From positions 3,472,001 through 3,536,000 of the forward strand of contig NC_009445.1 of the NCBI RefSeq assembly GCF_000026145.1: a DNA stretch of 64,000 bases. Reading direction: 5' to 3'. The DNA is from Bradyrhizobium sp. ORS 278. GTDB lineage: Bacteria > Pseudomonadota > Alphaproteobacteria > Rhizobiales > Xanthobacteraceae. The first letter of the stretch is position 1. The number at the start of each line of letters is the position of its first letter. A program made the position numbers and the translations under genes. Under the pieces are notes generated by a model. That model was given only the letters and a program-made list of their open reading frames with translations. It had not been told where the DNA came from and did no database searches. This document shows, piece after piece, positions 1 through 64,000 of the stretch.

Positions 1-343
1 AGGCGCGAAGCAGATTGCCGTCGGTGTCGAACTCCAGCACCGGCGGCGCCGGGATGCAGCATTTCGAGCGGGGCGGATTGAGGGCCGCACCTTTCTCATC
101 GTCGGTCAGCGAGCGCGGGCGATGGATGACCCAGATGTGGCCCTGGGCATCGACGGTGATGCCGCCGACCTGGCCGAGGATCCAGTTGTTGGGGAGCTGC
201 TTCGGCCAGGACGGCTCGACGGCGAAGGCCGGGATGTCAGCGGCGCGGACGGTGTGGGGGAGCAGGGCGCCGGCGGTCGCGACGACGGCCGTCAGCAACG
301 TCAGGGCAAGACCACTTGCGCGTCCGCGTCGTCCTCGCGTCAT
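1..343 (-). CDS. Exported beta-propeller (NHL-like) protein, N-terminal part only
   Basis: The gene enters from the left window edge, so only the first 114 codons are visible. It opens with ATG at 343, preceded by a strong GGGAGGAT ribosome site. The first ~35 residues are a basic stretch plus hydrophobic core ending VRAADIPAF, a Sec signal peptide. The following text (SWPKQLPNNWILGQVGGITV, then DAQGHIWVIHRPRSL and LEFDTDGNLL) has the G-hydrophobic-D-G-IWV rhythm of NHL/six-bladed beta-propeller repeats seen in periplasmic proteins of rhizobia. I infer a secreted propeller of unknown ligand; the catalytic or binding part lies outside the window. Confidence 0.7.
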   Translation of the reverse strand, partial: MTRGRRGRASGLALTLLTAVVATAGALLPHTVRAADIPAFAVEPSWPKQLPNNWILGQVGGITVDAQGHIWVIHRPRSLTDDEKGAALNPPRSKCCIPAPPVLEFDTDGNLLRA

Positions 344-441
344 GGCATCCTCCCCGATCTGCTGCGGTCATCCGCTTAGTTGAATGCAGTCAATCGTGCG
401 CGGGGGAGGGTGTCAATTGCCGGCGATGGCGATGCGCGGTC

Positions 442-1050
442 TCACGCGACCGCCGACGCCGCGGCGGGCCTGAGGAAGCGCGTCAGCATGAGACGCAGAT
501 GCTGCGTGCTCTGCGCGACGTCGACGTTCGGATTGCGGATCGGCAGCGCGCGCGCGCCGTCCACCACGACGAACAGGATGTTGGCCGTCGCCTCGGGATC
601 GAGGCCCGCGTCCACCTCGCCGCGGCGCTGGGCCTTGGTGATGAAATCGACCAGCAGTGCCCGCATCGCCCGCGCATGGGCATGAACGATGGCTGCGAAC
701 TGCGGATTGCGGCAGGCCTCGGCGAGCGCCTCGGCGCTGAGCACCTGGGCCTCCGGCCGGTGGATGCTGGTGCTCTCGAGCTCCAGAACCAGCGCTTCGA
801 TGACGTCGGGCTCCGTCAAGATAACCTTGAGACGGGAGGCGGCGTGGCAGAGGTTCTGCTCCACCAGCGCCTGGATCATCGTCTCCTTGCTGGGGAAGTA
901 GTGGTAGAGGTGGCCCGGGCTGATCTTGGCCTCGGCGCAGATGTCGGTGGTGCTGGCGCCGTGAAAGCCATCCCGGACGAAGCAGGCCAGCGCGGCGCGG
1001 AGAATCTCGCCCCGCTTCTGCTCGTGCCTGACCGGATCAACCTTCCTCAT
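442..1050 (-). CDS. TetR/AcrR family transcriptional regulator
   Basis: A 202-residue DNA-binding repressor. The N-terminal helix-turn-helix is clear: an RGEILRAAL helix, then ASTTDICAEAKISPGHLYHY and FPSKETM, the TetR signature. The ligand domain of ~140 residues is not recognisable as to ligand. I take ATG at 1050 (MRKVDPVRHEQ) as the start because upstream codons read as non-conserved sequence in an AT-rich promoter-like zone; a longer 243-residue form from 1173 is possible. The gene is divergent from the lipoprotein operon beginning at 1231, which is its most likely target besides itself. Confidence 0.8.
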   Translation of the reverse strand: MRKVDPVRHEQKRGEILRAALACFVRDGFHGASTTDICAEAKISPGHLYHYFPSKETMIQALVEQNLCHAASRLKVILTEPDVIEALVLELESTSIHRPEAQVLSAEALAEACRNPQFAAIVHAHARAMRALLVDFITKAQRRGEVDAGLDPEATANILFVVVDGARALPIRNPNVDVAQSTQHLRLMLTRFLRPAAASAVA

Positions 1051-1111
1051 CGGTTCGCGCTCTGCCTGCCCAGCGGCCGCCTCATTCCATCCAACTTTGC
1101 CAAACCCTTGT

Positions 1112-1127
1112 AATATAAAATAATATT
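1112..1127. promoter_or_regulatory. AT-rich inverted repeat in the TetR/lipoprotein divergent region
   Basis: The arms AATAT and ATATT are separated by six A/T bases (AATAT-N6-ATATT), within the only AT-rich stretch (about 1105-1165) of this region. It sits between the TetR start and the divergent lipoprotein operon and could be an operator or simply promoter sequence. The arms are short, so this is weak. Confidence 0.25.
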
Positions 1128-1230
1128 TCTCGCCGCTGTTTTCTAGAGAATTTGATCTAGTTTCCATGGACAAGCCGCCGGACCCGTGGAAATAATTAGA
1201 GTGAGCTATCTATCAACGGATTTCTCTCGT

Positions 1231-2127
1231 ATGACGCGGCTGGCTGCGCTGCAATGCACGGTGTCCCTGACGCTTGCGACCGGTGGCTGCGCGACGGCGC
1301 CGCTGGAGCGGGCGGGCTCGCTCAAGAGTTACGATCGTCTCGCCGATGCCAACGGCCTGGTCACGCGCGCGCAGATCAAAGCCAGCAAGGCGGATCTGCT
1401 GGAGGCCAAGACGGTCCGGATCGAGCCGACCGCGTTTTCGCCGCGCGCCGACGTCGCCTTCGACGAGACCGAGCGGAAGCTGGTGACCAATGCCATCAGC
1501 CGCGAAATGTGCCTGCGGCTGAGCGAGCGGTTTGAGATCGTCGGGCCCCGCGACGACGCCGATCTGACCATCAAGGCCACCGTCACCCATGCGACGGCCA
1601 CGAGTGCGACCGCGTCCGCCGCCTCGCAGGCTGCCTCGATCGCCAAGAGCGTCGCGCTTCCCGGCGTTCCGGTGCCAGTGCCGCGGCTGCCGGTCGGGCT
1701 CGGCACCTTGTCGGTCGAAGCCGAGGCGCGCGACTTTGCCGGCTTTCAGAAGGCAGCGATGGTGTGGGCGCGCGGCGCCAATTCGATCTCGACGGCGCGC
1801 ATGGCCAATGACGGCGACGCCTACGACCTCGCGTCCGAATTCGGCGCCGATTTCGCCAAGCTCGTGTCGACCGGGGAGTCGCCGTTCTCAGGCGTGTCGT
1901 CGCTGGCCTCGTTGCCGTCGGTGTCCAGCGTCCCAGCCAAGCTCGGGGGCGCCCCTAAATATGCCGCATGTGAGCAGTTTGGTCGCTTCCCGGGTCTGAA
2001 GGGATTCGTCGGCGCCGGTCTCGGCCTGCCGCCGGGCTGGACCGACAAGGGCGCGGACGAGGCCAAGTCGTCCTCGCCGCCGCCTTCACCTGAAGTCGCG
2101 AGCATGGAGCAGCAACCCACGCGATGA
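1231..2127 (+). CDS. DUF3313-type putative lipoprotein
   Basis: A 298-residue envelope protein. The start at ATG 1231 gives MTRLAALQ followed by a hydrophobic segment and a lipobox-like LATGGC with Cys20, so it is probably a lipoprotein, although Thr at -3 is atypical. The central part (YDRLADANGLVTRAQ, then FDETERKLVTNAISREMCLR and DADLTIKATVTH) resembles the DUF3313 family of outer-membrane-associated lipoproteins of unknown role. The C-terminus is Ser/Pro rich. The stop TGA overlaps the ATG of the next gene by 4 bases, so it is translationally coupled to the patatin gene. An upstream ATG at 1186 would add 15 residues that hide the signal peptide. Confidence 0.7.
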   Translation: MTRLAALQCTVSLTLATGGCATAPLERAGSLKSYDRLADANGLVTRAQIKASKADLLEAKTVRIEPTAFSPRADVAFDETERKLVTNAISREMCLRLSERFEIVGPRDDADLTIKATVTHATATSATASAASQAASIAKSVALPGVPVPVPRLPVGLGTLSVEAEARDFAGFQKAAMVWARGANSISTARMANDGDAYDLASEFGADFAKLVSTGESPFSGVSSLASLPSVSSVPAKLGGAPKYAACEQFGRFPGLKGFVGAGLGLPPGWTDKGADEAKSSSPPPSPEVASMEQQPTR

Positions 2128-3398
2128 TGCCCATGGCTCTCAGCACTCTCACTCTCAGTACTCTGACTCTCGGCACTCTCCGCGCCATTGTCTCGCGGCT
2201 GGCGGTCGTGCTCGTGGCGTCGCTGCAGCTTGGCGCCTGCGCCGCGATCGTGCCGCGCAACGCGCCGTCCGAGATGGCGGCCATTCATGCCGAGCCGGTC
2301 GGCTTCCGCGACGTCCGTTATTGGGGCGATGAGCCGTCGCCGCGCATGGCGGAAGCCTCGTTGCAGCGCGCCTCGGCAGAACTGGCCGCGTCGCGTCCGA
2401 TGAACTTTCTGGCGATCTCCGGCGGAGCGGAGAATGGCGCGTTCGGTGCCGGGCTTCTGTCGGGTTGGGGCGAGGCCGGCAGCCGGCCGACCTTCGACAT
2501 GGTGACGGGCGTGAGCTCGGGCGCGCTCATGGCTCCGTTCGTGTTCCTGGGGCGAGCGCATGACGAGCGGCTGCGCGAGATCTTCACCGCCTATGAGCGC
2601 AAGGACATCTTCACCGTCAACATTCCCGGCCTGCTGCAGGGCTCGGCGCTGGCCGACAATACGCCGCTGTCGCGCCTGATCGAGAAATATGTCGACCGCG
2701 ATTTCCTGCGCGACGTCGCCCGCGAGAGCGCCAAGGGCAGGGTGCTGCTGGTCGGCACCACCAATCTCGACGCGCAGCGGCCGGTGCTGTGGGACATGGG
2801 CCGCATCGCCGCCGCCGACACGCCGGAGGCGATCGACCTGTTCCGCCAGGTGCTGCTTGCCTCCGCCACCGTGCCCGGCGCCTTCGCGCCGGTGCGCATC
2901 AAGGTGAGGATCGGCGACAAGGATTACGACGAGCTGCATGTCGATGGCGGCGTCACGCGGCAGGTGTTCATCGGCCCGTCGGTGCTGCGCCTCGTCGCCG
3001 CACGCGGTCCGCGACGCAGCGTCAGCGGCGCGCATCTCTACGTCATCCGAAACGCCCGGATCGATCCGGAATGGGACAGCGTCGGGGCCGACGTGCTGTC
3101 GGTGACGCAGCGCTCGCTGACGACCCTGATCAAGAACCAGGGCATCGGCGACATCTACCGGATCTATACGGTGGCGAAGTTCAACAACATCGACTTCAAC
3201 CTCGCCAGCGTGCCGGCGGATTTCCAGGTCAAGCCCAACGGCGCGTTCGACCGCACCTACATGACCGCCTTGTTCGATCGCGGCTTCGAGATGGGACGGC
3301 GCGGCTATCCCTGGGTGCGGAGCCTGCCGGGTCTGCAATCGAACGAGCATGGCCTCACGGCGCAGCTGTCTGCGCCCACGATGGCGGCGGCGCGATGA
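2124..3398 (+). CDS. Patatin-like phospholipase lipoprotein
   Basis: A 424-residue member of the patatin family (Ser-Asp dyad lipid acyl hydrolases). A lipobox LGAC at residues 36-39 follows a hydrophobic signal, so it is likely anchored in the outer or inner membrane. Visible catalytic elements are the glycine-rich oxyanion segment SGGAENGAFGAG (99-110), the nucleophile elbow GVSSG (129-133, Ser131) and DGG with Asp274. All are intact, so activity is expected; the substrate is unknown. The gene overlaps its upstream neighbour by ATGA and its downstream neighbour by ATGA, making a three-gene lipoprotein operon. The first codons contain a 15-bp in-frame tandem repeat. Confidence 0.85.
   Translation: MMPMALSTLTLSTLTLGTLRAIVSRLAVVLVASLQLGACAAIVPRNAPSEMAAIHAEPVGFRDVRYWGDEPSPRMAEASLQRASAELAASRPMNFLAISGGAENGAFGAGLLSGWGEAGSRPTFDMVTGVSSGALMAPFVFLGRAHDERLREIFTAYERKDIFTVNIPGLLQGSALADNTPLSRLIEKYVDRDFLRDVARESAKGRVLLVGTTNLDAQRPVLWDMGRIAAADTPEAIDLFRQVLLASATVPGAFAPVRIKVRIGDKDYDELHVDGGVTRQVFIGPSVLRLVAARGPRRSVSGAHLYVIRNARIDPEWDSVGADVLSVTQRSLTTLIKNQGIGDIYRIYTVAKFNNIDFNLASVPADFQVKPNGAFDRTYMTALFDRGFEMGRRGYPWVRSLPGLQSNEHGLTAQLSAPTMAAAR
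2137..2181 (+). repeat. Three tandem 15-bp units inside the patatin signal peptide
   Basis: The units CTCTCAGCACTCTCA, CTCTCAGTACTCTGA and CTCTCGGCACTCTCC follow each other without gaps, encoding LSTLT-LSTLT-LGTLR. Copy number changes would lengthen or shorten the signal peptide by five residues without changing frame. Confidence 0.8.
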
Positions 3399-3712
3399 GC
3401 AGATCGGTGCGAGACTCCGGAGTGGTCGCCGCTGCGCGCGCGCTGCCTAGCGCAGCGGCCCTGCTGGCCACGCTGTTGCTCGCCGGCTGCGCGACGTCGT
3501 CCACGCCGGCTCCCGAGGCCGGTGCGAGCTTCAACAACACCTACAACTATCTTCCGGTCAACGACCTGCCGCATGACGAGCAGCGGCCGGTGCTGTCGGT
3601 GGAGCAGCAGGAGAAGCTGCGCAAGGAGCTGATGGCCGTCCGTGATCGGCAGGTCCCGGCGGCGGCCAAGGGCGCGGCAGCAAAGCCGGCTGCAAGCCCG
3701 GATTCGAAATAG
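3395..3712 (+). CDS. Small lipoprotein, third gene of the patatin operon
   Basis: A 105-residue protein. ATG 3395 overlaps the patatin stop (ATGA). The signal runs through AAALLATLLLAGC, a canonical lipobox with Cys32. The mature part contains NNTYNYLPVNDLPHDEQRP and a short charged helix (SVEQQEKLRKELMAVRDRQ), then an Ala/Lys-rich tail ending at 3712. I do not recognise a family. The tight coupling suggests it acts with the DUF3313 protein and the phospholipase in the cell envelope. Confidence 0.75.
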   Translation: MSRSVRDSGVVAAARALPSAAALLATLLLAGCATSSTPAPEAGASFNNTYNYLPVNDLPHDEQRPVLSVEQQEKLRKELMAVRDRQVPAAAKGAAAKPAASPDSK

Positions 3713-3793
3713 GTGCCGATCGGATCCGACGGCCATCAGGCACGAGCGCGCTGACGCGGCATGCATGAGAAGCGCGGTGCCGATCACGCTCGC

Positions 3794-3927
3794 CGCCGTC
3801 GTCCCGGCGAACGCCGGGACCCATACCGCGTGATGCGCGTGGGGACGAAAAGTCTGAATTGCCATCGTGTGAAAATACGGCGGCCGGTGGTTATGGGTCC
3901 CGGCGTTCGCCGGGACGACGACGGCGG
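3794..3927. repeat. Inverted pair of REP-like hairpin repeats
   Basis: One copy at about 3794-3825 reads GTCGTCCCGGCGAACGCC then GGGACCCATA. The second at 3892-3927 is its inverse (TATGGGTCCCGGCGTTCGCC then GGGACGACG). Each copy folds on itself (GTCCCGGCG/CGCCGGGAC) and the pair can form a larger hairpin. Related copies lie at 4772-4802, 4874-4897 and 27465-27497. The rest of the 300-base stretch 3713-4012 shows no gene. Confidence 0.85.
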
Positions 3928-4012
3928 AGGTCGCAGGCAGCCGGGCCCGATCGTAGCATCGCGTTCGTGGAGATCGTGGCGGGCACGTGATGTCAGCGGT
4001 CGCGCGGGTGCG

Positions 4013-4756
4013 CTACGCTGGCAGCTGAAAGCTCTTCAGCGTGCGGGTCTTGTACTCGTAGAGCTTGCCGGTCTCGGTCCAGGACGGCAGGCAGAGCGGC
4101 ACGATGAACTCGGCGACCTGCTCGGGCGTGTCCAGCGTCATCGGGTCTTCGCCGGGGAAGACGGTGGCGCGCATGCGGGTGCGGATCGGGCCAGGGCTGA
4201 ACAGATTGACGCGCAGCGCCGTGCGCTCGGTCTCGTGCGCCCAGACGCGCGCCAGGGTCTCCAGCGCCGCCTTGGTGACCGCATAGGGGCCGAGATAAGC
4301 CTGCGCGCGCTGCGCGGCGCCCGACGTGAGGAACACCGCGCGGCCGGCATCGGAGGCCTTCAGCAGCGGCTCCATGCAGCGGATCAATTGGAAGTTCGCC
4401 GAGAGGTTCACCGTCACGACGTCGTTCCAGGGCTTGAGGTCGATATGGCCGAGCGGCGAGGACGGGCCGGGCACGGCGGCGTTGCCGACGAGGATGTCGA
4501 GCTTGCCGTGGCGCTCGTGCAGCGCGGCGCCGAGCCGGGCGATGCCGTCGCTGTCGGTCATGCTGAGCGGCACCAGCGTGGCGCCGTGGCCGGTCTCCTT
4601 GCGGATCTCGTCGTCGAGCTCCTCCAGCCCTCCTTGCGTGCGGGCGACGGCCACGACATGCGCGCCGGCGCGGGCGAGCGCGCGCGCGGTCGCATGGCCG
4701 ATGCCGCGCGAGGCGCCGGTCACGAGGGCAATCCGATTGGCGAGGGGAAGGGTCAT
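4013..4756 (-). CDS. Short-chain dehydrogenase/reductase (SDR)
   Basis: A 247-residue classical SDR, NAD(P)(H)-dependent. The cofactor motif TGASRGIG lies near residues 13-20, a VGNAAV variant replaces the usual NNAG, a Ser sits in the LTSGAA strand, and the catalytic YAVTK is present. The substrate cannot be read from sequence. I place the start at ATG 4756 (MTLPLANRIALVTG). A longer frame from 4801 begins MGPGVRRDDG, which is the translation of the REP-like repeat at 4772-4802 and not protein. ATG 4765 is also possible; none has a convincing ribosome site. Confidence 0.8.
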   Translation of the reverse strand: MTLPLANRIALVTGASRGIGHATARALARAGAHVVAVARTQGGLEELDDEIRKETGHGATLVPLSMTDSDGIARLGAALHERHGKLDILVGNAAVPGPSSPLGHIDLKPWNDVVTVNLSANFQLIRCMEPLLKASDAGRAVFLTSGAAQRAQAYLGPYAVTKAALETLARVWAHETERTALRVNLFSPGPIRTRMRATVFPGEDPMTLDTPEQVAEFIVPLCLPSWTETGKLYEYKTRTLKSFQLPA

Positions 4757-5030
4757 CACGATCATCTCAGGGCCGTCGTCCCGGCGCACGCCGGGACCCA
4801 TACTCCGCGGCGGTTATGAGGGAGTTGGCTGCCCGTGGCTAGTCCTGTTGGTCAAGCAACGGCCGGTGGCTACGGTCCCGGCGTGCGTCGGGACGACTGC
4901 TCAGCACACGCCCATCATTCCGGGGCGTTGCGAAGCATTAAACTTTGCAGATGTGTCTTGTCTCTCCCCCGCGTCGCTGCAGACGACGCGGGGGGAATAT
5001 CCTCGCACTACCAGCTAGCCTCGGTTCCAC

Positions 5031-5100
5031 CATTCCGGCGCGAATTGGTTCGGAGCTTTTGCGGGCCTCCGACGATGTTCCGCCCCGTCGAGAACCTTGC
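5031..5100 (+). repeat. Left copy of an imperfect direct repeat flanking the PadR module
   Basis: Aligns with 6023-6086 by eye at roughly three quarters identity with a few gaps. The best block is GCGGGCCTCCGACGATGTTC versus GCGGACCTCCGGCGATGTTT followed by CGCCCC. Just left of it (about 5010-5020) is ACCAGCTAGCC, resembling a reversed tRNA D-arm, as also seen beside the right copy. Confidence 0.55.
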
Positions 5101-5119
5101 GAACCGGCCTCGGAGGGGC

Positions 5120-5137
5120 TATGTAGATTTCGACATA
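5120..5137. promoter_or_regulatory. Candidate PadR operator
   Basis: TATGT-N8-ACATA with near-perfect dyad symmetry (TATGTAGA against TCGACATA, one mismatch). PadR-family regulators are known to bind ATGT-N8-ACAT type sites. It lies 13 bases before the GTG start of the PadR gene and touches the AGGAG ribosome site (5137-5141), so binding would block its own expression. Confidence 0.55.
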
Positions 5138-5150
5138 GGAGCGAACTGAA

Positions 5151-5453
5151 GTGCCAGAACCTCGTCTCACCTCACAGGGGATGCGCGTGCTCAACGCGTT
5201 TATTGAAGCCGGACACGTCGAACTCTCCGGCGCTGACATCAGCGAGCGCACCGGGATGCTGTCCGGCACGCTCTATCCGATCCTCATTCGCTTTCGCGAA
5301 GCCGGCTGGCTGAAGGATCGCTGGGAAGACGACAGTCCAATCGAACTCGGTCGACCGAAGAAGCGCTTCTACCGCCTGACACCGTCTGGCCAGCGTGCCT
5401 TCGAGCGTGGTCAGGAGAAGGCTATGTCAGGAGCCATCGCATGGGCACGCTGA
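5151..5453 (+). CDS. PadR family transcriptional regulator
   Basis: A 100-residue protein that is almost only the PadR winged helix: LTSQGMRVLNAFIEAG, then LSGADISERTGMLSGTLYPI (recognition helix) and the wing RPKKRFYRLTPSGQRAFERG. It starts at GTG 5151 with AGGAG nine bases upstream. The short form without a long C-terminal dimerisation helix matches the small PadR subfamily that is usually coupled to a membrane protein gene. Here the downstream gene overlaps by 13 bases. A matching palindrome lies just upstream, so autoregulation is likely. Confidence 0.85.
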   Translation: MPEPRLTSQGMRVLNAFIEAGHVELSGADISERTGMLSGTLYPILIRFREAGWLKDRWEDDSPIELGRPKKRFYRLTPSGQRAFERGQEKAMSGAIAWAR

Positions 5454-5998
5454 TGCTTACCCTGATCGGCGTGGCCTGTTCCTCGATCTTGCTATCGCTG
5501 CTGGGGGCCTGGGCGCGCGCCGAGGTCTCCGCCGTCTATGAGCCGCTCATCAAGTGGCTCATCGACAAGGGGTGCAATCATTTCGCTGAAGAACATCGCG
5601 CCGAGCACATGGCCGAAATTCTTGCGATGAACGGCGGCATAGCAAGCCCAACGCGACGGCTTTGGGATGCAGCATCTTTTTACGTGCTTGCAGGACGGTC
5701 AGCCCGAGCCGCGAACCATGTCGCCACCCCGCCCAAACGCAACGTCTGGCAGCGGATGGCGTTTTCATCGCTCGCGATGGCGGTTTCGTTGGCGTTGACC
5801 CTAATCCTCTATAGCAAGCTGGGCGGCCAGAAGCTTTCGACTCGATCACCGCTCGTATTCTGGACTATCTTTGGCATGTCAATACTCGCACTCTGCTACG
5901 GCACTTACGAGGCGTGGCACATAGCGCTCAACCGTATCCGCTTCGCTCGGTCGCGTCGGCTGGCAAGGCTGGACTCAAACCGACGGCTGGGCAGCTGA
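5441..5998 (+). CDS. Membrane protein of unknown function, PadR partner
   Basis: A 185-residue protein starting at ATG 5441 with AGGAG upstream, overlapping the PadR gene. It has an N-terminal membrane segment (LTLIGVACSSILLSLLGAW), a soluble stretch rich in Glu/His (HFAEEHRAEHMAEIL) and two more membrane helices (MAVSLALTLILYS and VFWTIFGMSILALCY). No enzymatic motif is visible. Its last codons (LARLDSNRRLGS) are read from the antisense strand of a tRNA relic, so the natural C-terminus may have been altered by an insertion or deletion event. Confidence 0.65.
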   Translation: MGTLMLTLIGVACSSILLSLLGAWARAEVSAVYEPLIKWLIDKGCNHFAEEHRAEHMAEILAMNGGIASPTRRLWDAASFYVLAGRSARAANHVATPPKRNVWQRMAFSSLAMAVSLALTLILYSKLGGQKLSTRSPLVFWTIFGMSILALCYGTYEAWHIALNRIRFARSRRLARLDSNRRLGS

Positions 5999-6009
5999 GC
6001 TACTTCCCA
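5961..6009 (-). pseudogene. tRNA gene relic lacking the anticodon arm
   Basis: On the minus strand the order is TGGGAAG, TA, GCTCAGCTG, then GTCGG-TTTGAGT-CCAGC and CTTGCCA. This is an acceptor strand, D-arm start, T-arm and returning acceptor strand; acceptor bases pair at six of seven positions. About 27 bases that would hold the anticodon stem and variable loop are missing (49 bases in place of ~76). It overlaps the end of the membrane protein gene on the other strand. It is not functional as a tRNA. Confidence 0.5.
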
Positions 6010-6022
6010 ACGCTCGTTGCGC

Positions 6023-6086
6023 CATTCAGCGCGAATAGGCTTGGAGGCTTGCGGACCTCCGGCGATGTTTCGCCCCATCGCCTTGC
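6023..6086 (+). repeat. Right copy of the imperfect direct repeat
   Basis: Partner of 5031-5100. Together the two copies bracket the PadR/membrane gene pair. The stretch from here to 6277 contains no credible gene. Confidence 0.55.
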
Positions 6087-6277
6087 AGCGGGCTGGCTGA
6101 TCGGGTTCTGGTGAGCCTTTGTGACGGGACCGTCTTCACCGTCGTCTGCTGTGGGGAGTTATCAGCTCCCGCTCCGGACACGTCGCCCTCCGGTCAGCGC
6201 GGCTTGCATGGCGGGGCCCGCCTGATCCACGCCGTAGCGACGACAGTCGCGGGGGGGGCCCTCTCTGGGATTGGTGT

Positions 6278-6533
6278 TCAGCCGGCGGCAGGCACCGGCG
6301 TGAAGTCGAGGTAGTACGCCTTCCCCATCTCGAACGCGTCGATCGCGTCGGGGTTGGTGATCGTGATCGAGAGGTGCCCGGAGGGCGTCCACTTCGACCA
6401 GCTCTTGTTTGTGCCTTCGACGTCGCCGTAGGAGCCAAAGACCGGGCTTCATCAGGATGGTGGCGAACTGGTCGGTGCCGGGGACATCCTGATGCTGGAT
6501 GTTTTCGACGAAGACCTTGACTCGGACCTTCAT
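6278..6533 (-). pseudogene. Frameshifted small conserved ORF
   Basis: The reading frame opens at ATG 6533 (MKVRVKVFVENIQHQDV, then DQFATILMKP) and continues, after one extra base near 6440, in another frame as VFGSYGDVEGTNKSWSKW, then TPSGHLSITITNP and FEMGKAYYLDFTPVPAAG to TGA at 6278-6280. Removing one C in the CCCGG run would restore an 84-residue protein; the 256-base span equals 85 codons plus one base. I do not recognise its function. Either it is a pseudogene or there is a sequencing error. Confidence 0.65.
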
Positions 6534-6613
6534 GATTCCAGAATGAAACTTCGGGGTTCCGGGTTCGAGGCCTGTGGCCTCGCCCCGGAATGACGGCGTG
6601 AGGAGGGGCCGCC

Positions 6614-8173
6614 TCAGCTCGCTTCCGCCAGCAGCGACAGCTGCTGCTGGGTCGGCTCGACCAGCGACTGGTCGGTGAGGCTGGTGGGGTAGCTGCCGGT
6701 GAAGCAGTGGTCGGCGTATTTCGGTGCGGCGGGGTCGCGGGCCGGCTCGCCCATCGCGCGGTACATGCCGTCGATCGACAGGAACGCCAGCGAATCCGCC
6801 CCGATCAGCTCGCGCATCTCCTCGAGCGAATGCGTCGCCGCGAGCAGGCCGCCGCGGTCCGGCAGGTCGATGCCGTAATAGTCGGGGTAGAGGATCGGCG
6901 GCGACGCAAGACGGAAGTGCACCTCGGTGGCGCCAGCGTCCCGCATCATGCGCACGATCTTGCGCGAGGTGGTACCGCGCACCAGCGAATCGTCGATCAG
7001 GATGATGCGCTTGCCTTCGATCGCGGCGCGGTTCGCCGAGTGCTTCATGCGCACGCCGGATTCGCGGATCGCCTGGGTCGGCTGGATGAAGGTACGGCCG
7101 ACATAGTGGTTGCGGATGATGCCAAGCTCGAACGGCACGCCCGAATACTGGCTGTAGCCGATCGCCGCCGGCACACCGGAATCCGGCACCGGCACGACGA
7201 CATCCACCTCGGGATGGCTCTCGCGCGCGAGTTGAGCGCCGAACGCCTTGCGTACCTCGTAGACCGAGCGGCCGCCGACCACGGAATCGGGCCGGGCAAA
7301 GTAGATGTATTCGAACACGCAGGGACGCGCGGGCTTCGGCGGGAACGGCTTGTGGCTGTGCATGCCGGCTTCGTCGAAGATCACGACCTCGCCGGGCTCG
7401 ATGTCGCGGATGTAGCGCGCGCCGATCATGTCGAGCGCGCAGGTCTCCGACGCCAGGATCGGGCAGCCGTCGAGCTCGCCATAGACCAGCGGGCGGATGC
7501 CCAGGGGATCGCGGGCGCCGATCAGCTTCTTGTTGGTAAGGCAGACCAGCGAATAGGCGCCCTCCAGCGCGCGCAGCGCCTCGATGAAGCGGTCGATGAA
7601 GTTGCTGCGGCGGGAATGCGCGACGAGATGCAGGATCACCTCGGTGTCGGTGGTCGACTGCATGATCGCGCCGGCGCGCACCAGTTCGCGACGGAGCGTG
7701 AGACCGTTGGTGAGATTGCCGTTGTGGCCGACCGCGAAGCCGCCGGCATTGAGCTCGGCGAACAGCGGCTGCACGTTGCGCAGGATGGTTGCGCCGGTCG
7801 TCGCGTAGCGGACATGGCCGACCGCGGCGGTGCCGGGCAGGCGCTCGATCACCTCGCGGCGGGAGAAGGTGTCGCCGACCAGGCCGAGGCGCCGCTCGCT
7901 GTGGAAGCGGGTGCCGTCATAGCAGACGATGCCGGCGGCTTCCTGGCCGCGATGCTGGAGCGCATGCAGGCCGAGCGCGGTGATCGCGGCGGCATCGCTA
8001 TGCCCATAAATGCCGAACACGCCGCACTCCTCGCGCAGCGTGTCTCCGTCCAGGTCAGGGTCTCTCGTGTAGGCTTGAGGTCCGAAGTCCAGATCCGATT
8101 GGATTTCCATGGGAGCTTCGCCGGAAGAATCGTGGTGCTGGTCCATCGCGCCTCTCTTCTGGGGTTGGCTCAC
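6614..8173 (-). CDS. purF: Amidophosphoribosyltransferase
   Basis: Catalyses the first step of purine synthesis, PRPP plus glutamine to phosphoribosylamine, in the cytosol. The Ntn glutaminase domain starts at Cys50 (EECGVFGIYGHSD), which becomes the N-terminal nucleophile after propeptide removal. The PRPP-binding strand IILIDDSLVRGTTSRK and the conserved FEYIYFARPDS follow. The Cys ligands of the B. subtilis iron-sulfur form are mostly absent (LASPPI in place of CASPPI), as in the E. coli type. The GTG start at 8173 overlaps the cvpA stop (GTGA); ATG at 8146 is an alternative inside the propeptide. The cvpA-purF order is conserved. Confidence 0.95.
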   Translation of the reverse strand: MSQPQKRGAMDQHHDSSGEAPMEIQSDLDFGPQAYTRDPDLDGDTLREECGVFGIYGHSDAAAITALGLHALQHRGQEAAGIVCYDGTRFHSERRLGLVGDTFSRREVIERLPGTAAVGHVRYATTGATILRNVQPLFAELNAGGFAVGHNGNLTNGLTLRRELVRAGAIMQSTTDTEVILHLVAHSRRSNFIDRFIEALRALEGAYSLVCLTNKKLIGARDPLGIRPLVYGELDGCPILASETCALDMIGARYIRDIEPGEVVIFDEAGMHSHKPFPPKPARPCVFEYIYFARPDSVVGGRSVYEVRKAFGAQLARESHPEVDVVVPVPDSGVPAAIGYSQYSGVPFELGIIRNHYVGRTFIQPTQAIRESGVRMKHSANRAAIEGKRIILIDDSLVRGTTSRKIVRMMRDAGATEVHFRLASPPILYPDYYGIDLPDRGGLLAATHSLEEMRELIGADSLAFLSIDGMYRAMGEPARDPAAPKYADHCFTGSYPTSLTDQSLVEPTQQQLSLLAEAS

Positions 8174-8796
8174 TTGGCCGCGGGTTTCTCGATCAGCTTC
8201 TTCAAGCTGTCGCGGTTAGGCTTGCTGTACCCATCGCCGCCCGCTGCGGGCGACTCGGTGTCAGTCTGGTCGTCGTCCGGCTTGTTCTTCTTGAATTTCT
8301 TTAAAATGGTGTTCTCGGGATCATCAGGCAAGAGCGACATCAGCCAATCCCCGGTTCCCTGCAGGACCACCCGGGATTTTGCCGCCGTGACCCAGTCCGG
8401 CCGCTGCTTGTCCGGCACCAGCCAGCTGAAGAACAGGAAGGCGACGACCACGATCAGCAGGCCGCGGCCCAGGCCGAACAGGAAACCCAGGGTGCGGTCG
8501 AGCGCGCCGATGCGCGAATCGAGGATCATGTCGGAGATCTTGACCGTGATGACGGAGACGATCAGCAGCGTGCCCACGAAAGTACCGGCGACGACGACAA
8601 CGCTCGCGACGGTATCGTTGTTGAAGTAGGTCTTCGCGGTCGGCAGCAGCTTGGAGAATGAATAAAGCGTGACCAGCGCGGCGGCGCCCCAGGCCGCGAT
8701 CGACAGCACCTCGCGCATGAAGCCGCGGACCATCGCGAGCAGTCCTGAGATCAGCATGACACCGAGCAGGATGAGATCGAGGATCGTTATCGGCAT
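8170..8796 (-). CDS. cvpA: CvpA family membrane protein
   Basis: A 208-residue inner-membrane protein of the colicin V production family. It has four predicted helices (ILDLILLGVMLISGLLAM, VLSIAAWGAAALVTLY, VVVVAGTFVGTLLIV and GLLIVVVAFLFFSWLV) and the conserved GxxRG and DRxLGxxFGLxRG loops. A charged Lys/Asp-rich cytoplasmic tail of about 60 residues follows. It lies directly upstream of purF with a GTGA overlap, the arrangement known from many proteobacteria. Confidence 0.9.
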   Translation of the reverse strand: MPITILDLILLGVMLISGLLAMVRGFMREVLSIAAWGAAALVTLYSFSKLLPTAKTYFNNDTVASVVVVAGTFVGTLLIVSVITVKISDMILDSRIGALDRTLGFLFGLGRGLLIVVVAFLFFSWLVPDKQRPDWVTAAKSRVVLQGTGDWLMSLLPDDPENTILKKFKKNKPDDDQTDTESPAAGGDGYSKPNRDSLKKLIEKPAAK

Positions 8797-8955
8797 CGGC
8801 TGCTCAGGTCCGCTTCAAGGTCAAGGTTCGCTTCGAATCGAGTGAGGACGGCCTTCCACGTGCAGGAAAGCAGGGTTCCCCGGCAAGTCCGTGATCCCGT
8901 GCGGGCCCGGATGCGGCGTTGTATAGCGGCGAGTCACGGGAACGTCACGGTCCGG

Positions 8956-10455
<1,500 letters not shown>

Positions 10456-10474
10456 GTCGGGAGAATCGATGCAG

Positions 10475-11200
10475 TCAGGAGTGGGTGGCGTTCCATAACA
10501 TACTTAGGCCCGCGGCCAGCATGATGCCATCCATCACTAGGCGGAACACGTCGGGCTTCATGTGCAGCACGAACCGCTTGGCGACGAAGGCGCCGGCCAT
10601 CAGCGAGCCGCCGGCGATCAGCCCCTTGAACAGGATGTCCGGCGTCAATGCGCCGAAGCGCTGAAAGGTGATGGATTTGGAGACGTAGAGCCCGAGCGAG
10701 CTCGCCGCCTCCGTGGCGAGAAAGGCGCCTTTCGACAGCCCATAGAACAGGAACAGGGGCACGCTAAGGGGCCCGGTCGAGACCACGATGCCGGTCAGGA
10801 ATCCGATGACCGCACCGCCGAGCGCGAGGTGCCAGAGGTTGGCCTTGATCTCGTGCCGCGCCAGCCAGTGCCGCACCGGCACCATCGCCATCAGGAACAG
10901 ACCGATGGCGATATCCACAGCGCGCGAGGGCAGGATCAGCAGCGTACGCGCGCCGAGCGCCGCGGCCGGGATGCCCGTCACGGAATAGGCCGCACAGGCG
11001 CGCCAGTCGACCTCGCGCCACCACGCCAGGATGCGCGACAGATTCGCCATGACGGCAGCCACCGCCATGATCGGCACCGCCTCCTTCGGTCCATACTCAT
11101 AGACCAGCACCGGCATCAGCATGATCGATGAGCCGGTGCCGACGATGCCTGACAAGGTGCCGGCGACGAGGCCGACGGCGAGGACGAACAGGAAGCTCAA
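10475..11200 (-). CDS. TauE/SafE family anion exporter
   Basis: A membrane protein of ~241 residues with eight or so helices (LSFLFVLAVGLVAGTLSGIV, SSIMLMPVLVYEYG, AVDIAIGLFLMAMVPVRHWL). The N-terminal GxxxGxxGxGGG-like motif appears as LSGIVGTGSS. Family members export sulfite, sulfoacetate or similar anions; the substrate here is unknown. I place the start at TTG 11200 because GGAGG lies eight bases upstream. The longer frame from GTG 11239 runs to the edge of a hairpin repeat and lacks such a site. Confidence 0.75.
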   Translation of the reverse strand: MSFLFVLAVGLVAGTLSGIVGTGSSIMLMPVLVYEYGPKEAVPIMAVAAVMANLSRILAWWREVDWRACAAYSVTGIPAAALGARTLLILPSRAVDIAIGLFLMAMVPVRHWLARHEIKANLWHLALGGAVIGFLTGIVVSTGPLSVPLFLFYGLSKGAFLATEAASSLGLYVSKSITFQRFGALTPDILFKGLIAGGSLMAGAFVAKRFVLHMKPDVFRLVMDGIMLAAGLSMLWNATHS

Positions 11201-11240
11201 GATGTCGTCCTCCGCAGTGACGAGGCAAGACCTCTCCACA

Positions 11241-11322
11241 CGTCGTTGCGAGGAGCGAAGCGACGAAGCAATCCAGGGCCACTTCCACGGCCCTGGATTG
11301 TTTCGCTGCTCTCGAAATGACG
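11241..11322. repeat. Long hairpin repeat, GCGAGCGAAGC family
   Basis: The left half reads CGTCGTTGCGAGGAGCGAAG and then CGAAGCAATCCAGGGCC. The right half is the reverse (GGCCCTGGATTGTTTCGC ... CGAAATGACG), separated by about eight bases. Two related copies are at 22290-22360 and 23872-23947. This dispersed family is typical of Bradyrhizobium intergenic DNA. Confidence 0.85.
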
Positions 11323-11455
11323 AAGGAGGGAGCTGCGCCGGTGGTTAACGGGTGGTTCGACCCGACTCGCGATCGCCGATGATTTTGCGTCTGCATCTTT
11401 AAAAGTTGAAGCGTATTCGTCGCATCACCTGCCGATGTTCCGCAGCGAGGCGACG

Positions 11456-11743
11456 ATGAGCAGACAGCCGACATCCGCGAAGACACAGCCAACCACCGCG
11501 GCGTTCCCCTGGCTCGCCGGCGCGATGCTGGCCGTGGAGGCAGGCGAGGTGATCCGGTTGCGCCTGGAAAAGTTCGCGCGCGGCGATCAGGACTCGCCTT
11601 ATGAAGCGCAGCTGATGGTCGGAGAGAAGATCGCGGCCGCGTTCGAGGCTGCCGCCGGCCTGTGCGCCGGTGCGTCGGCTGCAGCCATCGTGGGCCGCTA
11701 TCGCGAGCACGTCGCCGCCAATGCGCGGCGGCTTTCAGCCTGA
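11456..11743 (+). CDS. Conserved small hypothetical protein
   Basis: A 95-residue protein from ATG 11456 with GAGG five bases upstream. It is amphipathic and alanine-rich (LAGAMLAVEAGEVIRLRLEK, then AQLMVGEKIAAAFEAAAG and VGRYREHVAANARRL), with no signal peptide or known motif. The helical pattern recalls small rhizobial proteins of unknown role. Its last nine bases overlap the end of the convergent AraC gene. Confidence 0.6.
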   Translation: MSRQPTSAKTQPTTAAFPWLAGAMLAVEAGEVIRLRLEKFARGDQDSPYEAQLMVGEKIAAAFEAAAGLCAGASAAAIVGRYREHVAANARRLSA

Positions 11744-12718
11744 GTTCGCCTGCGCGCGCCAGTCGCGCGGGCGCAGGCCGAAGCGCTGCTTGAAGCGGCG
11801 CGTAAAATGCGACAGATCCGAAAAGCCCCAGTCGAAGGCGATACGGCCGATGTCGCGGCCCGCGCAGGCGGGATCGCGGAGGTCTCGCGCGATGCCGTCG
11901 AGCCTGCGCTGCATCACGAGGTCGGAAAAGCTGGTGCCGGCGCGCGCCAAAAGCTTGTGCACGTAACGCTCGCTGATCCCGACAACCGACGCAATGGTCG
12001 CGACCGTCAGGCCCGGCTCGCGCAGCCGCTCGTGAATGGCGCGGCGCACCGCCAACGTGGTGGCGTCGGCAAAGGATGCCGTAGCGAAGGCCTCGTTGCG
12101 CGTGCGGCGTGAGACGCTGAGCGCGACCAGGTCGAGCAGAACGTCAAACAGCGCCGCGGCATCGTCGGGCACGAGCCGGAGCGCATTGGCATTCAGGGAG
12201 CGCGCGGTCTCGACGATCAGCGCGCCGAGGCAGGGATCATCGGACAGCCGCGTCGGCGCAACCTCCGAAATGGTCGGCAGCCGGCCGAATAGCGCGTCAG
12301 CGGGGACGCGAAACGAAATGACGCCGAGCGAAGGTCCGCGATCGTGCCGCAGCTCGAAAGTACGGTGGCTGTCGAAGATGCCGACCTGTCCGGTCGACAG
12401 GCTGACCTCGTGCTGGTCCTGCAGGATCGTGCAGCGGCCGGCGAGCTTGAGGTTCAGATAGAAGCAGCGCTGGTCGGAGGCCGCGATGTCCGTGCGCGAG
12501 CGGCGCACCGTATGTTCGGGGAAGGTCACGCGATTGATGGCGCCGCGGCCGAGACTGATGTGCTGCACCTCCGCTGAAAAGCCGTGGCGGCGCGGCGGCT
12601 CCGGCGTCAGGTTCATGAAGGCCTGGCAGATCGCTTCGCGGTAGTAGGAGAACTGCTCCGCCGGCCGCACCATGGCGGTGTTCCAGCTCCGCTGACGTTC
12701 CGATGCTGCGCCAGTCAT
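11735..12718 (-). CDS. AraC family transcriptional regulator
   Basis: A 327-residue regulator from ATG 12718, preceded by CGGAG at eight bases. The N-terminal ~200 residues form a cupin-like sensor of the AraC-binding-like type (SLGRGAINRVTFPEHTVRRS, FDSHRTFELRH). The C-terminal ~100 residues have two helix-turn-helices (GLTVATIASVVGISERYVHK, RIAFDWGFSDLSHFTRRFK). It is divergent from the alpha/beta hydrolase at 12824 with only 105 bases between, so that gene is the likely target. The inducer is unknown. Confidence 0.85.
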   Translation of the reverse strand: MTGAASERQRSWNTAMVRPAEQFSYYREAICQAFMNLTPEPPRRHGFSAEVQHISLGRGAINRVTFPEHTVRRSRTDIAASDQRCFYLNLKLAGRCTILQDQHEVSLSTGQVGIFDSHRTFELRHDRGPSLGVISFRVPADALFGRLPTISEVAPTRLSDDPCLGALIVETARSLNANALRLVPDDAAALFDVLLDLVALSVSRRTRNEAFATASFADATTLAVRRAIHERLREPGLTVATIASVVGISERYVHKLLARAGTSFSDLVMQRRLDGIARDLRDPACAGRDIGRIAFDWGFSDLSHFTRRFKQRFGLRPRDWRAQANSG

Positions 12719-12823
12719 CAGTTCACTCCGAGACCATTCGGGTTCAGTCGCAGCCAAGCGCGGCGAACGCCGCCCGGCCCATCTTCCTTGCACCGTCCCT
12801 TCATCGTGCAAAGGAACCTCACC

Positions 12824-13549
12824 ATGTCAACCTATGTCCTGATCCACGGCGCCTGGCACACCGGAGCCGAGCTCGAGCCTGTCGCAGCCCCAATCCGCGC
12901 CGCCGGGCATATCGTGCATCTCCCGACCATCAGTGGCAACCGCCCCGGGGACGCAAAGACCACCGGTCTCAATGAGGCGATCAGCTCGATCGTCGACTAC
13001 TTCACCGAGCACGACATCACCGACGCCGTGCTGATGGGCCATTCGTATGGCGGCATGGTCATCACCGGCGTCGCCGATCGCATTCCCGGACGCATCCGCC
13101 GGCTGATCTACTGGAACGCGTTCGTGCCGAATGACGGCGAATGCCTCAACGACATGGTGCCGCCGCACTACGTCGCGCTGTTCGATGCGGTTGCGGCCGA
13201 GCGCGGCGACGGCTCGGTGGTGCTGCCATTCCCGATCTGGCGCGAGGCCTTCATCAACGATGCCGATCTCGCCACTGCAACGCGCACCTACGAGATCCTC
13301 AATCCGCATCCCAACAAGACTTTCACCGACGCGATCAAGCTGAAGACCAATCCGGCCGAGATGACCATCGCCAAGTCCTACATCAACTGCACCGAGGACA
13401 CGGCGCTGCCGCACAGCCTGCCATGGCATCCGCGGCTCTCCGGCAAGCTCGGCCTGTTCCGGCTGGTGCAGGTGCCCGGCAGCCACGAGCTGTGTTTCTC
13501 GGATCCGGCGCGCCTGGCGCAGGCGATCATGGACGCGGGCCGCGACTGA
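12824..13549 (+). CDS. Alpha/beta hydrolase
   Basis: A 241-residue cytosolic hydrolase. The start MSTYVLIHGAWH is preceded by AAGGAA. The nucleophile elbow is GHSYGG (Ser74) and the catalytic His is His221 in PGSHELCF. The HGAW oxyanion segment and overall length match the esterase/hydroxynitrile-lyase-like (salicylate esterase) branch. It is probably an esterase of a small aromatic or lactone substrate under control of the divergent AraC regulator; the substrate is not readable. Confidence 0.8.
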   Translation: MSTYVLIHGAWHTGAELEPVAAPIRAAGHIVHLPTISGNRPGDAKTTGLNEAISSIVDYFTEHDITDAVLMGHSYGGMVITGVADRIPGRIRRLIYWNAFVPNDGECLNDMVPPHYVALFDAVAAERGDGSVVLPFPIWREAFINDADLATATRTYEILNPHPNKTFTDAIKLKTNPAEMTIAKSYINCTEDTALPHSLPWHPRLSGKLGLFRLVQVPGSHELCFSDPARLAQAIMDAGRD

Positions 13550-13712
13550 TAGGGCAGGGACGCTGACCGTCAGCCGTGCAGCGAAGGGCGGCGGAAATTC
13601 CTGGTTGTGATTTGCCTCACATTCGCCACGGCTGTGACCTGCGAGATTAATCTCCGATGAACGGACCCGGTTGGTCAGCAAAGCTCCTCGCGAAACATCG
13701 GAGAACGCAGTC

Positions 13713-14207
13713 ATGACCCAGCTCCATTTGACGTCGCCGTCCAAGGTTCTGTCCAACAAGACCGTCAGCGCCAAGCCCGGCGCATCAAAGACGAGCTGGC
13801 TCGCCATGGCGGCCGGCGCGCTCACCACCGTTTTCGCCGCCATCGGTGCAGCGAATACCCTCATTCCCCAGGTGTCGAACATCAGCGCGACCGTGCTCGA
13901 CACGCTCAATATCCCGGCCTGTCTCTCCTATGCCGATCAGTTCGGCGGCACGCAGAGCAGCTTCCGCAAGGAAGGCAAGATCTGGCGCGAATATCCGCGG
14001 GGATCGGAGACCTTCAGCTATGAGTTCAAGGAGATCCGCCGCACCCGCCAGGAGATCATGCTGTGGAACGTGACGCCGCGGGCCAATGTCCCGGATGCCG
14101 CCAGCCTCGTCGTGCATCTGCCGGTGTGCGGCGGCACGGCTGTCCTGACCGAAGGCCTGCCGGAGCGCAGGACCAACCTGGAGGAGGTCTGGCCGGATCG
14201 CAGCTGA
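13713..14207 (+). CDS. Membrane-anchored hypothetical protein
   Basis: A 164-residue protein from ATG 13713 with GGAGAA upstream. After a polar N-terminus of ~30 residues comes one membrane helix (LAMAAGALTTVFAAIGAANTLI). It is followed by a ~110-residue domain presumed outside the cytoplasm, with two Cys (IPACLSY and LPVCGGT) that could form a disulfide. No family recognised. It is a single gene, convergent to xthA across repeat DNA. Confidence 0.65.
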   Translation: MTQLHLTSPSKVLSNKTVSAKPGASKTSWLAMAAGALTTVFAAIGAANTLIPQVSNISATVLDTLNIPACLSYADQFGGTQSSFRKEGKIWREYPRGSETFSYEFKEIRRTRQEIMLWNVTPRANVPDAASLVVHLPVCGGTAVLTEGLPERRTNLEEVWPDRS

Positions 14208-14271
14208 GCCGGTCTCGAGATCACGTCCAATTGTTCGTTCGGTTTGTTCGTTAGTTGCCGGCACCCCTTAT

Positions 14272-14382
14272 CGCTCCTCACCCCGAGGAGACCGCCGCAG
14301 GCGGTCGTCTCGAAGGGCGAGGCCGCTGACTGGGCCTCGTGGTTCGAGACGGCGCTGCGCGCCTCCTCACCATGAGGGGTGG
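14272..14382. repeat. Compound intergenic hairpin repeat
   Basis: It contains CGCTCCTCACCCCGAGGAG, the dyad GACCGCC-GCAGGCGGTC, and a second arm with GCCTCCTCACCATGAGGGG. I see one copy in the window. It lies at the 3' side of two convergent genes (13713-14207 and 14489-15277) and may act as a transcription barrier. Confidence 0.65.
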
Positions 14383-14488
14383 CAGCCGGGTCGGCGCTAC
14401 ACGCTGGAGCATGAATACGACAGTCATGGAGAGGGGCAGGGCCGAGGCCGGCGCTGCACACTCTCTCCGCCAACATGCGGAGAGCGTG

Positions 14489-15277
14489 TTATGGCGAGGC
14501 GCGGGTCGATTTCAACATGATCCAGGCCGGTGCGTGGTCGCTGGCGCCGTCCTCGCCGCGAATGGCGCGGTCGACGCCGGCGGTTTTGAGCCGTGGCGCG
14601 AGTTGCGGGCTGAGCAGCAGATGATCGAGCCGCAGTCCCGCATCGCGCGGCCAGCGGTTGCGCTTGTAGTCCCAGAACGTGAACATCGGCGCGTCCGGGT
14701 GCAGCGTGCGGATCGCGTCGCACCAGCCCTGATTGACCAGCGCCGCATAGGCTGCGCGGCTCTTGGGCTGGATCAAAGCATCCTTGTCCCACGATTTCGT
14801 CGGATAGATGTCGAGCGGCGTCGGCGCGACATTGTAGTCGCCGGCGAGCACGACGGGCAGGTCGTCCTTGATGAACTTGGCCGCGTGCTTGTGCAGCCGC
14901 TTGAACCAGGCGAGCTTATAGTCGAATTTCGGACCCGGCTGCGGATTGCCATTCGGCAGATACAGGCAGGCGATGACGATGCCGCGCACCGCCGCCTCGA
15001 TGTAACGCGCCTCCTTGTCGCTGGGATCGCCGGGCAGGGCGGTGCGGATCAGCACCGGCTCGGCTTTGCGGGCGAGGATCGCGACCCCGTTCCAGGTCTT
15101 CTGGCCCTGCCAGACAGCGCCGTAGCCGGCTTTGGCGATCTCCTCGACCGGAAATTCGGCCAGCGTACATTTCAGCTCCTGCAGGCAGACGATGTCCGGC
15201 TTGGCGGCGCGCAGCCAGGCCAGCAAGTTGGGGAGCCGTCGCCTGACATTGTTGATGTTGAATGTCGCAATCTTCAT
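14489..15277 (-). CDS. xthA: Exodeoxyribonuclease III
   Basis: A 262-residue AP endonuclease/3' exonuclease of base excision repair. Start MKIATFNINNVRRR; catalytic landmarks are LQELK (metal-binding Glu), LAGDYNVAP and the C-terminal SDHAP with the catalytic His. The FxFWDYK and LDHLLLS motifs typical of ExoIII are intact. An upstream in-frame extension to 15364 has no family match and overlaps the promoter of the divergent cysteine-rich protein. Confidence 0.9.
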   Translation of the reverse strand: MKIATFNINNVRRRLPNLLAWLRAAKPDIVCLQELKCTLAEFPVEEIAKAGYGAVWQGQKTWNGVAILARKAEPVLIRTALPGDPSDKEARYIEAAVRGIVIACLYLPNGNPQPGPKFDYKLAWFKRLHKHAAKFIKDDLPVVLAGDYNVAPTPLDIYPTKSWDKDALIQPKSRAAYAALVNQGWCDAIRTLHPDAPMFTFWDYKRNRWPRDAGLRLDHLLLSPQLAPRLKTAGVDRAIRGEDGASDHAPAWIMLKSTRASP

Positions 15278-15304
15278 GATGCCGCCGGAGCGAGGAAAGA
15301 CCTG

Positions 15305-15547
15305 ATGCCAAAGTTCGCAGCCGCCATTTTGTTCACGCTGGCGTCGGGCGTCGCGACTGCGCATGCACAGCAGCTGCCGACCGACGCGCAGCGCGCCGCC
15401 TGCCAGGCGGACTACATCAGGTTCTGCGTCGACGTGCTGCCGGGCGGCGGCCGCATCATTGCCTGCATGATGCGCAATTACGCCGAGCTCGCGGACGCCT
15501 GCAAGAAGGTGCTCGACGCCGCGACCATCGCCGACACCAAGGGGTAG
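15305..15547 (+). CDS. Exported cysteine-rich repeat protein
   Basis: An 80-residue protein from ATG 15305. The first 21 residues are a Sec signal (AAILFTLASGVATAHAQQ). The mature ~59 residues carry four Cys in a Cys-rich-FGFR-like pattern (RAACQADYIRFC, GGGRIIACM, ADACKKVL). The two helices are probably tied by disulfides in the periplasm. This small family is common in Bradyrhizobium; function unknown. It is divergent from xthA with 27 bases between start codons. Confidence 0.75.
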   Translation: MPKFAAAILFTLASGVATAHAQQLPTDAQRAACQADYIRFCVDVLPGGGRIIACMMRNYAELADACKKVLDAATIADTKG

Positions 15548-15556
15548 GCCGGCTCC

Positions 15557-16135
15557 TCAATCCCCCGCGAGCTTCTGCTGTGCCGCCGCGACGATCTCGT
15601 CTTGCAACGAAGAGGCGCCGAGTGCGCGGGCCATCACAACAGTCCCGACCAGCATCGTCAGCGTGCGGATCGCTTCCGCGCGTGCCTCCGGCTCGGCATG
15701 GCCGCGCGCGACAAGGCCGGCCGCCACGCGCGTGATGAGCTGCTCGGCGCCTGCGGCGAATTCCGCGCCGAGCACGTCCGGCATGCGGCCCGCATCGGCG
15801 CCGAAGCCCGCCGCGGGGCAGCCCGCGCCGGGATGGGCGATGTGCTCGGGCGACAGATAGCGCGCCACATAGGCCGCCAGCGCCGCCTCGGCGCCGGCTG
15901 TCTCAATATCGCGGTCCATCCCGTCGGCCATGATCGCAAAGGCGTGCCGCGTGGCCGCCGTGAGCATGTCGTTCTTGGAGGTGAAGTGCCGGTAGAAGCC
16001 GCCCTGGGTCATGCCGGCGGCGGCCATGACGTCGGCGATGCTTGCTTCCGCAACCCCGCGCTCGCGCAGCAAATGTGCCGCCGTATCGATGATTTTTGCT
16101 TTGCTCTCAGCGGTTTGCTCGCGTGTCTTGCGCAT
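15557..16135 (-). CDS. TetR/AcrR family regulator
   Basis: A 192-residue repressor with helix-turn-helix ASIADVMAAAGMTQGGFYRH and FTSKNDML, close to the NemR/AcuR-like branch. A conserved GCPAAGFG loop sits in the ligand domain, which in relatives contains a reactive Cys, so sensing of an electrophile is possible. It is divergent from the SDR at 16229; the 93-base spacer contains promoter-like elements, so it probably controls that gene. Confidence 0.8.
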   Translation of the reverse strand: MRKTREQTAESKAKIIDTAAHLLRERGVAEASIADVMAAAGMTQGGFYRHFTSKNDMLTAATRHAFAIMADGMDRDIETAGAEAALAAYVARYLSPEHIAHPGAGCPAAGFGADAGRMPDVLGAEFAAGAEQLITRVAAGLVARGHAEPEARAEAIRTLTMLVGTVVMARALGASSLQDEIVAAAQQKLAGD

Positions 16136-16159
16136 CTGATCGAACCTGATGTGTTGGTC

Positions 16160-16218
16160 TTGACAATTTAGCGGTCGTCCGACATCTTTGCAATTAGAGT
16201 TCGATCATAATCTAAATT
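16160..16218 (+). promoter_or_regulatory. Promoter/operator region between TetR and SDR
   Basis: TTGACA at 16160-16165 is a consensus -35 reading toward the SDR; the -10 is unclear. A dyad AATTAGA-N12-TCTAAATT (16192-16218, one-base mismatch) sits just before the SDR ribosome site and may be the TetR operator. Confidence 0.35.
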
Positions 16219-16228
16219 GGAGCCGTTC

Positions 16229-17047
16229 ATGACCAGTCCTCTCCTGCGGCCGTTGGCAGAGGCCGACCGCTTGCGCCGCGCCTATGGCGCCACTGCTGTC
16301 GTCACCGGCGCCTCCGATGGGATCGGTCGCGCCGTGGCGATGCGCCTCGCGCAGGCCGGCTTCGGCCTCGTGCTGGTCGCGCGGCGCAAGGCGGTGCTGG
16401 ACGCACTCGCCGACGAGCTCGAAGCGCTGCAGTCGATCCGACCCGTCGTGATCTCGGCTGATCTTTCGGTGCCAGACGATGTCGCGCGCATCGACCGCGA
16501 CACCGCGCATCTCGATGTCGGCCTGCTGGTCGCCGCCGCCGGTTTCGGCACCTCGGGCCCGTTCGTCGACGGCGATCTCACCGCCGAGCTCAACATGATC
16601 GACGTCAACTGCCGCGCGCTGGCGCAGCTCACGCACATGTTCGGCCGCCGCTTCGCCGCGAGACGGCGCGGCGGCATCGTGCTGATGAGTTCGCTGGTCG
16701 CGTTCCAGGGCGTGCCGCGGGCCGCCAACTATGCCGCGACGAAAGCGTTCGTGCAGAGCCTCGCCGAGGGCCTCGCGCCCGAGCTCAAGCCGTTCGGCGT
16801 CGACGTCCTGGCCTCGGCGCCGGGGCCGGTGATGAGCGGCTTCGGCCAGCGCGCCCGCATGACGATTGCGAGCGGCCAGACTCCCGACGAGGTCGCGGTC
16901 GGCACGCTCAAGATGCTGGGCCGCTGCACCACGGTGCGGCCCGGCTTTCTCGCCAAGGCGCTGGAGGCCAGCCTGATGCTGCTGCCGCGCTCGGGCCGTG
17001 CCGCAATGCTGGCGCGGGTGATGGCCGGCATGACGAAGACGGCGTGA
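16229..17047 (+). CDS. Short-chain dehydrogenase of the DltE-like type
   Basis: A 272-residue SDR from ATG 16229 (GGAG six bases upstream). The cofactor motif is TGASDGIG, the catalytic Ser lies in LMSSLVAFQG, and the catalytic pair is YAATK. A hydrophobic C-terminal part after residue ~230 (ASLMLLPRSGRAAMLARVM) resembles membrane-associated SDRs acting on acyl or sterol-like substrates. The C-terminal features and the SCP2-like relic just downstream hint at lipid metabolism, but this is inference. Confidence 0.8.
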   Translation: MTSPLLRPLAEADRLRRAYGATAVVTGASDGIGRAVAMRLAQAGFGLVLVARRKAVLDALADELEALQSIRPVVISADLSVPDDVARIDRDTAHLDVGLLVAAAGFGTSGPFVDGDLTAELNMIDVNCRALAQLTHMFGRRFAARRRGGIVLMSSLVAFQGVPRAANYAATKAFVQSLAEGLAPELKPFGVDVLASAPGPVMSGFGQRARMTIASGQTPDEVAVGTLKMLGRCTTVRPGFLAKALEASLMLLPRSGRAAMLARVMAGMTKTA

Positions 17048-17062
17048 CTCCGCGACATTCTC

Positions 17063-17279
17063 TGCTGCGCGACGGAGCACGAGAGCCATGGCGAGGAGCC
17101 GGCAGAGGCCACCGTCACCATCCGTGACCGCCGGCTCACCGTGCAGCAGGGTCATGTCGGCAAGGCCGCATCACCGCCGACAGCACGTCTTGGCTGCGCT
17201 TTCTCGCCAAGAAGATCTCAATCGCCCGCCTGGTCCGGTGCGGCTGATGGCGGCATTCGGGAAATGCTTTCCGTCGTGA
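17063..17279 (+). pseudogene. Relic of an SCP2-like lipid-binding domain
   Basis: Three collinear fragments in different frames read like one domain: EEPAEATVTIRDRRLTVQQG with HVGKA, then ITADSTSWLRFLAKKISIAR with LV, then VRLMAAFGKCFPS and TGA at 17277-17279. Frames break near 17167 and 17232. The pattern (beta strand, GKADLRITADSTSWL, short C-terminal helix) resembles the sterol-carrier-like C-terminal domain of alkyl-sulfatase/metallohydrolase proteins. No start or N-terminal part remains. The rest of 17048-17483 shows no gene. Confidence 0.5.
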
Positions 17280-17483
17280 GCAATGGACAGTTGCGGCCGG
17301 CGTCGTCTTTCCGCCGGCGTCAATAGGCCGGAGCCAACTTGGCCGGTGTCGAGATCACTGCGCCGAATTGCCCCGGCACCGGGTCACGGCGTTCTCGGCT
17401 CGCTATTGGATTACAGCAAGACGATGCATAGATGCCGCCGCGACCGTATCGGTTCCTGTCAATGGAAGCACAGGCTCTAACTG

Positions 17484-18077
17484 ATGACGTCGAAAACTCT
17501 ACGCGCTTGGTTCTTTTCTCTGGGGACGTTCTTAGGCTCGATGTCGGGGACGGGTTGCGCGGGTGAGCGGGCCGACTCCGGGTTCGTCCTGGACCTGGAT
17601 CGATACAGCGGCACCTGGTTTCAGCTGAGGGACAGTGTCGATGACAATGCGGCGGAGTTCGAGCAACGAGAAAAGGTCAAGGACCGCTGCGTGGGCACGC
17701 GGGTTACGTACGCCGCTCAAGCGGATGGCACGATTCGCTTGCGAAACGAATGCTTCGAGGGCTCGTTGGATGGGAGACGCATTGTGATCGAAGGATCTGC
17801 CCGTCCCGTCAATGCCAACCGCACTGAGTTCAAGATCCGTTTCGATCCGCTGTACTTGCGGCCTTTCGAGTTCGACTACTGGGTAGTCTGGGTCGATCCG
17901 GACTACCAGATGGCTCTCCTCTCGTCTCCAAGGTCACGCGGATACACGATCCTCAGCCGTGTGCCCGATCCGTCTCCCGCTCTCCTGGCGATGGCCGAAG
18001 AGGTGGCGCTTCGAAAAGGGTATTCCAATTCCCTAACCGTCGAGACCCCTCAAGGCCCGAGGGCCGGCGGCCCATAA
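17484..18077 (+). CDS. Bacterial lipocalin (Blc-like), probable lipoprotein
   Basis: A 197-residue lipocalin. The signal ends in MSGTGC with Cys25, a lipobox-like site. The lipocalin GxW block is DLDRYSGTWFQL; the later strands FEFDYWVVWVDPDYQMALLS and SRGYTILSR match the second and third conserved regions. Family members bind lysophospholipids or fatty acids at the outer membrane. It stands alone, preceded by ~430 bases of decayed sequence. Confidence 0.8.
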   Translation: MTSKTLRAWFFSLGTFLGSMSGTGCAGERADSGFVLDLDRYSGTWFQLRDSVDDNAAEFEQREKVKDRCVGTRVTYAAQADGTIRLRNECFEGSLDGRRIVIEGSARPVNANRTEFKIRFDPLYLRPFEFDYWVVWVDPDYQMALLSSPRSRGYTILSRVPDPSPALLAMAEEVALRKGYSNSLTVETPQGPRAGGP

Positions 18078-18171
18078 CGGACCGCTCGCGCCAGCTCCAG
18101 CGCGCCGGGCAGACGCGCGACGCAACGACGTGCTGCAGGCGAGGGCCCCGTTAAAATGAGGGTAACCGCCA

Positions 18172-18201
18172 TTGACGGAGCGGCAGAGACGATGCGATAT
18201 G
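18172..18201 (+). promoter_or_regulatory. Possible promoter of the thr leader
   Basis: TTGACG at 18172-18177 and GATATG at 18196-18201, spacer 18. A transcript would start near 18208, at the leader ATG. That would make the leader peptide mRNA leaderless, as known for rhizobial trp attenuators, and would explain the missing ribosome site. Confidence 0.35.
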
Positions 18202-18208
18202 AGCACGT

Positions 18209-18286
18209 ATGCGCAATCTCCGCTCCATGTCTATGACCACCGCGACGACCAGCTCCGGCGGGTCGTCTCCTGGTCGCATGCGGTAG
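18209..18286 (+). CDS. Threonine-rich leader peptide of a transcription attenuator
   Basis: A 25-codon ORF, ATG 18209 to TAG 18286. The centre reads MTTATTSSGGSS: four Thr codons within five (ACC ACC GCG ACG ACC, 18236-18250). This is the hallmark of ribosome-mediated attenuation as in E. coli thrL. No Shine-Dalgarno is seen before the ATG, compatible with leaderless translation. It precedes a terminator and a threonyl-tRNA synthetase paralogue, so the amino acid sensed matches the enzyme regulated. Confidence 0.7.
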   Translation: MRNLRSMSMTTATTSSGGSSPGRMR

Positions 18287-18336
18287 CAGATCGCATTCCC
18301 AGAACAGGCCCCGCCGGCGACGGACGGGGCCTTTTC
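18244..18336 (+). promoter_or_regulatory. Thr attenuator: competing hairpins and terminator
   Basis: Arm 1 GACGACC (18244-18250, inside the Thr codons) pairs with arm 2 GGTCGTC (18261-18267). Overlapping arm 2, CCGGCGGG (18255-18262) is perfectly complementary to CCCGCCGG (18310-18317), forming an antiterminator. That segment is also the left arm of the terminator GGCCCCG/CGGGGCC (18307-18331) followed by TTTTCT. Ribosome stalling at Thr codons would cover arm 1, free arm 2 to pair with arm 3 and allow read-through to 18388. Predicted from complementarity, not measured. Confidence 0.7.
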
Positions 18337-18387
18337 TGTGTCTGCACAAACCCTCGTCCGCGCGGCTTCATGCAAAGGAAGCTAGTC

Positions 18388-19617
18388 ATGGACGATCTCG
18401 ATCACAGAAGCCTCGGACCCCGTCTCGATCTCTGGCACATCCAGGAGGATGCGCCGGGAATGGTGTTCTGGCATCCGCGCGGCCACGCGCTCTATCGCGT
18501 GCTCGAAAACTTTATCCGCGGCAAGATGCGCCGGCTCGGCTATGCCGAGGTCAGGACGCCGCAGCTGCTGCCGCTCGACTTGTGGATGCAAAGCGGGCAT
18601 TGGGAGAAGTTCGGCGCGCAGATGTTCGCCCTCGGCGAGGGCGAGCGCGCGATGGCGCTGAAGCCGATGTCGTGTCCCTGCCATGTCCAGATCTTCAACA
18701 GGAATTTGAGGTCGTGGCGCGAGCTGCCGCTGCGCTACGCCGAGTTCGGCAGCTGCCATCGCGACGAGCCGTCTGGCGCGCTGCACGGTCTGATGCGCAC
18801 GCGCGGCTTCGAGCAGGACGATGCGCATGTGTTCTGCCGCGCCGACGATGTCGCGGGCGAGGTCGCCCGCTTCGCCGCGCTGCTCTCGGAGGTCTATGCC
18901 GCGTTCGGCTTCGACGCGCCGGAGGTGTCGCTGTCGACGCGACCGCAACTGCGCGCCGGATCGGACGCGTCATGGGATTGGGCGGAGCAGGCTCTGGCCG
19001 AAGCCGCCCGCAGCTGTGGCCTGTCCTATGCGATCCAGCCCGGCGAGGGCGCGTTCTACGGACCGAAGCTGGAGTTTGCGCTGCGCGACCGGCTCGGCCG
19101 CTCCTGGCAGTGCGGCACGGTTCAGCTCGACAGCGTGCTTCCGGAACGTCTCGGCGCCTCCTATGTCGCCGCCCACGGTGCCCGGGCGACGCCGGTCCTG
19201 ATCCACCACGCGGTGCTCGGCTCGATCGGTCGCTTCATCGCGATGCTGCTCGAGCACCACGCCGGCGCGCTGCCGTTCTGGCTGTCGCCCGACCAGGTCG
19301 CGGTCGTGCCGATCACGAGGGATCAGCTGGACGATGCGTTGAAGCTCCGCGAACTTCTCTTCAGCGCCGAGCTGCGCGCCGTTCTATCAGCTGATGGCGA
19401 GACGCTGTCTCGGCGCATCGTCGCGGCGCATGCGGCGAGCATTCCCGTCGTTGCGGTGGTCGGGGCTCGTGAAGCAGCGCAGGGCACCGTGAGCCTGCGC
19501 GAGCGCGACGGGACGACCTCCGTGCTCACGTGGGATCGGGCGGTCAGCACGCTGCGCGAGCGGAATCGGCCGCCTCGCGGTAGCGTCGATCGCGCGTGCG
19601 GCCCCGATCTTGACTGA
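18388..19617 (+). CDS. Threonyl-tRNA synthetase paralogue lacking TGS and editing domains
   Basis: 409 residues, against ~640 for full-length ThrRS. Start ATG 18388 with AAGGAAG at six bases. The class II core is complete: GMVFWHPRGHALYRVLE, KPMSCPCHVQIF, the FGSCHRDEPSG motif 2 loop, RGFEQDDAHVFC, GAFYGPKLEF and the motif 3 region IHHAVLGSIGRF. The zinc ligands equivalent to E. coli Cys334, His385 and His511 are Cys96, His147 and His273. A C-terminal anticodon-binding domain (~300-400) follows. The N-terminal TGS and HxxxH/CxxxH editing domains are absent, so Ser-tRNA(Thr) could not be cleared in cis. The upstream attenuator predicts induction under threonine or Thr-tRNA shortage. It is presumably a second copy. 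Confidence 0.85.
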   Translation: MDDLDHRSLGPRLDLWHIQEDAPGMVFWHPRGHALYRVLENFIRGKMRRLGYAEVRTPQLLPLDLWMQSGHWEKFGAQMFALGEGERAMALKPMSCPCHVQIFNRNLRSWRELPLRYAEFGSCHRDEPSGALHGLMRTRGFEQDDAHVFCRADDVAGEVARFAALLSEVYAAFGFDAPEVSLSTRPQLRAGSDASWDWAEQALAEAARSCGLSYAIQPGEGAFYGPKLEFALRDRLGRSWQCGTVQLDSVLPERLGASYVAAHGARATPVLIHHAVLGSIGRFIAMLLEHHAGALPFWLSPDQVAVVPITRDQLDDALKLRELLFSAELRAVLSADGETLSRRIVAAHAASIPVVAVVGAREAAQGTVSLRERDGTTSVLTWDRAVSTLRERNRPPRGSVDRACGPDLD

Positions 19618-19712
19618 ACCAGTCAGTGCCGCGGCGCGACCAATACGACGCGCCGCAGGCGCGTTGGGGCAGGGCGCTCACCGCGACGGCCGAAGAGCAA
19701 GAGGGAGGATCT

Positions 19713-20204
19713 ATGAGAACGCTGATCGCTGCGTTGAGCATCATGGCCATCACCACCGCGGCCGTCGCCGGGACGTTCGGCGTACCCTATGAGAAATCGG
19801 CCTTCACGATCACCGTTCCCGATGGCTGGAGCCCGAATCATTCGGAAGACGGCGTCGACGCGGCAGCGCCCGGCAATACGTTCTTCATGTCGATCTACAC
19901 GTTCGACGGCGACAATTGCGCTGCCGCGCGTGACGATGTGGTTGCGATGCTGACCCGCAACGGTATGACTATCGATCGCGCCTCCGCAAAGGAAAGCGCG
20001 CAGCCGCTTGCCGGCCTGCAGGGCACGGCGACGCAATATGCTGCAACGGAGGACAAGAAGGCCCGGCAGATCGTCGCCCTGGTTGCGCCTCTCCCCGGCA
20101 AGCGCTGTCTTCAGGTGGCGCAATGGGGCACGGCCGACGGTTTCCAGCGCAATGCCGCGGCGGTGACGAAGATCCTGGGCTCGATCAAGCTGACCGGGAA
20201 ATAG
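19713..20204 (+). CDS. Exported hypothetical protein
   Basis: A 163-residue protein from ATG 19713 with GGGAGG upstream. The signal peptide LIAALSIMAITTAAVAGTFG is followed by a compact domain (SAFTITVPDGWSPN, FFMSIYTFDGDNCAAARDDV, then a C-terminal AAVTKILGSIKL). This resembles the small periplasmic PsbP/Mog1-like fold with VPDGW and a final KILGSIKL strand. Two Cys may pair. Function unknown. Confidence 0.65.
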   Translation: MRTLIAALSIMAITTAAVAGTFGVPYEKSAFTITVPDGWSPNHSEDGVDAAAPGNTFFMSIYTFDGDNCAAARDDVVAMLTRNGMTIDRASAKESAQPLAGLQGTATQYAATEDKKARQIVALVAPLPGKRCLQVAQWGTADGFQRNAAAVTKILGSIKLTGK

Positions 20205-20281
20205 CGAGCGGACGTCGTCCCCCCTGGCGCTCCTGCGATCGTTGCGGCTAGGCTCGTGCGAGCAGACGCACGAGTCCCGCC

Positions 20282-20842
20282 ATGGCCAAGCCGCCGCTTC
20301 CCCACCCGATCCTGTCGACTGCGCGGTTGCAACTGCGCCAGTTTCGCCCCGACGATGTCGACGCGATGCATCGCTGCTTCAGCGATCCCGATGCGATGCG
20401 GTTCTGGAACCATCCGGTGCACACCAAGCGCATCGAGAGCGAGCGCGCTGTGCGCAGGTTCATCGACTGCACGCCGTCCTACTATCGGTTCTGGGCGGTG
20501 GCGGAGGCGACGTCCGATCGCTGCATCGGCATGGTCAATTATCACGACGGCCACATCCGCAGCCGGCGCGCCGCGATCGGCTACATCGTCGATCCCGCCC
20601 GCCAGCGTCAGGGCATTGCCGGCGAGGCCGTTGCTGCGATGCTCGACTACTGCTTCGGCGAGCTCGGCCTGCACCGCCTTCAGGCGTTGATCCATCCCGA
20701 CAATGCTCCGTCCCGCGGCCTTGCCGAGAAGCTCGGCTTCCGCTGCGAGGGCCGGCTGCGCGATCATCTGCGCGTCGACGGCGAATGGCGCGACGACATG
20801 CTCTATGCGCTGCTGGCAACGGATTCGCGCGGACGCGCGTGA
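20282..20842 (+). CDS. GNAT acetyltransferase, RimJ/RimL type
   Basis: A 186-residue N-acetyltransferase. The N-terminal LSTARLQLRQFRPDDVDAMH is the typical RimJ/RimL opening; the acetyl-CoA loop is the variant RQRQGIAGEAVAAML. The C-terminal NAPSRGLAEKLGFRCEGRLR and DHLRVDGEWRDDMLYALL complete the fold. The target amine (ribosomal protein N-terminus or small molecule) is unknown. Single gene; 396 bases of gene-free DNA follow. Confidence 0.8.
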   Translation: MAKPPLPHPILSTARLQLRQFRPDDVDAMHRCFSDPDAMRFWNHPVHTKRIESERAVRRFIDCTPSYYRFWAVAEATSDRCIGMVNYHDGHIRSRRAAIGYIVDPARQRQGIAGEAVAAMLDYCFGELGLHRLQALIHPDNAPSRGLAEKLGFRCEGRLRDHLRVDGEWRDDMLYALLATDSRGRA

Positions 20843-21238
20843 GGCGCGCGGCGGCTGCTGACGGCCGCGTGCGACACCGGCCGGGCCGGGACTTGTGACG
20901 AATGTTTGCAAGATGGCGTCCTGCACTCAGGAGGCGAGTTCCCGCGTCAACGCCTCTTTCGACCGTGACGCTCGCGTCACCGCAGGCAGGGCCGTTGCGA
21001 TCACGCCCGACGCGCTGTCGAAGCGATCACGTTAAGACCGGCTTTACCCTGATCAGAAACGCAGAAACATTCCGTTACCGGCCGCGCGCCGCTTGACGTA
21101 TGATGTCACCGCTCATCCCCGTCTCTCGCCCTGGCCACGTCCGCGTCCGGTCGACGCCGAGGTGTGTCCGGTATTTCTATCCAAAATGGTTTGGTGAGAG
21201 AAAAGCAATTTTTAGTATATGCTACCTGGAGTGGTGTC
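20843..21238. other. Gene-free stretch
   Basis: No credible ORF. One small dyad GTGACG-CTCG-CGTCAC (20965-20980) and an AT-rich segment (about 21170-21225) that probably holds the promoter of the gene at 21239. Confidence 0.5.
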
Positions 21239-22222
21239 ATGAATATTCCGGCTCTGCTGATCGCGACCGGATTTGGCGCGGTGTTCCTGGCCGCGGAGCT
21301 CAGATGGTACGTCCAGCCGCCGGCTATCGACGCAAAGCCTGTCATGAGCGCGCTGTCGTCCGACCACATGAAAGCGCGCGCGGCGGTGCGCAACGTGCTG
21401 GTCGCGCCGGACACGGCGCAGTTCGACGGCATGCGGACGGTGACCGAGGGCACGACGAAATATGTCTGCGGCCTCGTCAAGGCGCGCGACCGCACCGGCA
21501 ACGTCGCTGATGCCCCCTTTGTCTATGCTGTGGCGGCGAATTTTGTCCGCGTCGACGATGGCGGCCGGCTGACGCGTGAGCAGGCGCCGTACCGGCCTTG
21601 TCCGGTGATCGAGGATGAGCCGAAGGTCGCGCAGAAGGACCCTGACAAGAAGCTCATGATCTCGCCCGCCGCGCTGGCCGTGGTGAAGACGGCCGTGCAA
21701 CTGATGCCGGAGGGCGATCCGGCGACGCTGACGGCGCTGGCCTCGACGATGGCTGAGGCGGCCGGGTCGAGGGCGGGCGGAGGGGGTGGCCAGCCGATGG
21801 AGCAGCAGATCGCGGCGCTTGCCGGCAAGACCGTGGGGTCAGCTGGCGGCAGCAGTGCAGGGCAGATCATCGTCAGCGAGCGCGGCATCCCCAGCAAGTC
21901 GGCAGGGTCCGCCAGCAAGCCGCCGGAATGGCGCGCCGATCAGCCGCCGCCCAACTGGCCGAAATTCCCGCAGGGCCATCCGCTGGCGGTTCCGGCGGAG
22001 AAACGTCCGCCGTCCGAAGCTTTGGCATTGGCGCGAGACGTCGAGGAGCGCTGGAAGAAGTCCGAGGCCGCCGGCGATCCGCGCCTGCGTCCCTCGCCGA
22101 AGGACATCAAGGACGCCTCCCGCGCACTGCTGACCATCGACTGCATCGACATCGAATATCGCCAGGCCTGGGCGGCATTCGTCCGTCTGCAGGAGATGGA
22201 TCGCATCGTGACGACGGGGTAG
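21239..22222 (+). CDS. Hypothetical protein with N-terminal membrane anchor
   Basis: A 327-residue protein from ATG 21239 (NIPALLIATGFGAVFLAAEL is a single N-terminal membrane segment). A ~80-residue domain (SSDHMKARAAVRNVLVAPDT, KYVCGLVKARDRTG, FVYAVAANFVRVDDG) follows. Then come a Gly/Ser/Ala linker, a proline-rich stretch (PPEWRADQPPPNWPKFPQG) and a C-terminal helical part. No known function. An in-frame extension upstream to 21164 has no ribosome site. Confidence 0.65.
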   Translation: MNIPALLIATGFGAVFLAAELRWYVQPPAIDAKPVMSALSSDHMKARAAVRNVLVAPDTAQFDGMRTVTEGTTKYVCGLVKARDRTGNVADAPFVYAVAANFVRVDDGGRLTREQAPYRPCPVIEDEPKVAQKDPDKKLMISPAALAVVKTAVQLMPEGDPATLTALASTMAEAAGSRAGGGGGQPMEQQIAALAGKTVGSAGGSSAGQIIVSERGIPSKSAGSASKPPEWRADQPPPNWPKFPQGHPLAVPAEKRPPSEALALARDVEERWKKSEAAGDPRLRPSPKDIKDASRALLTIDCIDIEYRQAWAAFVRLQEMDRIVTTG

Positions 22223-22289
22223 CGGGCCTCGGCGGCGATCACGCTCCGCTTTGCGGCACAGGATGATCATGAGGTCCGAGCCGCCACCC

Positions 22290-22360
22290 GTCACTGCGAG
22301 CGAAGCGAAGCCACCCAGGGCGGGTGTGCGGAACTCTGGATTGCTTCGCTCGCAATGACG
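22290..22360. repeat. Long hairpin repeat, GCGAGCGAAGC family, second copy
   Basis: CACTGCGAGCGAAGCGAAGC on the left is mirrored by GGATTGCTTCGCTCGCAATG on the right. It belongs with 11241-11322 and 23872-23947. The rest of 22223-22533 shows no gene. Confidence 0.85.
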
Positions 22361-22533
22361 TTATGAAGGCAGTGGTGACCGCTTGGGCGGCGCCTGATCT
22401 TGCCGAGCTTCAGCATGCCAGCTGGACGGTGCTCATGGTGCAGGTTGTCGTTGCCGTCCCATCTACTTCTTAATGAATGCATCATAGCCTTGATCAGGGT
22501 CCGCCGGCGCGAGGCCATTGCGTGGAGGTCGGT

Positions 22534-22725
22534 GTGAATGACGATGCGCCTTGGTACGTAAGTCTTGTCATCGCCTGGTTGCCATTGATTGCGTTCGTTT
22601 GAGCGGTTGTTTGGAGCACCCGTCGGATCCAGAGGTCTCTGACAACCAGCGATGGTCGATCGCTGACGCAGGTCGTCGGCGATCTGGCGGATGAGTTGAA
22701 ACGTGCAAATGAGAAAAGGTTGTAG
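22534..22725 (+). pseudogene. Nonsense-interrupted copy of the small membrane protein at 22792
   Basis: Starts GTG 22534 with GGAGG upstream: NDDAPWYVSLVIAWLPLIAF and V, an in-frame TGA at 22600-22602, then AVVWSTRRIQRSLTTSDG and RSLTQVVGDLADELKRANEK before TAG at 22725. It is collinear along its whole length with the intact gene 66 bases downstream. The TGA falls inside the membrane helix at the place of Ala23. No selenocysteine element is apparent, so this is a decayed tandem duplicate. Confidence 0.75.
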
Positions 22726-22791
22726 TCGGTCAGCACCGCTGATCCGAACCAGGCGCGCTGTCTCGAAGACATCGCAGGAAAGCATTTTGTT

Positions 22792-22995
22792 ATGACGAAT
22801 GAAGTGCCGTGGTACGTGAGCCTGATTGTCTCCTGGCTTCCCTTCATCATGTTCATTGCTGCCATTCTGTGGAGCTCACGGCAGATAACGAAGTCGCTCA
22901 CTGCCGATGATGACCGCTCTCTGGCGCAGGTCGTTGACGATCTGGCGCGAGAAATGAAGCGGGCGAACGACATCCGTCATGACCAGAAACCGTAG
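22792..22995 (+). CDS. Small single-pass membrane protein
   Basis: 67 residues from ATG 22792: short polar N-terminus (MTNEVPWY), one membrane helix (VSLIVSWLPFIMFIAAILWS), then a charged amphipathic tail (RSLAQVVDDLAREMKRANDI). This architecture suggests a small inner-membrane adaptor or regulator, function unknown. A degenerate paralogue lies directly upstream. Confidence 0.7.
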   Translation: MTNEVPWYVSLIVSWLPFIMFIAAILWSSRQITKSLTADDDRSLAQVVDDLAREMKRANDIRHDQKP

Positions 22996-23374
22996 TCCGA
23001 TCCTGGCCTTGCCCTAACGGATGCGCCGAAGCCGGGAATCTGTCTGCAATCTCAAGGCGACTCACGCTGTCCAGTCAGCTGGCGAAAAATATCGAGCTTC
23101 CGTTTTTCAGAAAAATATGGTTCACTGCCTTTGTCCTGCCTCGGCACGAGGGGCGTATCGCGATCGTCACGGCACGCGGGGTGAGATGTGGTGGGCGCAT
23201 CGGATCGCAGCATGGCCTGGCCGTGCGGACGAACGGTTCGAGGCGCACGTCGAAAACGTATGGTCCTGGCATCTCGACGCTGATGCTACGCCGGTGGTGA
23301 CGATGATCCACAGGTTACGGGGGCAAGACAGCCGATCCCCGGGGAGAGTACGTCATAAGACGTAAAGCCATCGT

Positions 23375-23475
23375 GCAGGGAATGCCGGTTGACCGGCTGG
23401 ACCTGTGGTGACTGCCGCCTGCTAATTTTTCTGCAGGCGGGCCATGGGTTGCGGCCAGCACCCGGCATTCCCTGC
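23375..23475. repeat. Nested inverted repeat
   Basis: Perfect 14-bp outer arms GCAGGGAATGCCGG (23375-23388) and CCGGCATTCCCTGC (23462-23475), with an inner dyad CCGCCTGC ... GCAGGCGG around a T-rich loop. It could fold into a ~100-base cruciform. Confidence 0.85.
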
Positions 23476-23585
23476 GCCCTCGTTTGCGAGAGGGTGACAA
23501 CGAGAATGGATAGCTCGGCGCAAACCGCGCGCGAGGATAACGAGCTGTGTCCGCTCATGAGACGGAATCGTCGCACCTCACACAC

Positions 23586-23692
23586 GGTCGTCATCCCCGC
23601 GAAAGCGGAGATCCAGTACGCCGCGGCCCATCGAGGATTCACAACTGGCTCTGGAATACTGGATCGCCCGGTCAAGCCGGGCGATGACAGTG
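23586..23692. repeat. REP-like pair
   Basis: GTCATCCCCGCGAAAGCGG then AGATCCAGTA at the left; ACTGGATCGCCCGGTCAAGC then CGGGCGATGAC at the right, in inverse orientation. Each half is a small palindrome. Confidence 0.75.
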
Positions 23693-23871
23693 GAGGTTGT
23701 TGGGTGATCATCGAGATCGCAGGCGCAGAGCAGCCCGATCAGTGCGTAGCCTGGATGAGCGCAACGGTATCCGGGGTCACCGATGTTGCGCGTGAGATCC
23801 CGGATGTCGCTACGCTCATCCGGGCTACGGCTGCGGGCGGCGTCGCAAATTGGGGCCGATATCTATCAGCT

Positions 23872-23947
23872 CGTCATTGCGAGCGCAGCGAAGCAATCCA
23901 GGGTGGTGTGCGGGACTCTGGATTGCTTCGCTGCGCTCGCAATGACG
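23872..23947. repeat. Long hairpin repeat, GCGAGCGAAGC family, third copy
   Basis: CGTCATTGCGAGCGCAGCG followed by AAGCAATCCAG, mirrored by CTGGATTGCTTCGCTGCGC and TCGCAATGACG. The best-preserved member of the family in the window, just beyond the alr stop. Confidence 0.9.
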
Positions 23948-23998
23948 ATGTAGATACAACGGAGTGTGCCAACGAATCCGGCGCTCGCCGCCTCGCGA

Positions 23999-25180
23999 TC
24001 AGCTCGCCGCAACCGCCGCGCCGCCCTTGTAGATGCGGTGGTAGCGGCGGCCGAGATTGGTCAGGACTTCGTAGCCGATGGTGCCGAAATGATGCGCGAG
24101 CTCGTCGACACTGATGCCTTCGCCGAGCAGGGTGGCGAAATGGCCGCGGCGCGCGGCCTTCGGCGGCAGGTCGGTGACATCGACGGCGATCAGGTCCATC
24201 GACACCCGGCCCGCGACGGGGCAGCGCTGGCCGGCGACGATGACGTCGGCGCCGCGGGTGCCGTCGTTGGACGAGGCGGCGCGGAAATAGCCGTCGGCAT
24301 AGCCGGCGGAGAGGATGGCGATCTTCGTCGGTCGACGCGCGGTCCAGGTGCCCCCATAGCCGACGGCATCACCGCGAGCGAGATCCCGCAGCTGCACGAT
24401 GCGGGCCTTGATCTCGGCGACCGGCTGCATCGGGTTGTCGGCCTCCGGTGTCGGGTTGACGCCGTAGAGCGCGGCGCCCGGACGCACCATGTCGAAATGG
24501 AAGGAGGCGCCGAGGAAGATGCCGGAGGAGGCGGCGAGCGCCGCCGGCACGCCGGTGAAGACGCTGGCGACCTCGCGGAAGGTCGCGAGCTGGCGCGCAT
24601 TCGCCGGGCTGTTGACCTGCTCGGCGGAGGCGAGATGGCTCATCACCAGGGTGATGCCATGGTCGCCGCTCTGGATGCGCGGGATCATGCCCTGCGCGTC
24701 GATCGGCGTAAGGCCAAGCCGGTTCATGCCGGTGTCGACATGGATCGCGGCGCCGCCCTTCCAGCCGGTGCGGCGGCAGAACATGTCCCATTCGGCGAGC
24801 TCATTGAGATCGCCGATCACGGGGCGGCAGTTGATCGCAGCGTAGTCATCGCCGGTGTTCTGGAAGAAGCCGTCGAGCACGTAGAGCGCGGCTGGCTCGG
24901 GCAGGGCGCTGCGGGCGATCTTGGCCTCACCGAGCGTCGCCACAAAGAACGTCTTGCAACCGGCGGCGGCGAGCGTGCGCGCTACCTGCGGAATGCCACA
25001 GCCATAGGCGTCGGCCTTGATCACGCCCGCGCATTCGGCCGGCACCGCGGTCTTTTCCAGCTTGCGCCAGTTCGCGGCGAGCGCATCGAGATCGATGGTC
25101 AGCACGCCGGTCGCGCTGGCGGGGATCGCATCGGCCGCCGACGCAGAGGGCTCGGCGGGTTTCGGTTCGGGAACACTCAT
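23999..25180 (-). CDS. alr: Alanine racemase
   Basis: A 393-residue PLP enzyme making D-alanine for peptidoglycan. The PLP lysine is Lys55 in AGVIKADAYGCG; the second catalytic Tyr is in AVGYGGTWTA. HVDTGMNRLGL, FDMVRPGAALYGV and RVSMDLIAVDVTDLP are the usual conserved blocks. An N-terminal extension of ~25 residues (PEPKPAEPSASAADAIP) is unusual but not a signal peptide. It lies 45 bases downstream of dnaB, probably co-transcribed. Confidence 0.95.
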   Translation of the reverse strand: MSVPEPKPAEPSASAADAIPASATGVLTIDLDALAANWRKLEKTAVPAECAGVIKADAYGCGIPQVARTLAAAGCKTFFVATLGEAKIARSALPEPAALYVLDGFFQNTGDDYAAINCRPVIGDLNELAEWDMFCRRTGWKGGAAIHVDTGMNRLGLTPIDAQGMIPRIQSGDHGITLVMSHLASAEQVNSPANARQLATFREVASVFTGVPAALAASSGIFLGASFHFDMVRPGAALYGVNPTPEADNPMQPVAEIKARIVQLRDLARGDAVGYGGTWTARRPTKIAILSAGYADGYFRAASSNDGTRGADVIVAGQRCPVAGRVSMDLIAVDVTDLPPKAARRGHFATLLGEGISVDELAHHFGTIGYEVLTNLGRRYHRIYKGGAAVAAS

Positions 25181-25225
25181 GCGGCGCTTTTACGCGCCGC
25201 GGCGCATCTGTTCAACAGCACACGG

Positions 25226-26734
<1,509 letters not shown>

Positions 26735-27024
26735 GGATGCGTGTTTAGCAGCTTTGCAGGGGAGGGGATAAAGCGCCAGTCGCGTCCGAAGCGGAAGCGA
26801 AACGTGGTCGCTATTCACCGTCCGGTAAATCTGGTGGATGAATCCGGACTCGCCAGATGCCGCGCTTGACGGGAACCGGCGGACTCAGCGCTGCGCATGT
26901 GGAAGCGGAACCCCGGTGCAATCACGGAGTGAGCTGCATCACGCAGAGATGGATTTTGCGGAAGCAGCGATCACGCCCGGGGCAGGTAACCAGGCGGCTG
27001 CTGGCGTCAGCTTCGGTGACTCGC

Positions 27025-27147
27025 TCAGACCAGCAGCAGATACAGAAGCGCGAGCACGGACGCGCACACACCGGCGGCAATCAGCGCGTAGTCGGTGCTG
27101 AAGTCGGTTCGTGGTTCCAGCATGGCTCGGGTCGGGCTCTCGATCAT
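27025..27147 (-). CDS. Putative 40-residue membrane protein
   Basis: The ORF from ATG 27147 encodes a short N-terminus (MIESPTRAMLEPRTDFSTD) and one clear membrane helix (YALIAAGVCASVLALLYLL) ending LV and TGA at 27025-27027. A second ATG at 27123 would give 32 residues. There is no strong ribosome site, but the helix and codon usage look genuine. Confidence 0.45.
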   Translation of the reverse strand: MIESPTRAMLEPRTDFSTDYALIAAGVCASVLALLYLLLV

Positions 27148-27522
27148 GCCGGGACATTACGGCCGGGCTGCCCCGGGGTCTGTGAGCCAGTTCACAGACC
27201 GGACGAATTGTTTGAAAGTTTGAGACGGATCAACCGAGTTTCGTGCGTTGCGTGTTATTTGAAGCAAAGTCATCTTCAAATTGAGATTGTGAATGGGAGA
27301 GGGCGACATCACCCGCGGGATGGCCTCTCCAGACTCCGTCGTCATCCCAGGCAAGCTGCGAAGCCGCGCCGGTGGCATCGCAGCCCCGACCCGGAATCCC
27401 TAACCACCGGACGATGGGATGGAGCGGGATGCCGATCCAGTCGGACCTCACAACAGCCGACAGTGGTTATGGGTCCCGGCTTTCACCCGGACGACGGCTG
27501 TGGCGCTGCGGTGCCGAGCCGC
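27148..27522. other. Gene-free stretch with repeat copies
   Basis: AT-richer than its surroundings at 27190-27300. It carries a degenerate GTCATCCCAGGC repeat near 27340 and a fifth copy of the GGTCCCGGC repeat (27465-27497, TATGGGTCCCGGCTTTCACC then CGGACGACGG) close to the cfa stop. No gene seen. Confidence 0.6.
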
Positions 27523-28779
27523 TTACTCGCCCGCCATGCGCAGCGTAGGACGATATCCGCGTTCCAGCGCGCGCAGGCGCGCTTCCTCGCGGTGGATGTA
27601 GTCCCGGGTCATGGGCACGACACCTTGGCGCTTGGTCAGCTGGATCTGGAAATTCATCATGTTCTGCTTGCGGAAGGCCATCTCGGACGCCGCGAGATAG
27701 AACTCCCACATCCGCGCGAAGCGCTCGTCGTAAAGCTGCACGGCTTCCTCGCGGCGGGCCATGAAGCGCTCGCGCCACGCCTTCAGCGTCTCCGCGTAAT
27801 GCAAACGCAGGATCTCGATGTCGCAGACCAGCAGCCCGGCGCGCTCGATCGCCGGCAGCACCTCGGACAGCGCGGGGATGTAGCCGCCGGGAAAGATGTA
27901 TTTGGCGATCCACGGATTGGTCGAATCCGGCCCCTCGGAGCGGCCGATCGAATGCAGCACCATCACGCCGTCGTCCTTGAGCAACTCTGCGCAGTGGCGG
28001 AAGAAGGTGTCGTAGAACCTCACGCCGACATGTTCGAACATGCCGACCGATACGATGCGGTCGAACGTGCCGGGAACGTCGCGATAGTCCTGCAGCAAGA
28101 AGCGGGCGGACGCCGAGAGGTTTCGCTCCGCCGCGCGCGCGTTGGCGACGTGCAGCTGCTCGGTCGACAGGGTCACGCCGGTGACGTCGGCGCCGGTCAA
28201 TTCCGCCAGATAAAGTCCGAGCCCGCCCCAGCCGCAGCCGATGTCCAGGATGCGGTCGTCCGGATCGATCAGCAGCTTGGCGGCGAGGTGCCGCTTCTTG
28301 GCGAGCTGAGCGTCGTCGAGCGATGTGTCCGGCGTGCCGAAATAGGCGCAGGAATATTGCTTGTCGGCATCAAGAAACAGCGAGTAGAGCCGCCCGTCGA
28401 GGTCGTAGTGATGCGCAACGTTTTGGCGCGCGCGTGCCTTGATGTTGAGCTGGCGCAGCGGCCGGATCAGATAGCGCAGCCACCATTGCGGCTTGGCCCA
28501 GTCCGGCATCACGGCCGGCTGGCTCATGATGATCGAGAGCAGGTCGGCAATCGATCCGCGCTCGAGGACGAATGTGCCGTCCATATACGCTTCACCGAGG
28601 GCAAGCTCCGGATTGGTCAGGAGGCGGCGCTCGGCCTCCCGGGTCATGAAACGGGCCGCGACGGGGATACCGGTTCCGTCCCCGCAGTTGAACTTGGCAC
28701 CGTCGGCGGTCGTGAAGCTGATCGACCCACGGCAGATGAAACGACTCAACAGACTACGCAGCAAACGGTCCATTCCCAT
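27523..28779 (-). CDS. cfa: Cyclopropane-fatty-acyl-phospholipid synthase family protein
   Basis: A 418-residue SAM-dependent methyltransferase that adds a methylene bridge to unsaturated acyl chains of membrane phospholipids. The N-terminal lipid-binding part (LGEAYMDGTFVLERGSIADL) precedes the SAM site ILDIGCGWGGLGLYLAE. The signature blocks YSCAYF, QNVAHHYD, GMFEHVG, KYIFPGGYIPAL and LHYAETLKAWRERF match CFA synthases. The start is ambiguous among GTG 28782, ATG 28779 and ATG 28773. It stands alone between repeat-rich spacers. Confidence 0.9.
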   Translation of the reverse strand: MGMDRLLRSLLSRFICRGSISFTTADGAKFNCGDGTGIPVAARFMTREAERRLLTNPELALGEAYMDGTFVLERGSIADLLSIIMSQPAVMPDWAKPQWWLRYLIRPLRQLNIKARARQNVAHHYDLDGRLYSLFLDADKQYSCAYFGTPDTSLDDAQLAKKRHLAAKLLIDPDDRILDIGCGWGGLGLYLAELTGADVTGVTLSTEQLHVANARAAERNLSASARFLLQDYRDVPGTFDRIVSVGMFEHVGVRFYDTFFRHCAELLKDDGVMVLHSIGRSEGPDSTNPWIAKYIFPGGYIPALSEVLPAIERAGLLVCDIEILRLHYAETLKAWRERFMARREEAVQLYDERFARMWEFYLAASEMAFRKQNMMNFQIQLTKRQGVVPMTRDYIHREEARLRALERGYRPTLRMAGE

Positions 28780-29186
28780 CACCCAACGAGCTACCCCCGT
28801 GAGATGCTGACTTGCCCGGCTGTCGCACTCGACGCGTGGAGAACCGATTGGTTCCCCTTCAAACCTTACGTATGTTAGTTAGGAGGCATAAGTCGTGCCA
28901 CACCCGTCGACACAAAGCCGTTATCCGCCATCCACATCGAAGGATGGACATCTGGCCGGTGGGACATCTGTGCGCTTTCATTCGTGCTCCGATCCGCTAA
29001 AAAGGCGGCGGCCGCCGGTGCTTAGCCGGTGTCCGGCCGGTCCTGGCGGGATCAGGTCTCGGAGGATCGCAGTCGAAGAGCGCGGCCGCTCGTGCTGGCG
29101 TTGCGCTCGCTTGATGGCGAGGGGAAGCACGGCAACGGCCGTCGCGGATGGCACCGTGTGGGCAAAACCATAGCTGGAGAATGAGG
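28780..29186. other. Upstream region of cfa and of the cytochrome c-like gene
   Basis: Mostly gene-free. AGGAGG at 28881-28886 stands eight bases before GTG 28895, which opens 92 codons to 29173. The Arg/Ser/Pro-rich product (PSTQSRYPPSTSKDGHLAGG) has no recognisable feature, so I leave it uncalled. Confidence 0.4.
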
Positions 29187-29948
29187 ATGGTGGGCCGAGC
29201 GCTCAATTTGGCGACGGTGGTGGTGGCATTCTGCATCGGCTTGGCCGGCGCGGCCGTGGCGCAGGAAAATCTCGATGCCGGCAAGAGCCCGGCGCAGATT
29301 TACAATGGGACATGCGTGGTCTGCCACAAGTCGCCGCGCGGACTGGCCAAGACGGTGTCGGCGGGATCGCTGCCCGGCTTCCTGCGGCAGCATTACACGA
29401 CCAGCCCCGAGATGGCCGGCGTGCTCGCCAACTACCTGATCTCCAACGGGGCAGCCGATGCCCACTCCATGGGCCATTCGGGCAAGGATGGGAGCAAGGA
29501 GACGCGATCCGAGCGCCGGACACGCGCCGCGACCGCGGCCAGCGAAGCCAAGCCTAGCGAGGTTAAGCCTGAGGCGGAAGGCGCCGGGCAGACCGAGCCG
29601 CGCCGTCGCGGCCGTCACTCCAAGCGGTCCGAGCCTGCCGAGGCAAAACCCGAGGCGGGAGCGGAGGCCAAGCCGTCGGCCGCCGAGCCGGCCGATGGCG
29701 ATGGCAGCGCGGCCGTCAAGAAGGGCAAGCATGGCAAGCGCAAGAAGCCGGCCCTGGAGGGTGCGGCGGCCACCGACGAGCCACGCAGCGAATCGACGGG
29801 TGCCACCACGCGATCGCCATCGCGAAGCGACAGTGCCGCGCAATCCGCGCCGCCGAAGGTGGAGACGCCGAAATCGAGCGAGGCGGCCCCGGCGCTGCGG
29901 GCGGATCCGGTGCCTCCGGTAACGCCGGCTCCGGCGACGACCCAGTGA
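29187..29948 (+). CDS. Cytochrome c-like protein with Ala/Pro/Lys-rich tail
   Basis: 253 residues. ATG 29187 has GGAG seven bases upstream; ATG 29181 is less well placed. The signal peptide (NLATVVVAFCIGLAGAAVAQ) leads to a ~75-residue domain with one heme c motif CVVCH (Cys43, Cys46, His47) in YNGTCVVCHKSPRGLAK. The remaining ~150 residues are low-complexity Ala/Glu/Lys/Pro (for example SEVKPEAEGAGQTEP). It is probably a periplasmic monoheme protein. A strong terminator follows. Confidence 0.75.
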   Translation: MVGRALNLATVVVAFCIGLAGAAVAQENLDAGKSPAQIYNGTCVVCHKSPRGLAKTVSAGSLPGFLRQHYTTSPEMAGVLANYLISNGAADAHSMGHSGKDGSKETRSERRTRAATAASEAKPSEVKPEAEGAGQTEPRRRGRHSKRSEPAEAKPEAGAEAKPSAAEPADGDGSAAVKKGKHGKRKKPALEGAAATDEPRSESTGATTRSPSRSDSAAQSAPPKVETPKSSEAAPALRADPVPPVTPAPATTQ

Positions 29949-29957
29949 GGCAGCAAA

Positions 29958-29990
29958 AAGCCCGGCTCGATGAGCCGGGCTTCGTGTTTA
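29958..29990. terminator. Bidirectional terminator between the cytochrome gene and rplI
   Basis: AAGCCCGGCTC (29958-29968), loop GAT, GAGCCGGGCTT (29972-29982), with an AAAA run before it and a T-containing stretch after it, placed between convergent genes. Confidence 0.8.
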
Positions 29991-30009
29991 TGGAGCGATG
30001 CGGTTGGGC

Positions 30010-30600
30010 TTACTGAGCGGCAGGCTCGCCCGCGGCCTCTTCCTGGGCTTCCGGATCGAAGAACTCGCCGGCGGCGGCAATGGCCTCGGCGGCCGCGTCG
30101 CGGTCCTCCTGGCGGGTCGAGATGTCCTCGCCGCGCTTGATGCGCTCGGCCTCGTCGGCGCTGCGGGCCACCGTCACCGTCACGGAGGTCTCGACCTCCG
30201 GGTGGATCGCGATGGTGACCTTCTGCTGGCCGATGGTCTTGATCGGCGCGTCCAGCCAGACCTGCGGCCGGCTGACGGTGATGCCGTCGGCGGCGAGCGC
30301 GTCGACGATGTCGCGGACCGAGACCGAGCCGAACAGCTGGCCGGATTCGGAGGCTTGGCGGATGACGACGATGTCGCGGCCGTCGATCTTCTCGGCGACC
30401 TTGGCCGCCTCGCCCTTGGCCTTGATGTTGTTGGCCTCGAGCTCGGCCTTCATGCCCTCATATTTCGCCTTGTTCTCGGCGGTCGCGCGCAACGCCTTCT
30501 TGCGCTTGAGCAGGAAGTTGCGGGCGAACCCGTCCTTGACCTTTACGATCTCGCCCATCTGGCCGAGCTTGGCGACACGTTCCAGCAGAATGACTTCCAT
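30010..30600 (-). CDS. rplI: 50S ribosomal protein L9
   Basis: 196 residues. The N-terminal rRNA-binding domain [19 protein letters not shown] and [16 protein letters not shown] is followed by the long connecting helix ([19 protein letters not shown]) and the C-terminal domain ([14 protein letters not shown]). A ~45-residue Glu/Ala-rich tail extends past the E. coli end, usual for rhizobia. Last gene of the rpsF-rpsR-DUF2232-rplI operon. Confidence 0.97.
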
Positions 30601-30651
30601 CGATGTTCTCCTTCAAGATGTTCGGAAGCGGTTGGTGTGAGGTTGAAACTT

Positions 30652-31599
30652 TTAAGGCACCGGCAACGGCGGCGGCCGCCTGGGGCCGAAGCGGTGACGG
30701 AGGTCGAAGGCGGCGTCGGCGAGGCCGAGGGCGGTCATCGCCAGCATCGGCAGCGGCCAGATGAAGGTCAGCAGCGGCGCGTAGGCGAGGCCGAGCCAAA
30801 GCGGGCGGGTTCGCATCAACAATGTCAGCGTATGGAGCACGGCATAGCCCGTGAGCGCGTAGGCAGACAGCAGCGCGGCGGCCATGATTCTGGCCATCAG
30901 ACCGACCGGCTCGCTCATGAAGCAGACGCCGATGATCGCGAGCAGAGCCGGAATCGTCATCAGCGGCAGTTTAGCGTCTCTCAGACGTGGCCACGGGCGC
31001 ATCAGCCGGCCCGAAATGAAAGTGATCCAACCGGCAATCGCCAAGTTGAAGGTCAGCGCAATGGTCATGGCCATCGTGATCATCAGCGGCGTCATGAACA
31101 CCGCCAGCTCGATCAGCCTCTGGATATCGACGCCATCAGGTGCACCCGCCTGGGCGAGCGCGCGCGGCAACAGCTGCTGCATACTCTCTTTCAAGGGCAA
31201 CATGTCGGTGCCGAGGACAAAGGCGACAATCAGCGTCGCGAGCACCGCGATCCAGAGCAGGATGTTGCCCGTCGGATACCACTCCATCACGTCTTGGCCG
31301 GCGGGATCGGCAACCGGGCGGCCCAGAAGCACCAAATGGCTAAGCCACCCCGCCGGAAGCGCAACATAGAGGGCGAACATCTCGCCGCGATCGAAGCCCA
31401 ACGCCGCGATCACGCAAACCGTAGCCACCACACCGCCGATGGCGGCGCTCAGGCGACCCCATGCGATGCCGGCGACCATCAGAGGAACGGGGGCGAGCAG
31501 CGCCAGCACGAGCGAGAACAGCACGCCCGAGACGATCGAGGCGAACATGACGGCGGAGGCAGCGCCTGCCGCCAGCGCGATGAGGATCGGTGCGATCAT
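30652..31599 (-). CDS. DUF2232 membrane protein
   Basis: A 315-residue multi-pass inner-membrane protein (~8 helices; LIALAAGAASAVMFASIVSG, LSAAIGGVVATVCVIAALGF, LWIAVLATLIVAFVLG). Family members sit between rpsR and rplI in alphaproteobacteria, as here; biochemical role unknown. It ends 51 bases before the rplI start. Confidence 0.85.
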   Translation of the reverse strand: MIAPILIALAAGAASAVMFASIVSGVLFSLVLALLAPVPLMVAGIAWGRLSAAIGGVVATVCVIAALGFDRGEMFALYVALPAGWLSHLVLLGRPVADPAGQDVMEWYPTGNILLWIAVLATLIVAFVLGTDMLPLKESMQQLLPRALAQAGAPDGVDIQRLIELAVFMTPLMITMAMTIALTFNLAIAGWITFISGRLMRPWPRLRDAKLPLMTIPALLAIIGVCFMSEPVGLMARIMAAALLSAYALTGYAVLHTLTLLMRTRPLWLGLAYAPLLTFIWPLPMLAMTALGLADAAFDLRHRFGPRRPPPLPVP

Positions 31600-31746
31600 C
31601 AGCTGTCCCGCTCCCTTCGAGCGGTTAGAGGCCGGAAGGCCCCAACCATCGGCGACCGGACGACCCGGAAGCCTTATGAGAAATCGAGAAATGAGAGTTC
31701 GAGAAACAGAACCGGCGGCGCGAGGCCGCCGGTCAGAGGTCCACGC

Positions 31747-31986
31747 TTAGCGGATGACGTAGGGCAGCAGGCCGAGGAAGCGGGCGCGCTTGATGGCGCG
31801 GGCCAGCTCGCGCTGCTTCTTGGCGGACACCGCCGTAATGCGGCTCGGCACGATCTTGCCGCGCTCGGAGACGTAGCGCATGAGCAGCTTCGAATCCTTG
31901 TAGTCGATCTTCGGCGCGTTCGGGCCCGAGAACGGGCAGGTCTTGCGGCGGCGGAAGAACGGGCGACGTGCGGGGGCTTCAGCCAT
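31747..31986 (-). CDS. rpsR: 30S ribosomal protein S18
   Basis: 79 residues, [20 protein letters not shown] then [20 protein letters not shown] and [20 protein letters not shown], the complete S18 sequence pattern. Five bases downstream of the rpsF stop. Confidence 0.97.
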
Positions 31987-31991
31987 TGATC

Positions 31992-32453
31992 TTACTCCTC
32001 GTCCGCAGTTTCTTCGTCACGGGGCCGGCGCGGGCCGCGATCGCCACGGTCACCGCGATCGCCACGGAAGCCGCCGCCGTCGCGCTCACCACGGAAGCCA
32101 CCGCCGCGGTCGTCGCGCTCACGGTCGCGATCGGCCTTGCGCATCATCGCCGACGGGCCTTCCTCAAGCTCCTCGACGCGGACGCTGAGGTAACGGATGA
32201 CGTCCTCGCTGATCCGCTCCTGGCGCTCGATCTCGGCGATCGCCGCGGACGGCGCGTCGATGTTGAGCAGCACGAAGTGCGCCTTGCGGTTCTTGTTCAT
32301 GCGGTAGGTGAGGGAGCGAACGCCCCAATTCTCGGTCTTGGTGACCTTACCGCCGAGACCCTCGACGATACCGGTCATCTGAGTCGTCAGTTCTTCCACC
32401 TGCTGGGTGCTCGCGTCCTGACGCGCGAGGAAAACATGCTCGTAAAGCGGCAT
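31992..32453 (-). CDS. rpsF: 30S ribosomal protein S6
   Basis: 153 residues from ATG 32453 ([15 protein letters not shown]). The core S6 fold ([33 protein letters not shown]) ends near residue 105. A tail rich in Arg/Gly/Asp with repeated [16 protein letters not shown] units follows, much longer than in E. coli. The longer frame to 32582 has no family match. First gene of the operon. Confidence 0.96.
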
Positions 32454-32798
32454 GGCTGTCCTTTCCAAGTTGGCGCAGATCCCGGCGTCAAGCCCTTCGA
32501 GACCTTTTTGGAAAGGACTCGCAGACGTCAGCTCAGAAGGCGGGAACACGGGACGACGGGCCAACTGGCCCTGCCACATCAAAGTCGCCTGGGGTAACAG
32601 GTGGAATTTGCTGGGACCGTCCGTTCAGCTCCCGGCTCGGGATTCGCGGATGGCGGGCCTTATACCGATTTTCGCGCCCGAGGCAAGGGAAAGTGGTCGA
32701 AATGCGCCCGTCACGCGCTTGACATGGCAGGCCCGGCCAGTGTCTTTCCGGCCAAAGTTACGCATTTCCAGGGATTTTGGAACGTTCAGGGAGCGGCC
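32454..32798. other. Divergent promoter region of rpsF and fabD
   Basis: No gene. TTGACA at 32719-32724 reads toward fabD without a clear -10. The rpsF promoter should lie in the left part. Confidence 0.4.
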
Positions 32799-33758
32799 AT
32801 GACGGCAGCATTCACTTTTCCGGGGCAGGGGTCCCAGGCCGTCGGCATGGGCAAGGCGCTCGCGGACGCGTTTCCGGCCGCCCGCGCGGTGTTCGATGAG
32901 GTCGACGCGGCGCTCGGCGAAAAGCTGACCACGATCATCTGGGAAGGCCCGGCCGAAACCCTGCAGCTCACCGAGAACGCCCAGCCCGCGCTGATGGCGG
33001 TCTCGATGGCGACGTTGCGGGTGCTCGAGGCCGAAGCCGGTTTTTCGGTCGGCCAGGACGCGGCCTTCGTCGCCGGTCATTCGCTCGGCGAATATTCGGC
33101 GCTGGCCGCCGCCGGAAGCCTGACGATTGCCGATACCGCCCGTCTGCTGCGCACCCGAGGGCTGGCCATGCAGAAGGCCGTTCCGGTCGGGGTCGGCGCG
33201 ATGGCAGCGCTGCTCGGCATGGATTACGAGGCTGCGGTGGCCGTGGCCGAAGAGGCAGCCCAGGGCGAGGTCTGCCAGGCCGCCAATGACAATGGCGGTG
33301 GCCAGGTGGTGGTGTCCGGCAACAAGGCTGCCGTGGACCGCGCCGTCGAGATCGCCCGCGCCAAGGGCGCCAAGCGCGCCATGCTGCTGCCCGTCTCCGC
33401 GCCCTTCCATTGCCAGCTGATGCAGCCGGCGGCTGACGTCATGGCTGACGCGCTGTCGAAGGTGACCATCAAGGCGCCAGCCGCGCCTGTCGTGTCGAAT
33501 GTTCTGGCCGCGCCGATCACCGATCCCGACGAGATTCGCCGCCGCCTGGTCGAGCAGGTCACCGGCACGGTGCGCTGGCGCGAATCGATCGCCTATATGG
33601 CGGGTCAGGGCGTCACCCGTTTCTTCGAGATCGGTGCCGGCAAGGTGTTGAGCGGCCTGGTCAAGCGAATCGCGGATGGCGCGGTCGGCGTCGCGGTCGG
33701 CGGACCGGCCGACATTGCGGTCGCCAAGGATGCGCTGGCCGCGGCGAAGGCATCGTAA
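32799..33758 (+). CDS. fabD: Malonyl-CoA:ACP transacylase
   Basis: 319 residues. Loads malonyl onto ACP for fatty-acid elongation. Motifs: FTFPGQGSQAVGMG at the start, GHSLGE with Ser95, the arginine in TRGLAMQKA, and SAPFHCQLM with the catalytic His. AGGGAG lies before ATG 32799. Followed 33 bases later by fabG; the cluster fabD-fabG-acpP-fabF is in the standard order. Confidence 0.97.
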   Translation: MTAAFTFPGQGSQAVGMGKALADAFPAARAVFDEVDAALGEKLTTIIWEGPAETLQLTENAQPALMAVSMATLRVLEAEAGFSVGQDAAFVAGHSLGEYSALAAAGSLTIADTARLLRTRGLAMQKAVPVGVGAMAALLGMDYEAAVAVAEEAAQGEVCQAANDNGGGQVVVSGNKAAVDRAVEIARAKGAKRAMLLPVSAPFHCQLMQPAADVMADALSKVTIKAPAAPVVSNVLAAPITDPDEIRRRLVEQVTGTVRWRESIAYMAGQGVTRFFEIGAGKVLSGLVKRIADGAVGVAVGGPADIAVAKDALAAAKAS

Positions 33759-33791
33759 GGCGCCGCGTCTGCGGCAGTGAGGAGAGTTGAG

Positions 33792-34529
33792 ATGTTCGAT
33801 CTGAGTGGCAGGACCGCGCTGGTCACCGGCGCGACCGGCGGCATCGGCAATGCGATTGCCAAGGCCTTGCATGCCCAGGGGGCGACCGTTGCCGTGTCCG
33901 GCACCCGGCGCGAGGTGCTCGAGACCTTGGCGGCCGAGCTGGGCAGTCGCGTCCACGTGCTGCCCTGCAACCTGTCGGATGCCGCCGAGGTCGAGGCGCT
34001 GGTGCCGGCTGCGGAGCAGGCGATGGGACAGGTCGACATTCTCGTCGCCAACGCGGGAATCACCCGGGACAACCTGTTCGTGCAGCTGCGCGACGAGGAT
34101 TGGGACGAGGTCATCAAGGTCAACCTCACCGCGACCTTCCGCCTGTCGCGCGCCGCCACCAAGCTGATGATGCGCAAGCGCTTCGGCCGCATCATCGCGA
34201 TCACCTCGATCGTCGGCGTGACCGGCAATCCGGGGCAGGGCAATTACACCGCGTCGAAGGCCGGCATCATCGGCATGATCAAGACGCTCGGCGCCGAATA
34301 TGCCAAGCGCGGCGTCACCGCCAATTGCATCGCACCGGGCTTCATCAAGACGCCGATGACGGATGCGCTCAACGACAAGCAGCGCGAGAGCATCCTGGCG
34401 AAGGTGCCGGCGGCGCGTCTGGGCACCCCCGAGGACATTGCTGCAGCTGCGGTGTACCTCGCCTCCAACGAGGCCGCCTACGTCACTGGACAGACCATCC
34501 ACGTCAATGGCGGCATGGCCATGATCTAG
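33792..34529 (+). CDS. fabG: 3-oxoacyl-ACP reductase
   Basis: 245 residues, NADPH-dependent reductase of the FAS II cycle. TGATGGIG cofactor motif, VANAGITRDNL, Ser in ITSIVGVTGN, YTASK catalytic pair and the terminal TGQTIHVNGGMAMI typical of true FabG. Start ATG 33792 with GAGGAG upstream. Confidence 0.97.
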   Translation: MFDLSGRTALVTGATGGIGNAIAKALHAQGATVAVSGTRREVLETLAAELGSRVHVLPCNLSDAAEVEALVPAAEQAMGQVDILVANAGITRDNLFVQLRDEDWDEVIKVNLTATFRLSRAATKLMMRKRFGRIIAITSIVGVTGNPGQGNYTASKAGIIGMIKTLGAEYAKRGVTANCIAPGFIKTPMTDALNDKQRESILAKVPAARLGTPEDIAAAAVYLASNEAAYVTGQTIHVNGGMAMI

Positions 34530-34963
34530 GTGCCTTCCGCGGCTCGGAATGCGGCGAAAAGACGTCGCGACAACCAATCCGGGCAGCGCGGCCAATGATT
34601 TACGTGTATGGTCACCGGGCCGCTCAAGAGGGCACGAAGAACGCCATTGCAGGATTTCCAAACCCTGTATATTGGCGGGGCGAGCTGCCATCGTTCGCCG
34701 GGCCTCCGTCGGCTGGTGCTGCTGATCCGGGTTCCTGTTGAATCGCTCTGGGTCGGAGGCGTACCGGACTGGTGGAGTGTGGATTGGAGTTGTGAGTGGC
34801 CCCGTTTCCTGAGTTTGCGGACCGCAAGTCGTCGGCCAAGCTTTGGTAAAGGGGCGCTGCGGGGCAAATCTGGTTTTGCGCGATTGCGAAGGAAGTTTAG
34901 CGGCCGGGATGGCTCGGATCATCCGGGGGTCGGGTCTTAAAGGAACAAGCACGAGGTTGAACG
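34530..34963. other. Long gene-free leader upstream of acpP
   Basis: 434 bases without a credible ORF. A possible promoter is TTGCAG (34647-34652) and TATATT (34668-34673), spacer 15, shorter than ideal. AAAGGAAC occurs about 20 bases before the acpP start. This suggests acpP has its own strong promoter with a leader of up to ~280 bases. Confidence 0.4.
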
Positions 34964-35203
34964 ATGAGTGAGATTGGCGAGCGGGTTAAGAAGATCGTGG
35001 TCGAACACCTTGGTGTCGAGCCCGAGAAAGTGGTCGACAACGCGAGCTTCATTGACGACCTCGGTGCCGACAGCCTCGACACGGTCGAGCTCGTCATGGC
35101 TTTCGAGGAAGAATTCGGCTGCGAAATTCCGGACGATGCCGCCGAGACCATCCTGACGGTCGGCGACGCCACCAAGTTCCTCGAGAAGAACGCCAAGAGC
35201 TGA
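34964..35203 (+). CDS. acpP: Acyl carrier protein
   Basis: 79 residues. The phosphopantetheine attachment site is Ser37 in [19 protein letters not shown]. Highly acidic helices, ending FLEKNAKS. Carrier of all FAS II intermediates; also donates acyl chains to lipid A made downstream. Confidence 0.98.
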
Positions 35204-35224
35204 CGCTCCGGCAAGAGTTTGCGC

Positions 35225-35270
35225 GAAACCGGCCGATCCGTCTTGTGCGGTCGACCGGTTTCTTGCTGTT
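35225..35270 (+). terminator. Possible terminator after acpP
   Basis: GAAACCGG (35225-35232) and CCGGTTTC (35255-35262) form a stem with a 22-base interior that can pair further; TTGCTGTT follows. Compatible with separate high-level acpP transcripts. Confidence 0.5.
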
Positions 35271-35426
35271 GGCGGCTGCCCGATGAGCCGTCACCCAGCG
35301 GCCGGCGAACCACGATACCGACGAGCCGACCGGCCACGATGTGTTGCTCGAACAATGTGACCCGAGGTGCCGCGACGGCCATCTGCCGATCCACAAGCGC
35401 TCAAGGGCGGGTCTGGAGAAACGAAC

Positions 35427-36692
35427 ATGAGGCGGGTTGTCGTCACTGGCCTTGGCATGGTTTCGCCGCTTGGCTGTGGTGTTGAAACGACCTGGCAGCG
35501 GATCCTTCAGGGCAAGAGCGGCGCGCGTGTGATCGGAACGTTTGACGTCTCCGATCTGCCGGCCAAGGTCGCCTGCCAGGTGCCGCGCGGCGATGGCAGC
35601 GACGGCACGTTCAACGCCGATCAGTGGATGGAGCCGAAGGACCAGCGCAAGGTCGACGACTTCATCATCTTCGCGATGGCCGCCGCGCGTCAGGCGCTCG
35701 ATGACGCCAACTGGCACCCCGCCACGGAAGAAGACCGCTGCGCCACCGGCACGCTGATCGGCTCCGGCATCGGTGGCCTGTCGGGCATCGCCGACACTGC
35801 GATCCTGCTCAAGGAACGCGGTCCGCGGAAAGTGTCGCCGTTCTTCATTCCGGGACGTCTCATCAATCTCGCCTCGGGTTACGTCTCGATCGAGCACGGC
35901 CTCAAGGGTCCCAATCATTCGGTGGTGACGGCCTGCTCGACAGGCGCGCACGCCATCGGCGATGCGAGCCGGCTGATCGCGCTGGGCGATGCCGACGTCA
36001 TGGTGGCCGGCGGCACCGAATCGCCGATCTGTCGAATCGGCATGGCCGGTTTTTGCGCGGCGCGCGCGCTGTCGACCGGCTTCAACGAGACGCCCGAAAG
36101 GGCCTCGCGTCCCTACGACAAGGATCGCGACGGCTTCGTCATGGGCGAGGGCGCCGGCGTCGTCGTGCTCGAGGAGTATGAGCACGCCAAGGCGCGCGGC
36201 GCGCGGATCTACGCCGAGGTGGTCGGGTATGGCCTGTCGGGCGACGCCTATCACATTACCTCGCCGTCGCCGGATGGCGATGGTGGCTTCCGCAGCATGA
36301 GCGCGGCGTTGAAGCGCGCCGGCATGACGGCCGCCGATCTGGACTACATCAACGCTCACGGCACCTCGACGCAGGTCGGCGACGAGATCGAGCTCGGCGC
36401 CGTCGAACGTCTGCTCGGCAATGCCGCATCGAAGGTCTCGATGTCCTCGACCAAATCGTCGATCGGTCACCTGCTGGGTGCTGCCGGTGCCGTCGAAGCG
36501 ATCTTCAGCATTCTCGCGATTCGCGATAACGTCGCTCCGCCGACGATCAATCTGGAGAACCCGTCGGTGGAGACCGCGATCGACCTCGTCCCGCATCAGC
36601 CTCGTCAACGCGAGATCAATGTGGCGCTGTCGAACTCGTTTGGTTTCGGCGGCACCAATGCGTCGGTGATTTTGCGGCGCGTGGTGAGCTAG
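35427..36692 (+). CDS. fabF: 3-oxoacyl-ACP synthase II
   Basis: 421 residues; condensing enzyme of fatty-acid elongation. Active-site Cys170 in VVTACSTGAHAIGDA; the two catalytic His are in NAHGTSTQVGDEIE and KSSIGHLLGAAG. FGFGGTNAS closes the domain. Start ATG 35427 (MRRVVVTGLGMVSPLG). Confidence 0.97.
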   Translation: MRRVVVTGLGMVSPLGCGVETTWQRILQGKSGARVIGTFDVSDLPAKVACQVPRGDGSDGTFNADQWMEPKDQRKVDDFIIFAMAAARQALDDANWHPATEEDRCATGTLIGSGIGGLSGIADTAILLKERGPRKVSPFFIPGRLINLASGYVSIEHGLKGPNHSVVTACSTGAHAIGDASRLIALGDADVMVAGGTESPICRIGMAGFCAARALSTGFNETPERASRPYDKDRDGFVMGEGAGVVVLEEYEHAKARGARIYAEVVGYGLSGDAYHITSPSPDGDGGFRSMSAALKRAGMTAADLDYINAHGTSTQVGDEIELGAVERLLGNAASKVSMSSTKSSIGHLLGAAGAVEAIFSILAIRDNVAPPTINLENPSVETAIDLVPHQPRQREINVALSNSFGFGGTNASVILRRVVS

Positions 36693-36711
36693 TGCGGAAG
36701 AGCGGAACACC

Positions 36712-36739
36712 GCGTGACCCTGTTGCGACTTGGTCACGC
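36712..36739. other. Hairpin downstream of fabF
   Basis: GCGTGACC and GGTCACGC arms with a 12-base loop, no T-tract. It lies in the 268-base gap before mltG and may stabilise or pause the transcript. Confidence 0.4.
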
Positions 36740-36960
36740 CGAATTCCGAGTGCAGCCACACTAGAACCCAACACTTCGCGTGTCTTTCGCAGGTCGGCGG
36801 AGCGCCGGTGCGGTAAGCGGATGCGCGCGGCGGCGAGACACGGCGATAACACCTTTTTGCCGTATTCGATGACGATTCGTGAGGATGGGCGTGATGTTCA
36901 GGTCGCTTGCGTGGGGTGCGCACGGCCACGACGAGAGCGACAGGACTGAAGGTTGCATCG

Positions 36961-38238
36961 ATGAGTGAACGGCCGCCCATCTCGCCCCGTAGTCCGCGCG
37001 CAGCGCTGGAGCCCGAACGTGTGCCTCCGCCGCCGCGCCGCTCTGATCGGGCGCGCAATCCCTTCGTGGTGGTCGGCAATGCGATCATCACCTTGCTCAT
37101 CCTGGCGATGATCGGCGCCGGCGCGGCGTACTACTATGGCCGCCAGATCCTGGAGGCGCCCGGACCGCTGCAGGACGACAAGATCGTCAACATCCCGCAA
37201 CGCGCCGGCAAGCGCGACATCGCCGATGTGCTCGCGCGCGAGGGCGTCATCGACGTCAATCCGTGGATCTTCATCGGCGGCGTCTACGCGTTGAAGGCCA
37301 GTTCCGATCTGAAGCCGGGCGAGTATGCGTTCCAGAAGAATGCGTCGCTGCGCGACGTGATCGGCGTGATCGTCGAAGGCAAGGTCGTGCAGCATGGCGT
37401 CACGATCCCCGAAGGCCTCACCTCCGAGCAGATCGTCGCGCGTCTGTCCGACAACGACATCTTCACCGGCAGCGTGCGCGAGATTCCGCGCGAGGGCACG
37501 CTGCTGCCGGAGACCTACAAGTTCCCGCGCGGCACCAGCCGCGATCAGGTCATCCAGCGCATGCAGCAGGCGCAGAAGCGCGTGCTCGCCGATATCTGGG
37601 AGCGCCGCAGCCCCGATCTGCCGGTGAAGACGCCGGAGCAGTTGGTGACGCTGGCCTCGATCGTCGAGAAGGAGACCGGCAAGCCCGATGAGCGCAGCCG
37701 TGTCGCGGCCGTGTTCGTCAACCGGCTGAAGCAGCGGATCAAGCTGCAGTCGGATCCCACGATCATCTACGGCCTGGTCGGCGGCAAGGGGACGCTGGGG
37801 CGGCCGATCAAGCGCAGCGAGATCACGCAGCCCTCGCCCTACAACACCTATGTCATCGAGGGGCTGCCGCCGGGCCCGATCTCCAATCCCGGCCGCGCCT
37901 CGCTGGAGGCGACGGCGAATCCGGCGCGCACGCGCGACCTCTATTTCGTTGCCGATGGTACCGGTGGCCATGCGTTCACCGAGACCTACGACCTGCACCA
38001 GAAGAACGTCGCCAAGCTGCGGGCGATGGAACGGCAGACTCAGAACGACACCGTGGAGCCCGAGGAGGCGCCGCCGGCGGTGGCTGGCGGTGCGGTTGAT
38101 TCGGCTGCTCCCGCGACACCGCCGCGGCCGCCTGTCGGGGCCAAGAAGCCGCCTGCGCCCCGTGCCACCGGAGCGGCCCCGGCCAATGGCCCACGTCAGG
38201 GCGCGGCACAACCGACACCGCCGGTCGTTCAGCAATAA
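36961..38238 (+). CDS. mltG: Endolytic murein transglycosylase
   Basis: 425 residues. One N-terminal membrane helix (FVVVGNAIITLLILAMIGAG) after a proline-rich cytoplasmic start; LysM-like region (KRDIADVLAREGVID); the YceG/MltG catalytic domain contains ASIVEKETGKPDERSRVAAV with the catalytic Glu and QSDPTIIYGL. A Pro/Ala-rich tail of ~70 residues follows. It cleaves nascent glycan strands and sets their length. mltG after fabF matches rhizobial order. Confidence 0.93.
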   Translation: MSERPPISPRSPRAALEPERVPPPPRRSDRARNPFVVVGNAIITLLILAMIGAGAAYYYGRQILEAPGPLQDDKIVNIPQRAGKRDIADVLAREGVIDVNPWIFIGGVYALKASSDLKPGEYAFQKNASLRDVIGVIVEGKVVQHGVTIPEGLTSEQIVARLSDNDIFTGSVREIPREGTLLPETYKFPRGTSRDQVIQRMQQAQKRVLADIWERRSPDLPVKTPEQLVTLASIVEKETGKPDERSRVAAVFVNRLKQRIKLQSDPTIIYGLVGGKGTLGRPIKRSEITQPSPYNTYVIEGLPPGPISNPGRASLEATANPARTRDLYFVADGTGGHAFTETYDLHQKNVAKLRAMERQTQNDTVEPEEAPPAVAGGAVDSAAPATPPRPPVGAKKPPAPRATGAAPANGPRQGAAQPTPPVVQQ

Positions 38239-38361
38239 TTTTCCACGCAGACCGGCCGCGCAGAACCGGGCTTAACATTTGGCCAAAAGGCCGTAAGGTT
38301 CGCGCACTTTTGCTCGGGCGAGTCTGCCGCCCGTTCCCGATCTGCCGGAGATATTGCTGAA

Positions 38362-39249
38362 ATGGCGCTGTCGAGCATGACCGGCTTTGCCCGTCACCAC
38401 GGGGCAAGCGGTCCCTACTCGTTCGAGTGGGAGTTGAAGTCGGTCAACGCCAAGGGATTGGACGTTCGGGTGCGGCTGCCGCAGGGCTGGGACGAGGTCG
38501 AGGCCTTCGCCAAGAAGCGCGCCACCGAGGTGCTGTCGCGCGGCACCGTCTACGCCAATCTCACCGTCAAGCGCACGGAGACGGGATCCACGGTCCGCAT
38601 CAACGAGGATGTGCTGGCGGCGGTGGTCAAGGTGGCGAGCTCGCTGTCGGGCCGGATCGACGCCGTCGCGCCGAGCATCGACGGCCTCCTGTCCATCAAG
38701 GGCGTGATCGACGTGGCCGAGCCAGAGGCCGACGAGGCCGAGGACAAGGCTGCCAAGGAGGCGGCCATCGCGGGGTTCGAGACCGCGTTGAAGAACCTCG
38801 TCGAGATGCGCCGCCGTGAAGGCGATTCGCTCGGCCAGATTCTCAACCAGCGCGTCGATGAGATCGAGGCGCTGGCCAAGCGGGCCGAGGCGTCGCCGGG
38901 CCGCAAGCCCGAAGCCATCAAGGCGCGGCTCGCCGAGCAGGTCGCGGCTTTGCTGGAAACGTCCGATCGGTTCGATCCCGATCGCCTGGCGCAGGAGGCG
39001 CTGCTCATCGCGGCCAAGGCCGATGTCCGCGAGGAGCTCGATCGCATCGCCTCGCACATCGCGCAGGCGCGCGAAATGCTGGGGAAGGGCGGGCCGGTCG
39101 GCCGCCGGCTCGATTTTCTCGCCCAGGAATTTCACCGCGAGGTCAACACCACGTGCTCGAAGTCGAACGACATCGAGCTGACGAATATCGGTCTCGAGCT
39201 GAAGACCGTGGTCGAGCAGTTTCGCGAACAGGTTCAGAATCTGGAGTGA
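38362..39249 (+). CDS. yicC: YicC family endoribonuclease
   Basis: 295 residues. The N-terminal MALSSMTGFARHHG is the hallmark of YicC; the C-terminal DUF1732 part includes GRRLDFLAQEFHREVNTTCS and ELKTVVEQFREQVQNLE. E. coli YicC is an RNase. It lies three bases before gmk, so the two are co-transcribed. Confidence 0.93.
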   Translation: MALSSMTGFARHHGASGPYSFEWELKSVNAKGLDVRVRLPQGWDEVEAFAKKRATEVLSRGTVYANLTVKRTETGSTVRINEDVLAAVVKVASSLSGRIDAVAPSIDGLLSIKGVIDVAEPEADEAEDKAAKEAAIAGFETALKNLVEMRRREGDSLGQILNQRVDEIEALAKRAEASPGRKPEAIKARLAEQVAALLETSDRFDPDRLAQEALLIAAKADVREELDRIASHIAQAREMLGKGGPVGRRLDFLAQEFHREVNTTCSKSNDIELTNIGLELKTVVEQFREQVQNLE

Positions 39250-39252
39250 TCC

Positions 39253-39912
39253 ATGGCGGCTCACGACGGAAGTTTCGATGGCGTCGAGCGGCGCGGCCTG
39301 ATGTTCGTGCTCTCGTCGCCGTCGGGCGCGGGCAAGACGACGCTGTCGCGCATGCTGATCGAGCGCATGCCGGGCCTGCAGATGTCGGTGTCGGCAACGA
39401 CGCGGCCGATGCGCCCCGGTGAGGTCGACGGCCGCGACTATCACTTCGTCGACCGCGCGCGCTTCGAGGAGATGGTCAAGCGCAACGAACTGCTCGAATG
39501 GGCGACCGTGTTCGACAACCGTTACGGCACGCCGCGCGGCCCGGTCGAGGCCGCGCTGTCCGCCGGCAAGGACGTGCTTTTCGACATCGACTGGCAGGGC
39601 ACGCAGCAGCTGCGCGAGAAGGCGCGGCAGGACGTCGTCAGCGTCTTCATCCTGCCGCCGTCGGCCGCAGATCTCGAGAAGCGGCTGCACACGCGCGCGC
39701 AGGACTCGCATGACGTGATCCGCGGGCGCATGAGCCGCGCCAGCCACGAGATGAGTCATTGGGCGGAATACGACTACATCGTCATCAATCGCAACGTCGA
39801 CGAGGCGTTTGCCGAGGTGCAGTCGATCCTCAAGGCTGAGCGGCTGAAGCGCGAGCGCCGGACCGGGCTGACGACCTTCGTGCGCGAGCTGCAGCGCCAG
39901 CTCGAGGGCTGA
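39253..39912 (+). CDS. gmk: Guanylate kinase
   Basis: 219 residues. P-loop SSPSGAGKTTLSRML, GMP-binding TTRPMRPGEVDGRDYHFVD and EWATVFDNRYGTPRGPVE. Converts GMP to GDP. Ends the plus-strand cluster; convergent with the following gene across 20 bases. Confidence 0.96.
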   Translation: MAAHDGSFDGVERRGLMFVLSSPSGAGKTTLSRMLIERMPGLQMSVSATTRPMRPGEVDGRDYHFVDRARFEEMVKRNELLEWATVFDNRYGTPRGPVEAALSAGKDVLFDIDWQGTQQLREKARQDVVSVFILPPSAADLEKRLHTRAQDSHDVIRGRMSRASHEMSHWAEYDYIVINRNVDEAFAEVQSILKAERLKRERRTGLTTFVRELQRQLEG

Positions 39913-39932
39913 CGCGCCGTCCGTTCAACCGT

Positions 39933-42311
39933 TCACGCCCGGCGGCCAAGCCTTGCCAGGATGTCCTGGATGCCGTCGAGCTCGTCATCCTGCTGAATGC
40001 TGCGGGGCCGGGGCCGTAGGGCCTGAGGCCGCGGAATGAAGTCGAGCGGCGGCGTCGCCGGATCCTCGTACGGCGTCGGGACGAACGCAGGCTGCGGCTG
40101 GGGTGCTCGTTGCTGCTGTCGGGACCGCTCGGGTTGCGGCTGCGGATAAGGCCTCGCTTGAGGCTGCGGCCGCGGCTCCAGTTGAGGCCTGTCGATGACA
40201 GGCGCGGCCGCCGGAATCGTCGACCGTGATTCCAGCAGACTCATGAGCTGAGCCGCGGGATCATCCTGCAAGCGGGCGACGTTCGCTGGCGCCTCCGCGT
40301 AGGCGAACTGCTCTTCTTCTGCCTCAGGCGGTTGCGGCTCGAGTTCATCTTCGGGCAGCGAGAAGCGAGACTGCAGGAGATTGATCAGCGCCGCCGCGGG
40401 ATCATCGAGCTCATCCTCGGGAGCGGCATTGGCGACCGCGGGCTGCGCCGCTGCGACTTGCGCTTGCGCGGCCTGATAGGCCGGCTGCCGCGCCGCATGT
40501 GCGCGAAGCGTCTCGATCAGCGCGGCCGCCGGATCGACCGATGGGGCCTGGCCATTTTGATCAGACCCAACGACGCCGGGCGCTGCAGCTGGCTGGCCAT
40601 TCCGTAGACGATTGATCAGCTGCTGCGCGGCTTGCGTGGGCTGCGACACGACGTCCTCGGGCGGCGCCGGCTCGGCAGGGCCGGCCACCTGCGACGCTTG
40701 GCCGGTTTCGTTCACCCCGGCCTGGGGTACCCGACGCTTCGCCGCGCGCGACACCAGGAGCGCCGCAATCACCTTCGCGGCGTCGACCGGCGCTGCGCCG
40801 GCAGGCGAGCCGGATGCCGCTTCGCTGGCGCGAGCCTTGCGCAAAGCGGAGACGATTTCGCCGACGTCGACGGGGGCCGGCGGCGTTGCTGCCGCAGCGT
40901 TCGGGGACGGCTGGGCGGCAGGAGGCGCCGGCGTAGAGGCATCCGCCGGTGCGGCGTCCCTGGTGCTCGATCGGGACAGCGGCGGCGCTTCTGATCCTGC
41001 GCCGTAGGCCGGAGCCTGGGAGGCCAGAGCGGCTGCCGCGGCGCTGGCTTTGGCTGCTGCGACATCCGCGGCGGTGGCCTGGGCCGCAACAATCTGAGCG
41101 GCGGCCATCTGCGCGGCGGCTGGCTGCGGCTGTTGCGGCGGAGGCGGTGCCGGCGGCACCATGGCGGCCTTAGGCGCTGCCGGCGGCGCCGCCGCTTGCG
41201 CCTGCGCTACGCTCGCCCGTTGGGCAGAGATGCGGTCGAGCTCATCGGCTGCCTGCCATACGGCGTCGGTGTTTTGCGGACGCTGCATGTCGGAGGCGGC
41301 GTCAAGCTCGCGTCGGCGCGCCGAGACCGACTGATGCTCCTCGTGATAGTGCGCCGGTGACTGGCGGTAACCGCGCGCGTCGGGCGATTCCGGCTGTGCC
41401 GTTGGCAACCGGGCACTGGCGAGGTCCAGCGCCGACACCGGCTGGGCTCCCCGGCCGCCATCGGCATAGGACGCACCCGGCATGCCGCCGCGGCCAGTTC
41501 GCATGCCCGATTGCGGCGCCTTGCCGCGGGGCTTCGTGCGTCCGCGGCGCGATCGCGCATCCTCTTGCCAGCCGCCATTGCGCTTGCGTTGCCGTCCCAT
41601 GCGGCTGAGCCGGTAGAGGGCGCTGGCGAGCAGGCCCGAGATCGCCAACGCACCGATCACAACCAGCATCAGCATGGGAATCGGCGCTTCGGGCTTCGCC
41701 GCCTTCGAGGCTGCGGTGGCCGGATTGTCGTTCGTGCCCGCCGTCATGGCATCCGCATCGGCGTTGCCGTCATCAGCGGTCGCAGCCGGCGCTGCGTTGC
41801 CCATCGTCGCGTCGACCTGCTGCGGCGGCGCCGACGCCCAGGGCGCCGCATCGAGCCCGCGCGACAGGCTGGCATCGGACGCCGTCAGCGTGGTCGGTGT
41901 GATCGCCAGATTCTGCGGCTTCGGCGTCCCTCTCGGGTCGACGCTGGTCCGCAGGCGGGATTGCGGAAACTCCGCCATGGCGTCCGAGCCGGAACGCTGC
42001 GCTGGACCATCCGTCCGCCGCGGCGACAGCTTGGGCGGCGCCGGTTGGGCAAAGTCCCAGGCCGCCGGCTGTTGCGTGGCGCGGACGGAGGACGTCGGGA
42101 CGTCCCGCCCATTCGCATCCTTGAGATACCAGCAGCGTCGATTGGTGCCGCGATCGAAGCGATAATACCAATGCTGAGCGTCGGATTTGTCGCCCGTCGG
42201 CTCGGTGAGGCACTCCTCAGCCGTCATGGCGGCGCGCGGCAGCGAGGCCAGAACGCTCGCTACGGTAGCGGCGGCAATGGCAAATGCAACTCCTGCCGTT
42301 CGGCTTGCCAT
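39933..42311 (-). CDS. Large Ala/Pro/Gln-rich membrane protein with short internal repeats
   Basis: 792 residues. The N-terminal signal (VAFAIAAATVASVLASLPRA) leads to a small conserved domain with two Cys (AEECLTEPTGDKSDAQHWYY, TNRRCWYLKD). Then come an Ala/Pro linker, one membrane helix near residue 215 (PMLMLVVIGALAISGLLASA) followed by a basic stretch, and ~550 presumably cytoplasmic disordered residues. In the last 320 residues a motif of about 16 residues recurs: VGEIVSALRKAR, AAKVIAALLVSR, AAQQLINRLRNG, DPAAALIETLRAH, DPAAALINLLQSR and DPAAQLMSLLESR. Family unknown; perhaps a scaffold. Confidence 0.7.
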   Translation of the reverse strand: MASRTAGVAFAIAAATVASVLASLPRAAMTAEECLTEPTGDKSDAQHWYYRFDRGTNRRCWYLKDANGRDVPTSSVRATQQPAAWDFAQPAPPKLSPRRTDGPAQRSGSDAMAEFPQSRLRTSVDPRGTPKPQNLAITPTTLTASDASLSRGLDAAPWASAPPQQVDATMGNAAPAATADDGNADADAMTAGTNDNPATAASKAAKPEAPIPMLMLVVIGALAISGLLASALYRLSRMGRQRKRNGGWQEDARSRRGRTKPRGKAPQSGMRTGRGGMPGASYADGGRGAQPVSALDLASARLPTAQPESPDARGYRQSPAHYHEEHQSVSARRRELDAASDMQRPQNTDAVWQAADELDRISAQRASVAQAQAAAPPAAPKAAMVPPAPPPPQQPQPAAAQMAAAQIVAAQATAADVAAAKASAAAAALASQAPAYGAGSEAPPLSRSSTRDAAPADASTPAPPAAQPSPNAAAATPPAPVDVGEIVSALRKARASEAASGSPAGAAPVDAAKVIAALLVSRAAKRRVPQAGVNETGQASQVAGPAEPAPPEDVVSQPTQAAQQLINRLRNGQPAAAPGVVGSDQNGQAPSVDPAAALIETLRAHAARQPAYQAAQAQVAAAQPAVANAAPEDELDDPAAALINLLQSRFSLPEDELEPQPPEAEEEQFAYAEAPANVARLQDDPAAQLMSLLESRSTIPAAAPVIDRPQLEPRPQPQARPYPQPQPERSRQQQRAPQPQPAFVPTPYEDPATPPLDFIPRPQALRPRPRSIQQDDELDGIQDILARLGRRA

Positions 42312-42622
42312 TGACGACTCCGGATACGCTTACGCAACGGCGCGTTCTCGGAGACAAGTTAGGTGGCAATGAGCCGCAATTCCGGATTAATTCTGACCCA
42401 GCCTTTTCGTCGGCGAGTGCGGCTTTTTTCCCACAAGAGAACCTGCAGCATTCTCGCCATTTTCGCCGCGATCCCGCACCAAAGCGGTCACATCGGTGAA
42501 GATCGTTCGGCTGGCTTGTTCCATCCGAGGAGAGCCGCGCGACCGACGACCGTTGCGTTTGTGGACAAATGATCTCTGCCGGAAAGACGTCCAGCTCACC
42601 GTCGTCGGCCGGGGCCTCGTCG
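42312..42622. other. Gene-free stretch
   Basis: 311 bases between two minus-strand genes. The promoter of the 792-residue protein should lie at its left end; nothing else recognised. Confidence 0.4.
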
Positions 42623-43102
42623 CTATTGCTTGACGCTGGTCCAGCGTCCCGAGCAGCCGTCGCTGCGCTGGAAGCTGCCGGAGCCGCTCCGGCCGCTGAC
42701 GCGGCCGGTGCTGACGATGCGGACGCCGTTGTCGTTGCCGATCGTATTCACGACCCCGTTGGAACTGATGCTTCCGGAGAAGCCCTGGCCGATGACCTTG
42801 CCGCTGCTGATCACCGCGGCCGATGTCACGCTACCGGGGGGGCAGGCGGGGCCACCGACGCTCGTGACGATCCACGCGCCATCGAAGCTCCCACCACCGG
42901 CGGCGGATGAGCGCGCGCGCGAAGGCTCGCTCCGGCGTGGCGAAGGCCGCTCGCGCTCGACCGCGCGCGGCTCGGAGCGCGAGCCCGACAGCGCTTTGTC
43001 GTCATTGCCGATGCTCCCGCCGGCACTGCCGGATTGAGCCAGGATCGCCGTTGGCGACAGCAAAATCAGCAGCAGTGCCATGACGGCGCAAAACTTCGAC
43101 AT
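42623..43102 (-). CDS. Exported Gly/Ser-rich hypothetical protein
   Basis: 159 residues from ATG 43102 (GAGG five bases upstream). Signal peptide KFCAVMALLLILLSPTAILA, then a charged Ser/Arg/Pro linker. A ~90-residue C-terminal domain (SFDGAWIVTSVGGPACPPGS, VIGQGFSGSISSNGVVNTIG) ends DGCSGRWTSVKQ, with one likely disulfide. The repeated GxGxxSGSxS pattern suggests a small beta-rich periplasmic or surface protein. Probably co-transcribed with the caspase-like gene 52 bases upstream. Confidence 0.65.
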   Translation of the reverse strand: MSKFCAVMALLLILLSPTAILAQSGSAGGSIGNDDKALSGSRSEPRAVERERPSPRRSEPSRARSSAAGGGSFDGAWIVTSVGGPACPPGSVTSAAVISSGKVIGQGFSGSISSNGVVNTIGNDNGVRIVSTGRVSGRSGSGSFQRSDGCSGRWTSVKQ

Positions 43103-43154
43103 CCCCACCTCGATCATCTTCAAACTGTTAGTTCGTGGACCGGCGGTCGCCGGT

Positions 43155-44504
43155 TCAACGCCCCGAACCGTCGGCACAGACCGCACCGACGATACGGCAG
43201 GATTTTCCAGCCTTGCCGCACTCGTCAAGCGCTGCGTCGCGCGCGGCCTTGACAGTATCCCGTTGTACGAGCGACCATGATTTGTCCGAGATGGCGAAGG
43301 CCCCGCAATGCGATCCGTAGAAGCTGAGCTCGACCGGACATTTGGCCGAACCGCAATTCGACCGCGCATCGGTCACGGCCGCGCGCCGTGAGGCGTGATT
43401 CCACGACATGCCCCATTTGTTGTTGTCGACGCCGTACACGATCGAGCCCCATGGCTTGAGATCGTCGAGCTTGCGCAGCCGCGTCAGCAGGCCCTCGGTG
43501 GCTTCGCCCGTCGGAGTGATGTTGCTCTTCTCCTGAAACCTGCTGATCGCCAGCGCGAGCGTATCGCGCCCGTCGCCGGACTGCGGATCGAAATTGCGCT
43601 CGTATAATCGATCCCGGACTTCACCGATCAGAGCGACGTCCTTGAGCGGGATCCGATCCGGATCAGGCCGCAAGGTCGCAACCAGCGCTTCCTGCGACGG
43701 CATCGCCGCGACCTGCGGTGCGCTCTGCGGCGCGGGCGGCACGAAGTAGAATGCGCCGTCGATCGGTGACGACGAGACCCAGGGCTGCTGCGCGCCGCTC
43801 GTGGCGCGCTTCACCGCGAGCCCGACCTGGTTGAAGGTCTGGAAGATATCGAGCCCGGGCTGGGTCAGGGTCGCAGCCAGTGCTTTCGTATAAGGGCTGT
43901 GGCCGTCGTCACCATCCTGCGCGACGTTGCCAGGCTGTGTCGCGTAGGAGATCAGCGTGCCGTCCGGCGCGCGCATCTGTGCGAGCCCGCCGTCGGCCGC
44001 GCGCAAGCTGCGCGTCCCGAACGGATTGTTGCGGCAGGCGTCCAGAATGACGACGTTCAGCCGCGTTCCCGAACCCTGCATCTGCCGGAGAACGAGGTTG
44101 ACGTCCATCATCTGGAAGTCGACATCAGCCTCGCGCGTCGGATTGGCGCCTACCGGCACCAGATAATTGGCGCCGGCGACCTGCACACCATGGCCAGCAT
44201 AGTAGAACAGCGCGACATCGGCACCCTGGACCTCGCGGCCGAAGCTCTGGACGGCGCCGTCGATCGCGGGTTTGTCGAGATCGAGCTGGGCGCGTCCTCC
44301 GGTCAATGTGAAGCCGAGCCGCCGCAACGTCTCCGCCATCAGCACGGCGTCCTTCACGGGATTGTCGAGGCTGGCGATGTTGCGATAGGCGGAGTTGCCG
44401 ATGACGAGCGCGACGCGCTTCTCGGCTCGCGCAGGCAGAATGCAGCATAATACCAGACAGGCCGCGAGGAGCAGGCGGCTACCGTCATACGCGCATCGTT
44501 GCAT
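43155..44504 (-). CDS. Exported caspase-like (C14) protease
   Basis: 449 residues from ATG 44504. A signal peptide (LLLAACLVLCCILPARA) precedes a caspase/metacaspase p20 domain with the catalytic dyad intact: His105 in YYAGHGVQ and Cys157 in LDACRNNPF. A peptidoglycan-binding-like helical region follows (TLALAISRFQEKSNITPTGE), then a Cys-rich C-terminal DUF4189-like domain (CGSAKCPVELSFYGSHCGAF, KSCRIVGAVC). Bacterial orthocaspases of this kind are numerous in Bradyrhizobium; substrates are unknown. Export implies action outside the cytoplasm. Confidence 0.85.
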   Translation of the reverse strand: MQRCAYDGSRLLLAACLVLCCILPARAEKRVALVIGNSAYRNIASLDNPVKDAVLMAETLRRLGFTLTGGRAQLDLDKPAIDGAVQSFGREVQGADVALFYYAGHGVQVAGANYLVPVGANPTREADVDFQMMDVNLVLRQMQGSGTRLNVVILDACRNNPFGTRSLRAADGGLAQMRAPDGTLISYATQPGNVAQDGDDGHSPYTKALAATLTQPGLDIFQTFNQVGLAVKRATSGAQQPWVSSSPIDGAFYFVPPAPQSAPQVAAMPSQEALVATLRPDPDRIPLKDVALIGEVRDRLYERNFDPQSGDGRDTLALAISRFQEKSNITPTGEATEGLLTRLRKLDDLKPWGSIVYGVDNNKWGMSWNHASRRAAVTDARSNCGSAKCPVELSFYGSHCGAFAISDKSWSLVQRDTVKAARDAALDECGKAGKSCRIVGAVCADGSGR

Positions 44505-44610
44505 CAGTTCGGGCCCCGTCGCCACCTGTATCAAGCGATGGGGCAGAGTAGCAGCAGTCAGCCGCGGCGCAAGCACCGCGGCCGCCTGCGATGCTCGAGG
44601 ACTGGACTAA

Positions 44611-45669
44611 TCAGTTCGTCAGCACCACCCGTCCGACCACCTGGCCGGCACGCAGCGCATCGATCCACTTCTGCACGTCGGCCATCGGCTCCTCGCGCAT
44701 CGGCGGCGGCTTGATCTTTCCGGCGCGCGCCAGCGCCATCAGCTCATGACCTTCGGCGAGCGTGCCGACCATGAAGCCTTCGATGGTCATGCGCTTGTAC
44801 ACCCATTGCACCATCGGCAGCGTGAACTGGCCGCCCATCAGTCCGGAGACGACGATCTTGCCGCCGCGTGCGACGACGGCGACCGCAAAGGCCATCGACT
44901 TCTCGTTCCCGGCGAAGTCGACGACCTCGTCAAAGCCGCCGCCCGTCTCCTTGAGAATACGCTTGATCACGTCGGCCTCGGACGGATCGTAGGCGGTGGC
45001 GGCGCCGTTCTGCAGCGCCGTGTCGCGCGCGGCCGCCGAGAGATCCGCGACCGAGATCGGCTGCTTGAACATCGCCTGGGCAAACGACAGGCCCATCATG
45101 CCGACGCCGCCGAGCCCGATCAGCAGCAGATTGCGCTGGCGCGGCCGGTCGACGAGGCGCTTCAATGCGCCATAGGCGGTTACGCCGGAGCACATCAGCG
45201 TGGCCGCCTGATTCACCGGCAGCGGATCATATTCGAGCAGGTATTTCGCATCGGGCACCAGCACGTGCGTGGCGAAGCCGCCGTCGATCGAGACGCCGAG
45301 GAAGCGCTGCTTCGCGCACAAATTCTCGTCGCCATTGGCGCAGTCGCGGCACTGGCCGCAGCCGATCCACGGAAACACCGCGCGGCGGGCGCCGATGAGC
45401 TCCTTCGGGACATCGGGCCCGACCTCGTCGACGATGCCGGCGATCTCGTGGCCCAGTGTAAAGGGCAGCGTCATGCCGCGCGTGGTGTCGAGCTTCTTGC
45501 CGCCGCCGAGATCGGCATAGCCGTCCTGAATGTGCAGGTCGGAGTGGCACAGGCCGCAGCGCTCGATCCGCACGAGAACCTCGCGTCCTTGCGGCTTCGG
45601 TGTCTCGACGATGGTCTCGCACAGCGGTGCATCGAACTTCACGAGCGACTGGCGACGCATCAACGCCAT
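44611..45669 (-). CDS. Zinc-dependent alcohol dehydrogenase
   Basis: 352 residues of the medium-chain family. Catalytic zinc ligands are in ERCGLCHSDLH and LGHEIAG; structural zinc Cys are in GCGQCRDCANGDENLC. The NAD-binding GLGGVG follows at about residue 180. Substrate unknown; the LGGGKKLDTTRGMTLPF loop is typical of rhizobial alcohol dehydrogenases of this subgroup. 26 bases separate it from rsmA. Confidence 0.85.
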   Translation of the reverse strand: MALMRRQSLVKFDAPLCETIVETPKPQGREVLVRIERCGLCHSDLHIQDGYADLGGGKKLDTTRGMTLPFTLGHEIAGIVDEVGPDVPKELIGARRAVFPWIGCGQCRDCANGDENLCAKQRFLGVSIDGGFATHVLVPDAKYLLEYDPLPVNQAATLMCSGVTAYGALKRLVDRPRQRNLLLIGLGGVGMMGLSFAQAMFKQPISVADLSAAARDTALQNGAATAYDPSEADVIKRILKETGGGFDEVVDFAGNEKSMAFAVAVVARGGKIVVSGLMGGQFTLPMVQWVYKRMTIEGFMVGTLAEGHELMALARAGKIKPPPMREEPMADVQKWIDALRAGQVVGRVVLTN

Positions 45670-45695
45670 GATGAAATCTCCCTGAAATGCTCTTG

Positions 45696-46556
45696 TTAGG
45701 TCGTGTTGTCGTTGCGACTATTGGTCAATTCGCGCGCCATGGCAACAAAGCCGGACACCGGAATGGTCTCGGCGCGGCGGGTCGGATCGATGCCCGCCGC
45801 AGCCGCCAGCCGCGCGGGATCTGCTGGCAGCGATTTGAGACTTTGCCGCAGCATCTTGCGGCGCTGGCCGAAGGCCGCCGCGGCGACCTGCTCGAGAGCA
45901 CGGCGGTCGCACGGCTCCGGAGCAGGGCGCGGCACCAGCCGTACCACCGACGATGTGACCTTCGGCGGCGGCACGAAGGCCGATGGGGAGATGTCGAACA
46001 GGATTTTGGTCTCGCAACGCCAATTGGCGAGCACACCGAGCCTCCCATAGGCCTCTTCGTTCTCGGTCGCCACGATGCGCTCGGCGACCTCGCGCTGGAA
46101 CATCAGCACCATCATCTCGTACCAAGGCGGCCACGGCTCGGCGGACAGCCAGCCGATCAGCAGATGCGTCGCGATGTTGTAGGGCAGGTTGGCGACGATC
46201 TTGGCTTTGGTGCTGCCGAGATAGGGCCTGACGTCGAAAGTGCGGGCATCCGTGTAGACGATCTCGAGCCGCCCGGGATAGCGATCGGCGATTGTCCGCA
46301 GCGCGGGAATGGCGCGCTCGTCGTGCTCGACGGCGATGACGTGCCGGGCGCCGAGCGCCAGCAGGGCCCGTGTCAGGCCGCCGGGTCCCGGGCCGATCTC
46401 GACCACGGTGGCGTCTTCGAGCGGACCCGCGGCGCGCGCGATCCGGGCGGTGAGGTTGAGATCGAGCAGGAAGTTCTGGCCGAGCGCCTTGCGCGCCGAC
46501 AGCTGGTGCTCGCGGATGACCTCGCGCAGCGGCGGGAGGTCGTCGATCGCGCTCAT
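45696..46556 (-). CDS. rsmA: 16S rRNA dimethyladenosine transferase
   Basis: 286 residues; dimethylates the two adjacent adenosines at the 3' end of 16S r[18 protein letters not shown] motif [26 protein letters not shown] and the catalytic NLPYNIAT are all present. ATG 46556 overlaps the pdxA stop (ATGA). An open extension upstream to 46766 is antisense-like and not real. Confidence 0.96.
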
Positions 46557-47554
46557 GACGATTGGCGGGCCATGCGCGCGGCGAGCTGCAGGGCCGCGAT
46601 CAGACTCGCCGGATTGGCGCTGCCCTTGCCGGCGATCCCGAACGCCGTGCCGTGGTCGGGGGATGTCCGGATGAAGGGCAGGCCGAGCGTGACGTTGACG
46701 CCGTCGTCGAAGGCCAGCGTCTTGATCGGGATCAGCGCCTGGTCGTGATACATGCAGACGGCGCAATCATAGGTCTTGCGCGCCGCCTGGTGAAACATCG
46801 TGTCGGCCGGCAGCGGCCCCTGCACATCGATGCCGGCGTTGCGCAGATTTGCGATCGCAGGCGCAATGATGGTGTCTTCCTCGGTGCCCAGCGTGCCGTC
46901 CTCGCCGGCATGCGGATTGAGCCCGGACATCGCGATGCGCGGCCGCGACACGCCGAAATAGCGGCGCAGGCTGGCGGCAACGATGCGGGTCGTCGAGGTG
47001 ATCAATGGGCTTGTGAGCTGCTCGATCGCGTCGCGCAACGCGACGTGGATGGTCACGGGCACGACGGCCAGCATCGGCGACCACAGCATCATCACGGGCT
47101 GCGGCACGGTGCCGCCATCGGCGGCCAGCTCGGCGAGAAACTCGGTGTGGCCGGGATGCGCAAAGCCGGCGCGGTAGAGAACGGCCTTCGCGATCGGGTT
47201 GGTCACGACGGCGCCTGCGCGCCCGGCCTTGACGTCGGCCACGGCCTGGCGGATCGAACCGATGGCCGCCTCGGCGCTGGTCGCGTCGGGCCGGCCGGGC
47301 GGGGCGGTGATGCGATGTCCCGTGGAGACGACGGGGAGGGCGCTCGCGAACGCTTGCGAGGCCTCTTCGGGCCGCGCCTCGGCGATCGGAATCTGCAGGT
47401 CCAGGAGCTTGGCGCGCTGCGCCAGGAACGCGGGATCGCCGAGCACATAGAAGGCGGGCAAACCGAGCTCGGCGCGACGCAGCCAGGCCAGCAGGGTGAT
47501 GTCCGGTCCAATGCCTGCTGGCTCGCCCAGCGTGAGCGCGAGGGGAATCGTCAT
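46553..47554 (-). CDS. pdxA: 4-hydroxythreonine-4-phosphate dehydrogenase
   Basis: 333 residues; vitamin B6 biosynthesis. Metal and substrate motifs: [26 protein letters not shown] with its conserved His, and [19 protein letters not shown]. Overlaps surA by one base (TGATG) upstream and rsmA by four downstream, the common surA-pdxA-rsmA order. Confidence 0.96.
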
Positions 47555-48492
47555 CAGCGATATTCGATCATCGCCGCCTTGCGGACTTCCTGCAGATAGG
47601 CCTTCGACGTCGCCTCATATTTCTTGGCGTACATCTGTTCCTTGATCTCGCGCGCCTTCGGCGTATCGACCGTGGTGGGTGTACGCGCGCAGAGCGCGAC
47701 CATCTGAATCCCCTGCTTGGTGGCTTCTGGCGGGGTCAGGTGACCGATCGGGGTGTCGTCGAGCAGCTTGCGCAGGTTAGGCGGGATATCGGCGGAGGTC
47801 TTGACGACGATCTCCTTGACGACGGCATTCGCCGTCGTCCTGGAGATGTTGTTGGCGTCCGCGCAGCTCTGCACCCGTCCACGCAGCGCCTCGGCCTCCT
47901 TCTGCCGGATTTCCATCGCGCCCTGGTTCGACGAATTCGGCACGATGAGAACCACAGGCTGCATCTTGTATTCGAAGGATTGGCCCTGCTGACCGGTGTC
48001 GCCGCCGGCGGCAGCGACCGCTGCAGCGACGTCCTTGTCCGAGACGAACAGGCGTTCCTTGTAGCGGCCGCGCACAAGGCTGGTCCAGACGATCTCGGCC
48101 TTGATGCGCTGCTTGAGCGTCTCCGGCCGCACGCCCTGGCTCTCGAGCGACCGTGTCAGCTGCTCGGCGTTGAGGCGCATGCGCGAGCCCATGCCGGCGA
48201 AGGACTGGTCGATGTCGGATGAGGATGGCTCGACGCCGAACTTCTTGCCTTCCTTGATCTTCACCTTGTCGTCGATCAGTTCGTTGAGAACCTCCTGGCG
48301 GCTCTGCTGCTTGTGTGTGCTCAGGAAATTCAGCTTGCTGCGCTGCTCGATGTCGTAATCGGTGATGGGATCGCCGTTCACCATGACGACGATGCTCTGG
48401 GCGTGAGCCGATGTCATTGGAGCGCCCCAGGCCAGCGCAGCGACCGCGCAGAGGGGCAGGATCAAGAGGCGGGGAAGGAACGGAGACGTCAT
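47554..48492 (-). CDS. surA: Periplasmic chaperone SurA-like peptidyl-prolyl isomerase
   Basis: 312 residues from ATG 48492. Signal peptide LLILPLCAVAALAWGAPMTS ending SAHAQ; the SurA N-domain IVVMVNGDPITDYDIEQRSK and RQEVLNELIDDKVKIKEGKK; one parvulin-like domain only. Helps fold outer-membrane proteins such as the LptD encoded just upstream. Shorter than E. coli SurA (428), as usual for rhizobia. Confidence 0.88.
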   Translation of the reverse strand: MTSPFLPRLLILPLCAVAALAWGAPMTSAHAQSIVVMVNGDPITDYDIEQRSKLNFLSTHKQQSRQEVLNELIDDKVKIKEGKKFGVEPSSSDIDQSFAGMGSRMRLNAEQLTRSLESQGVRPETLKQRIKAEIVWTSLVRGRYKERLFVSDKDVAAAVAAAGGDTGQQGQSFEYKMQPVVLIVPNSSNQGAMEIRQKEAEALRGRVQSCADANNISRTTANAVVKEIVVKTSADIPPNLRKLLDDTPIGHLTPPEATKQGIQMVALCARTPTTVDTPKAREIKEQMYAKKYEATSKAYLQEVRKAAMIEYR

Positions 48493-48707
48493 GACTGAGC
48501 TTCGCTGTTCGCAATAAATCCGATCGGGAGCAGAACCACGGATTTGGCTGCAGGGCTTGGAACTCACCGCCCAAAAACCATGGCTTTCGACCCATACGCT
48601 GAGCCGCATCGGGCTAAACCGCTTTGGGCGGAACCGCAACAGGTTAACGCGAGGCCTCTCGAGTCCGGCCGCCGGAGCCAGGGCAACGCCGGCAAGACCG
48701 GCACGCG

Positions 48708-51212
48708 CTACTGGATGCCTCCTCCGGCTCCCGTCGACGACGAATTGGCCAGCGTCCGAAGTCCGATCTGCAGCATGTAGGCATGGCTCAGAACGGGGGT
48801 GGTGACGCCTGTCGTGTAATTATAGGACGTTACGTAGTTGGCGGCCAGCACGAAACAATCGTCCACGTAGCCCGCGCCGATCACATACTGGTTGATCTTG
48901 TTGGCCGCGAGATCCCAGCGCGCCGCACCCGTCACCACCCAGTTCGGCGCAACCTTCACCGAGCCGCTGCCGAGGATGCCCTCACGGCGGTTCAGGTAGC
49001 CGATGGCCGGGTCGGCGGCATAGTTGCCGTAGGTAAGGGCGACCGACCAGCGGTCGAAATTCGCCTTGGCCTCGGCCTCGAAGCGCTGGACGTTCAGCGT
49101 CTGCTGATCGAACCGGCTGCGCATGCTGAACGTGTAGGTGCGGTTCGGCGAGTAGTCGACCCGGGTGACGTAATCGGACGCGGTCTTGTCCAGGCCGGAG
49201 CCGATGCCGGTGTTGTTCATGTCCTGGACGGCGAAGGAGTTCAGGCCGAACAGGTGATAGGACTGACCGAACAGCACATTGATGGTGCCGCCCCGATCGA
49301 ACTGCGTGGTGGCCTGAACGCCGACATTGGCGCGGCCGCCGCCCTCGATGCGGTCGTAGCCGGAGAACTTGTCGACGCTGAACAGATTGCTGGCGTCGAA
49401 CACCATGCTCTGCGCGTCCTCGTTCGGCAGCCGGCCGGCATAGGTCTCGTTCGGGCGGATGATGACCTGGGCGATCGGCTCGATCGTCGTCGTTCCCCAC
49501 GGCTGAACGTTGATGAACGGATAGCGGTATTCCAAGCCGACGGTCGGCATCAACCGCAGCGCCTGGGTATCGCCGGTCGGCAGGAAGTTGCCGACGCCTG
49601 GTTGCGCCGTCACGTTGGCGTTGATCGCGTCGGCGCGCAGGATCGCGAATGGCGTCCAGATCTGGCCAAAGGGATCTGTGAACGACTTCCGCCACTCCGC
49701 CTGTGCGGTCAGGCGGGTGTAGGTGCCGGGCATCGCGCGCAAGAGGCACTGCGTCGGCAACCGCGCGAGCGGATCAGCCGATGTGGTCGTGCAGAGGCCG
49801 TTGGTGTTGGCCGTCGTCGTGATCGGATCGAACACCGCCTGTTCGCGGGTGAGATTGACAAAGTTCGTCTTGTAGCTGAACTCGCCGCCGAACACCGGGT
49901 AGTTCAGCACGTTCGAGTAATCCAGCACCGGATAGACCACCGGCACCGTCTGCTGATTGCCCGAAAAGCTCAGATAGTGCATCGCCCGGACATCGAAGAA
50001 ACTGCGGCTGCCGACACCGGTCAGAAACAGCTGCGAGATCGCCTCCGTCGGCAGGCTCATGAACGAGTTGAACGGGTCACGATATTGCGCCAGCCGGTAG
50101 TCCGACAGGAACGTATAGTCGGACAGCAGGATGCCGTCCCAGCCGAACACCCATTTGTCGTTGAGCGCGAACTGGCCCTTGGTGTCGATGCCGCCGCGGA
50201 ACTGGCGGTCGCCGGGCTGGCCGGCGAACGCGTTGCGGTTCAACTGGTCGATGCCGTAGAGGCGGACCTGATAGCCGCCATTCTCGAGGCGCTGGCGGAA
50301 TTCGGTCTGCACCAGCACGCCCTGCTTGGAGGTGATGCGCGGCGTGAAGGTCGCGTCGTAATCCGGCGCGATCGCCCAGTAATAGGGGATGTCGACGCCG
50401 AAGCCGTAGCCGGCGGTCTGGGTGACGCCCGGCATCAGGAAGCCGCTCTTGCGCTTGACCGTCGGATCGGGCGTCGAGAAGTAGGGGATATAGGCGAGCG
50501 GAACGCCGAAGAATTCGAGCTGCGCGTTCTCGAAATACAGCATCTTCTCGGTCTGGTCGTGGATGATGCGCGCACCCTTGACCTGCCACAGCGGCGGCTT
50601 CTTCGGATCGTCCTTGCACGGCGCGCAGGCCGTATAAACACCGTTCTCGAAGACGGTGTAATTGCCCTTGGAGCGGTCGGCGCGGGTCGCGGCCATCCGC
50701 GTCTGGTCCTCGGTCTCGACGCGCAGCGAATCGACGAAGCCGTCGCGATAATCGTCGGAGAGGTCGAGGCTGTTGGCGTAGGTGATCTTGCCGTCGGCGT
50801 CGGTCATGCGGATGTTGCCTTCCGCATGCAGGCGCTTGGTCTTCTGGTCGTAGATCACCCGATCGGCTTCGACCGAGGTGCCGTTGTAGAACAGTTGCAC
50901 GTTGCCGACCGCCGACACGCGCGAGTTGTTGTAGTCGTAATCGACCTCTGTCGCCTGAACCAGCATCTGGTTGTCGTTGGCGACGCGGGGCGGCGGTGCC
51001 TTCGGCGGCCGCGGATTGTAGGTGAAGCTCTGGGCGGCGGCAGGCGAGATCAACGCGTCCACGGTGGTGGCGAGCACGAGGCCGAGCGTCAGCGCGAACG
51101 CGCCTGCAAGTACGGCAGACCCGGCGCAACGGGCGCGCGCGCACGCAACACGCGCAACGGCATGCAGCCGGAGCGCGGCGAGCGCGGTCTGACGGACGGC
51201 AACGAACGACAC
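48708..51212 (-). CDS. lptD: LPS-assembly protein LptD
   Basis: 834 residues. Outer-membrane beta-barrel that inserts LPS. GTG 51212 shares one base with the lptG stop (TAGTG). The unusually long N-terminal signal reaches AAAQSFTYN near residue 60. The N-terminal jellyroll (VDYDYNNSRVSAVGNVQLFY, IYDQKTKRLHAEGNIRMTDA) carries a Cys pair (TACAPCKDDP). The OstA C-terminal barrel ends with alternating strands (YVIGAGYVDDCFVLAANYVT, LQIGLRTLANSS). A long open frame on the opposite strand is a shadow. Confidence 0.95.
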   Translation of the reverse strand: MSFVAVRQTALAALRLHAVARVACARARCAGSAVLAGAFALTLGLVLATTVDALISPAAAQSFTYNPRPPKAPPPRVANDNQMLVQATEVDYDYNNSRVSAVGNVQLFYNGTSVEADRVIYDQKTKRLHAEGNIRMTDADGKITYANSLDLSDDYRDGFVDSLRVETEDQTRMAATRADRSKGNYTVFENGVYTACAPCKDDPKKPPLWQVKGARIIHDQTEKMLYFENAQLEFFGVPLAYIPYFSTPDPTVKRKSGFLMPGVTQTAGYGFGVDIPYYWAIAPDYDATFTPRITSKQGVLVQTEFRQRLENGGYQVRLYGIDQLNRNAFAGQPGDRQFRGGIDTKGQFALNDKWVFGWDGILLSDYTFLSDYRLAQYRDPFNSFMSLPTEAISQLFLTGVGSRSFFDVRAMHYLSFSGNQQTVPVVYPVLDYSNVLNYPVFGGEFSYKTNFVNLTREQAVFDPITTTANTNGLCTTTSADPLARLPTQCLLRAMPGTYTRLTAQAEWRKSFTDPFGQIWTPFAILRADAINANVTAQPGVGNFLPTGDTQALRLMPTVGLEYRYPFINVQPWGTTTIEPIAQVIIRPNETYAGRLPNEDAQSMVFDASNLFSVDKFSGYDRIEGGGRANVGVQATTQFDRGGTINVLFGQSYHLFGLNSFAVQDMNNTGIGSGLDKTASDYVTRVDYSPNRTYTFSMRSRFDQQTLNVQRFEAEAKANFDRWSVALTYGNYAADPAIGYLNRREGILGSGSVKVAPNWVVTGAARWDLAANKINQYVIGAGYVDDCFVLAANYVTSYNYTTGVTTPVLSHAYMLQIGLRTLANSSSTGAGGGIQ

Positions 51213-52309
51213 TAGCCGTCCTCCTGGTAGAGCAAAGCCATAAAACCGGTGAGGCCGCCGACGAACACCGGCAGCCACGCCGCAGCGATCGGATCCATCA
51301 ACGCAGCCTTGCTCAAATCTTCCGTTACTTTCGACAGCACGTAGAGCAGAAAGCCGGCGCCCACGCCACTCAAAACCATTTTTTGAACGCCACCCATACG
51401 GAAGAACCTGAGGGACACGGACGCAGCCAGCATGACCATCGCAGCCAGCAAAAATGGCTGTGCGATCAGCTTATGATACTGCAGCCGGTAGCCCGCGGTC
51501 GCGAAGCCCGAACTTTCCGACGAACGGATGTAGCTCGGCAGTTGCCAAAACGACACAGTTTCGGGGGTGGAGAAACTGTTTCGGACCTGTGCCGGCGTCA
51601 AAGTGGTGGGCAGGATGAACGTCGGTTCGTCCACCGGCGGCGCGTCGAGCGAGAATCGGCGCACTGACTTGAACACCCATTGGCCGTCTTCGAGTGACGC
51701 CTCGCGCGCTTCGATTCGGTCCTTGAACCGATTCTTCGTATCAAAACGAAACAGCGTCAGCCCGGTCAGCCGGACACCCTGCTGCTCGCTGCGCGCGGCG
51801 TTGATGATGACAGAGCCGTCCGGGTTGAGCTGATTGAGCCAGAAGCCCGACGCATCCTGCACGCCGCCGCCCGGCGCGGAGCCGAACAATTCAGCCTCCA
51901 TGCGCTTGGACAGTTCGCGCAGATTGGCCGACATCGGGTTGTAGAGCGTCGTCGCCATCAGGCCGAGCACGATCGCGCTGGCGAGCGCCGGCGCGATGAA
52001 CTGCCAGGCGGACACGCCGGCGGCGCGCGCGACCACCAGCTCGAGCCGGCGCGACAGCGCGAGATAGCAGGTCATGGCGCCGATCAGTACGCAGAACGGC
52101 ATCATCTTCTCGAGCAACTGCGGCACGCGAAAGAGCGACGTTTCAGCCACCATGAGCGCCGAGGCGGAGGCCAGCCCCGAGGTCCTGCGCACCATCTCGA
52201 TGTAATCGACGAGCACGAGGAGCAGGAAGATGCTCGCGAACACGCCGACAGCGGAGACCAGGAAACGGCCGGCGAAGTAGCGGCCAAGTGTGTTGGTGAC
52301 CATGCTCAT
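51212..52309 (-). CDS. lptG: LPS export ABC transporter permease LptG
   Basis: 365 residues, YjgP/YjgQ family: TLGRYFAGRFLVSAVGVFAS, the periplasmic jellyroll between helices, and C-terminal helices (LLAAMVMLAASVSLRFFRMG, VFVGGLTGFMALLY). Forms the LptB2FG extractor with LptF encoded directly upstream (ATGA overlap). Confidence 0.95.
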   Translation of the reverse strand: MSMVTNTLGRYFAGRFLVSAVGVFASIFLLLVLVDYIEMVRRTSGLASASALMVAETSLFRVPQLLEKMMPFCVLIGAMTCYLALSRRLELVVARAAGVSAWQFIAPALASAIVLGLMATTLYNPMSANLRELSKRMEAELFGSAPGGGVQDASGFWLNQLNPDGSVIINAARSEQQGVRLTGLTLFRFDTKNRFKDRIEAREASLEDGQWVFKSVRRFSLDAPPVDEPTFILPTTLTPAQVRNSFSTPETVSFWQLPSYIRSSESSGFATAGYRLQYHKLIAQPFLLAAMVMLAASVSLRFFRMGGVQKMVLSGVGAGFLLYVLSKVTEDLSKAALMDPIAAAWLPVFVGGLTGFMALLYQEDG

Positions 52310-53475
52310 GCGGTGGCGGGCCTTCTGAACAGCCGCGCGATTCGCGCATTTGAGCGGTTGATCGCCTCCATCAGCCGCGCCGGCGGCTCGACGACCACGC
52401 CGCCGACGATGATCCAGATCGACAGCGCGAGGACACCGAACAGCATCACGTACTGGATCAGCGCCGCGATCGGGGTTTTCACAGTCATCACCGAGCAGGC
52501 GAAGCCGGCCATTCGCACGCCGAACACGGCGAGGATGGCGCTGCCGAACGAGAAGTTGCGGCTCTGGCGAGTGGTGCGCGGCGCCCCGAGAAACGCGAAG
52601 GTGAGGGCGGCGAAGGCGAACGGATAGATCGGGGCCAGGAAGCGGTCGTGCAATTCCTGCCGGAATTGTCCGGGGATCTGCTTGTAGATCGGGTCATCCT
52701 CGGCCGGCGCCATCAGCTCCCAGACGTAGCGCTCGCGGATGCCAAGCGTGACGTCGCGGCCCTGATTCGAGAATTTCGACATGTCGAAGGCGTAGCGCGC
52801 GAACGCCACCATGGCCGGCTCGCGCTTGCCGATCTCGAACCGCTCCAGATTGCCGTCCTCCAGCACCAGGAACGAGCCGTCGGCGTTCTTCACCACGGTG
52901 CCCTTTTCGGCGATGATCGTGATCCGCTCCTTCGGATCGCGGCGGTCATCGATCAGGATGTTCTTCAGTTCGCCGCCCGGCTGGCGCTCGCCGATCCGGA
53001 TCGTCAGATTCTGGTCGAGCTGCGCAAAACGACCGGGCTGCAGGATGTTGGTGAGCACGTCGGCGGTGATCTCGGCGTCCCACTGCTTGATCCGGCGCAG
53101 GCCGTCGGGCGCGATGTAGGACGCCAGCAGGGTGACGAGCAGGGCGACCACGCAGGTGGCATAGGCGAACGGCACGAACAGCCGGATCGGCGACATGCCG
53201 GCGGCGTTCATCACGATGATCTCGGAGTCGGTCGCGAGCTTGTTCAGCGTATGCGAGACGGCGATCATCAGCGCAATCGGCGCGATGACGCCAAGCAGCG
53301 AGGGAATGACCAGGCCGGTGATGCCGAGAAAGGTCAGGATGGTCTGGCCCTGGCTGGTCATCAGGTCGATGCCGCGAAGCGCCTGTGTAATCCAGATGAC
53401 GCCGGTGAGGCTGACCAGCACCAACGCAAACGACGCCAGCGTCGTGCGAAAGATGTACCTGTCGATGGACCCCAT
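52306..53475 (-). CDS. lptF: LPS export ABC transporter permease LptF
   Basis: 389 residues from ATG 53475 (MGSIDRYIFRTTLASFALVL). YjgP/YjgQ family with paired helices at each end (TGLVIPSLLGVIAPIALMIA, YPFAFAALTFAFLGAPRTTR) and a periplasmic domain. First gene of the run lptF-lptG-lptD-surA-pdxA-rsmA. The 267-base in-frame extension upstream is not conserved-looking. Confidence 0.95.
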   Translation of the reverse strand: MGSIDRYIFRTTLASFALVLVSLTGVIWITQALRGIDLMTSQGQTILTFLGITGLVIPSLLGVIAPIALMIAVSHTLNKLATDSEIIVMNAAGMSPIRLFVPFAYATCVVALLVTLLASYIAPDGLRRIKQWDAEITADVLTNILQPGRFAQLDQNLTIRIGERQPGGELKNILIDDRRDPKERITIIAEKGTVVKNADGSFLVLEDGNLERFEIGKREPAMVAFARYAFDMSKFSNQGRDVTLGIRERYVWELMAPAEDDPIYKQIPGQFRQELHDRFLAPIYPFAFAALTFAFLGAPRTTRQSRNFSFGSAILAVFGVRMAGFACSVMTVKTPIAALIQYVMLFGVLALSIWIIVGGVVVEPPARLMEAINRSNARIARLFRRPATA

Positions 53476-53812
53476 CGTGTGCGCTCGATCCCCAATCAGC
53501 AGTCCCGGAACGAGCGCTGCAGCCGACCTTGAAACGGGTCCGAAGCTTGCTGTCGCCGTCGCGTTCCAAGGGCCGTGAATATCTTTACCATCCCTTTGAT
53601 CCGTCGACAAAATGGCTGTGGCGTGGCGCCACGAAAATGTGGTCGAAATTTCATCGTTGTGGCCGCCCCGCCACGCGAAGACTTGGCAGCCCCGGCCAAG
53701 GCAGCCATACTGCTGCCAAGTTGGGTTCCGAACTGCCGCCATCCCCGTCTGTCCGCTCGGATTTCGGCCCGGTCGCGGCGGCTCTCATGTCGAAAATTTG
53801 GAGGTTTGCTTG
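53476..53812. other. Divergent promoter region of lptF and pepA
   Basis: 337 bases with no gene; both promoters should lie here. I cannot point to clear -35/-10 pairs. Confidence 0.4.
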
Positions 53813-55312
53813 ATGTCCGACACCGTCAAGGTCGGCTTCGTCCCGCTGTCGGCCGCTCCCCGCGGCATCGTGGCGGCGTTTTGTGACGACTCGCTGCGGC
53901 TAGGAGCCGCGACCGACAAGGCGCTCGGGGGAGCGGCGGAGCTGATCAAGCGCGCGGCCGGCGCAGCGCGGTTCAAGGGCAAGGACGGCGCGGTGCTCGA
54001 TCTGCTGGCGCCCGAGGGAATTAAGATTCAGCGCTTGATCGTGATCGGAACGGGCAAGGGCGGCGATCACAAGGAACGGGATTTTCTCAAATATGGCGGG
54101 ACTTTAACGGGAAAGCTCAATCCCGGAACTGAAGCCGTGACGGTGCTGGCCGAGCTGCCGGCGGGGCACATGACGCCCGACCAGGTCAGCTCCCTGGCTG
54201 CCGGCATGAGGCTTCGGGCCTATCGATTCGACCGCTACAAGACCAAGAAGAAGGATGACGACGGCAGCGTCAGCGCGACCGTCTCGATCGCCGTCGCCGA
54301 CGTCGCCGCGGCCAAGAAGGCCTTCGCGCCCCGCGCCCATGTGACCGACGGCGTGATCCTTGCCCGTGACCTCGTCAACGAGCCGCCGAACGTCCTCTAC
54401 CCGGAGGAGTTCGCCAAGCGCGCTGCCGAGCTGCGCAAGCTCGGCGTCACCGTCGAGATTCTCGACGTGCCCGCGATGAAGAAGCTCGGCATGGGCGCGC
54501 TGCTCGGCGTCGGCCAGGGTTCGGCGCGGCCGAGCCGCACGGTGGTGATGCGATACAATGGCGGCAAGAAGGGCGACCAGCCGGTGGCGTTCATCGGCAA
54601 GGGCGTCTGCTTCGACACCGGCGGCATCTCGATCAAGCCGGCTGGCTCGATGGAGGACATGAAGGGCGACATGGGCGGCGCCGCCTGCGTCGTCGGTCTG
54701 ATGCACGCGCTGGCGGCGCGCAAAGCCAAAGCCAATGTGATCGGCGCGATCGGCCTGGTCGAGAACATGCCGGACGGCAACGCCCAGCGCCCGGGCGACA
54801 TCGTCACCTCGATGTCCGGGCAGACCATCGAGATCATCAACACCGACGCGGAAGGGCGGCTCGTGCTCGCCGATGTGCTCTGGTACGTCGCGACCAAGTA
54901 CAAGCCGAAATTCATGATCGATCTGGCGACGCTGACCGGTGCGATCATGGTCGCGCTCGGCACCGAGCATGCCGGCCTGTTCGCCAACAATGACGATCTG
55001 GCCGAGAAGCTGCTGAAGGCGGGGAAGGAGACCGGCGAGAAGGTCTGGCGCATGCCGCTCGGCTCCGAATACGACAAGCTGATCGATTCGCAATTCGCCG
55101 ACATGAAGAACACCGGCGGCCGCCACGGCGGCTCGATCACGGCCGCGCAATTCCTGCAGCGCTTCGTCAACGACACGCCCTGGGCGCATCTCGACATCGC
55201 CGGCACCGCGATGGGTGCGCCGAAGTCGGAGATCAACCAGAGCTGGGGCTCCGGCTACGGCGTGCGCCTGCTCGACCGTCTCGTCTGGGATTCCTACGAA
55301 GCAAAATCGTAA
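53813..55312 (+). CDS. pepA: Leucyl aminopeptidase (M17)
   Basis: 499 residues; cytosolic dinuclear-metal aminopeptidase. Metal and catalytic blocks are [28 protein letters not shown] and [12 protein letters not shown], all intact; the N-terminal domain is of normal length. Start ATG 53813 ([12 protein letters not shown]). holC follows after 15 bases, the common pepA-holC pairing. Confidence 0.95.
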
Positions 55313-55327
55313 GGGTCGACGGCACGC

Positions 55328-55780
55328 ATGACCGAAGTCCTGTTCTATCATCTGCAGAGCATGACGCTGGAAGGCGTGCTGCCGCCGCTGCTCGAGAAGT
55401 CGCTCGAGCGCGGCTGGCGCGTCGTGGTGCAGTCCACCTCCGAGGAACGTGCAGATGCGCTCGATGCGCATCTGTGGACCTATCGTGACGATTCGTTTCT
55501 GCCGCACGCCACGTGGCGCGTGGCCGATGTGGCCGAGCAGCCGATCGTGCTGGCGATCGAGGAGAGCAATCCGAACCGCGCCAACGTCAGGTTCCTCGTC
55601 GACAACGCGCCGCTGCCGTCGGACTCGCAGAGCTATGAACGCATGGTGCTGGTGTTCAACGGCGACGATCCCGATGCGCTTGCTGCAGCGCGGTCGGCAT
55701 GGACCGATTGCAAAAACCGTGGATTCGAGGTCACCTATTGGCAGGCCGACGAACGCGGGCGCTGGCAACGTCGGCAATGA
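55328..55780 (+). CDS. holC: DNA polymerase III chi subunit
   Basis: 150 residues. TEVLFYHLQSMTLEGVLPPL, RADALDAHLWTYRDDSFLPH and LVFNGDDPDALAAARSAW are the chi signatures. It links the clamp loader to SSB. Downstream partner of pepA. Confidence 0.92.
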   Translation: MTEVLFYHLQSMTLEGVLPPLLEKSLERGWRVVVQSTSEERADALDAHLWTYRDDSFLPHATWRVADVAEQPIVLAIEESNPNRANVRFLVDNAPLPSDSQSYERMVLVFNGDDPDALAAARSAWTDCKNRGFEVTYWQADERGRWQRRQ

Positions 55781-55949
55781 TGGCGTAAGTCGCGACATCG
55801 TCCACGCATGCATGATGGCAGCGTAGGGCGATTAATGATAAACCGCCGATTTGCCGGCAACAGCGTTGGCAAAGTCACGAACGTGCCGCAAAGTGATGGT
55901 GGGACAACACCTTAGAGTGTCCACAGGTTGCAATTCAGCAAGGTTCATC

Positions 55950-56486
55950 GTGCGAGATCATAACAAACAACTGACGCGCGTTCTGCCGTTCCTTTTGCTT
56001 GCAACGGTCGTGTCCGGATGCTCGAGCACGCCGGATTTCCTGTCCAAGGATGCCGAGTGGTTCAACCGGCCGCAGCGCCTGTTCATCAGGAATATTTCGA
56101 TCGACTCGCCGCCGCTATCGCCTGAAAAGCCGGTCGGCCCGGAAGATCTCGTCAGCGCGGATGGCGGTTGTCCCGGCATGGCGCCGGCTGCTGGTGCGAA
56201 TGCCCTGAGCAGCGATGCGGCGGCCGCGCCGCCGCCGGCCGCGGGCGGCTCCGTCGCCCTCGGTCATACCGAGTGCGACGTGGTGCGCGGCATCGGTGCG
56301 CCCGACAGCGTCAACATCGGCAACACTGGCGGCGACCGCGTTGCTACCGTGACTTGGCTGCGCGGTGCGCGGGCCGGCGTCTACACCTTCACCGCGGGCC
56401 GACTGTCCGCGGTGGAGCGCGCGCCCGATGCCGGTCCTGCTCCGAAGGTGGCCAAGCCCGGCAAGGCCAAAAAGCGGGCCACCTGA
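55950..56486 (+). CDS. Lipoprotein with a BamE/SmpA-like C-terminal pattern
   Basis: 178 residues from GTG 55950. Signal and lipobox LLLATVVSGC. After a linker with PPLSPEKPVGPEDLVSADGG, a ~65-residue domain reads TECDVVRGIGAPDSVNIG, RVATVTWLRG and GVYTFTAGRLSAVERAP, similar in rhythm to the BamE/SmpA fold (V-x3-GxPd ... W-x-Y ... l.F..grl..v). Role inferred only from this pattern. The start is chosen because ATG 55851 would bury the signal. Confidence 0.65.
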   Translation: MRDHNKQLTRVLPFLLLATVVSGCSSTPDFLSKDAEWFNRPQRLFIRNISIDSPPLSPEKPVGPEDLVSADGGCPGMAPAAGANALSSDAAAAPPPAAGGSVALGHTECDVVRGIGAPDSVNIGNTGGDRVATVTWLRGARAGVYTFTAGRLSAVERAPDAGPAPKVAKPGKAKKRAT

Positions 56487-56522
56487 TCCTGCGTTCGCTT
56501 TGCACAGACGAATGCGAGATCG

Positions 56523-58391
<1,869 letters not shown>

Positions 58392-58458
58392 GCGCGCGTT
58401 GTCACCGCGCGCGCGGTCAAACGCAACCAGTTTGTGTCGGTCTCAGCGCACCGGTGAT

Positions 58459-58644
58459 TCAGTCGAAACGGGCTGTCGGCTCGTCGCGCTTGCGCAGCTC
58501 GTTCATGAGATGCGCCAGCGGATCGGGCAGTTGGGAGCCCTCGGGCGGCAGGCTGCGCTGCAGCCGTTCGCCCACGGCGTCGCAGATCGATCGGCTGGTC
58601 CTGCGATCGAGCGCGTCGCTGAAATCGGCGGTGCGGCCAGTCAT
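58459..58644 (-). CDS. Small conserved hypothetical protein
   Basis: 61 residues: MTGRTADFSDALDRRTSRSI, then CDAVGERLQRSLPPEGSQLP and a charged C-terminal helix (LAHLMNELRKRDEPTARFD). Codon use is like that of neighbouring genes and GGAA lies upstream. No function known. Confidence 0.55.
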   Translation of the reverse strand: MTGRTADFSDALDRRTSRSICDAVGERLQRSLPPEGSQLPDPLAHLMNELRKRDEPTARFD

Positions 58645-58751
58645 GACGAAGTTCCACGGGCAGTTGCAATATGATGCCGTGACAAGTCATGGCGGGCCGA
58701 ATTGTTTCCGGACGCGCTTCGGGATGCATTGGATTTAGTTGAAAATGCATG

Positions 58752-58782
58752 AAAAAAGCCCCGGCGCGGGGGACGCCGGGGC
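58752..58782 (-). terminator. Rho-independent terminator of the small secreted-protein gene
   Basis: On the minus strand GCCCCGGCG, seven-base loop, CGCCGGGGC and TTTTTT. It lies 60 bases after the stop of the gene at 58843-59106. Confidence 0.9.
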
Positions 58783-58842
58783 AATGCGAGTTCGGATCGG
58801 CGGGGGGCGGATGCCGTTCCTAGGCTCGTAACAGGAGAAATC

Positions 58843-59106
58843 TCAGTAGCAGCGGTTCACCCAGCGCCAACGCGGTCCCCAGGGGGTCGGAACCACGCGG
58901 CGGACGTAGCAGCCGCCATAGCCGTAGCTGTAGACCGGGCCGCCGATGAACACGCGCGGGCCATAGAACGGACGGTGCCAGCCACCACCGTACCAGCCGT
59001 GATGCCATCCTCCGCCGTGCCAATGGGCCGAGGCGGCGGTCGGGGCGAGGGCGGCTGCGCCCAGCGACACGGCGGCAGCCGCAGTGAGGAAGAGTTTGCG
59101 CAACAT
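58843..59106 (-). CDS. Small secreted His/Gly/Trp/Tyr-rich protein
   Basis: 87 residues. Signal LFLTAAAAVSLGAAALAPTA ending SAHA; the mature part is HWHGGGWHHGWYGGGWHRPF then GGPVYSYGYGGCYVRRVVPT and PWGPRWRWVNRCY. Two Cys near the end may pair. Similar short Gly/His/Tyr-rich exported proteins are common in Bradyrhizobium; metal binding by the His-rich stretch is plausible but unproven. Its own strong terminator suggests a monocistronic, possibly abundant transcript. Confidence 0.8.
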   Translation of the reverse strand: MLRKLFLTAAAAVSLGAAALAPTAASAHWHGGGWHHGWYGGGWHRPFYGPRVFIGGPVYSYGYGGCYVRRVVPTPWGPRWRWVNRCY

Positions 59107-59390
59107 GGTCGTCTCCTGGATGACAGCGCTGGTGGCGCCGAAATTGTCCGACGGATGAGGCTGGGAGAAGGCGGCTACCGGATCGCTGGTGGCTCGTCGT
59201 CGCCCGATACCGACAACCTAGGTCATGACAGCTGAACGACGGTGGCACGGGTCCTTCAGACAATGTTCAGAATCGTGAAATTGTCGTAAGGCGTCGCGCC
59301 TCTGGAAGGGCCTCGGTCGCTTGCCGTCGACCGATCGCGTCGATATAAGCCCGCAACCCACCCAAATCCCGCACATCCGAGGACGATATC

Positions 59391-59813
59391 ATGGCGATTG
59401 AGCGCACCTTTTCGATCATCAAGCCCGACGCGACCGAGCGTAATCTCACCGGCGCGATCAACGCGCTGATCGAGAAGGCCGGACTGCGCATCGTGGCCCA
59501 GAAGCGCATCCGCATGACCCGCGACCAGGCCGAGACCTTCTACGCCGTCCACAAGGCCCGCCCGTTCTTCGGCGAGCTCGTCGACTTCATGATCTCCGGC
59601 CCGGTGGTGGTCCAGGTGCTCGAGGGCGAAGGCGCCATCCTGAAGTACCGCGACGTCATGGGCGCCACCGATCCGTCGAAGGCTGCCGAGGGCACCATCC
59701 GCAAGGCGCATGCGAAGTCGATCGGCGAGAACTCGGTGCACGGCTCGGACGCGCCGGAGACCGCCGCGATCGAGATCGCACAGTTCTTCGCCGGCAACGA
59801 GATCGTCGGCTGA
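59391..59813 (+). CDS. ndk: Nucleoside diphosphate kinase
   Basis: 140 residues. [18 protein letters not shown], and the active-site block is [16 protein letters not shown] with the phosphorylated His. Balances NTP pools. Preceded by 284 gene-free bases with the promoter. Confidence 0.97.
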
Positions 59814-59824
59814 GCGACGATTGC

Positions 59825-59849
59825 TGCGGCGGAGCCTCGCTCCGCCGCA
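59825..59849 (+). terminator. Hairpin after ndk
   Basis: TGCGGCGGAG and CTCCGCCGCA with a five-base loop, no T-tract; a weak terminator or processing hairpin between ndk and the TerC-family gene. Confidence 0.45.
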
Positions 59850-59880
59850 ATCCCGCTGAATGCATCTGAAAGGTCTGGCC

Positions 59881-60744
59881 GTGAACTGGCTGTCGCAGCT
59901 CGCTGATCCCGCCACTTACGGCCATCTCCTCGCGCAATTCGAAGCCGACCTGCAGAGCCCGGGCTTCTGGCTCGCGCTCGGCAAGATCATCTGGATCAAC
60001 GTGCTGTTGTCGGGGGACAACGCGCTGGTGATCGCGCTCGCCTGCCGCGGCCTGCATGGCAAGCATCGTTTCTGGGGCATGGTGGCGGGCTCCGGCATCG
60101 CTGTCGCGCTGCGCATCGCCTTCACCGGCATCGTCGCCACCCTGATGGCGCTGCCCTATCTGAAGCTGATCGGCGGTCTCGCGCTGCTGGTGATCGCCGC
60201 CAAGCTGCTGGTGCCCGAGGACGAGAACGACGATATCGCCGCCGGCACGACGCTGTGGCACGCGGTGCGCATTGTCGCGCTCGCCGACCTCGTGATGAGC
60301 CTCGACAACGTCATCGCGGTCGCCGCCGCCGCCAACGGTCAGGCCTCGCTGCTGATCATCGGCCTCGCCATGAGCATCCCGCTGATCATCGCCGGCGCGG
60401 CGCTGATCATGCTCGTGCTCGATCGTTTCCCGATCCTGGTGTGGCTCGGCGCCATGCTGCTCGGCTGGGTCGCCGGCGAGGTGATCGCGACCGATCCCGC
60501 GATCGAGCCGATGCTGCACCATCTGCTCGACGGCACGGTCCACATCAGCATCGACGCGGTCTCAGCCGTGTTTGCCAGCAAGAGCAGCCTGATAAGCGAG
60601 ATCGACGTCATGGAGACGCTGATGTCGCTGCTCGGAGCCGTGGTCGTGCTGGTCGCCGGCTCGATCTGGCGCGGCCGCGCATTGGAGAACAAGGGCAAGC
60701 ACGAGATCGAAGCCGTTCCGGCGCGCGGCGTCGAACTGCCGTAG
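59881..60744 (+). CDS. TerC/YjbE-family integral membrane protein
   Basis: 287 residues from GTG 59881, which has AAGG seven bases upstream; ATG 59860 has no site. Seven to nine helices with the paired family motifs NVLLSGDNALVIALACRGL and ADLVMSLDNVIAVAAAANG, acidic residues in the membrane as in TerC transporters. Relatives are implicated in manganese efflux or metalation of exported enzymes. The 67-base gap upstream is too short for the yybP-ykoY riboswitch that controls some family members. A strong terminator follows. Confidence 0.85.
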   Translation: MNWLSQLADPATYGHLLAQFEADLQSPGFWLALGKIIWINVLLSGDNALVIALACRGLHGKHRFWGMVAGSGIAVALRIAFTGIVATLMALPYLKLIGGLALLVIAAKLLVPEDENDDIAAGTTLWHAVRIVALADLVMSLDNVIAVAAAANGQASLLIIGLAMSIPLIIAGAALIMLVLDRFPILVWLGAMLLGWVAGEVIATDPAIEPMLHHLLDGTVHISIDAVSAVFASKSSLISEIDVMETLMSLLGAVVVLVAGSIWRGRALENKGKHEIEAVPARGVELP

Positions 60745-60783
60745 CTGCGCTGGCGCCGGGCCCGTCGAACTGGGATTGATAGT

Positions 60784-60818
60784 AAGGCCGCTCATGGTAC
60801 GAGCGGCCTTTGTTTTTT
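60784..60818 (+). terminator. Terminator after the TerC-family gene
   Basis: AAGGCCGCTC, seven-base loop, GAGCGGCCTT, then TGTTTTTT. Convergent with mosA, whose stop is three bases beyond. Confidence 0.92.
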
Positions 60819-60820
60819 GA

Positions 60821-61648
60821 TCAGGGACGCGTGCCGGTCGTGATGACCGAGCCAACATGGTGTCCGCGCAGCGCCGCCGTCAGCCGGCCCGGCACCAGGC
60901 CGTTGACGACCTGGACGCGGGAGATGTGGCGGGCATTCGCCATCACCTCCACCAGCGTGCGGTCGAACGGCAGTGTGCCGTCCATCTTGGCGAGCGCATC
61001 GTAGCTGGTCTCGGCCAGCAGCTTCGCCTTCGCGGCATCCGGCCCGTTCGGATCGGACGTGTAGACGCCGTCCACGTCCTCGACGATCGTCAGCCCCGCT
61101 GCGCCCAGCGCGTCCGCGATCAGGAAGGCGCCGGTGTCGGCGCGATGCGTCGGCAGCCGCGAGGTCGGGAATTCGTGGTGGTGATAGGGCGGGAAGGCGC
61201 TGCCGACGACGGCGCGCGCCGCCTGCAGATGGATCGCGAGCTGGTTCGCGATCGTCGGATGCTCGATGTAGGAGACGCCTTCCGACGCCAGCAGCGACGC
61301 CAGGATATGGCCATTCTGGCCGGCCTCACTGGCGGCGAGCGGCGCGAGCGAGCCGACCGGCAGGCCGAGATCGAGGCCGACGCCATAGAGGTGGCGGGCG
61401 CGGATGCCGGCGCCGGTCAGGATCAGCAGGCGATGCTCCGGCAGGAGCTTCCGGATTTCCTCGACCAGCGGCAGGATCGCCTCGGCGCCGCGGTCCATGA
61501 TCGAGCGGCCGCCGATCTTGACGACCTGCAGCCAGGGCATCAGCGCCATCGGGCGCTTGCCGGCGACGGGGCGGGTGAGCTTGCTGTCGAGCAGGGTCTG
61601 GCGCGCGAGCGGCGAGGCGACGTGCTTGATGGTGGTGGTGTCAGGCAT
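60821..61648 (-). CDS. mosA: Molybdenum storage protein alpha subunit
   Basis: 275 residues from ATG 61648. Amino-acid-kinase fold; close along its whole length to what I recall of Azotobacter vinelandii Mos[61 protein letters not shown] and [20 protein letters not shown]. The PPYHHHEFP histidines belong to the polyoxomolybdate-binding cavity. With MosB it forms the hexameric cage that stores Mo or W as oxide clusters in an ATP-dependent way. Second gene of the operon, 14 bases after mosB. Confidence 0.93.
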
Positions 61649-61662
61649 GGCGGTCTGCCCTC

Positions 61663-62475
61663 TCAGCGCGCGGTGATGATGGTGCCGACGTGCTCGCCGG
61701 CGAGCGCGCGGGTGAGATTGCCGGGGACGAGGCCGTTGACGACCTGGACCTCGCGGACATGGCGCGCGGCCTCGAGCAGGTCGAGCATCGGGAATTCCAG
61801 GATGGAGTCGGCGAGGCCCTTGGCCTTCATCTCGGCGACCGAAATCTTCGGGATGAAGGTCGCGTTCTTCTCCGTCTTGGGGTTGGCGGTGTAGAGGCCG
61901 TTCTCGTCCTTCACATAGATCATCGCCTTGCAGCCGAACTGCTGCGCGACCAGGAAGCAGCCTGCGTCGGTGCGGTAGGGCGGGATCACGCCATCGGCCG
62001 AGGGCCGCATCCACAGCCCGTAGGGCGGCATGCCGCTGAACACGACGGCGTTCACTTCGGAAAGATACAGCGGCACCGCAGACAGGCCGGCGCCCTCGAC
62101 CGCCGAGATGCCGTGCTTGGCGAGCAGCTGACCGAGCATGGCGGCGTTCTGATCGGCGACGGAGGCGCCGAGCTGCGACAGTACGCCGGCGGGCAAATTG
62201 AGGCCGGCGGCGATCGAATAGAGATGGCGCGCGCGGGTGCCGGCGCCGGTGCCGATCAGCATCTTGTGCGCCTTGCGGGCGGCGACGATTTCGTCGACCA
62301 GCGGGTAGATCGCGCTGCGGCCGCGGTCGATCATGCTCTGGCCGCCGACCTTGATCACCGTGGCGTCAGGAAGAATGCGGAAGTCAGCCGCCTTTTCCGC
62401 CGCCGCGATCAATTCGGCGTCGGTGAGCGAGCGCTGCATCAGAAGCTGCTCGAGCTCGGCCGTCGTGGTTGCCAT
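61663..62475 (-). CDS. mosB: Molybdenum storage protein beta subunit
   Basis: 270 residues from ATG 62475 (GAGAGGA upstream). [80 protein letters not shown] and [20 protein letters not shown] follow the A. vinelandii MosB pattern. First gene of the mosBA operon, transcribed leftward. The 817 bases upstream hold no intact gene but a ModE-like palindrome. Confidence 0.93.
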
Positions 62476-62739
62476 TGAAGAGGATCCTCTCGTTCGTTCG
62501 ACACCTGAGCGGTGCGCCGGTCGGCTTCGCCACCCACAGTTTCCCTGGCCATGTCTCCCGGGATGTCGTGGTCGGTCGATCCTGCCGGCCATCGTCCTAT
62601 GCTGCATGGAATACACGAGCTGTCGCGGCGCCGACAGCTGCGACCGAGCAAGGTTTCGTCGCAACAGTCCACGGCGACTGGATCGCGCAGGTGCTGCGCA
62701 TCCAGTAGGACCGAGAGAAAATCTTTTTTGGTTTCAAGG

Positions 62740-62763
62740 AGCTATATTGAGATTCATATAGCT
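62740..62763. promoter_or_regulatory. Mo-box-like palindrome (candidate ModE/MopA site)
   Basis: AGCTATAT-N8-ATATAGCT, perfect 8-bp arms. ModE-family operators have the general form CGxTATAT-N6-8-ATATxxCG. It lies 265 bases before mosB on the transcribed side, so molybdate-dependent control of the operon is a reasonable inference, though the distance is long. Confidence 0.55.
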
Positions 62764-62883
62764 GCGGTGCACCTGTTGTCGGCTTTGCGACAATGCACAA
62801 AGTTTTGGCAAACGCCCGTCGGCGATCGGCGACGACGCTGGAGTTTGGAATCGAAGCCAAAACGACGCGATAACGGGTTGCAG

Positions 62884-63149
62884 CTATTTGAAGATTTCGC
62901 AGACCGTCGCCCGGCTGTCGCCGAATGCTGCGCACCGTTGCGAGCCGTTTCGCCACCACGCATCCAGGGCGCGGCGCGTGCAGGGCAGCCGCACGCTCAT
63001 GCGCTGGGCAAACCTGATCCGATCGAAAAACCTGCGGCTATCACGACGTGAACGTCCGAGGCCAGGGCCTGCTCGATCAGGAAGATGAGGCCCTTGCCCT
63101 CGCTCTCCCGCCGGCTGAAGCGGTCTGCGCTGAGAGGAGCGTAGCTGCG
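62884..63149 (-). pseudogene. Possible frameshifted gene fragment
   Basis: One frame reads HRSYAPLSADRFSRRESEGK then GLIFLIEQALASDVHVVIAA to TGA at 62997-62999. Just after VVIAAGF a second frame continues FAQRMSVRLPCTRRALDAWW and RNGSQRCAAFGDSRATVCEI to the stop at 62884. There is no start codon for the first part. This may be the tail of a degraded gene; family not recognised. Confidence 0.3.
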
Positions 63150-63292
63150 ATGTCGTGCTCGTCAAGCGAGCGTTGGACGTACTATATCACGATATATACA
63201 GCATCGCCAATGTCCAGCCGCTGCCGCTGGACGCCGTGGCTGTTTTCGCTATAGTCATACGGGAATAACGAGCAAGTGATGCGGAGTGCGCG

Positions 63293-63673
63293 ATGGAGCT
63301 GCGGGCCAAGGCGCTGACGATCTGCGAAGTGGTCGACCAGGGCGAGACGATCTCGCTGGGCTTCGAAGATGCCGCGGGGCGGCAGGGCGTGCTCAACCTC
63401 TCGGTCAACCAGGCGGGTGCGCTGGTGATGACGCTGCCGGGACTCCTGGAGCTGGCGTTGCGCACGCGTTACGGCGACCAGGCGCTGCGCTATGCCTATC
63501 CGCTGGCCTCCTGGACCATCGAGCAGTCGACCGATGCGACACAACGGATCATCACGCTGGCGACATCGGACGGCTTCAGCGTCCGGTTCGCGATCCCGAA
63601 GGACGAGCAGAACGTGCTCGGCGAGGCGCTGCTGAAGCCGTATCCCGAGGTCCGGGTCCCGCTTGCCAACTGA
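63293..63673 (+). CDS. Hypothetical protein
   Basis: 126 residues from ATG 63293: ALTICEVVDQGETISLGFED, QGVLNLSVNQAGALVMTLPG, YPLASWTIEQSTDATQRIIT and SDGFSVRFAIPKDEQNVLGE. A compact beta-rich cytosolic protein without signal or motif. I do not recognise the family. It is convergent with ppx. Confidence 0.65.
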   Translation: MELRAKALTICEVVDQGETISLGFEDAAGRQGVLNLSVNQAGALVMTLPGLLELALRTRYGDQALRYAYPLASWTIEQSTDATQRIITLATSDGFSVRFAIPKDEQNVLGEALLKPYPEVRVPLAN

Positions 63674-63744
63674 GCGGTCGGCCTTGCGTCACGCGAGCGG
63701 CAGCAGGGCCTTTGTCCGGATGCGGCCCGCAGCCGAGGGGCTGG

Positions 63745-64000
63745 TTAGCTCAGCACCACCGAGCCGGAGCGCCCGACCAGGCGGGCGAGCTGTTTGAACC
63801 GTCCGCCGACGCGGTCGGCGACGAGGTCGACCAGATGATGCTCGAACACCAGCATCAGCTTGCGGTCCTGAGTGCGGAAATGCGTGGCCGACAGCACGCC
63901 GGGCCGCGCCGCCGAGATCAGATGCGCGACGCGGAAGGCGGTGCCGAGCAGGCGCGCGCGATCGATCTGGGCAGGGCTGAGCTGCTGCGTGAGCTCGGGC
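63745..64000 (-). CDS. ppx: Exopolyphosphatase Ppx/GppA family, C-terminal end
   Basis: The gene continues beyond the right edge; 84 codons and the TAA stop (63745-63747) are visible. LSPAQIDRARLLGTAFRVAH, SATHFRTQDRKLMLVFEHHL and VGGRFKQLARLVGRSGSVVL correspond to the C-terminal helical domain of rhizobial exopolyphosphatases. The family hydrolyses polyphosphate or pppGpp; the catalytic part is outside the window. Confidence 0.75.
   Translation of the reverse strand, partial: PELTQQLSPAQIDRARLLGTAFRVAHLISAARPGVLSATHFRTQDRKLMLVFEHHLVDLVADRVGGRFKQLARLVGRSGSVVLS

Follow-up and report, generated by a model that had tools for sequence, protein, structure and literature searches.

The short ThrRS locus and its leader

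The window analysed here is a stretch of 64,000 nucleotides from Bradyrhizobium sp. ORS 278 (contig NC_009445.1), and all features described lie on its forward strand. At 18388..19617 it encodes a short paralogue of threonyl-tRNA synthetase (ThrRS) of 409 aa, comprising a class II core and an anticodon-binding domain without a TGS or an editing domain. A ribosome-binding site, AAGGAA (18375..18380), precedes the start codon, ATG at 18388. The frame is open as far as 18172, across the leader and terminator described below, and an N-terminal extension was considered. Across 49 short-form loci, the open frame upstream of the gene varies between 1 and 121 codons; the extension is therefore not conserved and 18388 was taken as the start.

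Upstream lies a leader peptide ORF of 25 codons (MRNLRSMSMTTATTSSGGSSPGRMR, 18209..18286), recognised from its sequence and from homologous leaders, with the sensor codons Thr-Thr-Ala-Thr-Thr (ACC ACC GCG ACG ACC) at 18236..18250. Segment 1 (18235..18250) is the 5′ arm of a 1:2 hairpin, in which 18235-18239 pairs with 18271-18275 and the arm GACGACC (18244-18250) is perfectly complementary to 18261-18267. Segment 2 (CCGGCGGGTCGTC...TGGTC, 18255..18275), whose core is conserved, can partner either segment 1 or segment 3. Its part CCGGCGGG (18255-18262) is perfectly complementary to CCCGCCGG (18310-18317), the 2:3 antiterminator, and this segment 3 lies within the left arm of an intrinsic terminator. 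The terminator (18307..18335), identified from folding and alignment, consists of a hairpin at 18307-18331 followed by TTTT, and 98.4% of its cells are paired across 25 sequences. An earlier note, made from the letters of this DNA, had placed the leader, the arms, the 2:3 pairing and the terminator at these positions, and all of them proved correct, far beyond chance.

A putative -35 box, TTGACG (18172..18177), begins 37 nt upstream of the leader ATG, and was assigned on the conserved spacing of TTGAC across short-ThrRS loci. TTGAC starts 35-39 nt upstream of the leader start in 47/49 of these loci (the exceptions being L009 and L012), and 35-36 nt ahead of it in 8 further Bradyrhizobium loci. 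The putative -10 box, GATATG (18196..18201), follows after an 18-nt spacer and was placed by spacing only. Transcription is thus expected to start at about 18208-18209, that is, at the leader ATG itself. Therefore, the leader transcript is probably leaderless, its start being deduced from promoter spacing only.

Beyond the terminator, CCTCGTCCG (18352..18360) is complementary to the terminator right arm (segment 4, 18321-18329). The 4:5 complementarity exceeds the 95th percentile of shuffles in 31 of 43 different leaders, mostly from Bradyrhizobium and weakly outside the genus, and we retain segment 5 only as a possible extra. A double lock, in which a segment after the terminator would pair with both the terminator right arm and the Shine-Dalgarno sequence and so couple antitermination to translation, was dropped because the predicted gain in Shine-Dalgarno accessibility was above 0.1 in just 9/56 leaders.

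Predicted folding of the leader

Folding of 18180-18390 gave -91.7 kcal/mol against -75.3 ± 4.9 kcal/mol for dinucleotide shuffles (z -3.4; 0/200 as low), and the minimum free energy (MFE) structure includes both the 1:2 hairpin and the terminator. This fold, which the earlier note had suggested as a check, and the exact pairings bear out its claim of a complete Thr attenuator ahead of a ThrRS paralogue. In silico, the leader has the mutually exclusive 2:3 and 3:4 pairings and the 1:2 pause hairpin of an attenuator.

When a stalled ribosome was modelled on the window sequence, a stall at either of the first two Thr codons led to the antiterminator, whereas stalling at the last one did not. With the ribosome at the first Thr codon and the terminator right arm not yet made, 2:3 pairs in 40/41 different leaders (6.7-9.0 expected pairs). 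The exception, L014, has 0.5 expected 2:3 pairs at its first Thr codon and 6.3-6.5 at the next four. Once the ribosome has reached the final Thr codon ahead of segment 2, the expected 2:3 pairs number no more than 4. When 19 leaders were folded as finished RNA with the ribosome at three stall positions in turn, the terminator persisted in every MFE structure; antitermination must therefore be kinetic, which is also how classical attenuators work.

Covariation, for which the earlier note had asked, is thin for 2:3. For the 1:2 hairpin and terminator, 86.4% of cells are paired against 29-46% when the alignment is slid, and 16 cells are changed on both sides against 7.8 in shuffles (0/500 as many), with 5 pairs showing such changes, a number matched by 76/500 shuffles. 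For 2:3, 88.8% of cells are paired against 32-55% when slid, but this barely exceeds the shuffles (88.2%; 37/500 as high), and 2/8 pairs are changed on both sides (12/500 shuffles as many). The L009 lineage alters both sides of 2:3 (GGUGGG/CCCCACC). The RNAalifold consensus contained the terminator and paired segment 2 with the leader end, with no 1:2 hairpin.

Conservation and distribution of the leader and gene

A protein search of GTDB genomes yielded 19 short-ThrRS loci spanning Bradyrhizobium, other alpha- and beta-proteobacteria and Myxococcota, and a Thr leader with a hairpin is present at all 19. One further locus, L061, was left out because its contig ends inside the gene. Moreover, of 265 Bradyrhizobium genomes searched, 38 carry the short ThrRS and all 38 have the leader and hairpin; the remaining 227 are without the gene at the threshold used. 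A leader ORF stands at 49/49 short-form loci with 2-10 Thr each (two Thr codons remain in L108), the sequence feature expected of an attenuator. A T-run of at least 3 follows the hairpin in 44/49 loci, TTTT in the window. L088 has TTCTTC instead, and four myxobacterial hairpins (L013, L018, L023 and L028) are without a T-run. Homologous loci that had lost the Thr cluster or the terminator would have told against the attenuator; in those found, the Thr codons and hairpin are kept, though these four hairpins lack the T-run.

We built a covariance model (R1) from 25 leaders, including that of the window. The window site scores 122 bits and the runner-up site in the genome 55 bits. The control set comprised 62 other loci, namely 60 whose upstream frame is long or cut by the contig end, the cut-off L061 and the organism's own full-length ThrRS locus (L002), in which the best score was 16.4 bits, downstream of the gene. 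None of the 60 long-form ThrRS loci had a match comparable to the short-form leader.

An all-against-all comparison of neighbouring ORFs at 20 loci (ORFs of at least 90 aa, up to 3 kb per side, less at contig or locus ends) found neighbours in common only between close relatives and none shared between distant lineages. For L009, L010, L013, L015 and L023 the synthetase was missing from the list, displaced by an antisense ORF that overlies it, and the mutual matches of these loci are the synthetase rather than a neighbour. A conserved operon or gene cluster is thus unsupported. Plasmid carriage was likewise rejected: 65 records in a plasmid collection matched, all below 60% identity, the best three being the 2-3.5 Mb replicons of Burkholderia arboris and two Caballeronia. 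The remaining 37 of the 40 matches listed show 45-52% identity, a range typical of housekeeping thrS. We read leader and gene as a co-inherited one-gene module whose surroundings are unrelated from lineage to lineage. The earlier note had taken the attenuator for an unusual case in an alphaproteobacterium; it is instead a recurrent module of Alpha- and Betaproteobacteria and Myxococcota.

The short ThrRS protein

The short ThrRS scores 445.6 bits against TIGR00418 (thrS), above the equivalog cut-off of 383.65, and the sensor codon and the enzyme therefore agree, as had been claimed. The absence of an editing domain was also confirmed: TGS (PF02824) and tRNA_SAD (PF07973) are both missing, and both are present in the 688-aa ThrRS of the same genome. 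A full-length ThrRS is co-resident in 43/43 other carrier genomes tested. In a tree with 59 full-length enzymes, the short sequences form one side of a single branch (SH-aLRT 100). Fourteen catalytic, zinc and core positions are conserved in 50/50 short sequences, including the zinc ligands C334, H385 and H511 and the core residues R363, D383, K465, Q484 and R520. In the anticodon domain (E. coli numbering), the short clade has mostly lost the residues equivalent to N575, K577, R583 and R589 and mostly keeps 600 and 609; efficient use of ordinary tRNA-Thr is therefore not assured.

Public databases name these proteins 'threonine--tRNA ligase', and that of STM 3809 once 'putative threonine tRNA synthetase (fragment)'. 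Among the 38 copies in Bradyrhizobium, three appear broken or partial, two by a frameshift near codon 50 (G174 and G053) and one with a match ending at residue 311 (G239). The name and these copies would suit a thrS fragment in decay, with its leader as a relic. However, the short clade forms its own branch over two phyla with an invariant active site and a conserved leader, and dN/dS is 0.10-0.22 across 10 pairs of short ThrRS. Unless they are artefacts, the selection data largely refute decay, which we regard as very improbable.

The positions at which resistance to borrelidin or obafluorin is known (E. coli numbering) are unchanged, H309 being His and G463 Gly in 50/50 short sequences; L489 is Leu in 48/50 and Met in 2. 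A316, described as contacting obafluorin and as Asn in the immunity enzyme ObaO (PMC11252418), is Gln in the window's enzyme, but it is equally variable among full-length enzymes. The sequence therefore gives no sign of a resistant enzyme, and the tolerance to a ThrRS inhibitor proposed in the earlier note is not supported in the form in which it was put. Extra ThrRS dosage could still help against an inhibitor.

Related attenuators ahead of other genes

A homologous Thr attenuator precedes an unrelated gene, a stand-alone isochorismatase-fold hydrolase, at 13/13 places in one bacterial family. Moreover, asd of the same genome as the window is preceded by a Thr/Lys leader of related architecture. 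R1 matched 93 of 398 genomes of the phylum at E ≤ 0.01, and among 30 matched loci examined, 9 matches lie ahead of a short ThrRS, 4 ahead of the hydrolase, 1 ahead of asd and 16 ahead of neither. Matches below about 35 bits were mostly taken for chance G+C-rich hairpins.

Proposed mechanism and role

From the anatomy and conservation of the leader, its co-occurrence with the gene, the conserved residues and the co-resident full-length ThrRS, we infer ribosome stalling, read-through and with it the shortage-induced expression that the earlier note suggested, a leaderless start, an active enzyme and a physiological role. We consider it likely that a ribosome-mediated (leader-peptide) transcription attenuator controls this accessory, editing-domain-less ThrRS and switches it on as a back-up when Thr-tRNA charging fails. 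With ample charged Thr-tRNA, the ribosome would clear the Thr codons, segment 2 would be occupied or bound by segment 1, and the 3:4 terminator would form, leaving a short leader RNA as the sole product. With scarce Thr-tRNA, the ribosome would halt on the earliest Thr codons, opening 1:2; 2:3 would then pair ahead of the transcription of segment 4 and the polymerase would enter the synthetase gene. The gene under this control encodes a synthetase rather than a threonine-biosynthesis enzyme, and the useful trigger is therefore most likely a charging failure, in which the housekeeping ThrRS would be poisoned, metal-starved or insufficient, or else low threonine met by more enzyme.

What such a back-up is for can be read in several ways. 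It may serve as inducible self-protection against natural ThrRS inhibitors, with the attenuator as a poisoning alarm and the short enzyme as a less-hit bypass or as added dosage. The sporadic occurrence within Bradyrhizobium and over two phyla, the want of neighbours common to distant lineages, the full-length ThrRS always found alongside, and the homologous attenuator before a hydrolase rather than a threonine-biosynthesis gene all favour this, and a higher ThrRS level alone is described as able to confer borrelidin resistance in E. coli (PMC4389257). However, no named resistance position differs consistently, and A316 is no less variable in full-length enzymes. With the known substitutions almost absent, inhibitor tolerance is therefore offered only as a tentative explanation. 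It is also possible, though we would not lean on it, that low threonine itself induces extra ThrRS, perhaps of higher threonine affinity, in a plain starvation response. Thr attenuators normally report threonine supply, and asd of the same genome has its Thr/Lys leader of related architecture, but extra enzyme is of little use when threonine itself is missing, and 227/265 Bradyrhizobium genomes do without the gene. An editing-less enzyme induced exactly at Thr-tRNA shortage might instead load serine on tRNA-Thr, keeping ribosomes moving and switching off its own leader, much as the stress-induced, editing-impaired T2 of Anabaena is described to produce Ser-tRNA-Thr (PMC4787780). We think such tuned mistranslation improbable, given that the co-resident full-length ThrRS could clear Ser-tRNA-Thr in trans and that the zinc ligands are conserved.

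Returning to a back-up for failed charging, a more speculative extension, which we rate as rather unlikely but worth stating, is a transferable 'charging alarm'. One leaderless Thr attenuator family, in Myxococcota, Alpha- and Betaproteobacteria and Pseudomonas-like genomes, would drive stand-alone remedial genes as inducible protection against ThrRS-poisoning natural products. Some lineages would have the short ThrRS, which would bypass the poison, and others the isochorismatase-fold cysteine hydrolase, which would act on the poison itself by destroying or modifying it. The signal would be the loss of Thr-tRNA itself, and the alarm would therefore be blind to inhibitor chemistry. If it responds to ThrRS poisons, the leaders of both genes would offer natural biosensors for ThrRS inhibitors yet to be discovered.

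Comparison with known systems

Leader-peptide attenuation is textbook control for amino-acid operons; here it would be a conserved regulator of an accessory synthetase, and would offer a reason why some soil bacteria retain a second, editing-less ThrRS. The prediction can be tested with one reporter strain, and a second, unrelated gene is indicated under similar control. Among the matches listed in the open-access literature, judged by titles and abstract openings and with subscription journals mostly outside the scope, we found no publication on such a ThrRS attenuator. New here are the probably leaderless leader transcript and the homologous Thr attenuator ahead of an isochorismatase-fold hydrolase.

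The Thr_leader of the enteric threonine operon (RF00506) is built alike: its leader peptide carries a Thr run, its helices compete and it ends in an intrinsic terminator. The window aligns along the whole model, but with 23.0 bits (E 0.039, 401 bases), below the gathering score of 55; a scan of the whole genome gave no RF00506 match at E ≤ 0.001, and 11 loci with this or related attenuators matched no Rfam family at gathering score. The enteric leader includes Ile codons and controls biosynthesis, whereas that of the window has no Ile codons and controls a synthetase. In pheST of E. coli, too, ribosome-mediated attenuation makes an aminoacyl-tRNA synthetase answer to the amino acid that it charges, but there it governs the housekeeping PheRS of a gammaproteobacterium, not an accessory short paralogue. 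A ThrRS without a cis-editing domain is indicated for the archaeon Aeropyrum pernix by a title in a reference list. The structure 3a31 ('Probable threonyl-tRNA synthetase 1'), which we take to be this protein, is distant in sequence from the short ThrRS (2.4e-47, whereas the first-listed bacterial cores reach 1e-115 or better).

The trpL attenuator of Sinorhizobium meliloti, also alphaproteobacterial, is described as leaderless, its RNA starting at the ATG of the leader ORF (PMC7298713), but it senses Trp and controls trpE(G), and the start in the window is deduced from promoter spacing alone. ObaO, the obafluorin immunity ThrRS, is described as an extra enzyme beside the housekeeping one, encoded inside the obafluorin cluster (PMC10619133, PMC11252418). 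It has Ser at the G463 position and Met at L489, whereas the short ThrRS keep Gly (50/50) and Leu (48/50), and so do not show the ObaO-type G463S (and L489M). Lastly, T2 of Anabaena is described as a second, stress-induced ThrRS with reduced proofreading alongside a normal one (PMC4787780). That enzyme is of about 75 kDa, retains a degenerate editing domain and is under Zur/zinc control, whereas the window paralogue has 409 aa, no editing domain and, as we propose, a threonine attenuator.

The leader and its gene

The window belongs to a genome of 7.46 Mb in a single contig, and its short threonyl-tRNA synthetase (ThrRS) gene is, judged from sequence, very probably regulated by leader-peptide attenuation at threonine codons. 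A leader ORF of 25 codons (18209-18286) contains Thr-Thr-Ala-Thr-Thr. The helices drawn in the earlier note are exact: 18244-18250 pairs with 18261-18267 (1:2), 18255-18262 pairs with 18310-18317 in 8/8 positions (2:3), and the terminator stem (18307-18331) is followed by TTTT. Folding of the leader, which that note had proposed, gave a stability exceeding 200/200 shuffles (z -3.4). Downstream, CCTCGTCCG (18352-18360) is complementary to the terminator right arm and strongly conserved in Bradyrhizobium; the two may form a 4:5 helix in the read-through RNA.

The short ThrRS gene starts at ATG 18388, with AAGGAA seven bases upstream. Its 409-aa product contains only PF00587 (class II core) and PF03129 (anticodon-binding), scores 445.6 bits against the thrS equivalog (cut-off 383.65) and aligns gap-free to E. 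coli ThrRS residues 243-614; therefore E. coli numbers equal short-ThrRS residues plus 238. Among the matches listed, its nearest named relative was from Bradyrhizobium sp. STM 3809 (87% identity). A second ThrRS of this genome, 688 aa long, has both TGS and editing domains, and a full-length enzyme is present in 43/43 other genomes carrying the short gene, the match beginning at residue 149 in one (G169) and being split in two pieces in another (G235).

Distribution and conservation

A protein scan of GTDB genomes, from which 80 of at least 575 confirmed loci were kept, yielded 19 short forms, defined by an upstream open frame of <150 codons away from a contig end (L061, whose contig ends inside the gene, was left out). 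These came from Bradyrhizobium, Inquilinus, an Azospirillaceae MAG, Acidocella, Burkholderia, Paraburkholderia, Citreicoccus, Myxococcus, Byssovorax and one uncultured bacterium. The short gene was found in 38/265 Bradyrhizobium genomes at E <= 1e-150, a threshold that possibly missed divergent copies. The earlier note had looked to homologues for retained threonine codons and terminator; a Thr leader and the 3:4 hairpin are present at 19/19 loci from the scan and in 38/38 Bradyrhizobium carriers (29 homologues, the window and eight more), the two sets probably sharing five strains. Three of the Bradyrhizobium copies look broken or partial: around codon 50 the frame shifts in G174 and G053, and the match to G239 ends at residue 311.

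Across the short-form set, an automatic rule (TTGAC and three or more Thr) located 46/49 leaders, L111 among them misplaced; manual placement was used for L009, L012, L108 and L111. Leaders hold from 2 (L108) to 10 Thr. A T-run of at least 3 follows the hairpin at 44/49 loci and is missing from L088 (TTCTTC) and four Myxococcota loci (L013, L018, L023, L028). At these four the 3:4 hairpin is kept and runs on in place of the T-run, so that intrinsic termination is doubtful there; such hairpins may use another termination route or act differently. The leader model gave nothing above 16.4 bits on 62 other loci (60 long-form or contig-cut, L061 and L002). At 47/49 loci a TTGAC starts 35-39 nt before the leader ORF (35 or 36 nt in 45), a spacing that predicts a leaderless transcript, starting at or beside the leader ATG, in three major groups. 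For Sinorhizobium, a trpL RNA beginning at its own ATG has been reported (PMC7298713).

A maximum-likelihood tree was built from 50 distinct short ThrRS and 59 full-length cores (quick method, no bootstrap; rows flagged as long include L141, L134 and L023). In it a single branch (SH-aLRT 100) separates all short forms from the full-length cores, and under midpoint rooting Myxococcota are deepest among the short forms. Pairwise dN/dS was 0.10-0.22 (10 pairs). No neighbours common to distant lineages were found in 20 loci compared. The patchy occurrence of a lone gene behind a constant leader suggests that the two may have travelled as one unit.

Pairing and the predicted switch

Covariation was analysed in 25 diverse leaders (set A2). 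In the 2:3 helix 88.8% of cells were paired vs 32-55% in slid versions, a comparison biased in favour of the tested helices by their definition from the window itself, and vs 88.2% in within-column shuffles (37/500 as high). Two of its 8 pairs changed on both sides, equalled by 12/500 shuffles, one of the two being in the core (C-G to U-A in L009). The 1:2 hairpin and terminator had 86.4% of cells paired vs 29-46% slid and 83.8% shuffled (0/500 as high), and 16 both-side cells vs 7.8 in shuffles (0/500); pairs with both-side changes numbered 5, reached by 76/500 shuffles. Unaided, RNAalifold recovered from these leaders the terminator and a helix of segment 2 with the leader end; the 1:2 hairpin was absent from that consensus. 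Covariation therefore supports the putative attenuator without being its main pillar, and the main case is the conservation of competing segments across phyla. The thin covariation, the missing T-run in Myxococcota and the three apparently broken copies bear on the relatives more than on the window.

Stalling was modelled in 41 different leaders, with RNA only to the terminator loop and the ribosome taken to reach 15 nt beyond where the stalled codon starts. With the stall at the first Thr codon, 2:3 is predicted to form in 40/41 (6.7-9.0 expected pairs); the exception, L014, gave 0.5 there and 6.3-6.5 at the next four. At the last Thr codon before segment 2, that segment would be covered or make at most 4 pairs with segment 3. 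In the finished RNA the terminator was retained in 19/19 leaders folded, at three stall positions, and so the modelled switch must be kinetic: a ribosome stalled on the first Thr codon would let 2 pair with 3 before the terminator is completed.

Related putative attenuators before other genes

Model-first searches covered the own genome, 385 Alphaproteobacteria, 250 genomes of the order of G582 and 369 of the class of G601. The window's leader was the best match in its own genome (122 bits), followed at 52-55 bits by matches at 4.718 and 4.719 Mb (L114 and L115, G000:C1:4718252-4718392 and 4719225-4719365) with the same skeleton and leaders that are not Thr-rich. Further leaders on this skeleton that are not Thr-rich occur at L129-L131, L133, L135 and L136, several ending AVGGVVR or similar; the small ORFs behind both tested (L114, L130) carry a DUF1127 domain. 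A Thr/Lys leader with a related terminator precedes asd (aspartate-semialdehyde dehydrogenase) in the own genome (L116, G000:C1:4182499-4182639, 26.5 bits) and in other Alphaproteobacteria (L140, L167 and 12 of L169-L198). Model R2 matched 34/385 alphaproteobacterial genomes at E <= 1e-6, and of 30 loci examined 13 adjoin short ThrRS, 12 asd and 5 neither. In alphaproteobacterial L185, annotation by eye places an exonuclease-like ORF behind an attenuator-like leader that holds two Thr codons. For the order of G582, R1 matched 6/250 genomes; an isochorismatase-fold hydrolase follows in four and a short ThrRS in two. For the class of G601, R2 matched 3/369, with the hydrolase behind one (again in G601), asd behind another and neither gene behind the third.

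The main surprise is a gene for a stand-alone isochorismatase-fold cysteine hydrolase (L127, L128, L132, L138, L150-L152, L153-L165) behind a homologous Thr attenuator built in the same way; no part in threonine synthesis or tRNA loading is known for such a gene. A protein-first search in the family of G601, which the relatives' names suggest is Pseudomonas-like, found it at 13 places in 12/198 genomes (E <= 1e-50). All 13 have a Thr leader (two identical), a GCGGG-type segment 2 and a CCCGCC segment 3; TTGAC lies 35-37 nt upstream at 10/13. T-runs of hydrolase leaders are clear in most and weak in L150, L151, L152 and L162. Three proteins tested were all PF00857 and fell below every NCBIfam cut-off. 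Among 120 relatives listed of 798, names were cysteine hydrolase, isochorismatase or nicotinamidase-related amidase in Pseudomonas, Burkholderia and others; 'Streptothricin hydrolase' appeared once, as annotation only.

What the short enzyme may answer

The zinc ligands C334, H385 and H511 are kept in 50/50 short sequences, as are R363, R375, Q381, D383, Y462, G463, K465, Q479, Q484, S517 and R520; M332 is kept in 46/50 and T482 in 48/50. N333 is Ser in 50/50 and R512 His in 46/50. Most short sequences have substitutions at the anticodon-domain positions N575, K577, R583 and R589, and E600 is kept in 43/50 and R609 in 48/50. The clade-specific changes near the zinc site and anticodon-contact region (residues 95, 274 and 337-351; E. 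coli 333, 512 and 575-589) might alter tRNA or amino-acid choice.

The short enzyme is probably a back-up for failing Thr-tRNA charging, with poison, zinc or plain starvation as the candidate natural causes. The hydrolase leans to poisons, and the unchanged resistance positions lean away. Borrelidin resistance in E. coli is reported from changes at H309 or L489 or a raised ThrRS amount (PMC4389257), and ObaO is reported to owe its obafluorin resistance to Ser at the G463 position (PMC11252418). In short ThrRS H309 and G463 are unaltered in 50/50 and L489 in 48/50; A316, Gln in the short enzyme of the window, is equally variable in full-length enzymes. The inhibitor tolerance suggested in the earlier note therefore finds no residue-level sign at the positions tested; a dosage effect of ThrRS against inhibitors is possible.

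As a device, the predicted switch resembles classical attenuators, which are likewise kinetic. The window leader aligns to the full length of the Rfam Thr_leader model at 23 bits vs a gathering score of 55; its attenuator would be the same kind of device, yet outside that family as curated.
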